A stretch of DNA of 64,000 nt from Myxococcales bacterium (lineage in GTDB: Bacteria > Myxococcota_A > Polyangia > Polyangiales > Houyiibacteriaceae). The notes under the pieces were generated by a model. The model worked only from the letters and a program-made list of their open reading frames with translations, had not been told where the DNA came from and did no database searches. A program made the translations under genes and the position numbers. Positions within the stretch are counted from its first letter, which is position 1. Each line of letters starts with the position of its first letter. Positions 1-64,000 of the stretch are shown here, piece by piece. The stretch spans positions 1 through 64,000 of the forward strand of contig JAOTYL010000003.1 of assembly GCA_029861865.1 (NCBI GenBank). Direction: 5' to 3'.

Positions 1-2
1 CT

Positions 3-612
3 ATCCCGCTACCCAACCTGGAGGCCGTCGGGGGCAGCGTAACGATCACGAACAACGACGACGTTGGCCCTATCCCACTACCCAACCTGGAGGCCGTCGG
101 GGGCAGCGTGACGATCACAAACAACGACGACGTTGGCCCTATCCCAGTAACTAACCTGGAGGCTGTCGGCGGCAGCGTGACGATCACGAACAACGTTGGC
201 CTTATCCCAGTAACCAACCTGGAGGCTGTCGGCGGCAGCGTGACGATCACGAACAACGACGACGTTGGCCCTATCCCAGTAACCAACCTGGAGGCTGTCG
301 GCGGCAGCGTGACGATCACGAACAACGACAACTGTGACGACATCGATCTGGGCAGCCTGGAGGCCGTCGGCGGCAGCGTCTCCATCACCGACAACCAGAG
401 CCTCGACACGCTCAATAAACGACAACGACGGCGTTCTCGACGGCGCGGACGACTGTGACCTCACGTCTAATCGCGGCCATTCGGACAACGAAGGCGAATG
501 CCTCGGGGACGCGTGCGATGCCGACGATGACAACGACGGCGTCGCGGATGGTACGGATGTAGGTCGACGAGAGCAGGGCGAAGACACCGCGGGAAAAGAA
601 GTTAGATCCTGA
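3..612 (+). pseudogene. Repeat/thrombospondin-3 surface protein, 5'-truncated by window edge and frameshifted
   Basis: The frame is open at the left edge and reads six copies of a 23-residue unit with core LEAVGGSVTITNN. The DNA period is 69 bp, with one 63-bp copy; unit starts are near 18, 87, 156, 219, 288 and 357. The units resemble leucine-rich or receptor-L-like repeats of secreted proteins. In this frame the protein ends at 458 in an Arg-rich nonsense tail. Just past 412 the next frame reads NDNDGVLDGADDC and then DADDDNDGVADGTD, which are Ca-binding thrombospondin type-3 repeats, and it stops at 610-612. One indel near 410-420 therefore separates two halves of one protein. It could be a real pseudogene or an assembly error; the start lies outside the window. 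Confidence 0.65.
18..379 (+). repeat. Tandem 69-bp repeat, six units
   Basis: Six in-frame copies start near 18, 87, 156, 219, 288 and 357. Spacing is 69, 69, 63, 69 and 69 bp, and the short copy lacks two Asp codons. The copies are nearly identical at DNA level, which implies recent duplication or gene conversion. The array continues to the left edge. Confidence 0.85.
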
Positions 613-644
613 CAAGTGAAACGCTCTCATGTTCGGTCAGCGAA

Positions 645-731
645 GTGACCTATGCCCCGGAGCAGCCCCGTATCGTGATTGAGCGAGACATCATCGTGGT
701 GGGAGCGGGGCCGGCCGGTGCTGCGATCTCC
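645..731 (+). pseudogene. N-terminal stub of an FAD/NAD(P)-dependent oxidoreductase
   Basis: From the GTG at 645 the translation carries a dinucleotide-binding start, RDIIVVGAGPAGAAI: a beta strand followed by GxGPAG, as in flavin monooxygenases and geranylgeranyl reductases. After about 29 residues the similarity stops, where antisense transposase sequence begins. I read it as the first exon-length piece of a flavoprotein gene truncated by an insertion. No remaining part of the flavoprotein is visible downstream. Confidence 0.5.
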
Positions 732-1060
732 TGCACGCCGGCTCGCTGTACGGATTCTACCACGGGGACTGCGATGCGGTTAGGACCTGCCGGATTCCCA
801 GCGCAGCCACTCGACGAAACGAAGTCCGCGCCAACGATCTTGTCTTGGTCTCGGATGATGTACTTCGGCGCCGAGTCGTAGGGGAACGCTTTGACCAATT
901 GCTGGCCTGTCCAGTGCGCGGACGGACCATCAGTGACGTTGAAGTGGCCACCAGCAAGCCTGACGTCCATCTGCCGATGACGACCTCTGCTCCTAGCCGA
1001 GGCTACAGGAAAACGAATGCGGCGTGGTCCTCCATAAACAGCGGTTTGGTGCGCCTGTTC
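732..1060 (-). pseudogene. Degenerate integrase-core (rve) transposase remnant
   Basis: On the minus strand the translation contains GGHFNVTDGPSAHWTGQQL and then FPYDSAPKYIIRDQDKIVG. These match the RNase H-like core of a common integrase-type transposase family, including the second catalytic Asp in the 'RDRDxxYG' context. The next block, AALGIRQVLTASQSPW, is in another frame. It is followed by a TAG stop at 757-759 where the family has Gln (SPW-Q-NPY). Upstream, AFVFL-stop marks a further break. The copy is dead, having at least one nonsense and two frame changes, and it adjoins a truncated flavoprotein stub. Inverted terminal repeats were not identified. Confidence 0.65.
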
Positions 1061-1345
1061 AGTAGTTTCGAGGGAGTCGCGGCAGCGCTAAGATTTCGTT
1101 GACCTCAACCCCGAGGAGCAGGGCACACCAGCCGCAGTGGTCGAGGCAACACCCCCCTGGAAGGACCGTCTGTGAACGCTGCGGCAACGGTTTCGCGAAT
1201 GGCAGCCGGCCGCTTACCGTTCACACCCCGGGGCGCTCAGTACGCTCTCTCCCATCCGCCGGGTCGGTTGCGCAGTGCCGCCCAAACTGCTTGGTGTGCA
1301 GTAGAGGTGCAGGGAAGCAATCCCTAGTTCCACCCCAAACACCCA
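1061..1345. other. Non-coding gap between transposase remnant and secreted-protein gene
   Basis: No convincing gene, RNA or terminator is seen here. Short open frames lack recognisable domains and ribosome-binding sites. It is probably part of the decayed insertion zone. Confidence 0.4.
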
Positions 1346-2230
1346 TCAGCGTTTACGACGACGCGACCCTTGCTTCAACATCTCCTGGCCCGCCTTGATT
1401 GTCTTCTTGAGCTCCTTTCGGAACCGTTCTTCATGCAGTTTGTCGAACCGGGCCATATCAGCTCGATACGTGGCCCAGGGAGGGCACGTCAGACAGATCG
1501 GGCCGGGCCATGGGATGGGAACGCCCGGGTTCTTGCGTCGCGCGGCCTCGTATTTCATCGCGTAATCGAGGATTGTCGCCCAGCGCGCAAGCTGCTCGAA
1601 AGAGGGGCTCACAAGCTCCACGAGTTTCATGCAGTCCGGCGGAGTATGCACGGTCGTAACCGTGAATGGGAGTAAAGAACTTGTCCGCTTTCGAATGTAG
1701 TTGACACAAAGTGTGTCGCCTTTCGGTCGAATCAGAAGACCATGGCTCGTAACGCTTCCTGCCATCGGGCCAAGCCCTTCAGAGCAAGCCGGATCAGTTG
1801 CGCAATCCTCATCCGCACAGTCAATGGGCCCATCGCCATCATTGTCCACCCCGTCAGAACAATTCTCCCCGATCCCTTCGTGGTAGTAGTAGGCGACGAG
1901 CCCGGACTGGGGGGACTCCCAAAGACGTGGGAGTGGGGATTCTTCTAGACAGCTGCTGCAGGGCGGAACGGCCACGGGGAGGCCTTCGTCTGCCAGTTGG
2001 ATACCGCTTTCAACCAGAACACCGAGCCTCTGTTCGCCGTCCGCAAACGTGATATCGATGTAGATGGAGGGTTGAGGGAATACCACTAGCGGTGGGTCAT
2101 TGAAGGTGATGGACCGTACGAGAATTGGCGTACCGACTGTGTTGTACGTATTCGCAACGCTTCTGCTGGGTGAGAAGGACACGAGCAGAGCGAGAAGCGT
2201 CGCCGTTGGCAGCCGGGTGGTGTAGTTCAT
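1346..2230 (-). CDS. Secreted protein with MopE-type metal-binding motif
   Basis: 294 residues. The start at 2230 is chosen because AAGGAG lies about 8 bases upstream and the N-terminus then reads as a Sec signal peptide (MNYTTRLPTATLLALLVSF, cleavage near SRSVA). The in-frame extension to 2287 lacks this. The middle contains NCSDGVDNDGDGPIDCADEDC, the Asp/Cys-rich 'putative metal-binding motif' frequent in myxobacterial surface proteins. The C-terminal quarter is strongly basic and ends in a Lys/Arg tail after a CLTCPP pair. No enzyme signature is recognised. An extracytoplasmic location is inferred from the signal peptide; the function is unknown. Confidence 0.7.
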   Translation of the reverse strand: MNYTTRLPTATLLALLVSFSPSRSVANTYNTVGTPILVRSITFNDPPLVVFPQPSIYIDITFADGEQRLGVLVESGIQLADEGLPVAVPPCSSCLEESPLPRLWESPQSGLVAYYYHEGIGENCSDGVDNDGDGPIDCADEDCATDPACSEGLGPMAGSVTSHGLLIRPKGDTLCVNYIRKRTSSLLPFTVTTVHTPPDCMKLVELVSPSFEQLARWATILDYAMKYEAARRKNPGVPIPWPGPICLTCPPWATYRADMARFDKLHEERFRKELKKTIKAGQEMLKQGSRRRKR

Positions 2231-2719
2231 AGAAACTCTCCTTGCTTCATTGCAGTTGACGCACCCGTAACTGCCTTCTGCAACCACAACGGAACCACCG
2301 CCTTGGCGGAACAGCGGACAGTAGCTTCAAACGCCCTTCCTGATCGTTCCATGGCAGCTTCCGAGACGTACGAGCGAGCGAGAAACATCGGTCACGTCGC
2401 CGGCGACGGTCAAGCGAGGATTTCCGCCTCTTAGCCCATCGGGACCATGTCGAGGGCCCAATTGCGTGGTTCTAGCTCGTTATGTCGACTTGCGGCGCAG
2501 TTCGTACCCCGTTTGGCTTGCCGAACTGGATCACCACTCCATCTCGCTGAACCTCAGAACGCCCGTTCTTCGCCGGAACGGCCGCGTTCCCGCTCATGTT
2601 GCTGCGCAAGTCGAATCGCAAGCGCGTCGCGGAGGGCGGCGCTGCTAGCGAGGAGAGCGTGCACTGAGCTCGAGCTCGTGTCGATTCAGCGACCTCTGCG
2701 AGGTCATCGGTCAGTCGAG
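2231..2719. other. Intergenic region without a supported gene
   Basis: About 490 bases containing several short open frames on both strands, none with a good ribosome-binding site, domain or signal peptide. It presumably holds the promoter of the minus-strand secreted-protein gene to its left. Nothing else is seen. Confidence 0.4.
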
Positions 2720-3160
2720 CTAAGCGATTTTTGCGGCGAGCTGCTCCCGCGCCCAACGCTTTGCAGGGAGAAGCTCAGCAAAGATCTTATGCGGGTACCT
2801 AGGCGGTGACAGCCAGAAGACTGCGGTCACGAGCCCACGCAGCCATGGGCTCGGGACGACCAATGCCGAGCCGGCGTTCCAACGGCCGCTGAACTCTTCC
2901 AAACGCTTGAGGTGCTCGGCGAACGCCTTACGCTGCGTCGGCGGTGCCTTGGTGACGTTGGAGAGATCGATGACCCACGCAAAGTGATAGCGCGCGCGAC
3001 TTGCCCAGTCCTCGCGTGCCCGAACGCATGCGCTGAGCTCCTCGTCGGTCGTTTCCGACGGAAAAGTCCAAAGGTAGATGGGCATGAGGTCGTTCGAAAT
3101 CCACGGATGGTCGATCTCGATGCATTCCGCAGGAGGGTGCGCCCTGGCCCTGTCCATCTC
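2720..3160 (-). CDS. Conserved hypothetical protein, myxobacterial STAS/SEC14-like small family
   Basis: About 146 residues from the ATG at 3160 (MDRARAHPPAEC). The longer frame to 3478 adds a low-complexity Arg/Ser stretch and is probably not translated. The body has a beta strand (PIYLWTFPSETTDEEL), a conserved 'FAWVIDLSNVTKAPPTQRKAFAEHL' block and a C-terminal 'ALVVPSPWLRGLVTAVFWLSPP' helix ending in a Trp/Ala-rich segment. From memory this layout recurs in many myxobacterial genomes as small proteins of unknown function, some compared with STAS/SpoIIAA folds. It is soluble with no signal peptide. The family resemblance is by eye only. Confidence 0.6.
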   Translation of the reverse strand, partial: EMDRARAHPPAECIEIDHPWISNDLMPIYLWTFPSETTDEELSACVRAREDWASRARYHFAWVIDLSNVTKAPPTQRKAFAEHLKRLEEFSGRWNAGSALVVPSPWLRGLVTAVFWLSPPRYPHKIFAELLPAKRWAREQLAAKIA

Positions 3161-3446
3161 TGCAATATACGGCTTGGGGCCTGACCGGCCCAAGGTGGTG
3201 TCGCAGGCGGGGACGCGGTAGCGTTTGACTGTGCGCTCTGCCTCCAATAGCGAGACCAAGGAGCTCGACGAGCTTCTGCTCCAGGCTTCTCGTGAGGTCG
3301 ACCGAACCTTGATCCACTGGGCGCTTTCGCTTTCTCCTCTCGATCGGCTCCGCGCCGCGATCAGCTCCGCGGCTTCGCTCGAGGCGTTGAGTCGTGCGAG
3401 GCGAGGTGAATTCCCATAGCAAACGCCGCGCGATACTCTTCGGTCG

Positions 3447-4046
3447 ATGGTCGAGGAACTATCCGGCGAGGACGACATTCGTTTCCGTTACGTGGAGCAG
3501 CATTTCCAGGCACTGCTCTTCTTGATGGCGCTCGCCGTCGTTCCGCAAGTCATCTACAGCGATGGCAACCCTTGGAGGGTGTTTGCGATCGTTTTGTGTA
3601 CGCCCCCTGCGTGTTTCGCAATCTCTTGGCTCTCCAGTCGAGGACGCTGGCTTTCGAAGAGCGAAGACGCCGATGACCCTCGATACTCGCACTTTCGAGA
3701 TATCGGTGGGTTCGTCTCAATATATGCGCTGATCATCTACTTCTTCTTCTCGTCATCCCTCGTCATGTGGGCGGCGAAGGGTCCCATCAATTGTGCGCGT
3801 CCGTGGATGACGGCGTGGGCAACGCTCGCCCTTGCCGGCCTCGCCGTCGCCGCGTTCGTAGCTTTTTGGACTACTATTTTGACGCGTATCCGAGGTATCT
3901 CGATCGCGAAGATGCGGAGGCCCACACGATATACTTTCACGATTGCGATGGTGATCGCGGCTGCAGCGACTGGCTTCTTCGTGGTGAGTGCGCTCGTGAC
4001 TCAGTTTGATTTCATCGACGGCATTTGGCGCGTGCGCTCCGGCTAG
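3447..4046 (+). CDS. Four-helix integral membrane protein of unknown function
   Basis: 199 residues. Predicted membrane segments are at about 18-35 (ALLFLMALAVVPQVI), 44-62 (VFAIVLCTPPACFAISWL), 90-108 (FVSIYALIIYFFFSSSLVMW), 122-142 (WATLALAGLAVAAFVAFW) and 164-184 (TFTIAMVIAAAATGFFVV), so four or five spans. The N-terminus is acidic and cytoplasmic-looking. No family is recognised. It stands alone, divergent from the gene at 2720-3160 and convergent with the TetR gene. Start choice is uncertain because no strong Shine-Dalgarno is visible. Confidence 0.6.
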   Translation: MVEELSGEDDIRFRYVEQHFQALLFLMALAVVPQVIYSDGNPWRVFAIVLCTPPACFAISWLSSRGRWLSKSEDADDPRYSHFRDIGGFVSIYALIIYFFFSSSLVMWAAKGPINCARPWMTAWATLALAGLAVAAFVAFWTTILTRIRGISIAKMRRPTRYTFTIAMVIAAAATGFFVVSALVTQFDFIDGIWRVRSG

Positions 4047-4120
4047 TCGCCATGGCGTTCCGCATCGAAGAGCGACGAGCTCCCTGCCAGATCAATCCGG
4101 TGCTGACTATCTCTTCGACC

Positions 4121-4672
4121 TCAGTCAGTGTTCCACGACGCGATGAGACTCCGCAGACCTGGGGCCGCGAAGCCGGCAGTCTTCTTGGGCGCGAAGGCGC
4201 CGAGGATCAAGGCACCGATGATGAAGGCCAGCACGGCGCCGGCTTGGTGCGCATCGAGTCGGTCGCCGGAGCGGGCGCGAATGGTCGTGATCTCCGCGTC
4301 GATGAGCTTGCGCATGCGCTTGAAGAGGGTGGGGTTTCGGATGGCCTCCGCGAATAGGCCCACCCAGCAGCGTGCGGCCGTGATGTCGGCGAGATCGTCT
4401 AGCCTTAGGGCGCCATCGACGTAGGCCAGGAGCGGGTCCAGCTCGTCACGATCGCGTATGCGGAGGCGGAAACGGGCAACCAAGTCCGACAACAACGAGG
4501 CGAGCAGGTCCTCTTTGTCCTCGAAATGGTAGTGGATCAGCCCGGGGGCGACCTCCGCTTCGGTGGCCACGGCCGCGATGGTAGCGCCGGCATAGCCGTG
4601 ATCCGCCAGGACGCGAGCGAAGGCTTCGAGGATCTCGGCTCGTCGGGCCTCTCGGTTGCTGGGTCGTCCCAT
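4121..4672 (-). CDS. TetR/AcrR-family transcriptional repressor
   Basis: 183 residues. The N-terminal 45 residues form a TetR helix-turn-helix (RRAEILEAFARVLADHGYAG, then AAVATEAEVAPGLIHYHFEDKEDLL). The rest is a ligand-binding helical domain with a TetR_C-like 'AARCWVGLFAEAIRNPTLF' segment. ATG at 4672. A near-perfect palindrome sits directly upstream of the start (4675-4692), so autorepression is likely. No obvious target operon is adjacent: the divergent plus-strand gene at 4753 encodes an unrelated small membrane protein but could share the operator. The ligand is unknown. Confidence 0.85.
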   Translation of the reverse strand: MGRPSNREARRAEILEAFARVLADHGYAGATIAAVATEAEVAPGLIHYHFEDKEDLLASLLSDLVARFRLRIRDRDELDPLLAYVDGALRLDDLADITAARCWVGLFAEAIRNPTLFKRMRKLIDAEITTIRARSGDRLDAHQAGAVLAFIIGALILGAFAPKKTAGFAAPGLRSLIASWNTD

Positions 4673-4674
4673 AG

Positions 4675-4692
4675 TTTGGTTGTATAACCAAA
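4675..4692. promoter_or_regulatory. Palindromic TetR operator
   Basis: TTTGGTT-GTAT-AACCAAA: two 7-bp inverted arms around 4 bp, immediately 5' of the TetR start at 4672 and about 60 bp from the divergent gene. Size and position fit a TetR-dimer site. Binding is inferred, not shown. Confidence 0.6.
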
Positions 4693-4752
4693 TTACTCAT
4701 TTCAGGGTAGTGGCATGTCGTCGCGCGCTCGTTGCTGCCTGGTGGTCACCCA

Positions 4753-5253
4753 ATGAAGACGTATCCAATCATTGACGATGTCGGTTCGCTTCGAGGCTTC
4801 GAGATCGCCGTTCCGCTCAGCTATCGACCGATTTACCGAGCTCTTCGCTCGGTTGAGGGGGTCACTGACGTCAAGAGGACTTGGTTCAACGAAGACCGAA
4901 TGAAGTTCAAGTTCAACGGCGAACCATTCATTGTGTGGGAGCCCTACGGAGACAACAGTCGGTACTGGATAGGCCCCGCTGACCCCCCAAGTGAGCAGGA
5001 CATCTCGCCGATCCATGAGGCATTTGAGCGGTACCGCTACTCGGCGATGCTCCGCCTAGTACTGTGGTTGACCGTGATCGTGCTCGTCGCCTTGTGGTGT
5101 AACTTGACGACATCCGAGCGTGTTGAGCGAAGAGCCAACCCGTTGTCCGATGGCAGAACGTACCTAGCACTCGATCATAACAGCGACGGCCGGCGAATCG
5201 GCTTCAGGGCCGAGATCGGGGCCGCAGGCGCCATGCTTAACTGGGAGTTTTGA
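4753..5253 (+). CDS. Hypothetical protein with one transmembrane helix
   Basis: 166 residues from the ATG at 4753 (MKTYPIIDD); the upstream ATG at 4732 is less likely. The first 95 residues are a soluble alpha/beta region. A single strong membrane helix follows (MLRLVLWLTVIVLVALW, about 98-116), then a short polar tail. No known domain is recognised. It lies divergent from the TetR gene and might share its operator, which would make it a regulated target; that link is inference from position alone. Confidence 0.5.
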   Translation: MKTYPIIDDVGSLRGFEIAVPLSYRPIYRALRSVEGVTDVKRTWFNEDRMKFKFNGEPFIVWEPYGDNSRYWIGPADPPSEQDISPIHEAFERYRYSAMLRLVLWLTVIVLVALWCNLTTSERVERRANPLSDGRTYLALDHNSDGRRIGFRAEIGAAGAMLNWEF

Positions 5254-5360
5254 GCGACGCGAGCCCCACGCACGCGCCGCGGTTCCACGCCCCAACGCTT
5301 GCCGTGCCGACTCTCTACATGAGGTCCCAAGTTGGCGAGCACCAAATGCGCGCCAAGAGT

Positions 5361-5375
5361 GAACAATTACGTATG
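5361..5375 (+). promoter_or_regulatory. Conserved 15-mer upstream of lipoprotein gene (copy 1)
   Basis: GAACAATTACGTATG, 14/15 identical to 6371-6385. Both copies lie upstream of Gly-rich lipoprotein genes (starts 5427 and 6543). It could be a shared promoter or regulator site; the function is not established. Confidence 0.3.
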
Positions 5376-5426
5376 TCCGAACGCGTCACGGCTTGGTACC
5401 GTTTTCCCCTCGCCTGGAGGTGACCC

Positions 5427-6199
5427 ATGAAGTCACGATGGATGGTGTGCGCGTTCGCCCTGCTGTTGAGCTGCAGCAGCGAGGACGGAGGTATGGCCGG
5501 TAATGGTGGAACCGGTGGTACGGCTGGTGCTGGCGGTACGGCAGGCTCGGGCGGTGAAGGTGGCAGCGCTGGTGCCGGTGGTACAGGCGGCGCTGGCGGA
5601 GGCTCAGCCGTGCCCACCGAAGGTCTCCTTGCCCACTACCCGTTCTCCGGCGATGCCAGAGACCACAGCGGGAACGGCTACGACGGAACGGTAAACGGTC
5701 CAGTACTGGCGACAGACCGGTTTGGAACCAGCGACGGCGCTTACTCCCTTGACGGCGTCGATGACGTGATCAGCCTGCCTCACGAACCCGAGCTGGACGA
5801 TGGCGCCACCGCCGCAGGCTCGCTTGGTGCCTGGGTGTACCGGACGACCGCCTCTTGGCCACTTCACATCGTGGGCAAACGAGAGGGCTGCGGCGGCGGG
5901 ATTAATTTCATGCAGTTAGCCATCGGGGGGGAGCGGCGCCAACCGAGCTGGTTCCCCTCAACGAGTGGATCTATCTGATGAACACCTGGGATGGGTCTAC
6001 AATCACCATCTATGTCCAGGGGGCGGCTGTTCTTTCCGCGGATTTTCCACCCTGGTCTAACTCGGCGCAGTGGACGATCGGGACGTCAGGGACCTGTCAG
6101 CCCTTTGGTGGGTTGATCGATGATGTGCGTATCTTCAGTCGGTCTTTGGACAGTTCGGAGGTTCGGCAACTCATCGAAGAGGGTGGTTGGGTGCCTTAG
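5427..6199 (+). pseudogene. Gly-rich lipoprotein with LamG/concanavalin-like domain, frameshifted at a G7 run
   Basis: The ATG at 5427 is preceded by GGAGG. The protein has a lipoprotein signal (FALLLSCSS, lipid Cys at residue 16), a Gly/Ala/Thr linker to about residue 60, then a LamG-like lectin domain (GLLAHYPFSGDARDHSGNGYDG; YSLDGVDDVISLP). This frame ends at 5978. The rest of the domain (NEWIYLMNTWDGSTITIYVQG to GLIDDVRIFSRSLDSSEVRQL) continues in the +2 frame to 6199. Adding one G to the run at 5925-5931 restores an IGGGAAPTELVPLNEW junction and a full LamG fold of about 257 residues. It could be a true frameshift, slippage-based phase variation or a homopolymer sequencing error. A carbohydrate or surface-binding role is inferred. 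Confidence 0.7.
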
Positions 6200-6223
6200 A
6201 AAGGAAGTCAACTGGATGCACAG

Positions 6224-6330
6224 TAGGCGACGTCGGTTCGTTTGAGGTGGAGCCGGGCGAGGCCATGTAACCGGCGGCGTTTCGAAGTGACAACCCCGGT
6301 TGTCGTGCATAAAGCAAACCCTTGGCGCTA
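6224..6330. repeat. Diverged direct repeat downstream of lipoprotein gene (copy 1)
   Basis: It shares the core CGTTTGAGGTGnAGCCGGGCG and flanking stretches such as GGTTG(T/G)CGT with 7848-7950. Each copy follows the stop codon of a Gly-rich lipoprotein gene by about 30-60 bp. The minus-strand translations also resemble each other (SPGSTSNEPTS versus PPGCTSNAPTS). Confidence 0.5.
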
Positions 6331-6370
6331 ACCACGGTCAACGTAGTGTCAATCGACAAAGCGAATCATT

Positions 6371-6385
6371 GAAGAATTACGTATG
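6371..6385 (+). promoter_or_regulatory. Conserved 15-mer upstream of lipoprotein gene (copy 2)
   Basis: GAAGAATTACGTATG, the partner of 5361-5375 (14/15 identical), about 160 bp before the start at 6543. Function unknown. Confidence 0.3.
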
Positions 6386-6542
6386 ACGCATGGCGTGCGC
6401 TGACCACGGTCGAAACGCAGGTCTGTCGTCGTCATTCTTGTGGCCCGCACATGATTGCTAACGATTCTCAGTTGGCACGTCCTATGCACATACATGACAC
6501 CACTTAGTGATGTTCCCCGGTGGAGCGTTGGGGGGGTGGATC

Positions 6543-7790
6543 ATGCGTTACTTATTCGGATTTCTATGCGTCTCCGCACTCTGCGTCATGCCGCTGGTAG
6601 GGTGCAGTGAGGACGGTGGCGAAGGTGGTAGTGGTGGCTCTGCTGGCGCAGGTGGCGTCGGCGGCTCAGGCGGCGGTGGCGACGGCCGGTGGGGGGACCC
6701 GGTGTTGATTGCGGGCGATGCCTCTTATCCCCAGGTGGCCGTCGACCCGAACGGCAACGCGGTCCTGGTCTGGACCCAATGGGACGGGATGCGCTGGGAC
6801 ATCTGGGCCAATCGCTTCACGCCAAGCGCGGGCTGGGGCGTAGCCGAGCGGATTGGAACCGACAACGGTGGCGGTAGCCCCCAGGTGGCCGTCGACCCGA
6901 ACGGCAACGCGGTCGCGGTCTGGACCTATCAGGACACATTGGGGATGCGCGCCGACATCTGGGCTAATCGCTTCACGCCAAGCGCGGGCTGGGGCGTAGC
7001 CGAGCGGATTGAAACCGACAACCTGAGGTATGCCGCTGGCCCCCAGGTGGCCGTCGACCCGAACGGCAACGCGGTCGCGGTCTGGGACCAACGGGACCCG
7101 ATGCGCTTCGACATCTGGGCCAATCGGTTCACGCCAAGCGCGGGCTGGGGCGTAGCCGAGCGGATTGAAACCGACAACGCGGGCGATGCCTCTAATCCCC
7201 AGGTGGCCGTCGACCCGAACGGCAACGCGGTCGCGGTCTGGCACCAAGGGGACCCGGTGCGCTTCGACATCTGGGCCAATCGCTTTACGCCAAGCGCGGG
7301 CTGGGGCGTAGCCGAGCGGATTGAAACCGACAACGCGGGCGGTGGCGGTAGCCCCCAGGTGGCCGTCGACCCGAACGGCAACGCGGTCGCGGTCTGGACC
7401 CAAGGGGACGGCGAGCCCTTGCGATCCGCGACACGCTTCCACATCTGGGCGAATCGCTTCACGCCAAGCGCGGGCTGGGGCGTGGCCGAGCGGATTGAAA
7501 CCGACAACCTGAATAATGCCTTTTCCCCCCAGGTGGCGCTCGACCCGAACGGCAACGCGGTCGCGGTCTGGCAGCAATGGGACGGGATGCGCTTCGACAT
7601 CTGGGCGAATCGGTTCACGCCAAGCGCGGGCTGGGGCGTGGCCGAGCGGATTGGAACCGACAACGCGGGCAATGCCTTTGTCCCCCAGGTGGCCGTCGAC
7701 CCGAACGGCAACGCGGTCGCGGTCTGGCACCAAGGGGACCCGCTGCGCCCCGACATCTGGGCCAATCGCTTCGAGCGGACGTTCCCTTGA
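6543..7790 (+). CDS. Gly-rich lipoprotein with seven near-identical beta-propeller-like repeats
   Basis: 415 residues from the ATG at 6543, which has a GGGGGGGTGG stretch just upstream; the frame's earlier start at 6507 lacks a signal. The signal peptide MRYLFGFLCVSALCVMPLVGC has a lipobox LVGC. An acidic/Gly linker follows, then seven repeats of about 50-58 residues built as VAVDPNGNAVAVW, DIWANRFTPSAGWGVAERI, ETDN and PQ. The DP-NGNAxAVW motif resembles blades of secreted propellers. The repeats are almost identical in DNA, so copy number can change by recombination. It is probably anchored to the outer membrane; no catalytic residues are evident. It follows the LamG lipoprotein and is not an obvious operon with it. 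Confidence 0.8.
   Translation: MRYLFGFLCVSALCVMPLVGCSEDGGEGGSGGSAGAGGVGGSGGGGDGRWGDPVLIAGDASYPQVAVDPNGNAVLVWTQWDGMRWDIWANRFTPSAGWGVAERIGTDNGGGSPQVAVDPNGNAVAVWTYQDTLGMRADIWANRFTPSAGWGVAERIETDNLRYAAGPQVAVDPNGNAVAVWDQRDPMRFDIWANRFTPSAGWGVAERIETDNAGDASNPQVAVDPNGNAVAVWHQGDPVRFDIWANRFTPSAGWGVAERIETDNAGGGGSPQVAVDPNGNAVAVWTQGDGEPLRSATRFHIWANRFTPSAGWGVAERIETDNLNNAFSPQVALDPNGNAVAVWQQWDGMRFDIWANRFTPSAGWGVAERIGTDNAGNAFVPQVAVDPNGNAVAVWHQGDPLRPDIWANRFERTFP
6733..7770 (+). repeat. Seven tandem coding repeats of about 150-170 bp
   Basis: Each unit starts with the sequence encoding VAVDPNGNAV (one copy VALDPNGNAV). Unit lengths vary because the DxxR and TDN loops vary, while blocks coding for ANRFTPSAGWGVAERI are near-identical in DNA. 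The last unit lacks the TPSAGWG part. Confidence 0.85.
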
Positions 7791-8123
7791 ACGACAGCAT
7801 CTGACATGACGCTACGAAGCCAGGACGCCCGGAGACAGGGGGCTCGATGTGCGACGTGGGGGCGTTTGAGGTGCAGCCGGGCGGCGCCATCTTGCGAGGC
7901 GCGTGTCGAGGCAGCAAACGCGGTTGGCGTACACAAGAGTCACGTTTCACATCGGACGCCGCTAGCCTGACCCCGATCAGAGGGGAGATGGGGAAACCAC
8001 TTCTAATCAACGGCGTGTTTTCGTGAACCAGAGTGTCGATACGAGTGGCACACCGTGTGCCGAAAGCTTCATTTGAGGGTGTTTGCGCGCGTCCGCTGAC
8101 TACGCGCTACCGCGAAACCATTG
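7791..8123. other. Intergenic region containing second copy of the diverged repeat
   Basis: No supported gene. It contains the repeat at 7848-7950. The long minus-strand frames that cross it from the repeat gene lack start sites and are shadows. Confidence 0.4.
7848..7950. repeat. Diverged direct repeat downstream of lipoprotein gene (copy 2)
   Basis: Partner of 6224-6330; see the shared core given there. It lies about 60 bp past the stop of the seven-repeat lipoprotein gene. Confidence 0.5.
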
Positions 8124-8145
8124 AAAAAACGGGGGTGAAAACCCC
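8124..8145 (-). terminator. Rho-independent terminator-like hairpin
   Basis: Read on the minus strand: GGGG-TTTTCA-CCCC, then CG and six T. It lies immediately after the tRNA-Lys half and the recombinase remnant and would end the minus-strand transcript of the two lipoprotein genes. Confidence 0.5.
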
Positions 8146-8152
8146 TTACCTA

Positions 8153-8193
8153 GGATTAAAAGTCCGCTGCTCTACCAACTGAGCTAACAGCCC
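8153..8193 (-). tRNA. Truncated tRNA-Lys(TTT), 5' half only (probable att site)
   Basis: The minus strand reads GGGCTGTTAGCTCAGTTGG, then TAGAGCAGCGGACTTTTAATCC. This is the acceptor 5' strand, D arm and anticodon stem-loop of a standard tRNA-Lys with anticodon TTT. After ATCC the match stops: there is no 3' anticodon strand, T arm or acceptor 3' strand, and a terminator hairpin follows. It cannot be a functional tRNA. A break inside the anticodon stem next to a recombinase C-terminus fits the crossover site of a tRNA-integrating element. Confidence 0.75.
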
Positions 8194-8485
8194 AAGTACC
8201 CGAAATATCTGACGTGGTCTTGTCGTTGTGGCCGCCGATATACGCCAAGCCGCTCAAATGTCCACTCTTTCGGGTACGGTCGTTGGTCGCAGCGTGGCGA
8301 AAGTCCCGCATATCTAGGGAGTTGAGGTCGTCCGGGTCAAGTCCAAGGTCCTTGGCCGCCGTTCGGAGGGCCCTTCGGTGGTCCCAGCGCTGAAAGATGG
8401 GGCCCACCTCCACCCCCTTCGTTGCATCGGCCAGCGTCGTAACGACCAAGGCCAGAGCTCCTGCCCATCCAACCAAGTACCTCAC
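8156..8485 (-). pseudogene. Chimeric ORF: tyrosine recombinase (integrase) C-terminus running into tRNA-Lys sequence
   Basis: Residues about 29-95 (PIFQRWDHRRALRTAAKDLG, then MRDFRHAATNDRTRKSGHLSGL, then AYIGGHNDKTTSDIS) follow the C-terminal catalytic domain of tyrosine recombinases: R-H in the DFRHA box, the GH of box II, then the TT-x-Y tail. The nucleophile Tyr position reads Ser (SDIS-GTW). The last residues, AVSSVGRAADF, are simply the translated tRNA-Lys. The N-terminal 28 residues, from a GTG with GAGGGG upstream, look like a signal peptide and not a recombinase. The recombinase N-terminus is absent, so this is a remnant of an integrative element. The assignment is by eye. Confidence 0.6.
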
Positions 8486-8494
8486 AACAACCCC

Positions 8495-9214
8495 TCACTC
8501 TCTGTCGAGGGTGGTGAAATTCCATTCGAAGTCGTCTTCGAGCGTCGCTCCGGCACTAGACGCAAGGCCGGCCTTCACAGTGACCGTAAAGGAGGTGATC
8601 GCCGCAAGGGGCGCGTCAGGCCGGAGCTCCCCAATGTCTGGCTCCTCGCCGATGAAGACGTCGCTCGGCACCCGCGTCCCCTGGTCATCGGTCAAAAAGA
8701 AGGTTTCACTCGTGAGCGACGCAGGATCGATTGGGGCGTTGGTTTGAAAGCCGATCCGCGTGTCGACAGGAACCTCGGTCTGGCCATCCGCGGGCGCAGT
8801 TTCGACAATTTGGAGGTCCTGTTGTTCGCAGACGCCGGATGCACAGACGCCCGTCATCGTCTCCGTTTCCGTATCATTTTCGAAGCCGCAGGCCCGGTCG
8901 TTCTCCTCCTCCTCGGCGGTACATGCCGGCTCGATCGCTCCGCACGGTCGCTCGAGCTCACATTCGAGCAACGTAATCGTTGCTTGAACACATGCTTCTC
9001 CTCGGACTCTTTCGAGCGCGGCAAACGTGGCAGAAAGGAATCTTTCGCATTCTTCGATCGTCTCCGGAACTCTGTTCTCTTCCGCTTCGCACCGCATGTT
9101 GCGCTCGCAGGTCGACTGAACGACCTCGGTGATCACTTCACGCGTGTCGTCCGTGCACCCAACTACGAGCACTGCCCACAGCAGACCGACTGTCGCCCCC
9201 AGTATCGGTCTCAT
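8495..9214 (-). CDS. Lipoprotein with Cys-rich domain and bacterial Ig-like (Big_5/SbsA-type) domain
   Basis: 239 residues from the ATG at 9214; the longer frame upstream overlaps the preceding gene. The signal peptide ends at a lipobox, AVLVVGC. Residues about 25-125 carry a Cys-patterned domain (TCERNMRC ... ECERFL ... ACVQATITLLECELERPC ... AC ... AC). Residues about 130-239 form an Ig-like fold typical of SbsA/Big_5: VETAPADGQTEVPVDTRIG, then ITSFTVTVKAGL and FEWNFTTLD. The ATGA overlap with the gene upstream (9211-9214) indicates translational coupling. The Cys pattern matches that of the neighbour, so the two look like tandem paralogues. Function unknown; probably a cell-surface protein. 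Confidence 0.75.
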   Translation of the reverse strand: MRPILGATVGLLWAVLVVGCTDDTREVITEVVQSTCERNMRCEAEENRVPETIEECERFLSATFAALERVRGEACVQATITLLECELERPCGAIEPACTAEEEENDRACGFENDTETETMTGVCASGVCEQQDLQIVETAPADGQTEVPVDTRIGFQTNAPIDPASLTSETFFLTDDQGTRVPSDVFIGEEPDIGELRPDAPLAAITSFTVTVKAGLASSAGATLEDDFEWNFTTLDRE

Positions 9215-9612
9215 GGCGTGACCTCCTCTTCGTCGTCGCCGCAAACCGCGAGCGTCGCGTCGTATTCGACTTCGCAGGCGTATAGGATGCCATCGCAGGG
9301 GGTGTCTCCCGCGCAGTCGAACGCAGCGATGAAGGCGGCGCCACACGCGTCTGGATCTGGAGACCCTTGAATATAGTCCCCGTACAACTGCAGAATGAGC
9401 GTCCGGCAATTGTCAACATCACCAAAAAACGGATCCTCAGGATATGGGTCGCATTCGATCTCCCTCATGCAGAAGGCGGTCACGCTCGGGTCGAGCTGTG
9501 CGATTCGATCTCTGGCTGCGTCGAGCTCGCTGTTGGCTCCGCCGTCGCCGCACCCGGCAAGCGCAAGCCCCGCTGCTGCCAGGGACGGGATCTTCTTCTT
9601 GGGACTAAACAT
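9211..9612 (-). CDS. Small Cys-rich lipoprotein
   Basis: 133 residues from the ATG at 9612, with a GGGGG ribosome-binding site (AAGGGGGATGC before ATG). Lys-rich N-terminus, hydrophobic stretch and lipobox LALAGC. The mature part has the pattern FCMREIEC ... NCRTLILQLYGDYIQ ... ACGAAFIAAFDCAGDTPC ... ACEVEYDATLAVC, which parallels the first domain of the next gene (9214-8495). The stop overlaps that gene's start by four bases. It is first in a two-gene minus-strand operon. Disulfide-stabilised and extracytoplasmic by inference. No function recognised. Confidence 0.75.
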   Translation of the reverse strand: MFSPKKKIPSLAAAGLALAGCGDGGANSELDAARDRIAQLDPSVTAFCMREIECDPYPEDPFFGDVDNCRTLILQLYGDYIQGSPDPDACGAAFIAAFDCAGDTPCDGILYACEVEYDATLAVCGDDEEEVTP

Positions 9613-9656
9613 GCATCCCCCTTCGGAATAGCTTTGGAACAGTACCGTCTATGATG

Positions 9657-10046
9657 TCACTTGAGAAGGACCGCGAAGCACGATGGACGGGCAAACTTAT
9701 TTGCCTTGAGGAAAGAAAGCTTGACGCTGGAATAGATGAAGGTTGCCAGCCCCGCGCCAATCAGCAGAGTTCCCCCAGCGATGGCCTCCTGATTGTTGGG
9801 CGTGGGTCCCCAGAAGTCGACACTTCCTGCCCAGGCGAGCACGCTCCCCACTGTGGCCGTACTAAGCCCGACCGGGATACCCAGGCCGGGCCCGACCATG
9901 TAGCTCGGCTTACACTCCCTTGGGACGGGAGGCGTAGGTATTTCCGCGCGCTGAATCGAATGCGTGTTGTCGGTGCCAAGGACGAGATCGTCGGAGTAAC
10001 TCAAGATTAGAGCGAGACGCGGTTGCAGAGAGCGTCCGGTGGTCAC
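9657..10046 (-). CDS. Hypothetical small membrane protein
   Basis: At most 129 residues (GTG at 10046; a possible internal ATG is at 9899). Two hydrophobic segments are visible: GIPVGLSTATVGSVLAWAG and AIAGGTLLIGAGLATFIYSS. The N-terminal half has no features, and no domain is recognised. The start is unclear because neither candidate has a strong ribosome-binding site. It could be a fragment. Confidence 0.35.
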   Translation of the reverse strand: MTTGRSLQPRLALILSYSDDLVLGTDNTHSIQRAEIPTPPVPRECKPSYMVGPGLGIPVGLSTATVGSVLAWAGSVDFWGPTPNNQEAIAGGTLLIGAGLATFIYSSVKLSFLKANKFARPSCFAVLLK

Positions 10047-10100
10047 GACATCTAAGGACTCCAGGTCGCGCGGGCCGCTGGGCCCGTCCTGAAGAGATGG

Positions 10101-12317
10101 CTAGTCCACGATGAGCGGCGCGCCCCCGGTCTCCTCGAGGTACGTGCGCAACTGGCGTTCGAGCAAATCGGCATCACGTCCGCCGCGCAGATTTCGGCCA
10201 GCCATCGCGGGGTCGTTGACGTCGTACAGGCCGACCGTGTTGTCGAGCCGGTTCATGATGAGCTTATACGGATCGGAAACGGCAGAGACGAGATCGAGCG
10301 CAAACTTGGTGCCTTTGTCGCCGGCGCTTTTGTCGAAGATGAAGGTGTCGACGACGAGTACTCGGTCTCGATACTCATCGGCCGAGGCCGCGATCGCGCG
10401 TAGCGACGTTCCATCGAGCCCAGCTGGGCCGTGGGTTTCAGTGATATCCAAGACGGTGGGCATAAGGTCGATCGCACCAACCACCGCGTCGTTCTCCCCC
10501 GCCGGAAAACCCGGTCCCTTGGCGAGAAGCGGGACCTTGATGTTGTGCTCCGAATGATCGAATCCGTGACCCCGGGACCGATCGTTGTAGATGCGTTCGC
10601 CATGGTCGGCGGCCAGAAGCACGGTCACGGGCCGATCCGTCTGCCCATCGATGACCCGAAGCAACCGACCCACGTGTTGATCGAGGTACGTGATCTCGCC
10701 GTCGTACAGATCTCCTTCGGTATCTCCGGCCAGCGGGATGCCTGGATGACGTTTGCTCGGGGCATGCGGGCCGAAGAAATGCACCCATAGAAAGAATGGC
10801 TTGTCCTGAGGGCGGTTGCGTAGAAAGTCGATGGCACTGTCGGCTGTCTGGGCATCGTTTCGTAGGTGCCGGGCCAACAAGTTGATTTCCACGAAACTGT
10901 CGAACCCCTCCGCGGTGCCCCACTTGTGAGAGAGCACCTCGGTGAAGCCGCCGTCTATCACCGCCGCCGTGAGCATGCCCCGCCGGCGCAAATAGGTGGC
11001 CAGCGACCAATGTGGGTCGCTCAGCGGTAACAAGAACATGGCGCGTGGTTTCTCTCCAGGCCGCAACTGGTTGCCCAGCGGCGCCTTCAAGCACCTGTAG
11101 CGGTTGGTCTCGTACATGCGCGTCCACTGCAAGCGCCGTGGGTTCACGCCGCGTAGAATCGCCGGGATGGCAATGCTCGTCCATCCCCCGGCGGCATAGG
11201 CGCGGGTGAACTTCGTCCCGTCTTCGAACCAACGGGCGAGCTCGGGTGTGGTGTTCCGTTCGTAGCCGTAGAGAGACATTCGATCGGGGCGGACGGTGTC
11301 GACGGTGATCAACACGACATGCTGCGGAGACGGCTCGGTGGGTATGGGAACTTCAGCTTGATACACGGCCGCGACGACCGGGTTTGCGTCGCCTCCGGAA
11401 CAGTTGTCGTCCACACCGTTGCCGGGAATCTCGCGTTGCTGGGGGTTCACCTCGGCGTCGAATGGACTACAGTCCCCACCGCCGAGGACGGCCGAAAACC
11501 CGTCAGCATCGAAGTCCGTGATGAGTCGAATGGTTCGAAGTGGCAGGGCAGCAAACGGCCGATTCAGCATGGTTTCAAACGCCGGCTGACGCGGCGCGTG
11601 CAACAAGAAAAAGGGGGCAAGCACGGTCAGTGCGACAAACGCGGTGCCAACGATGCGAACCGAACGCCGCCGAGGGGACAGGACGATCCCAGACAACAGG
11701 ACCACGATGGCCATGCAGAACAACGCCAACCCTTGTAGCGCCACGTGGAAGATCGCGTATTGCCCCGGGAACCGGGTGCGGTCTAGGTAGGCGAGGAGAA
11801 GCGTGCCAACGACCAACGCGATACCGATCACCCATTGAATCCATCGAGACGCACGCATCAGCGGAGGTGCGCCAGTGCGAGTGGGCTGCATCAAGACGAG
11901 GAGGGCGCCGGTTGTCAAAGCGGCAAGCCCGCAACCGACCAGCGTGCCAACCGCAAGTGTGTTGTAACGGGTGCCTAGGTTGGCAAATGCGCGGAGGCTC
12001 CAAGCGACCGCGGCGAAAGCCCACAACGCCAATCCCGGCCAAGCTATCCAGGAAGCAAACCGCGGACATCTTGCGAGCAGATGCGCGAATCCCGCCCATA
12101 GTGCGCCGATCGTCAATCCAAACCCCAACCCCAGCCCGGCGCTACCGACGAACGCCCGTATTGAGAGATCATCACCGGTTAGGGCGATGTCGGAGACCGC
12201 CGCAACCATCACAGCTAGGCCAGCCGCCGTCAGTCCACGACCCAACTTGCTGGCGCAGGTGGTCCACTCATCGGGGCGTGAGAAAAGGGAAGCCAAGAGG
12301 TGTTGGAGGCCGCTCAT
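10101..12317 (-). CDS. Membrane-anchored sulfatase/alkaline-phosphatase-superfamily enzyme with metal-binding motif
   Basis: 738 residues from the ATG at 12317; the frame extends to 12665 but that part overlaps the methyltransferase gene. The N-terminal ~270 residues contain about seven membrane helices. A periplasmic MopE-like Asp/Cys stretch follows (DFDADGF ... GGDCSPFDAEVNPQQREIPG, then GVDDNCSGGD). The sulfatase fold begins at VVLITVDTVRPDRMSLYGY; ADHGERI provides the second metal-binding set. Where sulfatases carry the formylglycine Cys (CxPxR), this protein reads WTSIAIPAILRG, with Thr at the nucleophile position. This favours a Thr-using phosphotransferase such as phosphoethanolamine or phosphoglycerol transferases over a sulfatase. 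It sits in a cluster with a second such enzyme, a GT2 and methyltransferases, suggesting envelope lipid or glycan modification. Confidence 0.8.
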   Translation of the reverse strand: MSGLQHLLASLFSRPDEWTTCASKLGRGLTAAGLAVMVAAVSDIALTGDDLSIRAFVGSAGLGLGFGLTIGALWAGFAHLLARCPRFASWIAWPGLALWAFAAVAWSLRAFANLGTRYNTLAVGTLVGCGLAALTTGALLVLMQPTRTGAPPLMRASRWIQWVIGIALVVGTLLLAYLDRTRFPGQYAIFHVALQGLALFCMAIVVLLSGIVLSPRRRSVRIVGTAFVALTVLAPFFLLHAPRQPAFETMLNRPFAALPLRTIRLITDFDADGFSAVLGGGDCSPFDAEVNPQQREIPGNGVDDNCSGGDANPVVAAVYQAEVPIPTEPSPQHVVLITVDTVRPDRMSLYGYERNTTPELARWFEDGTKFTRAYAAGGWTSIAIPAILRGVNPRRLQWTRMYETNRYRCLKAPLGNQLRPGEKPRAMFLLPLSDPHWSLATYLRRRGMLTAAVIDGGFTEVLSHKWGTAEGFDSFVEINLLARHLRNDAQTADSAIDFLRNRPQDKPFFLWVHFFGPHAPSKRHPGIPLAGDTEGDLYDGEITYLDQHVGRLLRVIDGQTDRPVTVLLAADHGERIYNDRSRGHGFDHSEHNIKVPLLAKGPGFPAGENDAVVGAIDLMPTVLDITETHGPAGLDGTSLRAIAASADEYRDRVLVVDTFIFDKSAGDKGTKFALDLVSAVSDPYKLIMNRLDNTVGLYDVNDPAMAGRNLRGGRDADLLERQLRTYLEETGGAPLIVD

Positions 12318-12355
12318 GAAGTTCGCTCGAGAAGTTGTTTGCGCGGGTATAGCCG

Positions 12356-13042
12356 CTAACGGACCCGCCGTCCGGAGACGAAGTACTGTGCGCCGAGCGG
12401 CAGCCAGCGGAGGCCGGATTCGATGCTTCGAAAGCCTGAGCCTTTCCAGGGGAAGAAAAGGACGTAGCGCGCCTCGGCGGCTTCGAGCTCGGCGCTTTCG
12501 ATGAGGGCCATAGATTCGCCGCGCGTGAGCAGCTTCGCGTCGGCGTCGAAAGGGCAGTTGTTGACCGCCCGCCGAGTGAGCGGGTTGTAGGGGTTGTGCT
12601 CGAAGATGTAGAGAAGGCCGCCTGGTTTGAGCACGCGGGCCATTTCGGCGACGAGCGATGTCCACTGTGCCGGCGGTACGTGGTGCAGAACGCAGACCGT
12701 GAACACGACATCAAAGGTCTGCTCCTCGAACGGTATACGCCTGCCGTCATAAACTTGAAACTTCCCTTGCGGAACGTGCGCGGCAGCCCGCTTCACGACC
12801 CCGGGCGCGACGTCGACGCCGCGAAGCTCGCCAAAGTGCTCGCCTACGTAACGCGACATGAGACCGACGCCACATCCAACGTCCAGAACGCTGCAACGCT
12901 CCAGGGAGCCGAGCTGCCTGGCGCAAGAAGCAACGAGCTCATCAGCCTTGACGCGGATGAAGAAATCATGGCTCTGACCCGCGAAGTCGATCGACTGCTC
13001 GACCTCCGCCACGTAGCTTTGCTTGTACTCCTCGAACTCCAC
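12356..13042 (-). CDS. Class I SAM-dependent methyltransferase
   Basis: 228 residues, ATG at 13042. Motif I is VLDVGCGVG (about residues 51-59), the acidic strand-2 end is GVDV, motif II region is FDVVFTVCVLHHVPP, and motif III region is RVLKPGGLLYIFEHNPYNPLTRR. This is the Methyltransf_11 arrangement. The C-terminal part (FFPWKGSGFRSIE) resembles small-molecule or lipid-linked sugar methyltransferases; the substrate is unknown. It ends 38 bases before the sulfatase-like gene on the same strand and is divergent from the GT2 gene, so all may act on one envelope product. Confidence 0.8.
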   Translation of the reverse strand: MEFEEYKQSYVAEVEQSIDFAGQSHDFFIRVKADELVASCARQLGSLERCSVLDVGCGVGLMSRYVGEHFGELRGVDVAPGVVKRAAAHVPQGKFQVYDGRRIPFEEQTFDVVFTVCVLHHVPPAQWTSLVAEMARVLKPGGLLYIFEHNPYNPLTRRAVNNCPFDADAKLLTRGESMALIESAELEAAEARYVLFFPWKGSGFRSIESGLRWLPLGAQYFVSGRRVR

Positions 13043-13118
13043 GTATTATCCGTAGGTTGAACTATACACGACGCCATTGTACAAGGCTCGCTGCCGCTTG
13101 GTAGGCTCGGACCGACTC

Positions 13119-14120
13119 ATGCAACGTCCTGCGCTGTCACTCATCATTCCCGTCTACAACGAGGAAGCAAACATCGCGGAGCTCGACCGCCGCCTCAAGG
13201 ACCTCCTGCGCGAAATCAATGAGACGTGGGAGGTGGTGTTCGTCGACGACGGCTCACAAGACCGCTCCCCTGAAATGCTGCACGAGCTCGCTGCGGCAGA
13301 ACCGCGCTACAAGGTCATTTCTTTTTCGCGCAACTTCGGGCACCAGGCTGCGATCACCGCCGGCATTGATCGCGCTGAAGGGGACGCCGTGGTCATCATG
13401 GATGCGGACCTGCAGGATCCACCCGAGGTCGTCATGCAAATGATTCAGAAGTGGCGTGAAGGATCCGACGTCGTATACGGCCAACGGTCCAGACGGCACG
13501 GGGAGAGCATCTTCAAGCGATCGACCGCCGCCGCCTTCTACCGTCTGTTGCGTATGCTGCTCCCGATCGAGATACCCCTCGATACCGGGGATTTTCGGCT
13601 AATGAGTCGCAGAGTCATCCTGTCGATGCGCGCCCTGCGCGAGCAGCATCGTTTCGTGCGCGCCATGGTGTCATGGGTGGGTTTTAAGCAGACGGCGGTG
13701 CAATACGAGCGGCCCGAACGCTTCGCCGGCGAAACGAAATACCCACTTCGCAAGATGATGCGCTTCGCGATCGATGGCATTACATCGTTTTCGATCGTCC
13801 CGCTTCGGCTCGCGACTTGGCTCGGTTTGCTTTCGGGGCTCCTTGCGATCGTCACCTCAGCCTGGGCGCTCTACTCAGCAATCGCGGGGCAGACGGTTCC
13901 AGGTTGGGCGACGATCATGATCGCGGTGGCATTGGCTGCGTCGGCTCAGCTCATCATGACCGGAATCCTTGGCGAGTACATCGGCCGGATCTACGAAGAA
14001 GTGAAACGGCGTCCGCTCTACGTGGTAGCCGATACGCTGAATCTTCCGCCGGCCGATCGGTCACCGCCGAGCGTGCAAAAGACAGGCGATACTCCCGAGG
14101 CGAGCAAGAAGACACGCTAG
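13119..14120 (+). CDS. Family 2 glycosyltransferase, GtrB/DPM1-like with C-terminal membrane helices
   Basis: 333 residues from the ATG at 13119 (MQRPALSLIIPVYNEEAN). The frame from 13077 adds a basic leader of no clear role. GT-A catalytic elements: VVFVDDGSQDRS, VIMDADLQDPPEV (DxD) and a DTGDFRLMSRRV box typical of polyprenyl-phosphate glycosyltransferases. Two C-terminal transmembrane helices follow (about 230-255 and 265-290). This layout is known in GtrB/ArnC-type enzymes that move a sugar from NDP to undecaprenyl phosphate on the inner membrane. The neighbouring DUF2079 and sulfatase-fold proteins could use the product. It overlaps the stop of the convergent gene by four bases. Confidence 0.85.
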   Translation: MQRPALSLIIPVYNEEANIAELDRRLKDLLREINETWEVVFVDDGSQDRSPEMLHELAAAEPRYKVISFSRNFGHQAAITAGIDRAEGDAVVIMDADLQDPPEVVMQMIQKWREGSDVVYGQRSRRHGESIFKRSTAAAFYRLLRMLLPIEIPLDTGDFRLMSRRVILSMRALREQHRFVRAMVSWVGFKQTAVQYERPERFAGETKYPLRKMMRFAIDGITSFSIVPLRLATWLGLLSGLLAIVTSAWALYSAIAGQTVPGWATIMIAVALAASAQLIMTGILGEYIGRIYEEVKRRPLYVVADTLNLPPADRSPPSVQKTGDTPEASKKTR

Positions 14121-16315
14121 GGCAACGGGTGATCGCTCTCTGCTCGACTGATGAACGACGTCAGGATCGCCAATAGCTCGGCAAACTCGTCGGGCTTTTC
14201 CTCGTGCACATCCTCGACCTCGCCCGGATCGGCAGCCAAATCGTAGAGCGCGGCCGTGCCGCGAAGACGATCGACGATCAGCTTGTAGTCGCCGCGGACG
14301 ACCGCCTTGATGTCGTAGGTGCGTTTGCCGTTTCGGTCGGTGTAGCGATGCGCTTCGGTGAACACTGGGCGGTCCTCGGGATAGCGATTTTCGAAGGCGA
14401 GCGGCAACAGGTTGACGCCGTCGAGACCTCGGGTTGGTGCGCCCGCTGCGACCACAAACGTCGCCGTCAGATCAATTGCGGCGGTGTTGTGCAGCACCTC
14501 GCGTCCTTTGACGCCGGGTACGTGCAAGATCATCGGGATGCGCGCTTGCTCGTCGTACAGTGAGGTCCCGTGGCCTCGGTGGCGGTGCTCGCCAAACGCC
14601 TCACCATGGTCGGAGGTGACGCCGATGAGGGTGTCGTCGTAGACCCCACGCTCTTCGAGCGCGGCGCGCAACTTCGCAAACCCTTTGTCCGTGTGCGCCA
14701 GCACGGTGTCGTAGCGCGCGCTGCTGTACTTGTTCTCGTGGGGGTCGTACAGGTGGATCCATAGAAACCACGGCGACTCCAGCTTGTCGAGCTGGCTCAG
14801 CGCGATGTCGACGATGCGCTCGGTCGTCGGCGCCTTCCACCCCTTGCGCGTGAGATCTTCGAACAGGTCGAAGCCTTTGTCGAAGCCGACGCCAGGTCGG
14901 AAGAAGTCGCCGGGCACATAGGGTGTCGCCGCGGTATTGTAACCAGCGCTTTGCAGCCGCATCGCGAGCGAGTCCCCGGATTGGAACGCCGGAATCGTCG
15001 TGAAGATGGCCTTGCCCTGGTACTTCTTGCGCTGCTCGTCGGACAGCTCCTTCGGGTTGGCCAAGCGCCCCCGATCCCAAAACCAGAGGTCCCAGTCGAT
15101 GTTGGCGCTGTAGCGACCAACTAGGAGCGTGCCCATGCCCATCGCGGTGCGCGGGCCTCCGGCATAGGTGCGGCGAAAGTGCAACGACTCGTCGGCAAAC
15201 CGCTGCAGCTCGGGCATGCGCTCGTTCTTCTCGCCTTGGCCGACGAGCACATCGCCGCGAAGCGCGTCGATGCTGATCAACAGCATGTTAGGACGTCGCA
15301 GCGGCGGTTCGGCATCGTAGTACCGATCGTAGGCCAGCGCCGGATGTGGCGGCATGTCGTCCGGAGAGGCCGAGCCCGCGGCCGCGAGCAGCTGGAGCAA
15401 CGAGCCTCCGATCGCCGTCTTTCCGAGCTGACTCCGGATGCCGATCTGCTGAACGTCGTCGAGCGCGACGAGGAACCACAGGGCGGCACCGGTCAGCACC
15501 ACAGCCGACACCGCGGCGACCCCCTGCAGGACGCGATTCCGCGCCGTGCCGAGCAACGAGCGAGCCCCCGTTTCAAGGGTCAGGATGCCGAGGGCACCCA
15601 ACCACAGGTGCACGGGCACGTAGAGATCCACGAACAGTCTGCGGTCGGCTTCGAGCAACCCCATGCCGAGGAAACACGTGGCGACGCCGATCGCGTACTC
15701 CTTAGGGCTCGACGGGACCTCGTGGCAGGGGACGCTGTAGCGTGCGGCGAGGCCAAACATGAGCGCACACGACAACAGCCAGGTGCCGGCGAATAGACCG
15801 ATGTGCAGCATGCTCGTGCCCGGCCGCACCGTGAGCAATGTGCCGGTGGCGTGATGCATGAGTAGCAACGCCAGCGTGAGCAGGACGGAAGCGCCGACCG
15901 CGGCGACGCCCCAGCGCCCGCGCGTGTGACGCTTCGGCCACGGCAACATTTGCAGGCCGACGGCTGCCACGACACCGAAGCCGACCAGGGCCGCCGGGGT
16001 CCAGCCCGACAACACCGATCGCGCCTGCCACCAGCGAAAGACGCCGAACGCCGTCGGAACCAGCGTAATGATGCCGATCGCCGCCACCTTCAGCTTGGCC
16101 GCGTGTTGCTGCGCGACCGGTACGATCCGGACGGCTACGTCGAGTGCGATCATCACGAGCAAGCCGATGCTGACCGCGCCCGCCAACGTCAGCAGAGCCC
16201 GCCACGATAATCCTCGTGCGTCGCGCGCTACTACGTACGTGACGGTGAGCGCAACCGCTACGAATGCGGGGGCGAGCGTTAGCCATGCCTTCGTTGTTCG
16301 ATTTGACGAAACCAC
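14117..16315 (-). CDS. Second membrane-anchored sulfatase-fold enzyme (Thr-type)
   Basis: About 732 residues using a GTG at 16315; a TTG at 16351 is also open. The N-terminal ~310 residues hold eight or so hydrophobic helices. The catalytic domain starts at NMLLISIDALRGDVL. A second metal motif is VTSDHGEAFGEHRHRGHG, and WIHLYDPHENKYS is the conserved substrate-side block. At the nucleophile site it reads GGPRTAMGMGTLLVGRY, with Thr in place of the sulfatase Cys, as in the paralogue at 10101-12317. A C-terminal YDLAADPGEVEDV block is typical of sulfatases. A periplasmic phospho- or sulfo-transfer on glycans or lipids is inferred. Confidence 0.8.
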   Translation of the reverse strand: MVSSNRTTKAWLTLAPAFVAVALTVTYVVARDARGLSWRALLTLAGAVSIGLLVMIALDVAVRIVPVAQQHAAKLKVAAIGIITLVPTAFGVFRWWQARSVLSGWTPAALVGFGVVAAVGLQMLPWPKRHTRGRWGVAAVGASVLLTLALLLMHHATGTLLTVRPGTSMLHIGLFAGTWLLSCALMFGLAARYSVPCHEVPSSPKEYAIGVATCFLGMGLLEADRRLFVDLYVPVHLWLGALGILTLETGARSLLGTARNRVLQGVAAVSAVVLTGAALWFLVALDDVQQIGIRSQLGKTAIGGSLLQLLAAAGSASPDDMPPHPALAYDRYYDAEPPLRRPNMLLISIDALRGDVLVGQGEKNERMPELQRFADESLHFRRTYAGGPRTAMGMGTLLVGRYSANIDWDLWFWDRGRLANPKELSDEQRKKYQGKAIFTTIPAFQSGDSLAMRLQSAGYNTAATPYVPGDFFRPGVGFDKGFDLFEDLTRKGWKAPTTERIVDIALSQLDKLESPWFLWIHLYDPHENKYSSARYDTVLAHTDKGFAKLRAALEERGVYDDTLIGVTSDHGEAFGEHRHRGHGTSLYDEQARIPMILHVPGVKGREVLHNTAAIDLTATFVVAAGAPTRGLDGVNLLPLAFENRYPEDRPVFTEAHRYTDRNGKRTYDIKAVVRGDYKLIVDRLRGTAALYDLAADPGEVEDVHEEKPDEFAELLAILTSFISRAESDHPLP

Positions 16316-16378
16316 GCACGGTACTCTAGACGTCCGCCGACCAAGCGCCAATGCGGGCAGGTGGACACATGCCCCGAG

Positions 16379-18526
16379 ATGACTACCCTGGCCGGCGTGA
16401 CGGACGAGCCGACTCCTTCTGAAGACAGCCCCGCAGTAGCAGTTGCCGCGCTCCGGGAGCGCGTCGCGTCCCCTTCTGGCGGCGAGTATTTATCGACGCT
16501 CGCTCGCGGGGCCGCTTTGCTGTTGGGTGCCGGGGCTTCGTGCGGCGTCGCCATTTGGGAAATGGTTTTCGGCGATCTGATGGTCGCCTACGTCAGATCA
16601 AACCAAATCGAGCCCGCCACCCGCAAGCTGATGGCTCTGTTCGGTGGCGTTGGGCTGGCACTTCCACTCATCGCCATTGGGATCTACTGGTGGATTCGCC
16701 GAACGCGGCCCCTCGATAAGGCGCGCAAGATCGAGTCAGTCGGGTGGAAGCTCTCGCCTCTGTGCCTAGCGATCGTCGTTCCGACGCTATTTCGTTGGCA
16801 GATCTGGAAGGGCCTCGACATCCAGTTCCTCGTCCTGGTCGCGATCACGGCCTTTGCAGCGCAGAAGTTGTTCTATCGGTCACTCGCCGAACCGCCCATG
16901 TTCAGGGCGACCTCCGGACCCCTTGCTTCGTTCCGCCAACGCGCCGAGGACGCCTTCGATCGCTGGTCGCCGTGGCTTCCTTGGGTCCTGGTTATCGGCT
17001 TGTTCTTCTTCTATGCGTCCTATTTTTCGTTCTTCACCCTACGCAACCATTGGAACCTCCGAACAGCAGCCTACGACATGGCGATCGAGGACAATGTCGT
17101 CTTCAATGCCATGCGCGGCGAATTGCTGAAAGCCTCGCCGATGTTCGGTCCTGAGGGCACGCATCTCGGGCATCATGCGACCTTCTTCGCCTACGTGCTC
17201 GTGCCCATCTACGCGATCGCACCACGTGCCGAGACCCTGCTGATCGTTCAGGCCACGCTGATCGGTGCGGCAGTCATTCCGCTCTTCCTCTTCGCCCGCA
17301 ATCGTTTCGGGCCCTATCAAGCAGCCTTGATCGCCGGGATGTATGTGTTTTACGCGCCGCTACACGGCGCCAATTTCTACGATTTTCACTACCCTCCACT
17401 AGGGATCGGGTTCGTGTTCTGGCTCGCCTACTTGGTCGACATTGGCAAGTATTGGTGGGCCATCATCCCCCTGCTCTTGAGCCTGTCGGTGCGCGAGGAC
17501 ATGGCGCTCTCCGTCTTTGTGGTTGGCGCTTACTTCCTCCTTTCCGGGAAGAAGCCGCGGGCGGGATTGGCGCTGTCGGTCATTGGCCTGGGCTACTTCC
17601 TCGCGATGAAGATGGCCTTCATGCCCTACATCCGTGACGGCAAGCTTTCGTTCGTGTGGTTCTACGACAAGCTGAGGCCGAAGGGCGGGCCTTCGGGATT
17701 TTTCGGCGTACTGCTCACGATCATGGGCAACCCCGACTACACCCTGGGCACGCTGCTCATTAGCGCCAAGGTCAAATACTTTCTCCAGGTAATGGTTCCT
17801 TTCGCGTTCCTGCCGTTTCGGAGGCCGATTGGGTTTGTGTTCTGCTTACCGGGAATGGTGATGACGTTGTTGTCGAGTCGCCACGCAAGTTACGACATTG
17901 CGTTTCAGTACACGACGCACTGGGCGCTCGAGATGTTTCTCGCGTCCGTTGTCGTTCTGACGATGATCAAGGAGCCTGCTCATGCCGCAGACCGGCACGG
18001 CGAAACTCGGGTCCGGTCTTGGTTGATGGCGTTGGCGTTAGCGATGGCTGCTACCTCCTATCAACACGGCGCAATTCTTCAGCACAACACCGCACGAGGC
18101 GGTTTCACGGCCTTCAAATTCGACCGCACAGAGAAAGATATCGAGCGATACGAGCAACTCATTTCGCTCCGCAAGCTCATTCCGCCGGAAGCAAAAGTTG
18201 CCGGGACCGAGCGTATCCTGCCGCATGTGTCCAATCGACCCGACGCTTACACGATTCGCAGCGTAGGCATCCAGGACGCCGAATACATACTGTTTCCCTT
18301 TCAAATTGGCGGCATCGATGTCGACCGCATTCATCCCCTGTTGGTCGACGGATCATTTGGCGTAGTCGACGTGGCGGGCGAGTTCATTCTCGCCAAGCGC
18401 GGGCACTCTACCGAGCGCAACGCTGAAGTCCTCAAGCGCGTTCGCAAGCCGCGAAAGCGACCACCAAAAGCAAAAGCGCCAACCTTGCCCCACCCAATGC
18501 CGAAGAAGGGCCCAGGAGAAAACTAG
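16379..18526 (+). CDS. DUF2079-family polytopic membrane protein
   Basis: About 715 residues; ATG at 16379 (a GTG at 16361 is possible). It has roughly twelve membrane helices, for example WLPWVLVIGLFFFYASYFSFF, FFAYVLVPIYAIAP and GFVFWLAYLVDIGKYWWAIIP. The conserved block LRTAAYDMAIEDNV, later HFHYPPLG-type residues (NFYDFHYPPLGIGFVFW), SVREDMALSV, and DIAFQYTTHW near the C-terminal membrane part match the DUF2079 family (PF09852). These are GT-C-like proteins suspected of using polyprenyl-linked sugars. The long basic/Pro tail after residue 690 is unusual. It is divergent from the sulfatase-fold gene and two bases upstream of a methyltransferase gene, implying an operon. Confidence 0.8.
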   Translation: MTTLAGVTDEPTPSEDSPAVAVAALRERVASPSGGEYLSTLARGAALLLGAGASCGVAIWEMVFGDLMVAYVRSNQIEPATRKLMALFGGVGLALPLIAIGIYWWIRRTRPLDKARKIESVGWKLSPLCLAIVVPTLFRWQIWKGLDIQFLVLVAITAFAAQKLFYRSLAEPPMFRATSGPLASFRQRAEDAFDRWSPWLPWVLVIGLFFFYASYFSFFTLRNHWNLRTAAYDMAIEDNVVFNAMRGELLKASPMFGPEGTHLGHHATFFAYVLVPIYAIAPRAETLLIVQATLIGAAVIPLFLFARNRFGPYQAALIAGMYVFYAPLHGANFYDFHYPPLGIGFVFWLAYLVDIGKYWWAIIPLLLSLSVREDMALSVFVVGAYFLLSGKKPRAGLALSVIGLGYFLAMKMAFMPYIRDGKLSFVWFYDKLRPKGGPSGFFGVLLTIMGNPDYTLGTLLISAKVKYFLQVMVPFAFLPFRRPIGFVFCLPGMVMTLLSSRHASYDIAFQYTTHWALEMFLASVVVLTMIKEPAHAADRHGETRVRSWLMALALAMAATSYQHGAILQHNTARGGFTAFKFDRTEKDIERYEQLISLRKLIPPEAKVAGTERILPHVSNRPDAYTIRSVGIQDAEYILFPFQIGGIDVDRIHPLLVDGSFGVVDVAGEFILAKRGHSTERNAEVLKRVRKPRKRPPKAKAPTLPHPMPKKGPGEN

Positions 18527-18527
18527 C

Positions 18528-19181
18528 GTGTCCCTCTACGATCGCATTTTGGGGCATCCGTTCGTATACCACCGCGTTCGCCCTCTCGTCGTCGGCATCG
18601 ACTACACGCCGCAATACGAAGCGCTCGATGCACACTCCGACGATCGGATCCTTGACATCGGGTGCGGTGGAGGTGACGCGCTCCGATACCTCGGGAGTTT
18701 CGAGACGTATCACGGCTTCGACACCGATGAGGTAGCGATCTCTTTCGCCAAGCAGCGGCCTGAAGCGAAGCGGCCGGACGTTCATTTCGAGGCGGCGCTG
18801 GTGAGTCCCGCGACCTTGCAGGATATCCGTCCAACCCGCGTCATGATGAACGGCCTGCTACACCATCTCGATGACGAAGCTGCCGTCGATTTGTTGCGGA
18901 TGTGCGGCGCCACCAACACCGTGGAGCGAATCGTCACCAATGACACCGTTTATCTGGCCGGTGAGCCGCTGAACAATATCTTGGCGCGGCTCGACCGCGG
19001 TCGGTTCGTGCGACGTATCGAGGGTTATCGCGAGTTGGTTGCGCGCGCCGGTCTGACCATCGTGCACGAGGAGCTCGTGCGCAGTCATGCTACGCGGGGT
19101 ATCGCTCGCTACTTGGTCATGGTGCTCGAGCCGAAAGGCGCTATTCCGGTCGGCGGAGTCGTGCCAACACGTTCTCCGTGA
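18528..19181 (+). CDS. SAM-dependent methyltransferase-like protein
   Basis: 217 residues, GTG at 18528 directly after the stop at 18526. Motif I ILDIGCGGGDALRYL (about residues 41-55) and GFDTDEVAIS define the SAM-binding Rossmann core. NGLLHHLDDEAAVDLL is the motif after strand 4. The remainder (FVRRIEGYRELVARAGL) is consistent with small class I methyltransferases. It is probably co-transcribed with the DUF2079 gene. The substrate is unknown; by context an envelope glycan or lipid is possible. Confidence 0.75.
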   Translation: MSLYDRILGHPFVYHRVRPLVVGIDYTPQYEALDAHSDDRILDIGCGGGDALRYLGSFETYHGFDTDEVAISFAKQRPEAKRPDVHFEAALVSPATLQDIRPTRVMMNGLLHHLDDEAAVDLLRMCGATNTVERIVTNDTVYLAGEPLNNILARLDRGRFVRRIEGYRELVARAGLTIVHEELVRSHATRGIARYLVMVLEPKGAIPVGGVVPTRSP

Positions 19182-19818
19182 ACGACGGCCGTAGGTAGAA
19201 CCCTCGCGGCATCGTCCATTGCACGGCACCTTCCTCGTCAGGCGCGCGACGAAGGCTTCGCCCGCTGGCGGCTTTGGGTCGCACTTGGAGCACGTCGCCG
19301 AGGTGGCCGGTGATTTGCTCGACGTCCCCGGCGGCGATCATGCTGGCAAGCCTCTCCCAATCTGCCCGCAAGCGCCTTTTCTCGTCGGCGTTGGGTGTCC
19401 ACATGAACGCCCGTCCGACACGCCGATCGCGGAGCGGTGTCTTCGATGCTGCTTCAACCGGTACAAACAGCACCTTCCGAAGCTTCTTCCACACCGTGCT
19501 CCGTTCCCAATCGGTATCCGCCATCGCCGAAAGAGAAATGGAGCAGACAAACGTCGATTCCTTGGGCTTGCCGGTGGCATCGAGCGGAATCGTCTTGAGC
19601 TCGATCCCGAGCCCGACGAAGTCCGGCTCCGCGCGCGACGCCGCCGTTGCGCCGAGCATCTTCTCGAGAAGCTGCCCCGCCATGCCTTTTGCGCGGGCCG
19701 CCGACTCCGGCACCGCGACCCCGAGCGCTTCCCCAAGCTCGCCCAGCGTATACCCCCCAAGCTCCCGCGCCCGCTCCAACAACTCCCCCTCAGAAAAGGG
19801 GACAGTCCCCTTTTTCAT
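19141..19818 (-). CDS. mutH: MutH/Sau3AI-family DNA mismatch-repair endonuclease
   Basis: 225 residues. GYTLGELGEALGVAVP, the KGMAGQLLEKMLGA helix, and the catalytic D-x6-E-x-K (EPDFVGLGIELKT) are all present. ESTFVCSISL, RDRRVGRAFMWTP and VLQVRPKAASGRSL follow, and PRGFYLRPSFTENVL ends the protein. This is the full MutH order and close to the E. coli length (229). The family nicks the unmethylated strand at GATC in methyl-directed repair. The ATG at 19818 overlaps the dnaE stop (TAATG), so the two are coupled. The first eleven residues (MKKGTVPFSEG) are encoded by a dispersed palindrome and are probably not ancestral. The gene overlaps the 3' end of the convergent methyltransferase by about 40 bases. 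Confidence 0.9.
   Translation of the reverse strand: MKKGTVPFSEGELLERARELGGYTLGELGEALGVAVPESAARAKGMAGQLLEKMLGATAASRAEPDFVGLGIELKTIPLDATGKPKESTFVCSISLSAMADTDWERSTVWKKLRKVLFVPVEAASKTPLRDRRVGRAFMWTPNADEKRRLRADWERLASMIAAGDVEQITGHLGDVLQVRPKAASGRSLRRAPDEEGAVQWTMPRGFYLRPSFTENVLARLRRPE
19794..19814. repeat. Palindromic dispersed repeat, copy 1 (in mutH start)
   Basis: AAAAGGGGAC-A-GTCCCCTTTT, a perfect palindrome around one central base. It lies between the dnaE stop and the body of mutH and is read as KGTVPF by mutH. Copies 2 and 3 are at 29292 and 31564. Confidence 0.85.
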
Positions 19819-22800
19819 TAGTGGAGCTCGCAGACTTTGGTGCCGAACAGGCGTTCTAGCGCGGTGAGGAGGGCGTCGCTCGGGTCGACGTAGAGCCCGG
19901 TTTCGGCGAGGTTCACGCGCCAGTCGCCCGCCAAGGCGAGCTCGAGGGAGACGGGGCAGGGGCCCGGAAACTGTTCGAGCATCGAGCGCAGCGAGTCGAG
20001 CTTGGGCCGATCGATCGTGTCGACGGCGAGCTTGACGGTAATCGAAGTGGTCCGCTCTTGGAGCGCATCACTGAGAAGCGACGCGTCTTCGAGCAGGATC
20101 TTCGGTTCGATGGCTGCGTTCTCATCATTGCGATCTTGCTCGTGTTTGACGCGGCCAGTCAGCAGGATTGGTTGCGCGGACTGGAGTGCTTCCCGGATGC
20201 CAGGCTTTTCGAGCGGCTTTGGACGGACGATGACCTCGACGCGCCCAAGCGAATCTTCGATGTGAAAGAACGCCATGGTGTTGCCCATCTTCGTCCGGCG
20301 CTCCCTGTACCCTTCGACTGTGCCGCCCACCGTAATCTGCCGAGAGCTCTTGAGCTCTGCGATGGTTTGGGTTGTCGCGTCACAGAAGCGCAGCAGCTCG
20401 CTTCGATAACGGTCTAGTGGATGCCCCGAGACATAGAAGCCGAGAGTCGCCTTCTCGCGAGACAATTGATCGCGCGAATCCCACGAGTCGAGCAGCGGAA
20501 AGCTGCCGCCGGGGTGCTCGTAGGCCTGCGCGTCGTCGTCTTCGCCCATCAGCCCAAACAGGCTCTCCTGTCCACTCGATCGCTCTGCCTGGATGCGCTT
20601 GCCCCGCTCGATCGCCTGTTCGATTGAGATGAACGCTTGCGCACGATGGACGTCGATCGCGTGATGCACCGTGTCGAAAGCCCCGCATTGGACGAGCGCT
20701 TCGATCACGCTCTTGTTGACCCGTCGAAGATCCACGCGCGAGCAAAAGTCGAACAGGTCGACGAACGGCCTCTCCGCGAGCCCGCCATCCTCTTCCGGGT
20801 CGGCTTTGCGCGCTTCCAAGATCGCGTCGAGCGCCGCGGTGCCAACTCCCTTGATCGCTCCGAGACCGAATCGAACTTTCGGGCCCATCGGGTCGTGCAC
20901 CTCACCGCCGTAGCAAACCGGCTTGTGTCGGAGCCGGGCTACGTTTTCGGCCTCGTCGGGCGAGTAGACGACGGTGAAGTCGATCTCGGACTCGTTGACG
21001 TCCGGAGGCAACACCGTGATTCCCATCGAGCGCGCCTCAGCCACGGTGCGCACTACCTTGTCGATCTTTTCTTTGTCGGCCGTGAGGGTCGCGCAGGTGA
21101 ACTCCAGGGGGAAGTGCGTCTTCAGGTACGCCGTCTGATAGGTGATCAGGGCATAGGCTGCCGAGTGGCTCTTGTTGAAGCCGTACCCAGCGAAGTACGC
21201 CATGAGGTCGAACACCTCTTCTGCCTTTTCTCGTGTGTGGCCGCGCGCGACCGCACCATCGATGAAGACGGTCTTTTGCTTCTCCATCTCGGAGGCTTTC
21301 TTCTTGCCCATCGCGCGTCGCAATAAGTCTGCGCCGCCGAGTGAGTAGCCCGCCATCACCTGGGCGATCTGCATCACCTGCTCTTGGTAGACGATGACTC
21401 CCCGCGTCTCCGAGAGAATGTCCTCGAGGCAAGGATCCGGGTACACGACCTCGTTGCGCCCGTGCTTGCGATGCACGAAGTCCTTGTCCATGGCCGCCCC
21501 CATTGGCCCTGGACGATAGAGCGCCACGGCGGCCACGATGTCGTCGAAGCGATCGGGCCGCAGTTGCTTGAAGAGGCTTTGCATGCCGCTCGACTCGACC
21601 TGAAACACGTTGGTCGTCTCGCCTGACTGCAGGAGCGCAAACGTTGCTGGGTCGTCCATCGAGATGTCTTCGATCTTGAATGGATTGCCCTGGCGATCCG
21701 GCCGTTTGTCGATCAGGCGCGTTGCGATGTCGATGACGGTGAGCGTTCGGAGCCCGAGGAAGTCGAACTTCACCAACCCCGCCGCCTCTACGTCATCCTT
21801 GTGATACTGGGTGACGTAGACGTCTTTTTCGGGGCAGAACACCGGTACGTGGTCCCAAATCGGTCCCTCGCTGATCACCACGCCTGCCGCGTGCATCCCC
21901 GCATGGCGCGTCAGGTTTTCGAGCTCTTGCGCCGTATCGAGAAGCTCCCGCGCCTGATTGTCCTGCTCGTAGGCGGTCTTGAGCCGCGGCTCCTGCACGA
22001 GCGCATCGCTGATCGCGACGCTTTTCCCTTGCACAGGTTCGGGAATCATCGTTGCAATGAGCCCCGCTTCGCCCGGTGTCATCCCCATCACGCGCCCCAC
22101 GTCACGAACGACGCTGCGACTCTTCAACTGATGGAACGTCGCGATTTGCCCGATGCTTTCGGCACCGTACTTCTCGCGGACATATTGAATCACACGATCA
22201 CGCTGATCCATGCAGAAGTCGATGTCGAAATCCGGCATCGATACTCGCTCCGGATTCAAAAACCGTTCGAAGAGAAGCCCGTGCGTAATCGGATTGAGAT
22301 CGGTGATGCGAAGTGCCCAAGCCGCGAGCGACCCCGCCCCCGACCCGCGGCCGGGACCCACCGGAACGCCGTTGTCCTTGGCCCAATTGATGAAGTCTTG
22401 AACGATCAAGAAGTACCCGGCGAAGCCCATCTTGAGGATCACGTCGAGCTCGAGCTCGAGCCGACTGTGATAGCGGTTTTCGTCGAAGAGCTCGCCACGG
22501 TTACGCATTTCCACCATCCGTCGCCCGAGCCCCGCAACCGACAACGCCCGAAGGTAGTCTTCCTCACTCGCTCCACCGGGTACCGCGAATCGCGGTAGGC
22601 GCGGCTTGGCCAGCGGCGTTGCGCTCCCGGCGCACATTTCGGCGACCAAGAGCGTGTTCTTAACGGCATCGGGTGCGTGTGCGAACAAGTTGTGCATCTG
22701 CTCGGGGGTCTTGAGGTAGAGCTCGGACGAATGATGATGCACCGCCTCCATCTCGCGTACGCTTCGCCCCGCGCCGATGCATTGAAGTACGAGTTGCGCG

Positions 22801-23447
22801 TGCGCAGCTTGCCGGCGGAGGTAGTGGCAGTCGTTGGTCGCGACCAGCGGCAGCGTGAAGTCTTCCGCTAGTTTCATCAGCACCTCGTTGAGCGGTCGGT
22901 TCTCGGGAAAACCATGGTCCTGAAGCTCGACGAAGAAGTAGCCGGGGTCGAATGAGTCCCGAAGGGCGGCCAACGCTTCACGTCCGACTTCGGGGCCTTT
23001 GTTCAAGATCTCTTGTGCGAGGAAGCCACCCATGCAGGCGCTCAGGCCGACGACACCCTTTCGGTGGCTGCGAAGTACCTCGAAATCGATCCGCGGTTGG
23101 TCATCGGCACTCATTCCTTCGACCCAGCCGGCGCTGACCAGCCTCACGAGGTTTTGGTAACCCTCCTGCGAGCTTGCGAGAAGCAGGAGGTGAGAATGCT
23201 CGCGATTCTTTTGGTCACGCCGATCGCCGGCGGTGAAATTGACCTCGCACCCGAGGATGGGCTTCACGGCGCGGGCCTTGCAAGCACGCACCAACTGCAC
23301 CGCACCAAACATGTTGCCGTTGTCGGTCAGCGCGACGGCAGGCATCCCCATCTGGCTCACGTGCTCGACCAATCGAGGGATCCGGATCGCTCCGTCCAGC
23401 ATCGAAAACTCACTGTGCACGTGAAGATGAACGAACTCGGGCGTCAT
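19818..23447 (-). CDS. dnaE: DNA polymerase III alpha subunit
   Basis: 1209 residues, ATG at 23447; somewhat longer than E. coli DnaE (1160). N-terminal PHP domain (FVHLHVHSEFSMLDG, ALTDNGNMFGAVQ). Palm Asp residues lie in MPDFDIDFCMDQRD, about residue 410. The SRSVVRDVGRVMG and VGPGRGSGAGSLAAW blocks are conserved, and a helix-hairpin-helix region is followed by a C-terminal OB domain (ITVGGTVEGYRERRTKMGN). It is the replicative polymerase of the chromosome. It is first in a two-gene minus-strand unit with mutH, which links replication and mismatch repair genetically. No intein or frameshift. Confidence 0.97.
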   Translation of the reverse strand: MTPEFVHLHVHSEFSMLDGAIRIPRLVEHVSQMGMPAVALTDNGNMFGAVQLVRACKARAVKPILGCEVNFTAGDRRDQKNREHSHLLLLASSQEGYQNLVRLVSAGWVEGMSADDQPRIDFEVLRSHRKGVVGLSACMGGFLAQEILNKGPEVGREALAALRDSFDPGYFFVELQDHGFPENRPLNEVLMKLAEDFTLPLVATNDCHYLRRQAAHAQLVLQCIGAGRSVREMEAVHHHSSELYLKTPEQMHNLFAHAPDAVKNTLLVAEMCAGSATPLAKPRLPRFAVPGGASEEDYLRALSVAGLGRRMVEMRNRGELFDENRYHSRLELELDVILKMGFAGYFLIVQDFINWAKDNGVPVGPGRGSGAGSLAAWALRITDLNPITHGLLFERFLNPERVSMPDFDIDFCMDQRDRVIQYVREKYGAESIGQIATFHQLKSRSVVRDVGRVMGMTPGEAGLIATMIPEPVQGKSVAISDALVQEPRLKTAYEQDNQARELLDTAQELENLTRHAGMHAAGVVISEGPIWDHVPVFCPEKDVYVTQYHKDDVEAAGLVKFDFLGLRTLTVIDIATRLIDKRPDRQGNPFKIEDISMDDPATFALLQSGETTNVFQVESSGMQSLFKQLRPDRFDDIVAAVALYRPGPMGAAMDKDFVHRKHGRNEVVYPDPCLEDILSETRGVIVYQEQVMQIAQVMAGYSLGGADLLRRAMGKKKASEMEKQKTVFIDGAVARGHTREKAEEVFDLMAYFAGYGFNKSHSAAYALITYQTAYLKTHFPLEFTCATLTADKEKIDKVVRTVAEARSMGITVLPPDVNESEIDFTVVYSPDEAENVARLRHKPVCYGGEVHDPMGPKVRFGLGAIKGVGTAALDAILEARKADPEEDGGLAERPFVDLFDFCSRVDLRRVNKSVIEALVQCGAFDTVHHAIDVHRAQAFISIEQAIERGKRIQAERSSGQESLFGLMGEDDDAQAYEHPGGSFPLLDSWDSRDQLSREKATLGFYVSGHPLDRYRSELLRFCDATTQTIAELKSSRQITVGGTVEGYRERRTKMGNTMAFFHIEDSLGRVEVIVRPKPLEKPGIREALQSAQPILLTGRVKHEQDRNDENAAIEPKILLEDASLLSDALQERTTSITVKLAVDTIDRPKLDSLRSMLEQFPGPCPVSLELALAGDWRVNLAETGLYVDPSDALLTALERLFGTKVCELH

Positions 23448-23497
23448 GGACGGGCTGACTCTACAGTGCGGGCCGGGCCGGATCCACTCGACTTCTC

Positions 23498-24100
23498 TTA
23501 GAAGAAGAGGTCGACGAGGGCGCCAATGTGGGCACGGCGCCGCTCTCGGTCAGTTTCGGCGAAGCGATCTTTCCCAAAGAGCCTCTTCAGGCTCGGATCG
23601 CGAAAGAAATAGACGACTAGAGCACCGAGCAAGGTCGTGTACACGTCGCGCGGATCATGCGCATGAGCGCACATCGCGACGCTATCATCGTTGAGGCCGG
23701 GGAGGGCGTCCGCGAGCGCCTCGTAGAACGGCTTCATCGATCGTTCGACACGGTCGTCGCCCGAAGCCATCTCCCACAGCATGATCCGGACCTGATTGGG
23801 GTACTCCCAAAAGAGCTCGAAGCTCTGCACTACGAGCTCGCGGACCGAGACGTCGTCGGCTGACGCGAGGAGAGTTTGGAAGAGGGCGAGATGTCGACCG
23901 AACAACCGGCCTACGACTTGGTCGTACAGCCGGTCCTTCGAATCGAAATAATAATGAAGTAACCCATGCGTTACCCCAGCACGCTCGGCGATCGAAACCA
24001 TGCGGGTCCCGTGAAACCCGTGGTGCGCAAACTCGTCCTCTGCGGCGTCGAGGATGTCGGTGCGAGTCTGCGCAGGATCCGCGTCTTTGGGTCGTCCCAC
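23498..24100 (-). CDS. TetR/AcrR-family transcriptional repressor
   Basis: 200 residues, ATG at 24100. HTH: RTDILDAAEDEFAHHGFHG, then VSIAERAGVTHGLLHYYFDSKDRLYDQV. The C-terminal domain (FWEYPNQVRIMLWEMASGD) resembles CerR/DUF1956-like or fatty-acid-related TetR proteins. A palindrome lies 40 bases upstream of the start (24141-24160) in the divergent promoter space shared with the gene at 24281. Autoregulation is inferred. The targets and ligand are unknown; a lipid-metabolism role would fit the subfamily but is not demonstrated here. Confidence 0.85.
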   Translation of the reverse strand: MGRPKDADPAQTRTDILDAAEDEFAHHGFHGTRMVSIAERAGVTHGLLHYYFDSKDRLYDQVVGRLFGRHLALFQTLLASADDVSVRELVVQSFELFWEYPNQVRIMLWEMASGDDRVERSMKPFYEALADALPGLNDDSVAMCAHAHDPRDVYTTLLGALVVYFFRDPSLKRLFGKDRFAETDRERRRAHIGALVDLFF

Positions 24101-24140
24101 CGCTACTTCGCGTTCCTGAAACGGTTATTCACAGACCTGT

Positions 24141-24160
24141 TATTAACACTCATGTTAATA
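24141..24160. promoter_or_regulatory. Palindromic TetR operator
   Basis: TATTAACA-CTCA-TGTTAATA: 8-bp perfect arms around 4 bp, in an AT-rich stretch unlike its surroundings. It lies between the TetR start (24100) and the divergent gene (24281). Confidence 0.65.
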
Positions 24161-24280
24161 TGTGTATAGCCGAAAACCAGGCTCGCGGCGCGGTCCGGGT
24201 TGCATGGCATATCCCGCGTGCTAGTCCGCCCGCTTCCGAACACAGAAACCATGGTATTTCGGGTATATGGTGGGCATCTG

Positions 24281-24658
24281 ATGAGCAACTCCCCTCTATC
24301 GATCATGAAAGAGCGTTTCGGAGATGATCCGAAAAAGGCCAAGGAAAAGTTGGTCGCGGCGGTGAAGAAGGCTGCGGGCAAGGATCTTTGGCTCGATCGC
24401 CTGAATGAAGCCAAGGGATTGGCTCACGTTTCCAACAAGAAGCTGCTCCATCTCGAGCAGGTCTTTGACCAAGTCTCTAAAGAGGTGGGTTCCCGGGACA
24501 AGCTCATCGGGGAGATCGCCAAGCTCAGCGGGCGAGCCAAAGACGAGGACTACAAGGCACGGCTCGCGGAAGAATCCACGCCCACCTTGTGGGATAGATT
24601 CCAGGCTGTACAATCGAGTGCTGCTGGAAGTCCGGCAAAAGGATCGAAGCGAAGCTAA
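24281..24658 (+). CDS. Conserved small basic protein of unknown function
   Basis: 125 residues from the ATG at 24281 (MSNSPLSIMKERFGDDP), with GGTGGG just upstream. The earlier ATG at 24200 is less likely. The content is helical and Lys-rich: KKAKEKLVAAVKKAAGKDLWLDRLNEAKGLAHVSNKKLLHLEQVF, then KLIGEIAKLSGR. Similar proteins are, from memory, scattered in myxobacteria without a function. No signal or membrane segment. It may be controlled by the adjacent TetR protein through the operator at 24141-24160. Confidence 0.65.
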   Translation: MSNSPLSIMKERFGDDPKKAKEKLVAAVKKAAGKDLWLDRLNEAKGLAHVSNKKLLHLEQVFDQVSKEVGSRDKLIGEIAKLSGRAKDEDYKARLAEESTPTLWDRFQAVQSSAAGSPAKGSKRS

Positions 24659-24702
24659 CTTGGCCTGAAAGCTGCGTTGGCAACAAGTGAAAGTAGTAGA
24701 CC

Positions 24703-24990
24703 ATGAGTAAGAGACTGTTCTGCGGGGGGCTCGCGTGGGCCACGACGACCGAAGATCTGCAAGAGGCCTTTACCCCATTTGGTGAGGTCGTAGATGCAAA
24801 GGTGGTGACCGATCGTGAAACCGGCCGTTCGCGGGGCTTCGGGTTCGTGACGTTTTCGACCGAGGAGGCTGCGGCTGCAGCCCGTGATTCGATGGACGGC
24901 GCCACGCTTGGCGGTCGCACCATCCGAGTCGATCTTGCGCGCGAGCGTCAGGGCGGCGGCGGTGGTGGTGGCGGCGGCTACCGGCGCTAA
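24703..24990 (+). CDS. Single-RRM glycine-rich RNA-binding protein
   Basis: 95 residues. RNP2 is LFCGGL (residues 5-10) and RNP1 is RGFGFVTF (44-51), in one RRM of about 80 residues ending VDLARER, then a GGGGGGGGG tail and YRR. This is the bacterial/cyanobacterial Rbp type. It binds single-stranded RNA; in other bacteria such proteins act in cold response and mRNA handling. AAGTAGTAGACC precedes the ATG. It stands alone and is convergent with pilD. Confidence 0.92.
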   Translation: MSKRLFCGGLAWATTTEDLQEAFTPFGEVVDAKVVTDRETGRSRGFGFVTFSTEEAAAAARDSMDGATLGGRTIRVDLARERQGGGGGGGGGYRR

Positions 24991-24994
24991 CCGT

Positions 24995-25894
24995 TCATCG
25001 CAACAATCCGAAGTACCACGAAAGAATCGCTTCTCCCGCGAGTAGGTATTCGAGCGCACCGAGCGCGAGAAATGGACCGAACGGGAGCTTCAGGAGACCC
25101 ACGCGGGTCTCGTCTTCTTCTTCCGGGGCTTCGATCACTTCCCCATCGATGACGCGTTCACCGATGTGGGGCTTGAGCTTGCGTCCGGTGAGCAAGGCGA
25201 ACGCCGCATAGACGACGCCTTGAAGCGAGCCGGCGACAACGCTGAAGAGCGCGCCTTTCCAACCGAGGAACGCCCCGATCATCAGGAGCAGCTTCGAGTC
25301 GCCTTCCCCCATGCCACGACGTCCGGCGATGCGCTCGTAACCCCAGACGAAGATGAGCTGCACCGCGAGATAGCCAGCCCCAGCTCCGACGGCGGCCGAC
25401 CAGACGCCGGGCTCGGCCCGAAAAGGGGCGCTCAACAATCCAAGCGCCGCGCAGGGGAGGCTCACCTCGTCGGGGATCTCCATCCACTCGAGATCGACGA
25501 AGGTCGCGATCAGCAAGCCACCCGCGAAGATGAAATAGAGGAGCGCCTCGATGATCGCGTCGAGCAGCAAGGTCTCGGGAGCGGCCCGGATAACCCAGAC
25601 TTGGGCGATGGCGACGCAAAGCACGGCGGACAGAAGCTCTATCGCTGGGTACCGCGGAGAGATTCGCGTTCCACAACAGGCCGCTTTTCCGCGAAGGGCA
25701 AGCCAGCCGAGGATCGGCAAGTTCTGCCAGGCGCGAATCGGCCTGGCGCACCCTGGGCAATGGCTGGGCGGGCTCACCACCGACATGCCACGCGGCCATC
25801 GGTAGATAGCGACGTTGAAGAAGCTCCCCCACGCGGCGCCCCACGCGAACGCCGCCAGCCAGACCAACCAGCGAGGTATCTCGGACGCGAGCAT
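24995..25894 (-). CDS. pilD: Type IV prepilin peptidase / N-methyltransferase
   Basis: 299 residues with an N-terminal DiS_P_DiS domain and a peptidase A24 membrane domain. The catalytic Asp pair is visible in TFVDLEWMEIPDE and GMGEGDSKLLLMIGAFLGWKGAL. The Zn-site Cys are C46 and C49 (HCPGCARPIRAWQNLPILGW). The second pair reads CCG (73-74), and the usual CxxC there is altered. It cleaves and N-methylates prepilins for type IV pili or type II secretion in the inner membrane. It is divergent from proB; its own partner genes are not in the window. A Glu-rich insert (about 255-267) precedes the last helices. Confidence 0.93.
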   Translation of the reverse strand: MLASEIPRWLVWLAAFAWGAAWGSFFNVAIYRWPRGMSVVSPPSHCPGCARPIRAWQNLPILGWLALRGKAACCGTRISPRYPAIELLSAVLCVAIAQVWVIRAAPETLLLDAIIEALLYFIFAGGLLIATFVDLEWMEIPDEVSLPCAALGLLSAPFRAEPGVWSAAVGAGAGYLAVQLIFVWGYERIAGRRGMGEGDSKLLLMIGAFLGWKGALFSVVAGSLQGVVYAAFALLTGRKLKPHIGERVIDGEVIEAPEEEDETRVGLLKLPFGPFLALGALEYLLAGEAILSWYFGLLR

Positions 25895-25993
25895 GATGGA
25901 ATGCTAGCAGCGGCCGGTTGCGGCGTCGGGTTCTTTACAGGTGGACCCACCCCGGTTGCAGGATGGCGAGGAGGATGCGATCCAGAGGCTGAC

Positions 25994-27121
25994 ATGAACG
26001 GTGACGAGACCCGAGCAGCCCTTCGCGAGTGCAAGCGAATCGTGGTGAAGATTGGCAGCCGCGCGCTTTGCGCGGACGGGGGGCGGTACGGGCTCGTGGC
26101 CGAACAGGTCGCAACTCAAGTCAGGGCCGGGCGCAAAGTCGTTCTGGTGTCCTCAGGCGCCGTGGCCTTGGGGCGCGAGCGTCTGGGGTTTGCCAAACGA
26201 CCGAAAAAGGTCGCACGTTTGCAGGCAGCCGCCGCTGCAGGTCAGTCGCTCTTGATGCGAGCCTACGAAGACGCTTTTGAGGCACTCGGGATTCACGTGG
26301 CGCAGGTGTTGTTGACCCATGATGCCGTCAGTGATCGAGGCCGGTACTTGCACGCACGGCGTGCGCTCGACGAGCTTCTCAAGCTCGGCGTCGTTCCCAT
26401 CATCAACGAGAACGACACCGTGTCGATCGAGGAGCTTCGCTTTGGCGACAACGACCAGCTAGCGGCGATGGTGTGTACGCTGATCGGCGCGGACCTGCTG
26501 GTCATGTTGAGCGATGTGGAGGGCATCCTCGACGACGACAATCGACGGATCTCGCTCGTCGCCGATGTGAGCGACGTCGAGCATTTCATCCGACCGCCCG
26601 AAGACGACCTCGGCCTCGGGGGTATGCAGTCCAAGGTCGAAGCAGCACGTCGCGCCACGCTGCACGGCGTGCCTGTCGTGGTGGGGCCGGCGGCTTCTGC
26701 AAGCTTCCTCGCGTCTTTGATGAACGGCGAGGATGTCGGCACGCTGCTCCTTCCGCACGGCTCCCCGTTGCCCAGCCGAAAGCATTGGATCGCCTTTACG
26801 CTCAAACCGAACGGCCGCCTCGTCGTCGACGAGGGCGCGCGAAAGGCTCTCGAAGAGCGCAACTCGAGCCTGCTTCCGGCGGGCATCGTTTCGGTGATGG
26901 GAACGTTCGGGGTTGGAGATGCGGTGTCGATCATCACCGAACGAGGTGATGAATTCGCGCGCGGTCTCGTCAGGTACAATGCTTCCGAGGTGACCCAACT
27001 TGCTGGCGGCCAAAGCGGTCAGATCGCCGAGCGAATTGGGAACCACGCAGGAGACGAAATCGTGCACCGAGACGACATGGTTCTTTTGAGAAAAGGTGCT
27101 AACTTCCCGGGCTATGAGTGA
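25994..27121 (+). CDS. proB: Glutamate 5-kinase
   Basis: 375 residues from the ATG at 25994. The much longer frame from 25166 is antisense to pilD and is not used. Amino-acid kinase domain: IVVKIGSRAL, VVLVSSGAVALGRERLG, NENDTVSIEELRFGDNDQLAAMV. A C-terminal PUA domain (about 280-375; GRLVVDEGARKALEERNSSLLPAGI) is present, as in E. coli ProB. First step of proline synthesis: phosphorylation of glutamate with ATP, in the cytoplasm. The stop overlaps the proA start by eight bases. Confidence 0.96.
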   Translation: MNGDETRAALRECKRIVVKIGSRALCADGGRYGLVAEQVATQVRAGRKVVLVSSGAVALGRERLGFAKRPKKVARLQAAAAAGQSLLMRAYEDAFEALGIHVAQVLLTHDAVSDRGRYLHARRALDELLKLGVVPIINENDTVSIEELRFGDNDQLAAMVCTLIGADLLVMLSDVEGILDDDNRRISLVADVSDVEHFIRPPEDDLGLGGMQSKVEAARRATLHGVPVVVGPAASASFLASLMNGEDVGTLLLPHGSPLPSRKHWIAFTLKPNGRLVVDEGARKALEERNSSLLPAGIVSVMGTFGVGDAVSIITERGDEFARGLVRYNASEVTQLAGGQSGQIAERIGNHAGDEIVHRDDMVLLRKGANFPGYE

Positions 27122-28379
27122 TGAGCTCACAACGCTCGTGACCGACTTGGCGGTGCGCGCCAAGAAGGCTTCCCACGCGCTTGCGATCGCGAGCACGGAC
27201 GAGAAGAACGCCGTCTTGCGTCGTGCAGCCGAAGCGCTCCGCGGTGAGGCCGGGGAGCGTGTGCTCGAGGCCAACGCCCGGGACATGGTTGCAGCCGAAA
27301 AGATGGGGATCTCGAAGGCGTTGCTCGACCGCTTGCGACTGGATCGAAAGCGTCTCGATGGTGTCGCCGAGGGGGTCGACCAAGTGGCGTCTCTTCCGGA
27401 CCCCGTGGGGACTCTCGTCGAAGAGCGCGTGCTCGACAACGGGCTGCGCATCGCCAAGATGCGCGCACCTCTCGGGCTGATCGGGATCATCTATGAATCG
27501 CGGCCCAATGTGACCGCCGATGCCGCGTCGTTGTGCCTCAAGAGCGGCAATGCCGTGCTGTTGCGCGGCGGAAAAGAGGCGTTTCAGAGCAATCAGGCGA
27601 TAGCGAAAATCTTCGTCGACGCCTTACGCCAGGAAGGGCTGCCTTCCGAAGCGGTGACGCTCCTGCCGACGACCGAACGAAAAGCGACTTTGGTGATGAT
27701 CGGTCTTGATGGTATCCTAGACATGGTCATCCCGCGAGGTGGAGAAGGATTGATACGCTTCGTCGCTGAGCACGCAAGAGTTCCCGTCATTCAACACTAC
27801 AAAGGTGTCTGTCACGTTTTCGTCGACTCGACTGCCGACCAGGACATGGCTCTCGACATCGCGCTCAACGCGAAAGTTCAGAGGCCCGGCGTGTGCAACG
27901 CAATGGAGACGCTCTTGGTCGACGAGAGCGTTGCCTCGACGTTTCTACCAAAGCTCGGCAGGGCCATGAAAGACAGGGGCGTCGAGATTCACGCCGACGA
28001 AAGAGCCGCCGGACATCTCAATGGTGTCAAGCTTGCGAACGCCGAAGACTGGGATACCGAATACCTCGATCTCATTCTCAATGTCGGTGTGGTCGACGGT
28101 ATCGACGGGGCGCTCGAACACGTGGCCAAGCACGGCTCGAACCACACCGAGGCGATCATCACTGAAGATCACGACCATGCAGACCGCTGGTTACGCGAAG
28201 TCGACGCGAGCCTCGTGCTCGTCAATGCGTCGACCCGCTTCAACGATGGGTTTGCTCTGGGCCTCGGCGCCGAGATCGGCATTTCGACGACTAAGATGCA
28301 CGCATATGGCCCAATGGGTCTCGCTGAGCTTTGTACCCTGAAATGGATCGGCCAGGGAGAGGGCCAAGTGCGGGAGTAA
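27114..28379 (+). CDS. proA: Gamma-glutamyl phosphate reductase
   Basis: 421 residues, ATG at 27114 inside the end of proB. It belongs to the ALDH superfamily. PLGLIGIIYESRPNVTADAASLCLKSGNAVLLRGG and QRPGVCNAMETLLVD (catalytic Cys) are clear, and VNASTRFNDGFALGLGAEIGIST is the family C-terminal motif. It reduces glutamyl-5-phosphate to the semialdehyde with NADPH, the second step of proline synthesis, directly coupled to proB. It leads the run into rsfS and rlmH. Confidence 0.97.
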   Translation: MSDELTTLVTDLAVRAKKASHALAIASTDEKNAVLRRAAEALRGEAGERVLEANARDMVAAEKMGISKALLDRLRLDRKRLDGVAEGVDQVASLPDPVGTLVEERVLDNGLRIAKMRAPLGLIGIIYESRPNVTADAASLCLKSGNAVLLRGGKEAFQSNQAIAKIFVDALRQEGLPSEAVTLLPTTERKATLVMIGLDGILDMVIPRGGEGLIRFVAEHARVPVIQHYKGVCHVFVDSTADQDMALDIALNAKVQRPGVCNAMETLLVDESVASTFLPKLGRAMKDRGVEIHADERAAGHLNGVKLANAEDWDTEYLDLILNVGVVDGIDGALEHVAKHGSNHTEAIITEDHDHADRWLREVDASLVLVNASTRFNDGFALGLGAEIGISTTKMHAYGPMGLAELCTLKWIGQGEGQVRE

Positions 28380-28391
28380 CAAAGGAGGAAG
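28380..28391 (+). promoter_or_regulatory. Strong Shine-Dalgarno for rsfS TTG start
   Basis: AAAGGAGGAAG immediately after the proA stop and six bases before the TTG at 28397. It decides this rare start codon. Confidence 0.8.
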
Positions 28392-28396
28392 TCTAG

Positions 28397-28840
28397 TTGG
28401 CAAATCAAGCGGAAGGTGCACGACTCAACACAGAATCGAGCTCCCCTTCGAGCCAAGCTCCACCGGTTGGCCGTGAGCTAGCCCTGAAGGTCGCCGAGGC
28501 AGCGCTCGACAAGAAAGCGACCCGAATCGAGATCATCGATGTGCGAGACAAAGTCGACTACACCGACTACGTCGTGGTGATGAGTGGTCGAAGCGATCGG
28601 CAGGTCGCAGCGATTGCAGGGGGCGTCGAGGAAGATCTCAAGCTCAAGTACGGAGCGCGGTGCTCGGGGGTGGAAGGGCTGCCCCAAGGCAACTGGGTGC
28701 TGCTCGATTTCGGTGACGTGGTCGTGCACATCTTCCATCGAGATACCCGTGGATACTACGACCTCGAAGCGCTGTGGCTGGACGCGGACCGAGTCGAGTT
28801 CGAAGGCCAGAAGGCCGACGAGGGGTTTGTCTTCCCATAA
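28397..28840 (+). CDS. rsfS: Ribosomal silencing factor
   Basis: 147 residues using a TTG start supported by AAGGAGG. RsfS/Iojap motifs: DKKATRIEIIDVRDKVDYTDYVVVMSGRSDRQV, then GNWVLLDFGDVVVHIFHRDTRGYYDLEALW. The family binds uL14 of the large subunit and blocks subunit joining in starvation. The N-terminal ~25 residues are a disordered Ser/Pro tail. It lies between proA and rlmH, the order proBA-rsfS-rlmH being common in bacteria. Confidence 0.95.
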   Translation: MANQAEGARLNTESSSPSSQAPPVGRELALKVAEAALDKKATRIEIIDVRDKVDYTDYVVVMSGRSDRQVAAIAGGVEEDLKLKYGARCSGVEGLPQGNWVLLDFGDVVVHIFHRDTRGYYDLEALWLDADRVEFEGQKADEGFVFP

Positions 28841-28852
28841 AGTCGTTACGTC

Positions 28853-29293
28853 GTGCGCGTACGCATCATCGCCGTTGGGAAAGCGAAGGACCGGAGCCTT
28901 CGAGGATTGCTCGACGACTATTACGCACGCATCGGCCGTTACGCAAAGCTCGAAGAGATCGAAATCAAAGATGGAGATGCAGCCGAACTAGCAGAGAAGC
29001 TCTCGCGGCACATACCCAATCGCTCCCGAGTCGTCGCTCTCGAAGTCGACGGACGCGTCTTCGGTAGCCAGGAGCTCGCCAAGTGGCTCGGTCGTGCCGA
29101 AAACGACTCCATCCAAACCGTCGTCTTTGTCATTGGAGGTGCGTACGGATTGCCGGAAGACATCTCGAGGAGCGCCGACCTTCGTTTGTCCTTGTCTGCC
29201 ATGACCCTGCCACACCGACTGGCACGCCTCGTCCTCGCCGAGCAAATCTACCGTGGGTTCTCCATCCTCCGCGGCGAGCCCTACGACCACTAA
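28853..29293 (+). CDS. rlmH: 23S rRNA pseudouridine-1915 N3-methyltransferase
   Basis: 146 residues, GTG at 28853. SPOUT/trefoil features: VVALEVDGRVFGSQELAKWL, VVFVIGGAYGLPEDI, and LSLSAMTLPHRLARLVLAEQIYRGFSILRGEPYDH at the C-terminus. Length is close to the 155-residue E. coli enzyme. It methylates m3-pseudouridine in helix 69 of the 70S ribosome using SAM. A dispersed palindrome starts directly at the stop codon. Confidence 0.96.
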   Translation: MRVRIIAVGKAKDRSLRGLLDDYYARIGRYAKLEEIEIKDGDAAELAEKLSRHIPNRSRVVALEVDGRVFGSQELAKWLGRAENDSIQTVVFVIGGAYGLPEDISRSADLRLSLSAMTLPHRLARLVLAEQIYRGFSILRGEPYDH

Positions 29294-29310
29294 AGGGGAC
29301 AGTCCCCTTT
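29292..29310. repeat. Palindromic dispersed repeat, copy 2
   Basis: AAAGGGGAC-A-GTCCCCTTT right after the rlmH stop. It continues TTCGAGGGGTTAATTCC, which resembles the flank of copy 3 (TTCCAAGGGTTAACTCC). Confidence 0.85.
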
Positions 29311-29355
29311 TTCGAGGGGTTAATTCCTATCATTTCGCAATGCGTGGCAACGCGG

Positions 29356-30006
29356 GTGACGTCTGGCCGATACGAAACCGTGCAGGCGGTCTTCTCCGGG
29401 GTGCTCGATCTCCTGGCCTCACGCCGTTGTGCGGCGTGCGACCGCATCATCGATCTGCAAACACAGGCCTTCTGCCGACCTTGTGACGCACTGGTCGAGC
29501 GCCATCACAGCACCGGCGCCGTCTTTGAGTACGGCGGCCCAGTCGCTGCCGCCGTCGGGCGCTTCAAGTACCAGGGTCGCAGTGAGCTCGGTCGGGTGCT
29601 GGGTGCCCGAATGGCCGAAGAAGCGCGCGTATGGGTGGGGAGGGTCGACGGGGTAGTTCCGGTTCCCCTCCATTGGCGAAGGCGACGCACGCGCGGCTAC
29701 GACCAAGCAGCCTTGTTGGCAAGGCCGGTGGCGCGCGCGTTGGAGGTACCTGCCTGGTTTCGGTGCCTGCGCCGCATCCGTAGCACACAGAGTCAGGTAG
29801 CTATTTCTCACGCCGCCCGACTCCGAAACGTCCAAGGGGCATTCCGAGCACGCGCTTTAGCCGGGTCCCCGCGTCTCGTGCTCGTAGACGACGTCCGCAC
29901 GACCGGGGCCACGCTGGCTGCTGCTGCGGATGCGCTCCGTGCCGCGGGTGCGGGCGAGGTTCATACCCTCGTGCTGGCGGTTCGCGTTCTCGGCCGGGCA
30001 ACGTAA
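29356..30006 (+). CDS. comF: ComF-family phosphoribosyltransferase-like protein
   Basis: 216 residues from the GTG at 29356; GTGs at 29344 and 29380 are alternatives, and the frame open from 29083 is a shadow of rlmH. N-terminal Zn-ribbon: RCAACDRII ... FCRPCDALV. PRT domain: VPVPLHWRRRRTRGYDQAALLARPVA, STQSQVAISHAARLRNVQGAF, and the PRPP loop VLVDDVRTTGATLAAAADALRAAGA. ComF supports DNA uptake in transformable species; elsewhere the role is open. It sits between rlmH and a lipoprotein gene. Confidence 0.88.
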   Translation: MTSGRYETVQAVFSGVLDLLASRRCAACDRIIDLQTQAFCRPCDALVERHHSTGAVFEYGGPVAAAVGRFKYQGRSELGRVLGARMAEEARVWVGRVDGVVPVPLHWRRRRTRGYDQAALLARPVARALEVPAWFRCLRRIRSTQSQVAISHAARLRNVQGAFRARALAGSPRLVLVDDVRTTGATLAAAADALRAAGAGEVHTLVLAVRVLGRAT

Positions 30007-30015
30007 GGTTCGACT

Positions 30016-30822
30016 GTGCGATGGCTTCTCGTCGTGTGCCTCTGCTTGATCGCCTGCGCCAAGCCGGAGCCGGTCCAAGATCCGTTAGAGTACCTTCGGA
30101 TCGGGGTCGACCCTAGCATCGAAGGGCTTGCGGTCATCCGCGATCTCCAAAACGACGGTTACCGAATCGGCCGGCGCATCCACGAGCCCCGATACTTCGC
30201 CTTCGACGCAACTCGTCGACCGGATTCGACGGTTCGCATCATCACCGCACGAGGCCCAGCCCTATCCCTGCAGACGCCCGATGCACGAGCGCCTCATCGG
30301 GCAGAGGTTGCGTTGGCGCCCGATCCGCGCCCTGACTTCGATCGTGACGGCGAGCACGACATCCTGATTACGATGCGGGAGCTCGATCGAACGTGCTTAG
30401 CCTGGGTGCAGGTCGATGCAGAAGGATTCGTATCCGCGGTCTTTCGTCCGCAAGCCGAGTGGGGCGATGCACCGTGCGTGTTGGCGGTTGATCCAACCTG
30501 GCCGCGTGTGTTGTTGGAGGTGTCGGTGCCGGACCTGACTACGACGGACGCTCGCGTGAGCATTCTCGTACGGGCTGCGATACGCGACTGGGTGATCGAC
30601 GATTCACCAAGCGCCCGAAGGCGCTGGAAGCGTGAGATCCTACGCCGAGAGACAGCACTCGCCGGAGCTGAATCGGCTGCCGATTTGGTCACAGTCGAGC
30701 GCCTGCGTTCAGAGCTCGCCTGGATCGAACACCTGCGCGGGCCCGAAGAGTCGGCCGATGCAGGTGTTCCCGAAACGACGCCCATGCTAGAGGCGGCTGG
30801 GGATGGCGAAGAAGCGCGTTGA
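30016..30822 (+). CDS. Lipoprotein of unknown function
   Basis: 268 residues, GTG at 30016. Lipobox: LCLIACAK (lipid Cys about residue 14). The mature protein has an EF-hand-like DFDRDGEHDILITMRELDRTC stretch typical of VCBS/FG-GAP-type Asp loops. A long helical C-terminal segment (SARRRWKREILRRETALAGAESAADLVTVERLRSELAWIEHL) is probably coiled coil, ending in a Glu-rich tail. It overlaps the smpB start by 20 bases, so the two are coupled. No function recognised. Confidence 0.7.
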   Translation: MRWLLVVCLCLIACAKPEPVQDPLEYLRIGVDPSIEGLAVIRDLQNDGYRIGRRIHEPRYFAFDATRRPDSTVRIITARGPALSLQTPDARAPHRAEVALAPDPRPDFDRDGEHDILITMRELDRTCLAWVQVDAEGFVSAVFRPQAEWGDAPCVLAVDPTWPRVLLEVSVPDLTTTDARVSILVRAAIRDWVIDDSPSARRRWKREILRRETALAGAESAADLVTVERLRSELAWIEHLRGPEESADAGVPETTPMLEAAGDGEEAR

Positions 30823-31291
30823 AAAGGGCGTGGCGGGGATGGAGCTCCTGGTGTGCCGTAATCCCAAGGCCGCCAGACGCTACGACATCGAAGACCGGTT
30901 CGAGGCTGGCCTGGTGCTCTATGGCTCCGAGGTCAAGAGCCTCCGCGCGCGCAGAGCAAATCTGGAAGGTTCCTATGCGCGACTCGATGCGGGGGAGCTC
31001 TTCTTATACGGGATGCACGTGGCGCAGTACGATCAAGCGGGCCACGCGGGCCACGAACCACTTCGACGCCGCAAGCTCCTCATGCACCGGCACGAGATCG
31101 AAAAGCTACGGGGTCGACTGACCACCAAGGGCTACGCACTGATCCCACTTCAGGTCTACTTCAAGAACGGGGTGGCGAAAGTGCAGCTCGGCCTCGGGCG
31201 CGGGAAGAAGAAGGGAGACGACCGCGAAGAGATTCGCCGCCAAGAGGACCTCAAAGAGGCGCGCGCGGCGATGCAACGTCACAAGGGATGA
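30803..31291 (+). CDS. smpB: SsrA-binding protein
   Basis: 162 residues, ATG at 30803. ARRYDIEDRFEAGLVLYGSEVKSLRARRANLEGSYARL is the SmpB signature, followed by HEPLRRRKLLMHRHEIEKLRGRLTTKGYALIPLQVYFKNGVAKVQLGLGRGKKKGDDREEI. It partners tmRNA in trans-translation rescue of stalled ribosomes. The tmRNA gene itself is not visible nearby. The stop overlaps the next start by four bases (ATGA). Confidence 0.97.
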   Translation: MAKKRVEKGVAGMELLVCRNPKAARRYDIEDRFEAGLVLYGSEVKSLRARRANLEGSYARLDAGELFLYGMHVAQYDQAGHAGHEPLRRRKLLMHRHEIEKLRGRLTTKGYALIPLQVYFKNGVAKVQLGLGRGKKKGDDREEIRRQEDLKEARAAMQRHKG

Positions 31292-31554
31292 TCGTGGAGA
31301 TCGAGCTCGACAGGGGCGACAAAGCGGAGATTGACTCACTCGAAGGCAACATGTTGACCTTTCGGAGCCCGCGCGCATTTCCGCCCGGTGCGCCCATCCG
31401 CTTCAGTGTTATGATCGATGAGCACCGCCGTGCGTTTGAAGGCCGAAGCATCGGCGCCACTCGAATAGAGGGCGACCTCTTCGAGGTGCGCATGCGCTTC
31501 GTGAACCTCCGTCGCGACGACCGGGAAGCGTTACTCGCCGCAATGAGGAGTTAA
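31288..31554 (+). CDS. PilZ-like small protein
   Basis: 88 residues, ATG at 31288 overlapping the smpB stop. It is almost all beta: [51 protein letters not shown]. The pattern resembles a PilZ barrel, but the c-di-GMP motifs RxxxR and (D/N)xSxxG are not seen, so nucleotide binding is doubtful. Similar short PilZ-like proteins next to smpB occur in myxobacteria, from memory. Its last codons overlap the convergent thrC stop. Confidence 0.55.
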
Positions 31555-32909
31555 CCCTTGGAAAAAGGGGACTGTCCCCTTTGTTGGTCGAGGGCTTTGA
31601 AGACGGACTTCTTGACGGCTTCGAAGTCGCTTGGAAGCTCGATGGGGCGGTTCGGATATTTGCTTTCAACCCCGGGGATCGCGTCTTCGTGGTAGCGGAT
31701 CTTGAATTGGGTGAACTTGAGGCCGTTGGCCGTCGAAATCACCACCACGCGTTGGCCAGGCACGATTTCACCGCGAGCGCGCAACTTCTCGAGGGCCGCC
31801 AAAGCGACTCCGGTGTGTGGGCAGGTGTAACTTCCGGCGCGGTCGGCCGCGGCCGATGCCTCAGCGAGCTCCGATTCGCTGGCTTGCTCGACGATGCCGT
31901 CGAACGCTTTGAGCGCTCGGATCGCGCGGTGAACGCTCACGGGGTTGCCGATCCGAATGGCACTCGCCTCGGTCGCGCCGGCCGTCATCGGCTCGAAACT
32001 GTCCCACCCTTCTTTGTAGGCGCGATACAGAGGGTTCGCCTTCTCGGCCTGCGCCAGGCAGATCCGGGGACGCTTCGAGACGACGCCGAGCTCGTACATC
32101 ATGTCGAAGCCCGCCCCGAGCGCTGCCACGTTCCCGAGGTTGCCTCCGGGGATGATGATCCAGTCGGGTACCTGCCAATCGAACTGCTGCACGATCTCGA
32201 TGCCGACCGTCTTTTGACCTTCGAGTCGGAGCGAATTCTTCGAGTTTGCGAGATAGATCCCCGCTTCCTCGGAGAGCTTCTGCACGATGGCCATGCATCC
32301 GTCGAAGTCGGTATCGAGCGCGCACACGAGGGCGCCGTTGGCGAGCGGCTGAACGAGCTGGGCAGTCGTGACCTTGCCCTTGGGCAGCAACACGACCGAT
32401 GGAATCCCCGCGCTCGCACAATACGCGGCCAGCGCCGCAGATGTATCGCCCGTAGAGGCGCAAGCGATGGCGCGGATGGGCTTGCCGTCCTCGATCATTT
32501 GTTTGACGGTGCTCACCAGCACGGTCATCCCCAAGTCCTTGAAAGAGCCGGTGTGGCTATTGCCGCAGTTCTTGATCCAAACGTCGTCGAGGCCCAGGGT
32601 CTTGCCATAGCGCTCGGCCCAGAAGAGGTTCGTGCCCCCCTCTGCAGTCGATACGACGTTCTCTTCGCGGAGCATCGGTTGGACCCATTCCTTCTTTCCC
32701 CAAACCCCGCTTCCGTGGGGCCAATCGCGGGTCATCCAACGCTGGTCGAACAGCTTGATCCAGCTCGATCCGCTCCGATCTCGCAGCGCCTCGAGATCGT
32801 GGTGCACTTCGAGCAGGTGCCCGCAGGCAGGGCAGTTGTAGATCACCTGTTCCAGAGGGTACGTGCCGTGGCATCCGGCGATGCAGCGGAATGACGCGCT
32901 GTAACTCAT
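31551..32909 (-). CDS. thrC: Threonine synthase
   Basis: 452 residues, ATG at 32909. An N-terminal Zn-ribbon-like segment ([24 protein letters not shown]) precedes the PLP fold. The Schiff-base Lys lies in [12 protein letters not shown], the phosphate loop is [12 protein letters not shown], and [18 protein letters not shown] and [14 protein letters not shown] follow. It converts O-phosphohomoserine to threonine. The extreme C-terminus, [11 protein letters not shown], is encoded by palindromic repeat copy 3 and is not family-conserved. It overlaps the PilZ-like stop by four bases. Confidence 0.93.
31564..31582. repeat. Palindromic dispersed repeat, copy 3 (in thrC 3' end)
   Basis: AAAGGGGAC-T-GTCCCCTTT. 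Translated on the minus strand as the last residues of ThrC (RGQSPFSKG). Flank similarity to copy 2 extends at least 14 bases. Confidence 0.85.
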
Positions 32910-32989
32910 GGGAGCCGCAGTATAGGCGGTTCGTCCCTAGGCGCACCTCGTCCGATGCAGCTGAAGAGGCACCAAACCGCATCCCTCGC

Positions 32990-34381
32990 TCAAGCGCCCT
33001 TTTTACGAGGCCCCGGCACCAACGACAGGGTCGGCGCGCTTGGGCGCCGAGCTAGCTCTTCGAGGTATGCAATCATTCTTGGGTTCTTCGACACCAGCTT
33101 ATTGAAGCGAGCAGCGGACATTCGAAGAACCAAGACATCCGAAGAAGCCTCAACGGTGAGAGGCGATACTCCCCGAGTCAGTACCGAATGCTGGCCGAGC
33201 GCCCGTCCGAGCTTGAGCTTGCCAAGCTCTTCGCCATCTGGTCCCGTGGCAGTGAGCTCCCCAAGCATCGGGATGTAAAGCCCGTCCGAGCGCTTGCCAG
33301 CCTGGAGAATTTGGGTCCCTTTGGTGGCTTTGCGGACTTCGAACATTTGCGCGATCCGCGAGCGCCCTTTGTCGTCAAAACCGGCGAACAGGGATGAGGT
33401 GCGCACCAGCGTGGCCACCAAGCGACGCCCCGCGACCTCGAGCAACACATCGCCGAACGGTGGGTGCTCTGCGACCAATCGGTCGAGCAGTAACTTGCTG
33501 ATCCTCAGGGCACAGACCCTGCCCCGCGCCGTGACGTCGGCTCCGTAGCTCGCCTGGTCCAACAGAGACGAGATACCCACCACGTCGCCCTCTGAAAGTA
33601 GGACTGGACTCTGATCAGGCGTGCGCCGAAGCTCGACCGTCCCTTCGACCAGCGCGTACAGAGCGTCCGCGGTAGTGCCCTTCTCGACGAGGGATTCGCC
33701 GTCTTCGAGGTTGACCAATCGCGACTCTCGGACGAGGCGCTCCAACATCGCCTCGGGTATCTCCGCGAACAATGGTGTTGACGGAAGCAGCGCGAGGTGG
33801 TGAGCCGTGGGTCTTTCGCTGAGCGAGCCGCTCTTGAACTTGGCGCGGTCTCCGAGTTCCTCGGCCGAGACGTCGAGCTCCATCGCGCGCTGTGTCGACA
33901 TTGGAGGCCGGGTGAACCGAAGCTCACCGTCAGGGACTGACTCGTCCCGGACGAGCGGCAGGGCGTCTCTCTTGATGCGTTTGGTTTGGGTCACCGGTTC
34001 GCCGTCGCCGATCCCGTGGTCGGCGGCGGTGATGACGTTCCGGCGTGCCGATCGGTGGAGCTTTCGGGCTGGACCGAGATTCACTCTCTCCATGACGTCC
34101 ATGCGGGTCGGGTCGACACCCAGGACGACTTTCGCCATCGCCGCGGCGCGTGCCAAAAAACCGAGCGCCGCATAAAGGTCCACCGCGGTTTCGTAGGAGT
34201 CCACCGCCGCCTGCTTTCGTCCAAGACGCTTGAGCAAATCGCCCTTGCGGTGCGGCCAGCGAGGCTCGCTTGGCTCGACGGTCTGCAACGCCTCGTAAAT
34301 GCCCAGCGCTTCGCCGTAGCGCTCCTTCTCGAGAGCCTTTTGGAGCTTGTCCCTGAGCTGTCGGCTGCGACTACCCGCCAC
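32990..34381 (-). CDS. TPR-like protein with two cyclic-nucleotide-binding-type domains
   Basis: 463 residues, ATG at 34381. Residues ~10-95 are helical repeats of TPR type (RYGEALGIYEALQ, RKQAAVDSYETAVDLYAALGFLARA). An unstructured stretch follows, then two cNMP/Crp-type beta-barrels: about 205-320 (PLFAEIPEAMLERLVRESRLVNLEDGESLVEKGTTADALYALVEGTVEL) and about 325-450 (LFAGFDDKGRSRIAQMFEVRKATKGTQILQAGKRSDGLYIPMLGELTA). There is no HTH, so it is not a Crp regulator. The canonical phosphate cassette is not obvious. A signalling or scaffold role is inferred. It lies upstream of thrC on the same strand. Confidence 0.75.
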   Translation of the reverse strand: MAGSRSRQLRDKLQKALEKERYGEALGIYEALQTVEPSEPRWPHRKGDLLKRLGRKQAAVDSYETAVDLYAALGFLARAAAMAKVVLGVDPTRMDVMERVNLGPARKLHRSARRNVITAADHGIGDGEPVTQTKRIKRDALPLVRDESVPDGELRFTRPPMSTQRAMELDVSAEELGDRAKFKSGSLSERPTAHHLALLPSTPLFAEIPEAMLERLVRESRLVNLEDGESLVEKGTTADALYALVEGTVELRRTPDQSPVLLSEGDVVGISSLLDQASYGADVTARGRVCALRISKLLLDRLVAEHPPFGDVLLEVAGRRLVATLVRTSSLFAGFDDKGRSRIAQMFEVRKATKGTQILQAGKRSDGLYIPMLGELTATGPDGEELGKLKLGRALGQHSVLTRGVSPLTVEASSDVLVLRMSAARFNKLVSKNPRMIAYLEELARRPSAPTLSLVPGPRKKGA

Positions 34382-34416
34382 GTCTCTTCCACTCTATACC
34401 GATTGTGGCGGGGTCC

Positions 34417-34427
34417 AAAGGGGACTG
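34417..34427. repeat. Half-copy of the palindromic repeat
   Basis: AAAGGGGACTG, matching the left arm and centre of copy 3, then diverging to GGCCC. It lies between the divergent cNMP-protein and ABC1 genes. It could be a decayed copy or chance. Confidence 0.35.
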
Positions 34428-34480
34428 GGCCCGGCCTTGATCGCTGCTATCCTGCCAGCTACGCGGGTACCGACGTTCCT

Positions 34481-35920
34481 ATGAGCCTTTCCATTCGCCT
34501 CGTTCGCGCCGTATTCACATTCAGCGTGATTTTCGCCAGCTACATGGTCCAATTGGTCCTTGTAAAGATCTTTCGGCGGTGGAGGCACGACCCTGACACC
34601 AACCGCGAAGAGTCGGTCATGCCGCCGTGGCTCATCCGCCGCCAGGCCGGGCTCGATCAAAAGAACGCCGAGAGGCTGCTGGCTGGGATGCTCAAGCTCC
34701 GCGGGGTCTACATCAAGCTCGGCCAAGTCCTGTCGATCATGGGAGGGTTCTTGCCCGCGGCGTACACCAAAGAGCTCGAGTCCCTTCAGGACGCCGTGCC
34801 CCCGCACCCCTTCGGCGAGATCGAGCGTGTATTCATTCAGAGCCTCGAAGCGCGACCCGAGGCCTTTTTCGAGAGCATCGACCGGGAGCCGGTAGCAGCT
34901 GCTTCGCTCGGACAGGTCCACGTCGCCTACATGCCGGATGGCCGCAAGGTCGCGGTCAAGGTCTTGTACCCTGGGATTCGCGACATCGTCCGCACCGATC
35001 TCCGGGTCGTGAAGCTGATGATCCGGGTCTACAAGTGGTTCTTCCCTGTGCAGAACATCGAGGTGATACACGAGTCCCTGGTCGATCTGCTTCGACGCGA
35101 AACGGACTACATCCATGAGGCAGAGTGCATGCGCCGGATGTCGGCCAACTTCGCGGATGACGACCACATGCTCTTTCCCGAGGTGATCGACGAGGTGACC
35201 ACTCGGGACGTGCTGACGATGACCTTCATGGAAGGCATCAAGATCACGCGGCTCCACGCCATCGAGGCCAAGGGGGTCGACCTCCGGAAGCTCGCAGAGC
35301 GTCTGGTGAAGAGCTTTTACAAGCAGGTGTTCGTCGATCGGTTCTTCCACGCAGACCCACACCCCGGGAACTTCCTTGTGCAGCCGGTCGAGGACTCCGA
35401 TGACGCCAGGATCGTGGTTCTCGACTTTGGCGCGATCAGCGAGGTGCGCAAGGACACCGTGTTCGGGATGGTCGACGTTCTTCGAGGCTTTTTCGAACAG
35501 AACGACCAGTTGGTCATCGAGGGTATTGAAGCGATGGGGTTCTACGCAGAGGGCGGCGATCGCGAACTTCTCGAGCAGACCGTGAAGACTTACCTCAAGA
35601 AGCTCTTGAAGCTCGAAGCCCGCACGCCCGCGGCATTGATGAGCGCGAACTCCAAGGAGCTCGAGGCTTTGGCAGACCCCGAGGTGGAGCGGCGCGAGCT
35701 TCGCACCCTGATGCGGTCGGTGCACTATCCGGACGGTTGGTTCTACGTCGAGCGAGCCTCGGTCATGATGTTCTGGCTCGCCGGACAAATCGCACCGGAC
35801 CTCGACCAGGTCCAGGTGGGATTCCCTTACGTGCTTCCGCTCTTGAGCGCGCGGCTCCAATCTTCGCGGCCGTCGCGTCCACCCGACCCGGGCGCGCGAC
35901 CCGCCGCAAGCGGAGGGTGA
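34481..35920 (+). CDS. ABC1/UbiB-family atypical kinase
   Basis: 479 residues from the ATG at 34481; the frame upstream to 33986 is antisense to another gene. One N-terminal membrane helix (FSVIFASYMVQLVLVKIF). The KxGQ motif is KLGQVLSIMGGFLPAAY; EPVAAASLGQVHVAYMPDGRKVAVKV carries the Ala-rich loop and invariant Lys; FFHADPHPGNFLVQ and VVLDFGAISEV carry the catalytic Asp residues. UbiB/COQ8 proteins support quinone or prenyl-lipid metabolism. No C-terminal membrane anchor is seen. First of a compact plus-strand run. Confidence 0.93.
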   Translation: MSLSIRLVRAVFTFSVIFASYMVQLVLVKIFRRWRHDPDTNREESVMPPWLIRRQAGLDQKNAERLLAGMLKLRGVYIKLGQVLSIMGGFLPAAYTKELESLQDAVPPHPFGEIERVFIQSLEARPEAFFESIDREPVAAASLGQVHVAYMPDGRKVAVKVLYPGIRDIVRTDLRVVKLMIRVYKWFFPVQNIEVIHESLVDLLRRETDYIHEAECMRRMSANFADDDHMLFPEVIDEVTTRDVLTMTFMEGIKITRLHAIEAKGVDLRKLAERLVKSFYKQVFVDRFFHADPHPGNFLVQPVEDSDDARIVVLDFGAISEVRKDTVFGMVDVLRGFFEQNDQLVIEGIEAMGFYAEGGDRELLEQTVKTYLKKLLKLEARTPAALMSANSKELEALADPEVERRELRTLMRSVHYPDGWFYVERASVMMFWLAGQIAPDLDQVQVGFPYVLPLLSARLQSSRPSRPPDPGARPAASGG

Positions 35921-35921
35921 G

Positions 35922-36344
35922 GTGTCGCGGATCGTAGGGATCGACCCGGGCGAGGTGCGCATCGGTTTGGCGATTTCTGATGAAGGCCAATCGATCGCGT
36001 TTCCACGGCAAACGGTCGTCGCCCGAGGAGGTGTCGAAGAGGCCGCAGAGGAGGTTCGGGAAGCACTGGCCGACGAAAAGGTCGAGATGCTGGTCGTCGG
36101 ACTTCCCCTACGGCTCGATGGGACCGAGGGGGAAGCGGCGCGGCGTGCGAGGGCTTTCGGCGAAGCGCTTCGTCGGACTCTCGACACCGAGGTCGTCTAT
36201 TGGGACGAGCGAATGACTACGGTCGCCGCCGAGCGGTCGCTGCGAGAGATGGGTCGGTGGGGAGCCCGACGGCGCGAAGTCGTCGACCAATCTGCTGCCA
36301 CGATCTTGCTCCAAGGCTATTTAGACGCCAAAAAGGGGGGATAG
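35922..36344 (+). CDS. ruvX: Putative pre-16S rRNA nuclease / Holliday junction resolvase
   Basis: 140 residues, GTG at 35922, one base after the ABC1 stop. YqgF fold: RIVGIDPGEVRIGLAISDEG, MLVVGLPLRLDGTEGEAARRARAFGEAL, VVYWDERMTTVAAERSL, and the C-terminal DQSAATILLQGYLD. Family role: trimming of 16S rRNA 5' ends (YqgF). The stop shares one base with the mltG GTG. Confidence 0.95.
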   Translation: MSRIVGIDPGEVRIGLAISDEGQSIAFPRQTVVARGGVEEAAEEVREALADEKVEMLVVGLPLRLDGTEGEAARRARAFGEALRRTLDTEVVYWDERMTTVAAERSLREMGRWGARRREVVDQSAATILLQGYLDAKKGG

Positions 36345-37453
36345 TGGAGCGACCCCAGCGGATAAGCCTCGACGGCGGCGTGCGGCGAAGCTTCGCGCGT
36401 CTGCTCAGCGTCTTGACGTTGCTCGCAGTGATGGGGGTGCTCTTGGCGCTCGGCTGGCTGTTCGTGATGTATCCCGACAGTGAGGGTCCGCGCACTGACG
36501 CAGACGAGATCGTGATCGAAGTGCCCGAGGGTATGACTCTTCGGGAGCTTGCGACCGAGCTAAAGGCCGCCGATGTGATCGTTCACCCCGAGGTATGGAT
36601 CGTCTACATGCGGCTTCGCGGGCTCGATCGGCATCTTCGACAGGGCAAGATTCGGCTTCGGGCACCGATGACACCCGAGGAGGTTGCGCGGCACGCCACG
36701 ACACGGCTCGGCCGAATCCAAGTGCGAATCACGATTCCCGAGGGCTTCAACCGGTTCGAGATCGCGGCGCGTCTCGCGGAGTTTGGGGTGTGCCCTGCCG
36801 ACGAATTTCTCGAGGCCACGGAAGACACGTCTCTCTTGGCTAGCTATGGAGTCGAGGCCAATGACGCCGAAGGGTACTTGTTCCCGGATACGTACGAGTT
36901 CGATGACCAGACGAAGCCGAGGCGCGTGGTCGAGCGCATGCTCGCCAATTGGACACGGCGTTGGGAAGACGTCGAGCGAGACCACGCAGCAGCGCTTGCA
37001 AAGCTTCAGGGTTGGAGCACTCACGAGATCGTCACCCTGGCGTCGATCGTAGAAAAAGAGGCAGCGGTGGCCGCCGAGCGGCCGAGGATTGCGGGCGTGT
37101 TCCGAAACCGCCTGAGGTCTAGGAGGTTTTTGCCACGCAGAAGGCTCCAGGCCGACCCGACGGTTCAGTACGGATGCATCGCCGAGCCCGAGGCCGCGCC
37201 TTCGTGTGCGCAATACAACGGCGAGATTACCCGCGCAATGCTCGACGACCGCGACAACCCGTACAACACGTACCGCCATTCCGGTTTGCCGCCAGGGCCG
37301 ATCAGCAACCCCGGGGCGGCTTCGCTCGTAGCCGTCATCGACCCGGAGGTTCACGACTACTATTACTTCGTGGCCCGGGGGCGTGGAGAGCATCATTTCA
37401 GCAAGACCCTACGGCAGCACAACATCGCGGTGCGGCGCAACGGTCAGCAATGA
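36344..37453 (+). CDS. mltG: Endolytic murein transglycosylase
   Basis: 369 residues, GTG at 36344. One N-terminal membrane helix (LLSVLTLLAVMGVLLALGWLFVMY) and a LysM-like segment (EIVIEVPEGMTLRELATELK). The YceG domain has the catalytic Glu in TLASIVEKEAAVAAERPRIAGVFRNRL, then LQADPTVQYG, NPYNTYRHSGLPPGPISNPGAASLVAVI and YYYFVARGRGEHHFSKTL. It cleaves nascent peptidoglycan strands at the outer face of the inner membrane. Its stop overlaps the next start (ATGA). Confidence 0.95.
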   Translation: MERPQRISLDGGVRRSFARLLSVLTLLAVMGVLLALGWLFVMYPDSEGPRTDADEIVIEVPEGMTLRELATELKAADVIVHPEVWIVYMRLRGLDRHLRQGKIRLRAPMTPEEVARHATTRLGRIQVRITIPEGFNRFEIAARLAEFGVCPADEFLEATEDTSLLASYGVEANDAEGYLFPDTYEFDDQTKPRRVVERMLANWTRRWEDVERDHAAALAKLQGWSTHEIVTLASIVEKEAAVAAERPRIAGVFRNRLRSRRFLPRRRLQADPTVQYGCIAEPEAAPSCAQYNGEITRAMLDDRDNPYNTYRHSGLPPGPISNPGAASLVAVIDPEVHDYYYFVARGRGEHHFSKTLRQHNIAVRRNGQQ

Positions 37454-38457
37454 AGCGGACCCCGCCGACTCCGCTTTTTGGTCGAGACGAACCTCAGCTC
37501 GGCCTCTTTGATGAGCCTCATGACGGGGCACCTCCGCCTGCCGAAGAGATGCAGCGGGAGCTCGAGTCGATTGGAGCGCGGCTCCCCGAAGGGGTGCGTT
37601 TCGGCACATCGAGTTGGACCTTCCCGGGCTGGGCCGGTCTCGTCTACCATCGGCGATACCCTGATCAGCGCGCGTTCTTGCGCGAATCCCTCGAGGAGTA
37701 CGCGAAACATCCCTTGATGCGCACGGTCGGGGTGGACCGCAGCTACTATACCCCAGTCCCCAAAGACGACCTCGCGCTCTACGCAAATCAGCTGCCCGAG
37801 GGTTTTCTGTGCGCGATGAAGGTCTGGCAACGGATCACCATGCCGGTGTACCCGAGGCACCCGCGATACGGCCCTGATGCCGGCAAAAGGAACCCAGACT
37901 TCCTCGATGCCGACCTGTTCGCAAGCGAGGTGAACGCTTCGGTTCGAGATTCTTTCAGTCGATGCATGGGCCCTTGGATCCTGCAAATGGCGCCATCGCC
38001 GTCTCCGATCGATCCGTCTTGGTTTCTGACGAAGCTCAGCGCCTTCTTTCGCGCGGCGCCGCGGGATTTTCCGTTTGCGGTCGAGCTTCGGGATCGCCGC
38101 TTGCTCACCCCCGAGTACGCGCGAGCTCTGCGGGAGCACGATGCGGCACACGTGTTCAACTACTGGTCTCGGATGCCGAGCCTGGCCGATCAGATGCGTG
38201 TCGAGGGCCTCCTCGGCGGCTCCCTCTTGGTCGTGCGTCTGCTTCTGCCACAGGGGGCGAAGTACGCCGACCTGAGGGACGCGTACGCACCCTTCGACAA
38301 GCTCGTCGCGGTGCAGCCCGTGATGCGCCAAGACGTAAAACGCCTGGTGTCAGCCGCTCTCGAACGCGACATGGAGGCCTATGTGCTGGTCAACAACAAG
38401 GCGGAGGGATCGTCACCGCTGACCGTGCGGGCCCTGGCGGAGGTCCTCGTGAGGTAG
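37450..38457 (+). CDS. DUF72-family TIM-barrel protein
   Basis: 335 residues, ATG at 37450 in the mltG stop. VRFGTSSWTFPGWAGLVYH is the DUF72 start, VGVDRSYYTPVPKDDLALYANQLPEGFLCAMKVW and FPFAVELRDRRLLTPEYARALREHDAAHVFNYW follow, and the C-terminus reads AYVLVNNKAEGSSPLTVRALAEVL. DUF72 (YecE) proteins are TIM barrels of unknown activity. An N-terminal extension with a GRDEPQLGLFDEP stretch resembles a beta-clamp-like QLGLF motif, which is worth noting. Translationally coupled to mltG. Confidence 0.85.
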   Translation: MKRTPPTPLFGRDEPQLGLFDEPHDGAPPPAEEMQRELESIGARLPEGVRFGTSSWTFPGWAGLVYHRRYPDQRAFLRESLEEYAKHPLMRTVGVDRSYYTPVPKDDLALYANQLPEGFLCAMKVWQRITMPVYPRHPRYGPDAGKRNPDFLDADLFASEVNASVRDSFSRCMGPWILQMAPSPSPIDPSWFLTKLSAFFRAAPRDFPFAVELRDRRLLTPEYARALREHDAAHVFNYWSRMPSLADQMRVEGLLGGSLLVVRLLLPQGAKYADLRDAYAPFDKLVAVQPVMRQDVKRLVSAALERDMEAYVLVNNKAEGSSPLTVRALAEVLVR

Positions 38458-38493
38458 CTTGCTCGAGGCAAGAGCCCGGCTATGGTGAGCGCC

Positions 38494-39108
38494 ATGACAG
38501 CGCCCAAGGCCGACAACATCACCTGGCACACAGGCGAGGTCGACCGCGACACACGCGCTTCTGCACATGGACACCGCGGAGCCGTACTCTGGTTTACCGG
38601 GCTGTCCGGCTCCGGCAAGAGCACGATCGCGCATCGCGTCGAGAGCATGTTGGTCGATAGAGGCGTCTTCGCGTACGTGCTCGATGGAGACAACATTCGT
38701 CACGGGCTCAACAGTGACCTCGGCTTCTCGCCGGAGGAGCGGGAAGAAAACATTCGTCGCATCGGCGAGGTAGCTCGGCTTTTCGCGGATTCGGGTGCAG
38801 TGGTCTTGACCGCGTTCATATCTCCATACCGTCGCGATCGAGAGCGGGTTCGCGCTTTGCTCGGGCAGGGCGAGTTCGTCGAGGTGTTCGTCGATACCCC
38901 GCTCGAGATTTGCGAAGCTCGCGATCCCAAGGGCCTCTATAAGAAGGCAAGGGCTGGAGAAATTTCGAACTTTACAGGTATCAACGCACCTTATGAGGCA
39001 CCTAGGTCGCCCGAGGTGCACTTGGAAACCGCCGACCTCGGTGTGGACGAGGCGGCCGCGAAAGTGGTCCGCTATCTGGCAACCCACGATATACTAGGAG
39101 ACCCCTGA
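38494..39108 (+). CDS. cysC: Adenylyl-sulfate kinase
   Basis: 204 residues from the ATG at 38494 ([12 protein letters not shown]); an ATG at 38482 is also open. The P-loop [64 protein letters not shown] and [20 protein letters not shown](N)APYEAP are all APS-kinase motifs. It phosphorylates APS to PAPS, the sulfate donor. No cysND is adjacent. The stop overlaps the glpD start (TGATG). Confidence 0.94.
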
Positions 39109-40823
39109 TGCCTTCTCGCGAACAAATGTGGGATAAGATTCCCGAGCAAGTGGACGTCGTCGTGGTGGGTGGAGGCATCACCGGTGCAGGCATTGCCCGC
39201 GATGCCGCGCGGCGAGGCCTCAGTGTTGCCCTCTTCGACCAGAACGACATTGCATTCGGGACGAGCTCTCGATCGAGCAAGCTCATTCATGGCGGGCTTC
39301 GTTATCTCGAGAGTTACGAGTTCAGCTTGGTCTTCGAGTCGGTGACCGAGCGCCGCGTCGTGATGGAGCTCGCGCCTCATCTGGTGAATCCACTCGCGTT
39401 CATCTTTCCCGTCTATCAAGGCTCGCGAAGAAACCTGTGGATGATCAACGCCGGCATGTGGCTCTACGACGGGCTTTCGTTGTTTCGCTCGCCCAAGACG
39501 CACCGAACACTAAAACCGAAAGAGGTCGCCGACGAAGAGCCCATGCTCAAGCAAGAGGATTTGCAGGGCGCGCCGTTGTACTACGACTGCTCGACCGACG
39601 ACTCCCGTCTGACACTCGAGACTGTGCTCGATGCAGCGGAACAAGGCGCGACCGTGGTCAACTGGGCTCGTGTCGACGCGTTCACGAAAGACGACCGCGG
39701 GCGGGTTTCAGGTGTCGTCGTCAAGAACCGTCGGGACGGCAGCCTGAAAGAGGTTCTTGCCCATGCCGTCATCAACGCGACCGGACCGTGGACCGACGAG
39801 GTCTTGGCGATGAGCGGGCCCAGGACCGGAAAAGTGCTCCGGCCGACCAAGGGCATCCACATCGTCGTGGCAAAAGACAAGCTTCCGGTCAAGCATGCAG
39901 TCGTCTTGTTCCATCCCACCGACGACAGAGTCTTGTTTGCTTTGCCGTGGGGTGAACGTACTTACGTCGGAACGACCGACACCGACTACGATGGCGCTCC
40001 CGGCGAGGAGCATGCGACCCTCGCCGATGTCGACTATCTGATCGAGGCTGCCAACGAGCACTTCCCGAGCCACCACATCTCGCGCGACGACGTCATTTCG
40101 ACCTGGGCTGGCCTTCGGCCCCTGATCGCGCCCGAACCGGATGCTGGGGAGATGTCCGAGTCCAAGGTGAGCCGCGAGCACCAGATCTTCGTAGGCGAGG
40201 ACGGGCTGATCACGATCGCTGGGGGCAAGCTGACGACCTATCGCAAGATGGCCAAAGAAGCGGTCGACACCGCAGTTCAACTGCTCAAGCTCATAGACAA
40301 GCTTCCTCAGGACCTGCGCTCCGGACAGACCTTTAAGTTTCCGCTTCCCGGTGCGGTCGATTGGCCTGCCGACGATGATCACGACAAGGTTGCAGCTGAG
40401 GTCAGCAAGACGGCCGAAGGCACTCTCCCCGACCATGTGTGCCGGCACCTAGTGGACAACTACGGGATGCGCGCGTTCGAGATCGCCAAGCGGTGCGTCA
40501 AAGACCCCGCTCAGCGCGAGTCGATCATCGAGGGGCGCAGCGAGATCATGGCGCAGGTGGACTGGGGCGTGGAGGAAGAGCTCGCTGCGAGCGTCGCCGA
40601 CATCATGGTCCGTCGAACGCAGATATTCTTCCGGGACTACGATCAGGGCCTCCAGGCGACCGACAAGGTCGCCACACGCATGGCAACCCTCATCGGTTGG
40701 AGTGCGCAGGAAAAGCAACGCCACATCGATGCCTACCGAGCCGAGGTCGCTCTGTCGCGAAGGTGGCGGGACGAGCTTGCTGGGCCCCTAGCTAAGGGGC
40801 CAACTGCGGGAGCTTCAATTTGA
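39108..40823 (+). CDS. glpD: Glycerol-3-phosphate dehydrogenase, FAD-dependent
   Basis: 571 residues, ATG at 39108. The FAD-binding VVVVGGGITGAGIARDAARRGLSVALFDQNDIAFGTSSRSSKLIHGGLRYLE is diagnostic. ALPWGERTYVGTTDTDY, WAGLRPLIAP and the late GLITIAGGKLTTYRKMA follow, and a C-terminal DAO_C domain is present. It oxidises glycerol-3-phosphate to DHAP and feeds electrons to quinone at the inner membrane. No glpK or glpF is nearby. The 3' end overlaps the convergent gene by 32 bases. Confidence 0.95.
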   Translation: MPSREQMWDKIPEQVDVVVVGGGITGAGIARDAARRGLSVALFDQNDIAFGTSSRSSKLIHGGLRYLESYEFSLVFESVTERRVVMELAPHLVNPLAFIFPVYQGSRRNLWMINAGMWLYDGLSLFRSPKTHRTLKPKEVADEEPMLKQEDLQGAPLYYDCSTDDSRLTLETVLDAAEQGATVVNWARVDAFTKDDRGRVSGVVVKNRRDGSLKEVLAHAVINATGPWTDEVLAMSGPRTGKVLRPTKGIHIVVAKDKLPVKHAVVLFHPTDDRVLFALPWGERTYVGTTDTDYDGAPGEEHATLADVDYLIEAANEHFPSHHISRDDVISTWAGLRPLIAPEPDAGEMSESKVSREHQIFVGEDGLITIAGGKLTTYRKMAKEAVDTAVQLLKLIDKLPQDLRSGQTFKFPLPGAVDWPADDDHDKVAAEVSKTAEGTLPDHVCRHLVDNYGMRAFEIAKRCVKDPAQRESIIEGRSEIMAQVDWGVEEELAASVADIMVRRTQIFFRDYDQGLQATDKVATRMATLIGWSAQEKQRHIDAYRAEVALSRRWRDELAGPLAKGPTAGASI

Positions 40824-41406
40824 GGGCAAGCGCCCCTGGCTCCACGCGGATCGACTCGAGCTCCAACACATCAAAGATCATTGCGGCGGTGCCGCGCGAT
40901 GCAAAGCGGCGCACTGCGGGAACGGTACGCAGATCGACGCGAACGCGCTCGGCCGACTCTCGCTCTACGATCGCGCTTCCGATCTCCTGTGTGTCCACGG
41001 AGAAAATCATCGGCCAGGTGGCCTTCGCAATGGAGGCGGCGAGGGCTCCCACAATCGAGTGATCGAAAGCGCCCGGTGGCTCGACATCGAACGAGATCTC
41101 CTTGGCGCCCCGGGGCGCGAACCGCACCGACAATGGCGCGAGACTGAACTGGACTTCCCGTCCGCTGGTGAGCGATGCGTCGACGAAGATACGGCCGCGC
41201 CTGCACGCCACCATGGCCGAGTCTACGCCTTCGGCGTGTGCCGCTGCCGTCGTCAGCGCGTCATCACTCAAGCGCCACAGTTGTTGGGTGAGACGTTCGA
41301 GAATTTGTTTCGTGGCGGTGGCCAGGCGACTTTCGCTTGCTCTGCCGACGGCTCGGTCGGCTGCGGCCCGAATCCAGCTTCGGAGGACATCGAAACGATC
41401 GCTCAT
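40792..41406 (-). CDS. Hypothetical protein, coupled to the radical-SAM gene
   Basis: 204 residues, ATG at 41406 overlapping the radical-SAM stop by ATGA-type coupling. The N-terminal half is helical; the C-terminal half has repeated beta strands (RIFVDASLTSGREVQFSLAPLSVRF, EISFDVEP, MIFDVLELESIRVEPGALALKLKLPQL). It has no signal peptide or domain I recognise. The beta pattern is loosely like lipid-binding LmeA/DUF2993 proteins, but I do not assert it. Its tail overlaps convergent glpD. Confidence 0.6.
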   Translation of the reverse strand: MSDRFDVLRSWIRAAADRAVGRASESRLATATKQILERLTQQLWRLSDDALTTAAAHAEGVDSAMVACRRGRIFVDASLTSGREVQFSLAPLSVRFAPRGAKEISFDVEPPGAFDHSIVGALAASIAKATWPMIFSVDTQEIGSAIVERESAERVRVDLRTVPAVRRFASRGTAAMIFDVLELESIRVEPGALALKLKLPQLAP

Positions 41407-44192
41407 TCGGCCGCCTCCAGCTCGGACTTGCGGCGAAGGGCTTCGAGGTCGAGAGGGCCGACTCGTCCCGAGGCTCTCCGCGCGAAAAAGGAGGTTCGCA
41501 CGACGCGAGGTTCTAGTTCCGAAACACCCGTCAACGCACGAAGAACCTCCTCAGGTCGTGGCGTGGTCTTCCCGTCGAGACGCAGCGTGATCCGAATCGG
41601 CAGAAGATCGCCTGCGAAGCCTGCGCGCTCGAGCTCGCCGCGACCGTCGCCCGCCACGATGTGGACCAGGGCGGCGCCCACATCGACCCGCTTGCCAATC
41701 CCCCGAACATCGCGCCAAATCGTGAGATTGTCGCGGGGCCCGGCGATCCTTTCTCGAAGTGCGTTATGGTCGAGGACACCAGCTTCTTCGAGGTCACTCC
41801 GCGAAAGCGCGGCAACGTACTCCGCTTCATCGAGAACGCGATTGAGGGCCGCGTCTTCAGGACCGAGCTCGGCGTGCCCAAAGAACTCAATCCCGTCGAT
41901 CGCGACTCGATTGAGGGCGGCACAAAGCTCGTCGATCTTGGGCATCTCTTCGGCTCGCAGCCGGACGTCTACGTGCTCACAAAGGCTCGAAGTCCCTACG
42001 GGAAGAGCGGGGCCAAAGGTCAATCGCGGAAGCGGGCGAAAACCCTCGCTGTAGTAGAGCGGAAGACCCACCCTCCGGAGCATGCGAGGGAAGGTTCGCA
42101 CCAGATCGAGGTGCGAGGCATAGGCGGCCCGACCGAGCTTTCGATAGCCGATTCGTATTCGCATCGCGGGCCCCTGGTCGACACCATAGTACGGTCGCCG
42201 GTCGACTTCTCCCTCGGGATCCGACCGATCGGGTGATGGAAGGCGAGGCTCGAGCGCGTCCATGCGCTTCAGAAACACGAGTCGCTCTTCTCGCATTTGC
42301 GTGAGATCGCATGCGACGCCGCAGTCGTAACAAACGAGCCTGCGCTGGTCGGCTTCGGCCTCTTGCACGTTGGTATGGTGGACGAACCTGCCGATGGTTT
42401 TTCCGCAGGGGGGGCTCAACCGATTTCGGACCGACTTGCGATACTCGCGAGCCAAAAAGCCCGGCGCGAGGCCTACGTCGATGTGGTCCCAGGGAAGCCG
42501 TGCATCGATTGGAATCGTCCCGAGGAAGAGCGCCGGGTCCACCGTCGCCTCCTCGAGGGCTTCCGACCAAGCGTCTAGATCGAGACGCTCGTCCCACGAG
42601 TCGAAACGCGCGCCGCGCCTGTATGCTCCGTAAATGACTTCACCCAGGCGTCGGTCGCCGCGTGCGAGCATCCCTTCTAACCAGGAGCCGTCGGAGCCGT
42701 GCATCTTGAGCTTGACACGGGTGGACGCTGCCTCGTCGCGAAGCAGGGATTGTTTTCGCACGATCTCCTGCTGGGTATCCATGGCGCACCACTGGAACGG
42801 CGTGTGTGGCTTTGGTACGTGCGTCGACACGCTGGCCGTGACGCGGGCCCGCTTGTTGCCTTGTACCTTGCGCGCGACTTCGAGCGCGCGAGCCCCCGTG
42901 CGCACGATATCCCGAACGTCCTCGTCTTCCTCGGTCGGAAGGCCGATCATGAAGTAGAGCTTCATTTTGCTCCAACCACGGGAGAACACACGCTCGGCGG
43001 TTTCCATGAGTTGGGCGTCGGTGACGTTCTTGTTGACCACATCGCGCATCCGCTGGCTGCCGGCCTCGGGGGCAAACGTCAGACCGCCAGCGCGTTGTGT
43101 CTTCATGTCATCGAGCACATCTTCGCTGAGCCCATACGCACGAAGGGAGGAGACGCCCAAGGAGACATGTCGGGAGGCCAGTGCTTCGACCGACTTCCGC
43201 ACCAGCGGGGCGATTGCGCTGTAGTCTGCCGTCGATAGCGAGGTCAGAGAGGCTTCGTCGTACCCGGCCTCGGAGACCGACTGCATCATGGCATCGACGA
43301 TGGCGTTGGGATCCCGCTCGCGCACCGGTCGGTAGATCATCCCCGCTTGGCAAAATCGGCAGCCCTCGGTACAGCCTCGTGCGATTTCGATCGACGCGCG
43401 GTCGAATACGGTTTGGCAGTTCGCGATCGGCCCGTCGACGGGGAACGGGTACTCGCCTAAGTCTTCGACGATTTCGCGGCGGACAGGGAACGGCGCGGTG
43501 GGATCTTTCGGCCCGACGACCTGTATTTGGGTGTCCGGACACAGAGTGGTTTGGTATAGCGACGGCACATAGAAGGCCCCGAGCCCGGCTATCCGGCGAA
43601 GCCGCTCTGCGCGTGGAAGCCCCTCTTCCTTCATCTCCGCCCAAGCATTCATGAGCTCGGGCACCTTTCGTTCTCCGTCACCGATCAGGAATGCGTCGAT
43701 GAACGGGGAGATCGGCTCGGCGTGCGTCGCAGTAGGGCCGCCCGCCACGATCAGCGGGTCGTCGTCACCACGTTGGTGCGCGAAAAGAGGAATGTGCCCG
43801 AGGTCGAGCATCTGAAGGACGTTGGTGTAGGTGAGCTCGTATTGAAGTGAGAAACCGACGATGTCGAACTCGTGCAAGCCCCGTGCGCTTTCGAGGGAGC
43901 AGAGGGATTGTGTGTGTGCACGTAGCTCCGCCTCCATGTCGGGCCAGGCCGCGTAGGCGCGTTCGGCGAGAAAGTCTGGGGTCTGATTGACGATGTCGTA
44001 CAGGATTTTGTAACCGAGGTGGCTCATGCCGATCTCGTAGAGGTCGGGGAATGCGAGACAGATCCGACAGCGGACGTCGTCCCATGGCTTGCGAACCTCG
44101 CCCTGCTCGCCACCGAGGTACTGGGCGGGCTTGTTCACGCGGTCGATGAACCGTGCGTAGGGGTGTTCTCGTATGGGGCGTGTCTCGAGCAC
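41403..44192 (-). CDS. Fused B12-binding radical-SAM protein (TIGR03960) with DUF2344 domain
   Basis: 929 residues, ATG at 44192. N-terminal half: B12-like Rossmann part (RICLAFPDLYEIGMSHLGYKILYDIVN; LIVAGGPTATHAEP) and a radical-SAM cluster motif CTEGCRFCQAGMIYRPVRER. A middle Cys-containing LVCYDCGVACDL stretch follows. The last ~230 residues (RIRIGYRKLGRAAYASHLDLVRTFPRMLRRVGLPLYYSEGFRPLPRLTFGPALPVG) are the DUF2344/TIGR03936 domain. Fusions of these two are known in several phyla. The substrate is unknown; the context of other species suggests RNA or ribosome modification. It is followed by the hypothetical gene at 41406. Confidence 0.92.
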   Translation of the reverse strand: MLETRPIREHPYARFIDRVNKPAQYLGGEQGEVRKPWDDVRCRICLAFPDLYEIGMSHLGYKILYDIVNQTPDFLAERAYAAWPDMEAELRAHTQSLCSLESARGLHEFDIVGFSLQYELTYTNVLQMLDLGHIPLFAHQRGDDDPLIVAGGPTATHAEPISPFIDAFLIGDGERKVPELMNAWAEMKEEGLPRAERLRRIAGLGAFYVPSLYQTTLCPDTQIQVVGPKDPTAPFPVRREIVEDLGEYPFPVDGPIANCQTVFDRASIEIARGCTEGCRFCQAGMIYRPVRERDPNAIVDAMMQSVSEAGYDEASLTSLSTADYSAIAPLVRKSVEALASRHVSLGVSSLRAYGLSEDVLDDMKTQRAGGLTFAPEAGSQRMRDVVNKNVTDAQLMETAERVFSRGWSKMKLYFMIGLPTEEDEDVRDIVRTGARALEVARKVQGNKRARVTASVSTHVPKPHTPFQWCAMDTQQEIVRKQSLLRDEAASTRVKLKMHGSDGSWLEGMLARGDRRLGEVIYGAYRRGARFDSWDERLDLDAWSEALEEATVDPALFLGTIPIDARLPWDHIDVGLAPGFLAREYRKSVRNRLSPPCGKTIGRFVHHTNVQEAEADQRRLVCYDCGVACDLTQMREERLVFLKRMDALEPRLPSPDRSDPEGEVDRRPYYGVDQGPAMRIRIGYRKLGRAAYASHLDLVRTFPRMLRRVGLPLYYSEGFRPLPRLTFGPALPVGTSSLCEHVDVRLRAEEMPKIDELCAALNRVAIDGIEFFGHAELGPEDAALNRVLDEAEYVAALSRSDLEEAGVLDHNALRERIAGPRDNLTIWRDVRGIGKRVDVGAALVHIVAGDGRGELERAGFAGDLLPIRITLRLDGKTTPRPEEVLRALTGVSELEPRVVRTSFFARRASGRVGPLDLEALRRKSELEAAE

Positions 44193-44258
44193 GGACTAGT
44201 TTGACCCGTTCCAACGAGTTTGCACGCTCGCGCAAGTGACCCCAGACGTGCTGGCGTT

Positions 44259-45383
44259 TTAGGGGTGAACCGGGAAAAGCCCTTCTTCGGTCACCGAAAA
44301 GAGCGCGCCTGAAATCGGATGAGGAGCGCGTTCGGCGGCGTCGTTGGCGTGCTTGGCGAGCATGGGGGCACCATCCAAGGGTGCGACCAGCAACACGTCT
44401 CGGTGCGGCGCTGCTGCGATCCAGCCCTCGGCCGAGAGTTGCCGCAACCGTACCGCCAGGTCCGGGAGAACCAACCGCGCCGCATCTAGACCGTCTCCTT
44501 GACGCACGCGCAAGAGACCGTCTTGAATCGGTTCGAGCCTGAGCTCGCGAGAATGGGAGGCGAGGTTGCGGATCGATTGGTGGAAGGCATCGCCGCTGTC
44601 GAGCCATTGCTCCACCTCGGCCCGACGGACGTAGCGCGCGCGAGGCCCGTAGCGCAGTTGGAGCGTGAGGTGCACATCGTGGCCCAGCTCTTCACGATAG
44701 AGTACGTCGTCGGCAGGCAGCGAACCGAGGAACCTATCGGAGACCAGTCGCGGGAAGAGGCGGGCCATCGCTTCCGCCCATTGTGTGTCGCGCAGTCGAT
44801 CATCGCCGGGCAACATGCTGACGATGCGAAGCGCAGCCTCCGCCGTAGCCACCTGGTCCTGATCGCGGGCGACTTTTTCGACCCGGGCGAGGTCTACGGT
44901 CGCACCGTTGTTTAGCTCGACAGTCAGCTCGAACTGCGACTCGATCTGGAGGTCCGGCCGCTGCTCGCCGAGCACCTCGGCGAAGATCGAAACGACCCGT
45001 GAGACCGGGCCTGCGTCGCTCGCTTCTCGTTCGGCGACCGCGAGGGACTTCGACAAGCAGTCCCGCGGGTCTTCGGCATCGAGTGCTTGCTCGATCGCGC
45101 CGAACGGGTCGAACCAACCAAAACGACCGAGCTGGACTCGGTGCGTCCCTTCCCGTTCCCGAGTGCGGCCACCGAGGTGTTCGATCAGCAAGAGCCCGAG
45201 CAACGCGCCTGCGCCTTCGACGAAACGGTCGTCTGCGATCGGGTCACCTCCTTGCTCGAGGAAGCGTTCGATTTGGTCGGCGAGCCACCGAACTCCCGTC
45301 GGACCGGCAGCGGGCAGCGCGGACCCCCGCACCTCGGCGAAACCGAGCGCGGCAGGCACGAGACGGCCGCCGATCTCTTCCAT
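44259..45383 (-). CDS. Hypothetical protein with DUF1444-like C-terminus
   Basis: 374 residues from the ATG at 45383 (MEEIGGRLVPAALGF); the GTG-open frame to 45407 is possible. The C-terminal ~160 residues (LPADDVLYREELGHDVHLTLQLRYGPRARYV; LVLPDLAVRLRQLSAEG ... IAAAPHRDVLLVAPLDG) resemble the DUF1444/YtpQ pattern in which a protein is compared with a stored value, but only by eye. Soluble, no signal peptide. It lies 66 bases upstream of the radical-SAM gene on the same strand and is probably co-transcribed. Confidence 0.6.
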   Translation of the reverse strand: MEEIGGRLVPAALGFAEVRGSALPAAGPTGVRWLADQIERFLEQGGDPIADDRFVEGAGALLGLLLIEHLGGRTREREGTHRVQLGRFGWFDPFGAIEQALDAEDPRDCLSKSLAVAEREASDAGPVSRVVSIFAEVLGEQRPDLQIESQFELTVELNNGATVDLARVEKVARDQDQVATAEAALRIVSMLPGDDRLRDTQWAEAMARLFPRLVSDRFLGSLPADDVLYREELGHDVHLTLQLRYGPRARYVRRAEVEQWLDSGDAFHQSIRNLASHSRELRLEPIQDGLLRVRQGDGLDAARLVLPDLAVRLRQLSAEGWIAAAPHRDVLLVAPLDGAPMLAKHANDAAERAPHPISGALFSVTEEGLFPVHP

Positions 45384-45478
45384 TGCCGCGACCCAGCTCA
45401 CCCCCAAACCAAACCCCGATGGAACATTAACATGACTCGGGTTGCGCGCATAGGGCGTACGAAGAATGAATTGAAACG

Positions 45479-46513
45479 ATGGCCCGTCCGGCGAAGAAGG
45501 TCGCGCTCGATCAGTTGGTCAAGGTGCTCGACCGGGTGCCGATCGTGTCGAGCGTCAAAAGCGACCTGACTGGGCTCCGCGCGCTCCTCTATAATCGTCG
45601 ACCGCCTCGCATCGCCGCCCTCGGACTCCCAAGCAGTGGACGGTCCTCGCTTCTACGCGCGTTGATCGAGCGCAGCGCAGGCCAGCAAGCCTTCCATGCG
45701 GAGCACGGGCGCTGGGTGCACATCGAGCACCTTGGTGCAAAAGTCGACTGGATCGAGCTCGATGTCGACGATCCCAGCGCCCGATCTCAGTGGGAAGCAG
45801 CGCTCGATGAGCGAAAGCCCGATCTGGTGCTAATCACCGTGGAGCCCAAGACTATGGACAACGCGGAAGCAGTCCTCGGGCGTTGCCAGAGCCTGATACG
45901 TAGCATCCCTGACACCGAAAGGCCCCTGCGCGTGTTCCCATTGCTCACGCATTCCGATCTAATCGGTCGAGGTCCGCAGGACGTGGAGTCGGTGCGTCGT
46001 GAGCTCGCAGAAAAGCTTCGGGCTGCTTCGGTTCGTTCGGATCCAGCCCGAGCGGTGTCCGCCATCTCCGGTCGCGGCTTGGGGGGACTGTCTGAAGCGA
46101 TCGTGTTGGCGCTTCCCCAAGAAGCACGACTCGAGGCGGCACGCTCGTTGACGCGCGCGCGCCAGGCGCGGATCCGCATCGGCAACGAAATCGTCCAGGC
46201 CTGCACTGCCGTGTCGGTGACCGTCGGAGTCACGCCGATTCCGTTCTCCGACATGGTCGTCCTCGGCCCGCTGCAAGCAATGATGGTGAGCTCACTCGCG
46301 TACTTGAGCGGGCGCACCTGGGGCCGCAAGACCGTTACCGAGTGGTTGGCGAGCCTGGGTGTCGTCGGGGCCATCGGCATGGGGCTTCGCTTCTCTGCGC
46401 AAACGATTGCCAAGTTCGTCCCCGGTGCAGGGAACGCGGTATCCGCTGGTGTGGCAGGCGCAGGCACGACCGCGATGGGCCAGAGCGCGATCAAGTATTT
46501 CTTGCGTGACTGA
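45479..46513 (+). CDS. DUF697/YcjF-type protein with degenerate GTPase domain
   Basis: 344 residues, ATG at 45479. The N-terminal P-loop region reads ALGLPSSGRSSLLRALIER, with Arg at position 55 where a Walker A motif has Lys. No clear DxxG or NKxD is seen (LLTHSDL is the closest). The C-terminal half is a DUF697-like domain: NEIVQACTAVSVTVGVTPIPFSDMVVLGPLQAMMVSSLAYLSG, then a membrane-associating Gly-rich segment (IAKFVPGAGNAVSAGVAGAGTTAMGQSAI). DUF697 proteins associate with the inner membrane. The Lys-to-Arg change suggests weak or no GTP hydrolysis. It is convergent with lipB with no spacing. Confidence 0.7.
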   Translation: MARPAKKVALDQLVKVLDRVPIVSSVKSDLTGLRALLYNRRPPRIAALGLPSSGRSSLLRALIERSAGQQAFHAEHGRWVHIEHLGAKVDWIELDVDDPSARSQWEAALDERKPDLVLITVEPKTMDNAEAVLGRCQSLIRSIPDTERPLRVFPLLTHSDLIGRGPQDVESVRRELAEKLRAASVRSDPARAVSAISGRGLGGLSEAIVLALPQEARLEAARSLTRARQARIRIGNEIVQACTAVSVTVGVTPIPFSDMVVLGPLQAMMVSSLAYLSGRTWGRKTVTEWLASLGVVGAIGMGLRFSAQTIAKFVPGAGNAVSAGVAGAGTTAMGQSAIKYFLRD

Positions 46514-47170
46514 CTACTGCGGCGGGCCGTCTTGCCACACGATGTCGGCATCGTAGAGCGCCGCGAAGTGTCGGGCGAGTGGCTTCATGACCTCGGCGAC
46601 TCCAACCTGTCGGCCGAGCTCCACCGAGATCGAGGTCACCGCTTTGTCCTGAATGCCACAGGGCACGATGAGGTCGAAGTGGGACAGATCGGTGCTCACA
46701 TTGAGAGCGAGGCCGTGCATCGTGACCCAGCGACTGATTCGCACACCGACTGCACCGATCTTGTGATCTTTGACCCAGGTTCCGTTCAGCCCTTCGATAC
46801 GTGAGGCATCGAGTCCAAAGTCGGCGCAAGTTCGGATCATCGTCTCTTCGAGCGACCACACGTACTTGCGAACATCACGACGATTGGGCTTGAGATCGAT
46901 GATAGGGTACGCCACCAATTGCCCCGGGCCGTGATAGGTAACATCCCCGCCACGACCGACCTCGTGCACGGAGACACCTTGGGCCTTCAGCGTTTCGGGA
47001 GACGCCAGGAGATGTTGCTCCCTAGCCGAACGTCCCAATGTAATCACTGGGTCGTGCTCGAGCATCAGGACGGTGTCGGCGATCTGGCCGGCGATCCGTT
47101 TGGCCTGCAGCTCTTTTTGTAGCGCGTGCGCTTCGTCGTAGTCGATTAGGCCAAGTCTACAGAAGAACAT
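46514..47170 (-). CDS. lipB: Lipoyl(octanoyl) transferase
   Basis: 218 residues, ATG at 47170. GRGGDVTYHGPGQLVAYPI, RIEGLNGTWV, catalytic Lys in HKIGAVGVRISRWVTMHGLALNV and catalytic Cys in DLIVPCGIQDKAVTSI complete the LipB set. It transfers octanoyl from ACP to E2 or GcvH lysines, the first step of lipoate assembly. It lies 15 bases downstream of lpdA on the same strand, a sensible pairing because LpdA re-oxidises lipoyl groups. Confidence 0.95.
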   Translation of the reverse strand: MFFCRLGLIDYDEAHALQKELQAKRIAGQIADTVLMLEHDPVITLGRSAREQHLLASPETLKAQGVSVHEVGRGGDVTYHGPGQLVAYPIIDLKPNRRDVRKYVWSLEETMIRTCADFGLDASRIEGLNGTWVKDHKIGAVGVRISRWVTMHGLALNVSTDLSHFDLIVPCGIQDKAVTSISVELGRQVGVAEVMKPLARHFAALYDADIVWQDGPPQ

Positions 47171-47185
47171 GGGCGCTGGGCCGTC

Positions 47186-48595
47186 CTACCGATTCATGAT
47201 GTGGATCGCCTCGCCGAGCGCGTGCTTGAACGCCTCCATGACGCCTTCGCCGAGAGTAGGGTGCGGGTGAATCGTGAGAGCCACATCTTCGGCGAATGCA
47301 CACATCTCCATGGCAAGCGCCGACTCGCTGATCAGGTCGCTCGCTTCGGGACCGACGATGGCCACGCCGAGGAGCTGGTGATCGCTTTCGTCGATGATCA
47401 CTTTGAGGAAGCCGTCGGTCTCGCTGACGGCCATCGCCCGGCCTGACGCTGCAAACGGGAACTTCCCAATCTTGACCTTCTTGCCTTGAGCTTTCGCTTC
47501 GGTCTCGGTGAGGCCGACAGTTGCGATTTCGGGGTCGGTGAAGATCGCGGCCGGCATGCCACGCCAATCGCGGGCAGCCTTGTGGCCCGCGATCACCTCT
47601 GCCGCGATTTCGCCTTCTTTGGATGCTTTGTGGGCGAGATAGGGCGGCCCAGCGACATCACCGATGGCGAAAATAGTCGGCACGTTGGTGCGGAACTGGT
47701 CGTTTACGAGGATGTGACCGTGCTGGTCGAGCTTGACCCCAATCTTGTCGAGACCGAGACCTTCCGAGTTCGGTTTGAATCCCACGGCGACCAAGACCTT
47801 CTCGACTTCGACCACTTGCTGCTTGCCTTCGGTCTCGATCGTCACCTTTGCTTTCCCACCGGACTTGTCGAGGCTGACGGCCCTGCTTTTCAAGTGGATG
47901 TCGGCAGGCTCGCCCTTCTTTAGATGCTTTTGAACGACGCGGACCAGGTCGGAGTCGGTACCGGGCAGAAGCTGCTCCAAGAGCTCGACGACCGTGATCT
48001 TCGTACCGAGCTTCTGATAGACCATCCCGAGCTCGAGGCCGATCACCCCGCCGCCGATCAACAGCATGCTCTCAGGGGCCTTTTGAAGGCTGACCGCTTC
48101 GCGCGCCGTGATCACGACCTCGCCATCGGGCTCGAACCCAGGGATTTGAATCATTTGCGTGCCCGTGGCGACAATGATCCCCTTGGTTGCTTTATAGGTT
48201 TGCTTCTTTCCGTCCGCGTCGGTCACCTCGACCGTATTCGGATCAGTGATCACCGCGTTGCCCATTGCGATGTCGCCGCCATTGCCCTTGACCAGGCTCG
48301 TCACCCCGCTGGTGAGCTTGTCAACGATGCCTTCCTTCCACTGCTGCATTTTGGCGACGTCGATCTCGAGGTCCTTGACGGTGATGCCCATGTGCTGGGC
48401 GTTTCGAACTTTGTTCGCGAGGTTCGCTGCGGCGATGAGCGCCTTCGATGGAATGCACCCCCAGTTGAGGCAGACCCCACCCATCGCTTCTTTCTCGACG
48501 CAGAGCGTCTTCACACCAAGCTGACCGAGACGAATGGCAGCCACGTAGCCCCCGGGGCCCCCACCGATGACGATCGCTTCGTATTCGTTAGACAT
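47186..48595 (-). CDS. lpdA: Dihydrolipoyl dehydrogenase
   Basis: 469 residues from the ATG at 48595 (MSNEYEAIVIGGGPGGYVAAI). The frame extends to 48685 with an Ala/Asp-rich stretch, less likely because it would leave two bases to the divergent gene. Redox-active Cys pair in GGVCLNWGCIPSKALI, NAD-binding LLIGGGVIGLELGMVYQKLG, FAD-binding IFAIGDVAGPPYLAHKASKEG, and the interface His in IHPHPTLGEGVME. E3 of pyruvate, 2-oxoglutarate and glycine-cleavage complexes. Forms a unit with lipB. Confidence 0.96.
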   Translation of the reverse strand: MSNEYEAIVIGGGPGGYVAAIRLGQLGVKTLCVEKEAMGGVCLNWGCIPSKALIAAANLANKVRNAQHMGITVKDLEIDVAKMQQWKEGIVDKLTSGVTSLVKGNGGDIAMGNAVITDPNTVEVTDADGKKQTYKATKGIIVATGTQMIQIPGFEPDGEVVITAREAVSLQKAPESMLLIGGGVIGLELGMVYQKLGTKITVVELLEQLLPGTDSDLVRVVQKHLKKGEPADIHLKSRAVSLDKSGGKAKVTIETEGKQQVVEVEKVLVAVGFKPNSEGLGLDKIGVKLDQHGHILVNDQFRTNVPTIFAIGDVAGPPYLAHKASKEGEIAAEVIAGHKAARDWRGMPAAIFTDPEIATVGLTETEAKAQGKKVKIGKFPFAASGRAMAVSETDGFLKVIIDESDHQLLGVAIVGPEASDLISESALAMEMCAFAEDVALTIHPHPTLGEGVMEAFKHALGEAIHIMNR

Positions 48596-48687
48596 CGGAG
48601 CGGAGTCTGCATCAGTAGCAGCGGCAGCGCCAGGGGCAGGGTCAACGCCAGTGACGTTGCCGGTGTCAGTGCTATAGTTGGCCACCC

Positions 48688-49128
48688 ATGCGCTATCTCC
48701 ACACGATGATTCGCGTCAGCGACCTGGAAGCTTCGCTCGACTTCTTTTGCAACAAGCTCGGCCTCGTGGAGCACCGGCGATCGGAAAACGAGAAGGGGCG
48801 ATACACGCTGGTCTTTCTCACCAGCCCCGAAGACCGCGCGCGCGCACAGGCAGAAGTGTCGCCGCTATTGGAGCTGACCTATAACTGGGATCCCGAACAG
48901 TACACGGGCGGACGCAACTTCGGTCACTTGGCGTTCGAGACCGAAGACATCTACGCCCTGTGCCAGCGGCTGATCGACAAAGGCGTCACGATCAATCGCC
49001 CACCCCGCGACGGCCGAATGGCATTCGTCCGCTCCCCCGACGGAATCTCGATCGAGCTGTTACAAAAAGGCAAAGCTCTCCTGCCCGCCGAACCGTGGGC
49101 GTCGATGCCGAACACCGGAGCCTGGTAG
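48688..49128 (+). CDS. gloA: Glyoxalase I (lactoylglutathione lyase)
   Basis: 146 residues, ATG at 48688. Vicinal-oxygen-chelate fold; the metal ligands H5 ([10 protein letters not shown]), E62 (LELTYNW), H80 (NFGHLAFE) and E123 (GISIELLQ) are all present. Residues 70-78 and the AFVRSPDG block match GloA. It converts the methylglyoxal-glutathione hemithioacetal to lactoylglutathione. The start is divergent from lpdA with a short shared promoter space. Confidence 0.95.
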
Positions 49129-49312
49129 TCGCCGAGCAGAGTTGCGGGTGGGCACTCGAAAGGTTCCGCTGTAGGTGTAAGAATTTGCTCCGCGCGTCTT
49201 GTGAGAAGTCCGACATAAAAATACAATCCGTGAAGATGTTTGACAGGTCCGCCCCTATATCGCACACATTGGGTGGCAGCGGATGTTACCTCCCTTTTCT
49301 GGAAGGCGTTAA

Positions 49313-52300
49313 ATGTGCAGGTATCGGTCGGCACCGCGGCAAACTCGGTTTGCCACGGTAGGGTTTCTTATCGTTGCAAGCTTGATCGCTGCTGGCTGTG
49401 GGGAATCCACGGGCGGCGACGGAGAGCCCCCGAGCGTTAGCCGGACGGTCGTGAAATCTGGGTTGGACGCCCCCCCTGTCCCAGTCGGTCCTTTTCTCGA
49501 TGGAGTCCTTCCCACTCGGACGCCGAGCGATTTGACCAGCGCGACCTGGGAGATCATCGAAGCGTTTCCAAACCTGACCTTTAATCAGACGCTCGTCATC
49601 GTCACCAACCCCGCCAACAATCGCCTCTACATCGGGTCGCGCGACGGGAACATCTTTTCGTTCGAGAACACGCCGAGCGTCGCGAGCTCCGAGCCATTCG
49701 TCGATCTTCGCGACCGGGTCGCGGTCGTTTGGGACGGCGGCTTTCTCGGCCTGGCATTCCATCCGGACTTCGGAACGCCAGGGTCGCCGTATGAAACGAC
49801 TTTCTACGTGTACTATTCGTCGTTCTGCCCCACGACCCTCAGCGCCGGGAGCTACGTCAACGATTTCAACAACTGCAACCCGGGTTATCCCACGGGTTCG
49901 ACGGGTGGCTTTTTCAACACTTGGCTCCGGCTGTCGCGGTTCGAGGCGTTCTGGGATGCAGGCCTCGGTACTTGGCGTGGCGATCCGGATAGCGAGGTCC
50001 CGCTCTTCAACATTCGTTTGTACAACGGGTCGCACCGTGGCGGCGGACCCGTCTTCGGCCAGGATGGTTACATGTACGTCGCGATCGGCGACCAGTTTCG
50101 CTACGAGACCGCCCAGGACATCGCCGCGAACTTCGAGGGCGGCTCGATTCGAATCGACGTCGACATCGTCGACAACGGTGATGGCACCTGGAGCTGTGCG
50201 AGCGGCAGCCACCAACCGATTAGAAAGATGCAAGACGTCACGGGGAACCCGGACGAGATGACGGGCCATCAGTACTGCATCCCAGACGACAACCCCTGGC
50301 CCGGCTTGTCGGGCGAGAACTTCGGTGAGTACAACACCATCGGGCATCGGAATCCGCACCGCATCGCGGTAGATCCAGTCACCGGCCGGATGTGGTCCGG
50401 CGAAATAGGTCAAAGCACCCGCGAAGAGGTCAACGTTCTGTTGACCGGTCACAACTATCAGTGGCCCTACATGGAAGGGCTCACGACGGGGGTCCGGCCG
50501 AGGCCCCCAACCGTCATCGGCATCGAGCAGCCCCCCGTCATCGATTTCGTTCGCTCCGAAGCTCGAGCGATCATCGGCGGCTACGTGTATCGCGGAACCA
50601 AGTTCCCAGGGCTTTACGGGAAGTACCTCGCCGGCGATTACGTCTTGGACAACATCTGGGCGATCACGTTGGACGAGCAGACGATGACCGCTACCAAGGA
50701 TTTCCTGACGACCTTCACGCCGGGAGGTCTTGGGACTTGGGGACAGGACAATAACGGCGAGGTTTACCTCGGAGACGTGTTTGGAACCGACGCGCTGTAC
50801 ACCCTGGACGAAATCGCTCAATCCGTCCCCGAGCCTCCGGCGCTGCTGTCCGACGTCGGCGCGTTCCAGGATCTCGTTTCCCTCGACCCGAGCCCCTTCT
50901 GGGTGCCCTACCAGCTCAACCAACCGTTCTGGTCCGATGGCGCGGCGAAATTCCGGTGGATCGCGCTTCCGAACGACGGCGCGCGAGATACCGCTGGAGA
51001 GCAGATCGGGTACTCGGAAACGGGCATCTGGAGTTACCCCACCGGCACGGTTTTGATGAAGCACTTCGAGCTGCCGCTCGACGAGAATGACCCGAGCTTA
51101 ACGGCGCGACTCGAAACACGCTTCCTGGTTCTAGGTGACGACGACAAGTGGTACGGCGTGACTTACCGATGGCGACTAGATCACACCGATGCGGAGCTTC
51201 TGACGACATCCGCCACCCGCGACTACAGCATCGCGCTCGCAGGCGGCGGAACACGAGACCAGACCTGGTACTTCCCTGCGCGCCAGCAATGCCTGGCCTG
51301 TCACCTCCAGGTGTCTGGAGGCGCTCTCGGTCTCAATACGCGTCAGCAAAACGGGGACATGTTCTACCCGTCGACCGGACGCACCGACAACCAGCTGGTC
51401 ACCTGGAACCATCTTGAGATGTTCTCGCCAGCACTCGACGAGGCTACGATTCCCACGCTTCTGCGTTCGGTCGAATTCACTGACGTATCGGCCTCGTTGG
51501 AAGATCGCGCGCGCTCATGGCTCGACTCGAACTGCGGCTACTGCCACCGCCCAGGTGGCGCAAACGCAGGCTTCGATGCGAGGCTGACCACCCCATTTGA
51601 GAATCAGGGCATGGTCTACGGCGCGGTTCGAGACGACCTCGGTTTTCCAGGCATGACAGTGCTCACGCCCGGTGATCCGACTCTCTCAGCCCTCTACCAG
51701 CGCGCGGGCGCCGTTGGACCGATTGGCATGCCGCCGTTGGCCAAGGCGCTCGCACAGACGCCCGCCGTCGACATCTTGGGCGAGTGGATCCTCCGTGTGG
51801 ATCCAGCTTTCCCCAGCAACGACCCGCCGACCCTGACGAACCCTGGGCCACTGCAAAGCGAGGTCGGCGAATCGGTTTCGCCTAGCCTGCAGGCGACCGA
51901 TCCCAACGGTGACCTCCTCTACTATGATGCAGCGGGCCTCCCGCCGGGGCTAACACTCGACCACACCTCGGGCCAGATCACCGGGACGCTCACGGCTGCC
52001 GCCCTCGGTACCCACGACGTCACGGCCAGCGCGTCGGACCAAAATGAGGTCTCGGTGGTGAGCTACACATGGACCGTGTCCCCCCCGGCTGGTGGTTGCG
52101 GCGACGGAAGCCAGGACCCCGGCGAGGAGTGCGACGACGGGAACCTGACGGATGGCGACGGATGCACCTCGAGCTGCGTCCTCGAGTTCTGTGGCGACGG
52201 CATCGTGAACAACGGCGGACTAGAAACTTGTGAGCCGCCGAATACCGCCCTGTGCAGCAGCACCTGCACGATCATACCTGGCGGAATGTCGTGCACTTCG

Positions 52301-55300
52301 GACCTCGACTGTGACGACGGCAACGTTTGCACTGACGACCAGTGCGACCCAGGCACGAGCACTTGCTTGCACGATAACATCGCCGTCGCGTGCGAGGACC
52401 AAAATGCCTGCACGTCGATCGACGTGTGCGCAGAGGGAGTGTGCGTCGGTGGCGACCTGGCCGGCGGTTGCACGTCGTGTGAGGGCTTGGCGGACCTTCC
52501 TCCCGAAGGTGGCGTCTTTTTCGGTTCGATTGCGGGGTCGAGTTTCCTCACGGGGAGCTGCGGCTCTACGGGGAACACACCGGAACGTGTGTACCGCTGG
52601 GTTCCTGAGGTGAGCGGGCTCGTCACGATCGAAACCTGTGGCCCCGAGACGGACTACGACACCGCGCTCTACGTTCGATCCGACTCGTGCGAGACCGGCT
52701 CCGAGATCGACTGCAACGACGACACCACCGGTTGCGGCGTCAACGACGGCCTCTCGAATGCGGCGCGCCACGGCTCGAGAATTCAACTCGTTGCCGAACA
52801 GGGTCGACCGTACTTCATCGTCGTGAGCGGCTACAACGGGAGGATTGGCAACTACAAGTTGACGGTGTCTACTACGACTGCGTCGTGCGGGAACGGAGTG
52901 CAAGATGCGGGGGAAGAGTGCGATGGCGCCGACGCGGGGAATTGTGCCAGCGGACAATGTCAGGGCACCGGCGACGCTAATCCTTGCTCCTGCGTGTCTC
53001 CCTCGAGCGCACCAGACTTGGTTTCTGCGGTCTTGGAGCTCGGCATCGAGTTCGACACCACTGTCCCCTCGGAGGACGTTGCCGAGGGGTGTGCAAGCGC
53101 GACTTCGGGCATCGACATCCTGCGGTTCCGTACGGATACCATCAATCAAGGGAACGCAGATATGGTGCTGGGGGCTCCAAGCTGTCCGAACTGCAGCTCG
53201 AGTCCCGGTGCGTCCTGCGGAAACCCGAACTTCGTCTGCTCTCCACCAGGAGGGCATGGGCATCCGCATTACGACAACTTCGCTCGCTTCGATCTAGTCG
53301 ACACCGTCACGCGCGCGGTCGTGGCGACGACGCACAAGCGTGGATTTTGCCTGCGCGATAGCTTCTGTACTACCGGCTCGGCTTTCTATGATTGCGGGTT
53401 CCAGGGAATCAGTGCCGGGTGCGGGGACAAATACAGCAGGTTTCTCGGCTGCCAGTTCGTCGAGATCACTGGAGTTCCGACTGGCCAGTACGAGCTGCAG
53501 GTAACCGTCGATCCCTTCAACCTATTCCCAGAGTTGGACGAGAACAACAACGTGAGCGTAGCGCCCGTGACGATTACGCGGGCTGTCGAGCAGCCGATCT
53601 CCCCCCTCGGAGGCGTGTTCGCTGGATTCACGAGCGGTTCGAGCGCCCATTCAGGCTCCTGCGCTTCAAGCGGTACCGGAAGCTCGCCCGAGCAAGTCTT
53701 CACGCTCACCCCGACGACCTCGGGAACCTACACCGTTCAAACCTGCAGTCCGAACACCAATTACGACACTGTCGTGTACGTGCGGGAAGGTGCGCTCGGT
53801 GGGGCCCAGATTGGCTGCAACGACGATACGACAGGCTGCGCGGTGAATAGCGGCTCCTCAGGCGCCAGCCGGCATGGCTCGGTGGTTTCCTTCGACGTAA
53901 CCGCAGGCCAAACCTATTACATCGTGGTCGATGGCTACAATGCAGAGGGTGCGTTCGAGCTGACGGTGACTCGGCCCGATGGGGGATTCTGCGGGAATGG
54001 TACCGCCGACGGTCCCGAAGCGTGCGATGGCGCCGACGATGGCGCGTGTCCGGGACTATGCCAGCAAGACTGCAGCTGCGACTCGCAGCCCAGTGTGTGT
54101 GGCGATGGAGTCATGGGCGGGAGCGAGGCGTGCGACGGTGCCGACGACGCTGCTTGCCCGGGTCTCTGTCAGACCGACTGCACGTGCGCCCCGCCGCCGG
54201 TGTGTGGCGACGGCACTCAAGAGGGTGGCGAGGCGTGCGATGGTAGCGACGATGCTGCCTGCCCCGGACTCTGCCTGCCCGACTGTGCCTGCGCTCCCCC
54301 GACAGCGACCAGCAACACCCTGGTTCCCGTCAAGGACAATACACTCTTCGAGAGCGCTCTTGGTGACCTCAGCAATGGCGCGGGCGACTACCTGTTCGCG
54401 GGGCGCACCGGGGCCGCCAAACTACGGCGCGCTCTGATGGCTTTCGACGTAGCTGGAGGCGTTCCCGCCGGCTCGATCATTCACGCCGCGAAGCTGACCC
54501 TGAACATGTCGCGCACGGTAGCCGGACCTTCAGATGTAAGTCTGCATCGAATGACAGCGGATTGGGGCGAAGGCACGTCGGACGCACCGGGAGAGGAGGG
54601 CGGTGGCGCCCCTGCGACGGACGGGGACGTGACCTGGCTCTACACCCAGTACGATTTGATCACTCCCGCCAGCTCGCCAGCATGGAGCACGCCAGGCGGC
54701 GACTTCGAAGCGGGCGCCAGTGCGGCCACCTCCGTTGCATTGGAGGGCTACTACTCCTGGTTCTCGCCGGGGCTCACAGCGGACGTGCAAGCATGGCTCG
54801 ACGATCCGGCAGGCAACTTCGGTTGGATCATGGTCGGCGACGAGCAGAACCAGCCCACGGCCAAGCGTTTCGACAGCCGAGAGAACGGCGTCTCGGCCAA
54901 CTGGCCCGAGCTCGTGGTCTACTTCTCCCCCCCCTCGTCGAACTGGGGTGCTTGCTGCGCCGTCGACGGCAGCTGCGGCTTCGCGCTCGACGCCGTCGAC
55001 TGCGCGTCGCAAGGTGGCGAATACCAGGGCGACGCCACGATCTGCAGCCCGAACCCGTGTCCGCTGCCGCCCGACATCTGCGGCAACGGCATCCTCGGTC
55101 CCGGCGAAGAGTGCGAGGTCGGCGAGGACGACGCCTGCCCCGGCCTGTGCCAGGGCGATTGCACTTGCGCACCTCCACCCGCCTGCGGCAACGGTGTGCA
55201 CGAGACGGGCGAAGAGTGCGACGCGCCTGATGTTTCGGGTTGCCCGACGGGGCAATGTTACGGTCCAGGCTCGAGCGAAGGACCCGAGTGTACGTGTGTG

Positions 55301-56431
55301 CCGCCAGCGACCGACATTCCAGCGGGTGGCGGCATCGTCAGCGGCTTCACGAGCGGCGCCAGCAACGACAGCGGGTCGTGTGGATCGGGAAGTGTGAACG
55401 CGCCCGAGCAGGGTTTCGTATGGGTGCCTGACTTCACCGGAGCGGTCACCCTCGAAACCTGTAGTCCCAACACCGAGTTTGACACGGTGCTCTATGTTCG
55501 CGAAGGCGGTTCGACCGGTAGCGAGGTCGCCTGCAATGACGACACCTCTGGTTGTGGAGTCAGTAGCGGGTCTGGAAACTCGGGCCGTCATGGGTCGCGT
55601 GTGACGATCAATGTGGTCGCGGGACAGACCTATTACGTGGTGGTCGATGGATACCGTCCGTCTTCCGGGGCGGACGAGGGCGCATTTGAGCTAGCTGTCA
55701 CGCCGGCCGGAGGTGGGCCCGGCCCGCTCCCGCCGATCGCTCAGCCCGACTCGAGAACGACCGACCAAGACACGCCGATCACGATCGACGTGTTGTCGAA
55801 TGACAGCGATCCGGACGGGGTTCTCGTTCCGTCGTCTGTCGCCGTCATCGTGTCAGCTTCAAATGGCGTCACCTCGGTGAACCCGGCTGACGGTATGATC
55901 ACCTACACGCCGAATGCGTTGTTCGAGGGCTTGGATCAGTTCACGTACGAAGTGTTTGATGCGGATGGTCTATCCGACACGGCGGTCGTGACCGTGAACG
56001 TCACCAGCACTCCTTCGAGCGCGACCCCCATTCCTCCGACGGGCGGGGTGATCTCCGGCTTCACCAGCGGCAGCAGCATCTATAGTGGGACCTGTGCGGG
56101 AGCGAGCGCAAGGGCACCAGAGCAGGTCTTCGAGTGGGTGCCCGATGTATCGGGGACTGCGACCGTCGAGACCTGCAGTCTGAACACCGAGTTCGATACG
56201 GTGCTGTATGTGCGGGATGGCGATATCGCTGGACCCGAGCTGGGTTGCTCCGACGATGTCGCCGGATGTGCGGTAAACAGCGGCTCTTCCAACTCGGGAC
56301 GCCATGGCTCCCGCGTAGTCTTCGACGTGGTTGCGGGTCAAACCTACTTCATCTTTGCGGACGCCTATTCACCGTCGTCCGGGGCCACCGAAGGGAACTT
56401 CGAGCTGACGGTCATCCCCGCTGGACCATGA
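49313..56431 (+). CDS. Giant lipoprotein: sugar-dehydrogenase-like propeller, di-haem cytochrome c, lysyl oxidase, PPC and Cys-rich domains
   Basis: 2372 residues, ATG at 49313 with GGAAGG seven bases upstream; lipobox LIAAGC at Cys 28. Domains by eye: 70-500 PQQ-type GSDH propeller (GFLGLAFHPDF, GGGPVFGQDGYMYVAIGD, IGHRNPHRIAVDP); 515-830 HNE_0200-like part with haem motifs CLACH (660) and CGYCH (741); 835-925 Ig-like; 930-1050 Cys-rich (GDGSQDPGEECDDGN); four PPC domains at about 1060-1190, 1427-1553, 2001-2132 and 2239-2372; lysyl-oxidase domain about 1234-1420, with H1315/H1317/H1319, K1342 (HKRGFC) and Y1374 (GCGDKY); 1556-1662 Cys-rich repeats; 1666-1875 DNRLRE; 2142-2232 cadherin/Big-like. 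Predicted outer-membrane or extracellular redox protein. The frame is intact throughout; substrates are unknown. Confidence 0.85.
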   Translation: MCRYRSAPRQTRFATVGFLIVASLIAAGCGESTGGDGEPPSVSRTVVKSGLDAPPVPVGPFLDGVLPTRTPSDLTSATWEIIEAFPNLTFNQTLVIVTNPANNRLYIGSRDGNIFSFENTPSVASSEPFVDLRDRVAVVWDGGFLGLAFHPDFGTPGSPYETTFYVYYSSFCPTTLSAGSYVNDFNNCNPGYPTGSTGGFFNTWLRLSRFEAFWDAGLGTWRGDPDSEVPLFNIRLYNGSHRGGGPVFGQDGYMYVAIGDQFRYETAQDIAANFEGGSIRIDVDIVDNGDGTWSCASGSHQPIRKMQDVTGNPDEMTGHQYCIPDDNPWPGLSGENFGEYNTIGHRNPHRIAVDPVTGRMWSGEIGQSTREEVNVLLTGHNYQWPYMEGLTTGVRPRPPTVIGIEQPPVIDFVRSEARAIIGGYVYRGTKFPGLYGKYLAGDYVLDNIWAITLDEQTMTATKDFLTTFTPGGLGTWGQDNNGEVYLGDVFGTDALYTLDEIAQSVPEPPALLSDVGAFQDLVSLDPSPFWVPYQLNQPFWSDGAAKFRWIALPNDGARDTAGEQIGYSETGIWSYPTGTVLMKHFELPLDENDPSLTARLETRFLVLGDDDKWYGVTYRWRLDHTDAELLTTSATRDYSIALAGGGTRDQTWYFPARQQCLACHLQVSGGALGLNTRQQNGDMFYPSTGRTDNQLVTWNHLEMFSPALDEATIPTLLRSVEFTDVSASLEDRARSWLDSNCGYCHRPGGANAGFDARLTTPFENQGMVYGAVRDDLGFPGMTVLTPGDPTLSALYQRAGAVGPIGMPPLAKALAQTPAVDILGEWILRVDPAFPSNDPPTLTNPGPLQSEVGESVSPSLQATDPNGDLLYYDAAGLPPGLTLDHTSGQITGTLTAAALGTHDVTASASDQNEVSVVSYTWTVSPPAGGCGDGSQDPGEECDDGNLTDGDGCTSSCVLEFCGDGIVNNGGLETCEPPNTALCSSTCTIIPGGMSCTSDLDCDDGNVCTDDQCDPGTSTCLHDNIAVACEDQNACTSIDVCAEGVCVGGDLAGGCTSCEGLADLPPEGGVFFGSIAGSSFLTGSCGSTGNTPERVYRWVPEVSGLVTIETCGPETDYDTALYVRSDSCETGSEIDCNDDTTGCGVNDGLSNAARHGSRIQLVAEQGRPYFIVVSGYNGRIGNYKLTVSTTTASCGNGVQDAGEECDGADAGNCASGQCQGTGDANPCSCVSPSSAPDLVSAVLELGIEFDTTVPSEDVAEGCASATSGIDILRFRTDTINQGNADMVLGAPSCPNCSSSPGASCGNPNFVCSPPGGHGHPHYDNFARFDLVDTVTRAVVATTHKRGFCLRDSFCTTGSAFYDCGFQGISAGCGDKYSRFLGCQFVEITGVPTGQYELQVTVDPFNLFPELDENNNVSVAPVTITRAVEQPISPLGGVFAGFTSGSSAHSGSCASSGTGSSPEQVFTLTPTTSGTYTVQTCSPNTNYDTVVYVREGALGGAQIGCNDDTTGCAVNSGSSGASRHGSVVSFDVTAGQTYYIVVDGYNAEGAFELTVTRPDGGFCGNGTADGPEACDGADDGACPGLCQQDCSCDSQPSVCGDGVMGGSEACDGADDAACPGLCQTDCTCAPPPVCGDGTQEGGEACDGSDDAACPGLCLPDCACAPPTATSNTLVPVKDNTLFESALGDLSNGAGDYLFAGRTGAAKLRRALMAFDVAGGVPAGSIIHAAKLTLNMSRTVAGPSDVSLHRMTADWGEGTSDAPGEEGGGAPATDGDVTWLYTQYDLITPASSPAWSTPGGDFEAGASAATSVALEGYYSWFSPGLTADVQAWLDDPAGNFGWIMVGDEQNQPTAKRFDSRENGVSANWPELVVYFSPPSSNWGACCAVDGSCGFALDAVDCASQGGEYQGDATICSPNPCPLPPDICGNGILGPGEECEVGEDDACPGLCQGDCTCAPPPACGNGVHETGEECDAPDVSGCPTGQCYGPGSSEGPECTCVPPATDIPAGGGIVSGFTSGASNDSGSCGSGSVNAPEQGFVWVPDFTGAVTLETCSPNTEFDTVLYVREGGSTGSEVACNDDTSGCGVSSGSGNSGRHGSRVTINVVAGQTYYVVVDGYRPSSGADEGAFELAVTPAGGGPGPLPPIAQPDSRTTDQDTPITIDVLSNDSDPDGVLVPSSVAVIVSASNGVTSVNPADGMITYTPNALFEGLDQFTYEVFDADGLSDTAVVTVNVTSTPSSATPIPPTGGVISGFTSGSSIYSGTCAGASARAPEQVFEWVPDVSGTATVETCSLNTEFDTVLYVRDGDIAGPELGCSDDVAGCAVNSGSSNSGRHGSRVVFDVVAGQTYFIFADAYSPSSGATEGNFELTVIPAGP

Positions 56432-56447
56432 GGTCGGGGGTGTTATC

Positions 56448-57413
56448 GTGCGCCCGATGCAGGATAGAAATGAGTGCGTCGCCTGGCTGGCCGCGTGTAT
56501 TGGCCTTCTTGCCTCGGCCTGCGGCAGCAGCGGCTCGGACACCGTCAGCGTCGGCGCGAGCCTTGGGTGTGCGGACGGCACGCTGGACCAGAGCGTCGTT
56601 CACGTCGATCTAGAATTTGGCGGCGAAAGTCGGAGCTACGAGCTCCACGTGCCGCCGAGCTACGATGGCAACACGCCCATGCCGTTGTTGCTCAACTTCC
56701 ACGGGTTCACGTCGAACGGGCCGCAGCAGCAGTTCTTTTCGGAGATGGACGGAACCGCCGATGAACGTGGCTTCGTCGTGGCCTATCCGAACGGCATCGC
56801 GAGCTCGTGGAACGGAGGCTCATGCTGCGGTGCGGCACAAGCAGAAGACATCGACGACGTCGGTTTTGCACGTGCCGTCATCGACGACATCGGTGGACGT
56901 GGCTGCATCGACCTGTCGCGGGTCTACGCGGCGGGCATGTCCAATGGTGGATTCTTGTCGCATCGGCTGGCGTGCGAAGCGGCCGATGTGATCGCCGCGA
57001 TCGGGCCGGTCGCTGGAGTGCTCGTCCTCGATCCTGCCAAATGCACACCGTCGCGGCCGATTTCGGTCATTCAGTTCTATGGCACCGAAGATCCGCTGGT
57101 CCCTTATGATGGAGGGGGCTTGGCGGGCGGCTTGAGCGCCCCGGAGACGCAAGCCGGCTGGGCGGAGCGCAACGGCTGCACCGGAGGGTCGACGGTGACG
57201 TACAGCAATGGCGACGTCACCTGCGAAACGATCGACCAGTGCGACGGCAACGTCACCGTGACGATGTGCACCGTGGAAGGCGGCGGTCATTGTTGGCCCG
57301 GGCAGACCCTTTGCGGTCAAATCCTCGAGAGCATCGACCTCGGACGAAGCACCACGGACATCATCGCCAATGAAGCGATGTGGGACCTGTTCGAGACAGT
57401 GAACCTGCCGTAG
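56448..57413 (+). CDS. Secreted LpqC/PHB-depolymerase-family esterase lipoprotein
   Basis: 321 residues from a GTG at 56448 (an ATG at 56457 is possible). Signal peptide with lipobox LLASAC. Alpha/beta-hydrolase: PLLLNFHGFTSNG, nucleophile Ser in YAAGMSNGGFLSH, Asp in FYGTEDPLVPYDG and His in VEGGGHCWPG. Several Cys (SCCG, GCID, NGCTGG, MCTVEGG) suggest disulfides. The family includes feruloyl and polyhydroxybutyrate esterases. It lies 16 bases after the giant redox lipoprotein, likely co-transcribed, which suggests a joint extracellular attack on a polymer or glycan. Confidence 0.88.
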   Translation: MRPMQDRNECVAWLAACIGLLASACGSSGSDTVSVGASLGCADGTLDQSVVHVDLEFGGESRSYELHVPPSYDGNTPMPLLLNFHGFTSNGPQQQFFSEMDGTADERGFVVAYPNGIASSWNGGSCCGAAQAEDIDDVGFARAVIDDIGGRGCIDLSRVYAAGMSNGGFLSHRLACEAADVIAAIGPVAGVLVLDPAKCTPSRPISVIQFYGTEDPLVPYDGGGLAGGLSAPETQAGWAERNGCTGGSTVTYSNGDVTCETIDQCDGNVTVTMCTVEGGGHCWPGQTLCGQILESIDLGRSTTDIIANEAMWDLFETVNLP

Positions 57414-57749
57414 CTCCCTCGGCTGCGGAACCGCGCAGAAGGTTGAACAGGCCAGTGTCTCCGGGTCACAGTTTCGGAGCGCTCACTGCGGCACTGGCTG
57501 TCACCGCACCGATCATGACCACATCGGTAAGCTCAGCCCTCTGCGCTTCGTCGTGACGCTCGCAGTTTCGGGCACGGCAACGGAGTCAATAGCGTCGGGA
57601 CGCGATAGCGAGGCGTCGCCAAGACACCCCAAGCTTGGCTCTCGGAGTAACCGACGGCACGGGACGCATGTCTCAGGTGACCCGAGTTTTCTCCCGTTTC
57701 CGGGTACGGTACACTCGGCCGGCGTCCGCACGACGCGCTAGGAGGTCTC
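57414..57749. other. Intergenic region with one copy of a 21-bp repeat
   Basis: No gene is supported. GTCAATAGCGTCGGGACGCGA at 57585-57605 is an exact copy of 58778-58798. Otherwise nothing is seen; the short frames lack starts. Confidence 0.5.
57585..57605 (+). repeat. 21-bp repeat, copy 1
   Basis: Identical to 58778-58798, where it forms the left arm of a large inverted repeat. Here no right arm is found nearby, so it looks like a remnant. Confidence 0.7.
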
Positions 57750-58247
57750 ATGTCACAGCGCACGTCCGGCGCAAAGCCTCGCAGCAACATCGTCGCGGGG
57801 CAGCCCGTGAAATGGCGCGTCATCGCGCTTGATCGAGCCATACGGCCGTTGTTTTGGTCGGGGGTATTTCGAGGCATGGGTGTGCTCACGACGACCGGTC
57901 GCAAGACGGGAAAGCCACGGCGACACGCGGTACGGGCCATACGCGACAACGACCGTGTCTATGTCGTGGTCATCAATGGAAAGTACGCTGCCTGGCTGCA
58001 CAATCTACGCGACGATCCCGGTGTGCAGATCAGGCTCGGCGGCGCCAATCTGAAAGGGACAGCGCATGAGCTCGGCGAAGGGCAGGAGCGAGAGGAAGCG
58101 CGACGCGTTTACGTGGGTACCGTCAATGGCGCCGACTACCTCGAGTGTATCCTCCACTGGCGCGGCCTCCCTCGCCGCTGGAAGATTCAAAAGCTGCACG
58201 AAATGTGGTTCGAAGGGGGGATTCCCCTGGTCATCAAGCTGGACTGA
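57750..58247 (+). CDS. Deazaflavin/F420-type nitroreductase-family protein (DUF385)
   Basis: 165 residues, ATG at 57750 with GGAGGT just upstream. The split-barrel pattern VLTTTGRKTGKPRRHAVRAIRDNDRVYVVVINGK, then AAWLHNLRDDPGVQIRLGG, is the Ddn/DUF385 signature. A basic N-terminus precedes it, and there is no signal peptide. Relatives in actinobacteria use F420; whether this organism makes F420 cannot be seen here, so flavin use remains possible. It stands alone between the esterase and a convergent small gene. Confidence 0.85.
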   Translation: MSQRTSGAKPRSNIVAGQPVKWRVIALDRAIRPLFWSGVFRGMGVLTTTGRKTGKPRRHAVRAIRDNDRVYVVVINGKYAAWLHNLRDDPGVQIRLGGANLKGTAHELGEGQEREEARRVYVGTVNGADYLECILHWRGLPRRWKIQKLHEMWFEGGIPLVIKLD

Positions 58248-58295
58248 CTGCGTCAATCGGTGACTCGACAATAGTGACAGTGCCAGCGTTAGTGT

Positions 58296-58637
58296 CTATT
58301 GCCAGCTGTCCTGTTTACGCTGCCTGCGCTGTTCGCGTCTCTGTGCAGAGTCGTAGATCTTCTTATTGAGGTTGTGCCCCGGGTTGTTCTCTCCGCGGTT
58401 CGGTGCGTAGGTTACACCCTCGTCCGCATCCTCGAGTCGCAGCGTCTCATCGGCGTGCGGAAACGCGCTGCGCCCGTCGTCGATTTGAACGCTTTCTTTG
58501 GCCGACGCGACGCCGTCGTTGACGAACTCGACCGCATGCTCGTAAGGGGTCTGGCCGTCAAAAGCGGCGAAGAACAGCACATACACGATGCCTCCAAGCA
58601 TCGCGAAACCCAATAGCTGCTTCAACCCTCTATCCAT
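58296..58637 (-). CDS. Small hypothetical protein with an N-terminal membrane helix
   Basis: 113 residues, ATG at 58637. GFAMLGGIVYVLFFAAFDG is a membrane helix or uncleaved signal (residues 9-27). The rest is charged and ends in an RREQRRQRKQDSW basic tail. No domain is recognised. It is convergent with the DUF385 gene. A GGGGGG stretch precedes the ATG. Confidence 0.55.
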   Translation of the reverse strand: MDRGLKQLLGFAMLGGIVYVLFFAAFDGQTPYEHAVEFVNDGVASAKESVQIDDGRSAFPHADETLRLEDADEGVTYAPNRGENNPGHNLNKKIYDSAQRREQRRQRKQDSWQ

Positions 58638-58967
58638 CGCCCCCCCTTCTCGCGGGAGGCGTGTCGCCCTCGGCGAAGCGCCTCACCCTCGATTGAGGAT
58701 AGCCGATCGGCCAGGGTCTCGCCTTTTTGCCGCAAGGCCGCCGCTCGCGCCGCAGTTCGATGCACCGGTATACTCTGGTCAATAGCGTCGGGACGCGACG
58801 GGGTCTCGAACGAAGGTCGTGTGTCCCCGTGCGCGCAGCACGGGGAACCGCGTCGCCGGGCGAGGCCGCGCGTGGGCCCGTAGCTCAGAACAGCGCCATA
58901 CAGCGGGAGCCCACGTGCGGACCGACCGCCCGTAGTTCGAGGCGCCGTCGCGTCCCGACGCGCTTGA
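58638..58967. other. Structured inverted-repeat element (possible MITE or ncRNA)
   Basis: No coding frame. A perfect 17-bp inverted repeat (GCGTCGGGACGCGACGG at 58785-58801; complement at 58945-58961) encloses 143 bases. Inside are an 8-bp perfect hairpin (CCCCGTGC-GCGCA-GCACGGGG, 58825-58845) and a stem CGTGGGC/GCCCACG (58871-58877 with 58909-58915). The left arm extends a 21-bp repeat found at 57585. A tRNA-like CCCGTAGCTCAG string lies in the inner stem but no tRNA can be folded. Confidence 0.6.
58778..58961. repeat. Inverted repeat element with nested hairpins
   Basis: Left arm 58785-58801 and right arm 58945-58961 are perfect 17-bp complements; the left flank 58778-58798 repeats at 57585-57605. 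The nested stems make a clover-like fold. The right end lies a few bases past the fadA stop at 58968. Confidence 0.7.
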
Positions 58968-60143
58968 TCAGTCTTTGTCGAGCGCTTCGAAGAGCCCAGC
59001 TGCGCCCATGCCGCCGCCGATGCACATGGTGACTACGGCTCGCTTGCCTCCTCGGCGTTTGAGCTCTTGGAGGGCCGTGGCCGTCAGCTTTGCGCCGGTG
59101 CAGCCGAGGGGGTGGCCGAGCGCGATCGCGCCGCCGTTGACGTTGAGCTTGTCGTCGGGGATTCCGAGCTGTTGTTGTACGTAGACGGCCTGGCTGCCGA
59201 AGGCCTCGTTGACCTCGAAAACGTCGATGTCGTCGATGGTGAGATCGTTCTTACGAAGCAGCTTTTGCACTGCCGGGATGGGGCCGATGCCCATGATCGC
59301 GGGATCGACGCCGACCGTGACGAACGACTTGAAGATCGCCAGCGGCTCGACGCCGAGCTCTTTGGCCTTCTTCTTTTTCATCACGATGGCGGCCGCTGCG
59401 CCGTCCGAGAGCGGCGACGAGTTCCCCGCGGTAACACTCCCGCTAACCGAAAACGCGGGACGGAGTTTTGCGAGACCCTCGACCGTCGTTCCCGGTCGCG
59501 GCAGCTCGTCCACCTTGAATTCGAACATCTTGCGTTCGCCGGTGGCGTCGAATTTCACGCCGTGCACCGGCACGATCTCCTCTTCAAACGCGCCTTTTTC
59601 GATTGCCGCAAGCGCCCGCTCGTGGCTTCGCGCGGCGAACTCGTCTTGTTGTTCGCGGCTGACGTTGAAGCGACTCGCGACGTTCTCCGCCGTGATGCCC
59701 ATCGGCGTGTAGGTCTCGGGATACTCCGCCATGACCTCGGGCGAAGCGCTTGGCTTGTTGCCCGTCATCGGAACCATCGTCATCGATTCGACGCCGCCAG
59801 CGATGGCGATGTCGTTGTACCCGGCCTTGATCGACCCGGCCGCGATGGCGATCGCTTGAAGCCCGCTCGAGCAGAAACGGTTGATCGTCATGGCAGACGT
59901 TTCTTCGGGCAATCCGCCCAGCATGCCCACCATCCGAGCGACGTTCATGCCCTGCTCACCCTCCGGGAACGCACAACCTAAGACGAAGTCTTCGACCATC
60001 TCTGGCTTCACCTTCGGATTGCGCGCGAGCAGGTTCCGAACGACCTCACCCGCCAGCTCGTCAGGCCGCCGGTTCGCCAAGGAACCCTTTTTCGCACGCC
60101 CGACGGCGCTTCGAACCGCATCTACGACGACAATCTTACCCAT
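58968..60143 (-). CDS. fadA: Acetyl-CoA acyltransferase (3-ketoacyl-CoA thiolase)
   Basis: 391 residues, ATG at 60143 with AGGAGAAGAGAC upstream. The acyl-binding Cys lies in [44 protein letters not shown] and the catalytic Cys in [15 protein letters not shown] complete the thiolase set. It performs the thiolytic last step of fatty-acid beta-oxidation. It follows fadN on the minus strand as in Bacillus fadNA; a hairpin at 60222-60239 lies between them. Confidence 0.96.
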
Positions 60144-60221
60144 GTCTCTTCTCCTAATCCCGTTTCGTCCGCGAGCAAGCGGCTCCGTTTGTGGTCGAGC
60201 ACCCCCGCAGAGAGCGACTGA

Positions 60222-60239
60222 GAGGTACGTCTGTACCTC
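60222..60239. terminator. Perfect hairpin between fadN and fadA
   Basis: GAGGTAC-GTCT-GTACCTC, a 7-bp stem with a 4-base loop, in the 147-bp fadN-fadA gap. There is no T run, so it may be a processing or attenuation structure instead of a terminator. Confidence 0.35.
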
Positions 60240-60290
60240 GCAGGGAGCGAACGAGGAGGAAAGCCGACCACGGGCGAAAAGATCCGCACA

Positions 60291-62657
60291 CTAATTTCTC
60301 AGAGGTTTGTTGGTGGTCAGCATGTGCTGCATGCGCTCTTGGCTCTTTGGCTCGCCGCAGAGGCTGATGAAGGCCTCCCGCTCGAGCTCGAGCATCTGTT
60401 CCTCGGTGACCTCGTGGGCGCTGCCTGACGGGCCGCCGCACAGGACCATCGCGACCTTGCGGGCGATCAGCGCGTCGTGCTCCGTTGCGAAGCCGCCGGC
60501 GACCAGCGTGTCGATCATCATGTCGAGCGTTGCCATGCCGCTCTCGCCTGGCAGCCGGTACGCCCGCCGCGGTGGCGGGTGATAACCGGCATCGGCCATG
60601 CCGATCACCCGTGCCTTGGCTTCGGTCAGCAGTCTTGCCCTGTCGAACGAGATTCCATCGGTCTTGCGGAAGTAGCCAAACTCCTTGGCTTCGCCTGCGC
60701 CGGTAGCGACCCGCGCCATTGCAATGTTCTGGAACGTGCGCGAAACGAAGGGGAGCGTGTCGACGTCGGTGCCGTCGGGAATCCCCTCGAGGGCGCGCCA
60801 GAGCATGTTCATGTTCCCTGCGCCTCCTGGAAGAAGCCCGACACCGACCTCGACCAGGCCGATGAAGGTTTCGGAGGCCGCTTGCACAGCGTCCGCACCA
60901 AGACATACCTCGCAACCTCCGCCGACGGTCATGCCGAACGGCGCCGCTACGACTGGGATCGTCGAGTACTTCGTGCGCTGCAGGCCGTTTTGCAACCCGG
61001 TGATCGTGCCCCGCAGCTGGTCCCAAGCTTTTTGCTGCGCCGCCATCACCACCGCAAAAAGGTTGGCGCCAACGCAGAAGTGGTCGCCTTCGTTGTAGAT
61101 CAGCAACCCGCGGAAATCGCGCTCCGCGATCTCCACCGCGCGGCCGAGGCCTTCGACGACCGTGTCGTCGATGCTGTTCGCCTTGGTGGTGAAGGTCAGG
61201 CCCAAAACTCCATCGCCGAGGTCCCAAGCCTCCGTGCCACGGTTGCTGAACACCGCGGCGTCCCCCCTTCGCATCACCGTCAGGCTGGCATTGCGCGGGT
61301 CGACGTCACGGGCCTGGTACTCGCCCTTGACCAGATTGAACACGCGGCCGTCGTCCGTGTAGAAGCTCTCGGCCCCCGACTCGGCCATCTTGTCTACCGA
61401 GGCGGGAAGTGACAACCCATCGGCTTTCATCCGCTCGTACGCAGCCTTGAACCCCATCGCGTCCCAGGTCTCGAAGGGGCCGAGGTCCCAGTTGTAGCCC
61501 CACTTCATCGCATTATCGACGGCCTCGACGTCGTCGGTGATCTCGCCGATCTTCTTGGCCGAGTAGGCCAGGGTCTTGGAGAGAACCGCCCAGGCGAACT
61601 TCCCCGCGGGGCCGTCGTTTTCGACCAAGACCTTCACCCGGTCCGCGGGCGAGCCCTTGAGGCTCTTGCAGAACTTCTTGATCTCGGGGTCACCGGCCTT
61701 GGGCCGGTACTCGAGCTTCACTGGGTCGAAGGTCTGAATACCTTCCTTGGTCTTCTTGTAGAAGCCGCCGCGAGTCTTGTTGCCGAGGAGCTTCTGCTCG
61801 ACCATCACGTTCACGAACTTCGGCAGCTTGAAGACGTCTCGTTCGGGGTCGTCGGGTAGCGCCGCGTAGCAGTTGTCCGACACGTGCTTGAACGTGTCTA
61901 ACCCCACCATGTCGGCGGTACGATAGCTCGCGCTCTTCGGGTGTCCCATTGGCGGCCCGGTGATCGCGTCGACGTCCTCTGGCGTCAGGCCCGCCTCGAG
62001 CATGTGGTTCATGGTGAGCGACATCGAGTAGCAACCGATGCGATTGCCCACGAAGTTTGGCGTGTCCTTGCCGATGACGATGCCCTTGCCGAGCTGGTCC
62101 GTCCCGAAGAGCCTCATGCGATCCATCACGGCAGGGTCGGTCTCCTCGCCGGCGACCAGCTCGAGCAGCTTCATGTAACGGACCGGATTGAAGAAGTGCA
62201 TCACCAGGAAGTTCTTGCGGAATGAATCGCCGCGCCCGTGGAGCATGTCCTCGATGCGAAGTCCCGAGGTGTTGGAGGCGATGACCGTACCTTCGTCCAG
62301 GGTGTTCTCTAGCTTTTCGAAGAGGCTTCGCTTGATGTCGAGGTTCTCGATGATCGCCTCGATCACGAGGTCACACCCCTTCAAGAGCTCGATGTCGTCC
62401 TCGAGGTTGCCGATCCTGACCCGCTTTGCGTAGACCGGATGAAAGAAGGCCGCGGGCCTCGCTTTGAGCGCGCCCTGGAGGCCGCCAGCCGCAAACTGAT
62501 TCCGCCTGGCAGGATTCTTCTTCTCTTCGTCGCTCAATCCCGGGGGCACGATATCGAGCATCACCACGTCGATCCCGGCGTTGGCAAAGTGCGCCATGAT
62601 GCCGCTGCCCATGACACCCGCTCCGATCACACCTGCTCGCCGAACTGGTTTGGTCAT
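60291..62657 (-). CDS. fadN: Bifunctional 3-hydroxyacyl-CoA dehydrogenase / enoyl-CoA hydratase (FadN type)
   Basis: 788 residues, ATG at 62657 with AGGAGAGAGG upstream. The NAD-binding RAGVIGAGVMGSGIMAHFANAGIDVVMLDI starts the protein; the 3-HCDH part continues to about residue 400 (NFVGNRIGCYSMSLTMNHMLEAGLTPEDVDAI; GGFYKKTKEG). The C-terminal ~320 residues carry an enoyl-CoA hydratase fold (LLIYNEGDHFCVGANLFAV; APFGMTVGGGCEVCLGAD; LVEVGVGLLPGGAGNMNML). Dehydrogenase before hydratase is the FadN order, the reverse of E. coli FadB. With fadA it forms a beta-oxidation operon. Confidence 0.93.
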   Translation of the reverse strand: MTKPVRRAGVIGAGVMGSGIMAHFANAGIDVVMLDIVPPGLSDEEKKNPARRNQFAAGGLQGALKARPAAFFHPVYAKRVRIGNLEDDIELLKGCDLVIEAIIENLDIKRSLFEKLENTLDEGTVIASNTSGLRIEDMLHGRGDSFRKNFLVMHFFNPVRYMKLLELVAGEETDPAVMDRMRLFGTDQLGKGIVIGKDTPNFVGNRIGCYSMSLTMNHMLEAGLTPEDVDAITGPPMGHPKSASYRTADMVGLDTFKHVSDNCYAALPDDPERDVFKLPKFVNVMVEQKLLGNKTRGGFYKKTKEGIQTFDPVKLEYRPKAGDPEIKKFCKSLKGSPADRVKVLVENDGPAGKFAWAVLSKTLAYSAKKIGEITDDVEAVDNAMKWGYNWDLGPFETWDAMGFKAAYERMKADGLSLPASVDKMAESGAESFYTDDGRVFNLVKGEYQARDVDPRNASLTVMRRGDAAVFSNRGTEAWDLGDGVLGLTFTTKANSIDDTVVEGLGRAVEIAERDFRGLLIYNEGDHFCVGANLFAVVMAAQQKAWDQLRGTITGLQNGLQRTKYSTIPVVAAPFGMTVGGGCEVCLGADAVQAASETFIGLVEVGVGLLPGGAGNMNMLWRALEGIPDGTDVDTLPFVSRTFQNIAMARVATGAGEAKEFGYFRKTDGISFDRARLLTEAKARVIGMADAGYHPPPRRAYRLPGESGMATLDMMIDTLVAGGFATEHDALIARKVAMVLCGGPSGSAHEVTEEQMLELEREAFISLCGEPKSQERMQHMLTTNKPLRN

Positions 62658-62733
62658 ACCTCTCTCCTGCTAGTTGAGCGTGAGAACCTTCAGCAAGACG
62701 GGCTCTGAGGCAAGTCGTTAGTTCGGAAGGCTG

Positions 62734-63537
62734 TTAACCCTTAGATGTGACTCTCAGTGCCGCGACGAGCTCGTCGTGGATGGCGCCATTGCTGGCGACA
62801 GCGCTACCTCCATAGATCGTCTGCTCGCCGGTCATCGAAGTGAGCCTTCCACCGGCTTCGCGAATCAGGACGGCTGCAGCGCAGATGTCCCAGGGTTTGA
62901 CCCCGGGGTCGACCATCGCGTCCGCTCGACCCAGCAGGACCTGCTTGTACCCGTCGAAATCGGGATACCCGCGCGCCGAGTCGCAGGCGTCAGCAAGCCG
63001 GACCAGCGTATCGCCGACGCCCGCTTCGGTGAACTGTTGAAGACCACCATGCATCACCGTGGCATCACCCAGCGAGGTCACCTTCGACACGTGCGTCTCA
63101 ACTCCATTGTGGGTCGTGCCTTGACCGAGGGCCCCGACGAACAAGTCACCGGCCGACGGCATGTACGCGATCCCCACCACCGGGGTTCCGTCGATCTCGA
63201 TCCCGAGGAGCACCGACCACGTCGGCAGGCCTCGGACGAAGGCGCGCGTGCCATCAATGGGATCAACGATGAAACGCAGCTCGGCATTGTCGCCATGTCG
63301 GCCGGTCTCCTCGCCGTAGAACTCCGCGTGTGGATAATGCTCCACGACGTAGTCGCGAATAATCTCCTCTACTTCGCGATCGGCGATGGTCACCGGGCTG
63401 CGATCTGGCTTCTTCTCAGGTACGACCCCCCGATTGAAATGTTTCAGCGCGATCTCTCCAGCTTGGACGATCAGATCGGATAACCCTTGTAACGCGCCCG
63501 AGCCACCGATGCGATCTGCGTCAAACCCCTTGCCCAT
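62734..63537 (-). CDS. Inositol-monophosphatase-family phosphatase (HisN-like)
   Basis: 267 residues from the ATG at 63537 (MGKGFDADRIGG). The frame to 63651 adds a basic stretch and overlaps the divergent promoter. Metal sites: HAEFYGEETGRH (E), RFIVDPIDGTRAFVRGLPTW (DPIDGT) and KPWDICAAAVLIREAGGRL (W-D). Close to histidinol-phosphatase HisN or CysQ-type members of the family; which substrate is used cannot be told here. It lies upstream of fadN on the minus strand and is divergent from the acyltransferase gene. Confidence 0.88.
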   Translation of the reverse strand: MGKGFDADRIGGSGALQGLSDLIVQAGEIALKHFNRGVVPEKKPDRSPVTIADREVEEIIRDYVVEHYPHAEFYGEETGRHGDNAELRFIVDPIDGTRAFVRGLPTWSVLLGIEIDGTPVVGIAYMPSAGDLFVGALGQGTTHNGVETHVSKVTSLGDATVMHGGLQQFTEAGVGDTLVRLADACDSARGYPDFDGYKQVLLGRADAMVDPGVKPWDICAAAVLIREAGGRLTSMTGEQTIYGGSAVASNGAIHDELVAALRVTSKG

Positions 63538-63642
63538 GGAGGGAGCATGACCTGCCAGCCCCTCTGCGGGAAGTGGGCGTGTCCCTGTCTTGTTTCGCGC
63601 TTTCTCATTGACGGATCCAGCCTTCTTCTCCACGATGGCGGT

Positions 63643-64000
63643 ATGTCTCAAAGGGGGTCGATCGTGCCGTTCGCCGGCTGGCGGCGGCCGCGATTATTGG
63701 GGGATTCCCACTGGCGGGCCGCCCTCCGCTCGGTGGGGGACCGCGTAGTCCGGATCGCCGAAGAGGTGGTCGGCCAGGACATCGACGCCCGCATCGCCGG
63801 GATCCGAACTCATCCCAACGAAGTCGGCCACGACCCCTTTGGCTTCGATCCAGAAACCAGCCGCTATGCCCTCGCCATGGCGGGTCTGCTGCACCGTCGT
63901 TACTTTCGTACCCAGGTGTTCGGAATCGAGCGTATTCCCGAGGGGAGGGTGCTGATCGTCGCCAATCATTCCGGCCAGCTCCCGATCGACGCCGTGCTGA
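63643..64000 (+). CDS. Phospholipid/glycerol acyltransferase, 5' part (runs off the edge)
   Basis: ATG at 63643; 119 codons are open to the right edge. Residues about 1-95 are an N-terminal region (PFAGWRRPRLLGDSHWRAALRSVGDRVVRIAEEVVG). From VLIVANHSGQLPID the HX4D acyltransferase motif begins (His and Asp at the expected spacing, about residues 109-114). The PlsC-like core continues beyond the window. Typically a membrane-associated 1-acyl-sn-glycerol-3-phosphate acyltransferase or a relative; the exact class is uncertain because the rest is missing. Confidence 0.75.
   Translation, partial: MSQRGSIVPFAGWRRPRLLGDSHWRAALRSVGDRVVRIAEEVVGQDIDARIAGIRTHPNEVGHDPFGFDPETSRYALAMAGLLHRRYFRTQVFGIERIPEGRVLIVANHSGQLPIDAVL

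Follow-up and report, generated by a model that had tools for sequence, protein, structure and literature searches.

A lipoprotein of a Myxococcales bacterium carries a GSDH-type propeller, a dihaem cytochrome domain and a lysyl-oxidase domain on one chain

Why should one surface protein carry a sugar-dehydrogenase-like propeller, a dihaem cytochrome and a lysyl oxidase (LOX), and do these parts work together? The question is raised by a gene at 49313..56431 (+) of the window, the whole 64,000-nucleotide stretch of Myxococcales DNA that was analysed. Its reading frame starts with ATG, has GGAAGG a few bases 5' of the start, and stays open for 2372 codons with no internal stop, in agreement with a preliminary description, made from the sequence alone, that had read a single uninterrupted frame of 2372 residues. 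The signal peptide with the lipobox SLIAAG-C29 (49313..49399, +; read by pattern) predicts a lipoprotein at the cell surface, as had been proposed. Pfam and NCBIfam profile matches bore out the GSDH, haem, lysyl-oxidase, Cys-rich and DNRLRE modules in the order given before, with GSDH and Lysyl_oxidase above their cut-offs and TIGR03806 homologous but below its own, and added two domains to that list, He_PIG and Big_9. From the N to the C terminus, the chain consists of the GSDH propeller, the dihaem domain, He_PIG, myxo_disulf Cys-rich repeats, PPC-like repeat 1, the lysyl oxidase, PPC-like repeat 2, Cys-rich repeats, DNRLRE, further Cys-rich repeats, PPC-like repeat 3, Big_9 and PPC-like repeat 4. 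A sequencing or assembly error that joined two genes is unlikely, because the gene has no exact match of more than 19-20 bases to either of the two paralogous regions with which it could be confused in assembly, and because codon-position GC is similar along the whole fusion gene. The divergence from the paralogues is also too large for a simple assembly artefact.

Lysyl oxidases helped to build the extracellular matrix of animals. The lysyl-oxidase domain of the fusion protein (residues 1256-1425; 53078..53587, +), delimited by Pfam, alignment and a structure model, matched the Lysyl_oxidase profile (PF01186) with an E value of 1.8e-22 and 80.4 bits against a cut-off of 20.4. His1315, His1317 and His1319 form the copper motif HxHxH, and Lys1342 and Tyr1374 are the LTQ precursors. 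Alignment with 56 other bacterial LOX domains (57 sequences in total) showed this Lys and Tyr to be invariant and the copper His residues nearly so. All copper and quinone-precursor residues are present in the domain, which the preliminary description had called complete. An AlphaFold2 model of the domain (mean pLDDT 88.7) showed the LOX fold, and the only PDB match below an E value of 0.001 in a Foldseek comparison was human LOXL2 (5ze3, E 2.8e-8). The domain belongs to a subtype with extra cysteines ahead of the copper motif; two LOX genes on the same contig, at about 162-164 kb, and the loci L116 and L117 share this subtype. The conserved residues are the same as those used by Grau-Bove et al. 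to predict catalytic competence (PMC4448552). Prokaryotic LOX proteins are mostly single-domain (PMC4448552), and an archaeal one, HTU-LOX, has proven activity on lysine polymers in an H2O2-release assay (PMC6452851).

The dihaem cytochrome domain (residues 507-829; 50831..51799, +), recognised through NCBIfam and its relatives, is TIGR03806-like. It scored 189.6 bits against that profile (SO2930 dihaem cytochrome) over residues 509-827, under the curated cut-off of 313.3, and a stand-alone dihaem protein of the host genome, at 228 bits, also stayed under it. The two haem c sites, CLACH at 660-664 (51290..51304, +) and CGYCH at 741-745 (51533..51547, +), were found by sequence and by comparison with relatives exactly where they had been placed before, and the CxxCH motifs were in register, with Cys and His invariant, in 32/32 relatives. 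Met806, Lys546 and Lys583 were invariant in all 32 dihaem sequences as well. The same set showed no other conserved Met or His that could serve as the sixth ligand of haem 1, which might possibly be ligated by Lys546 or Lys583 or have an open site. Genes for cytochrome c assembly are present in the host genome.

The propeller (residues 76-502; 49538..50818, +) matched the GSDH profile (PF07995) with an E value of 4.1e-26 and 92.5 bits against a cut-off of 25. Its structure model (mean pLDDT 77.4; 14 sequences) has the six-bladed GSDH-type fold, with structure matches to HHIP and to the bacterial PQQ sugar dehydrogenases 3a9g (5e-21), 2g8s (1.4e-19) and 3das. The earlier label of a PQQ-type propeller held in part. 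In sequence comparison, the catalytic-type His241 and Arg346-Asn347 are kept. In Acinetobacter sGDH, an Arg-x-Arg near the C terminus (Arg406-x-Arg408) binds PQQ; this motif is absent from the propeller, which has GTWGQDNNGE at the equivalent place, and the GSDH-dihaem relatives examined likewise lack it and have similar acidic stretches there. This absence throughout the fused subfamily examined, together with a family profile comparison in which HHIP ranked first (1e-47), would agree with a propeller that is a non-catalytic HHIP-like binding domain, next to a dihaem domain that is a plain carrier or inactive, so that the LOX would be the sole enzyme and modify the matrix from a long adhesive stalk. 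However, HHIP has HDPGR where the propeller has its HRNP stretch, and the retained His241, Arg346 and Asn347 also speak against this reading. The fungal AA12 enzymes do so too, since they lack several of the PQQ contacts of sGDH and yet are active PQQ enzymes (PMC4133262, PMC6881789). Because AA12 enzymes work without these contacts, PQQ-dependent activity of the propeller is plausible.

The genome itself provided evidence on the cofactor that a reader of the sequence alone could not have had. It carries pqqBCDE with profile scores over the cut-offs, and pqqC was found in none of the 18 other genomes of the genus (19 in all), which supports the use of PQQ by the host. The pqqBCDE cluster lies on contig C19 of the genome (L261:6093-12539, -). 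A gene for a GSDH-cytochrome c fusion (547 aa) stands directly upstream of pqqB, ABC-transporter genes follow the cluster, and a simple pattern search of the host found no pqqA. At the level of the order, pqqC was present in 27/52 genomes with GSDH-dihaem proteins versus 26/132 of the others (Fisher p=2.7e-5, ancestry not corrected for). The locus ties the GSDH-dihaem family to PQQ synthesis in the host's genus. The other half of the carriers, 25 of the 52, have no pqqC, as would be expected for a propeller that only binds; the PQQ-synthesis genes of this host, linked as they are to another GSDH-cytochrome, point the other way. On balance, we regard an HHIP-like, non-catalytic propeller as possible, at a rather low probability.

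The dihaem domain is followed by a He_PIG immunoglobulin-like domain (residues 838-923; 51824..52081, +; Pfam E 4.3e-13) and by myxo_disulf_rpt Cys-rich repeats (residues 928-987; 52094..52273, +; NCBIfam). The preliminary description had counted four PPC domains. Four repeats are present at residues 1066-1176 (52508..52840, +), 1433-1546 (53609..53950, +), 2006-2125 (55328..55687, +) and 2244-2363 (56042..56401, +), and they are homologous to one another with E values of 1e-31 or better. None reached the Pfam threshold for PPC (PF04151), with scores of 13.9-15.3 against 25.9 bits and best E values of 0.04-0.1, and repeat 1 had no match; PPC-like is therefore the safe name. Between the second and third of them lies the DNRLRE (CBM96-like) domain (residues 1669-1875; 54317..54937, +), which matched NCBIfam NF033679 with 63.7 bits against a cut-off of 34, and between the third and fourth the Big_9/cadherin-like domain (residues 2140-2229; 55730..55999, +; Pfam E 1.4e-19). 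CBM96, which binds alginate, shares about 30% identity with proteins of the DNRLRE family (PMC9971899).

How often the modules and their combination occur was assessed in genome samples. Chains that carry both GSDH and dihaem domains were found in at least 52 of the 184 genomes of the order, a lower bound counted from the matches listed, and LOX domains in 52 of the same 184 and in 83 of 379 genomes sampled from the phylum. In all, 217 LOX frames (184 distinct) were gathered from the two samples and, beyond these, from 80 loci of a collection of about 85,000 species genomes; nearly all frames with room for a propeller were examined with wide flanks. Among the 184 distinct frames, the window protein was the only fusion of LOX with GSDH or with a dihaem domain, which supports the impression that the combination was otherwise not known. 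Literature searches for TIGR03806, for LOX in Myxococcota and for GSDH-dihaem fusions returned nothing. The locus sets a common, little-described GSDH-dihaem family apart from a rare LOX addition. In a separate observation, verrucomicrobial proteins of 1539-1931 aa combine a trypsin-like protease with lysyl oxidase and PPC domains (L143:5315-11107, L145:6491-11107, L145:9838-14982). A cytochrome near LOX in L145 was considered as a member of the dihaem family and rejected, being of the planctomycete PSCyt/PSD1 type.

The preliminary description had further suggested that the haems could carry electrons between GSDH and LOX. This was not supported. LOX was present in 17/52 genomes of the order with GSDH-dihaem proteins versus 35/132 without, which is not beyond chance (p=0.47), and the two families are not detectably linked in function elsewhere. 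Lysyl oxidases are oxidases that use O2 directly and require no electron carrier, and hence no haem path. A coupled redox machine, in which the dihaem domain would take electrons from LOX or destroy its H2O2, or in which GSDH and LOX would act in sequence on one glycoprotein, is nevertheless suggested by their presence on one chain. In two closely related Flavobacteriales genomes (L202:7579-11398 and L209), moreover, a GSDH gene (472 aa) directly precedes a LOX gene in the same orientation, with about 80 bases between them; haem 1, which has no conserved sixth Met or His, might, speculatively, allow peroxidase-like chemistry. This GSDH gene, however, is missing in the next Flavobacteriales relative (L203), LOX and GSDH-dihaem proteins are each found alone elsewhere, and the dihaem and LOX domains lie about 430 residues apart, with an Ig-like, Cys-rich and PPC-like linker between them. 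Together with the lack of co-occurrence, these points make a coupled machine quite unlikely. We consider it very unlikely that PQQ dehydrogenase, dihaem and LTQ amine oxidase would share a substrate or electrons, for example by making paired sugar and lysine aldehydes for cross-linking, with the haem handling the peroxide from LOX. In another locus, L181, one partial GSDH frame overlaps LOX on the opposite strand.

Where the fusion came from is indicated by the rest of the host genome and by its closest sister. On contig C23, a paralogue of 1885 aa (L035:3145-8802) is 59% identical over window residues 25-987 and consists of GSDH-dihaem, a He_PIG-like/Ig-like stretch and a series of at least 16 Cys-rich repeats, without LOX; its repeats are up to 73% identical to those at residues 928-987. 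On contig C18 (L034, 159-167.5 kb), two LOX genes of the host lie in tandem at about 162-164 kb. One encodes a lipoprotein of 386 aa with a long Gly-rich linker (L034:2275-3435), and the other a PPC-like-LOX-Big_9-PPC-like protein of 796 aa (L034:3620-6010) that is 75% identical to the last 236 residues of the window protein and 56% identical over LOX. Since the host has both halves in separate proteins too, the window gene joins two existing module sets. With the closest sister genome (G018), collinearity at about 87% DNA identity reaches base 49129 and resumes at 56441; between these intact flanks, the sister has 503 bases in place of the fusion gene and no remnant of it. In the sister, the site (L133:11653-12156) holds a frame for an unrelated lipoprotein of about 125 aa, Gly-rich and Kazal-type Cys-rich. 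The fusion gene is a cassette in a variable slot for surface lipoproteins, bounded on the left by a glyoxalase-like gene, named by inspection (48688..49128, +), and followed after 16 bases by a lipoprotein gene of the Esterase_PHB (esterase/PHB-depolymerase) family (56448..57413, +). The latter is conserved across most of the genus, also where the fusion gene is absent.

The fusion gene is therefore lineage-specific and seems to have arisen recently, by shuffling of modules that its genome also carries apart. Its occurrence in one genome only, the unrelated small lipoprotein at the sister site and the separate copies of both halves would also fit a selectively neutral event, in which two genes for surface proteins were fused without gaining a joint role and the product would decay or be reshuffled. 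Against this, all 2372 codons are open with the LOX active-site residues and the haem sites intact, and the divergence of 25-44% from the paralogues suggests that the fusion has been kept for some time. We consider neutrality unlikely. The gene is real and unique in the data searched, has favourable residues for two redox chemistries, and is most economically explained as a shuffle of known modules.

On the basis of these results, we give an even chance to a surface-tethered modular oxidoreductase with two parallel oxidation activities, made by shuffling modules of its own genome; its most likely role is that of a surface-tethered glycan-binding protein whose two oxidation activities are independent. 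The propeller would bind PQQ in a modified way, like the AA12 family, and oxidise a sugar or the end of a polysaccharide, and the electrons would pass through the built-in dihaem domain to the respiratory cytochromes of the cell. The LOX domain, in which self-processing with copper would presumably generate the LTQ quinone, would independently oxidise primary amines of proteins or amino-polymers with O2, giving aldehydes, NH3 and H2O2, while the DNRLRE, Ig-like and PPC-like repeats would space the protein and bind glycans. Both enzymes may work side by side on one and the same target, an extracellular matrix or a prey or plant polymer, and would share a tether rather than an electron path. We infer this parallel, uncoupled action because the families show no association and because of the known chemistry of each part. 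A bacterial LOX on a probably glycan-binding surface stalk, next to a quinohaemoprotein that oxidises sugar, points to chemistry on extracellular polymers, and the fusion protein is a concrete protein in which bacterial LOX function can be assayed. Should GSDH and LOX prove to be coupled, the protein would represent a new kind of enzyme; otherwise it clearly exemplifies the shuffling of domains between families of surface proteins found side by side in one genome.

Among known systems, the PQQ pyranose dehydrogenase of Coprinopsis cinerea (CcPDH; AA12-AA8-CBM1) is a functional analogue: like the window protein, it is extracellular and joins a PQQ propeller of GSDH fold to a cytochrome and to a module that binds carbohydrate, and it shares the catalytic His and Arg-Asn (PMC6881789); it differs in being fungal, in having cytochrome b instead of dihaem c and in lacking LOX. 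The bacterial GSDH-dihaem (SO2930/TIGR03806-like) proteins are about 27-60% identical to the first 830 residues, with the same domain order, but have no LOX and are usually 700-850 aa long. In the C23 paralogue, the place of the LOX/PPC-like part is taken by the Cys-rich repeats together with a C-terminal tail that is hydrophobic and rich in Arg. Conversely, the multi-domain LOX proteins of L034 (796 aa) and L116 (948 aa) have the same PPC-like-LOX-PPC-like layout and a LOX subtype 47-57% identical, whereas GSDH and haem domains are absent from them. Haloterrigena turkmenica LOX, the active amine oxidase HTU-LOX (PMC6452851), and human LOXL2 share the fold and catalytic residues of the window's LOX domain; neither is fused to a dehydrogenase or cytochrome, and LOXL2, unlike the window protein, has SRCR domains.
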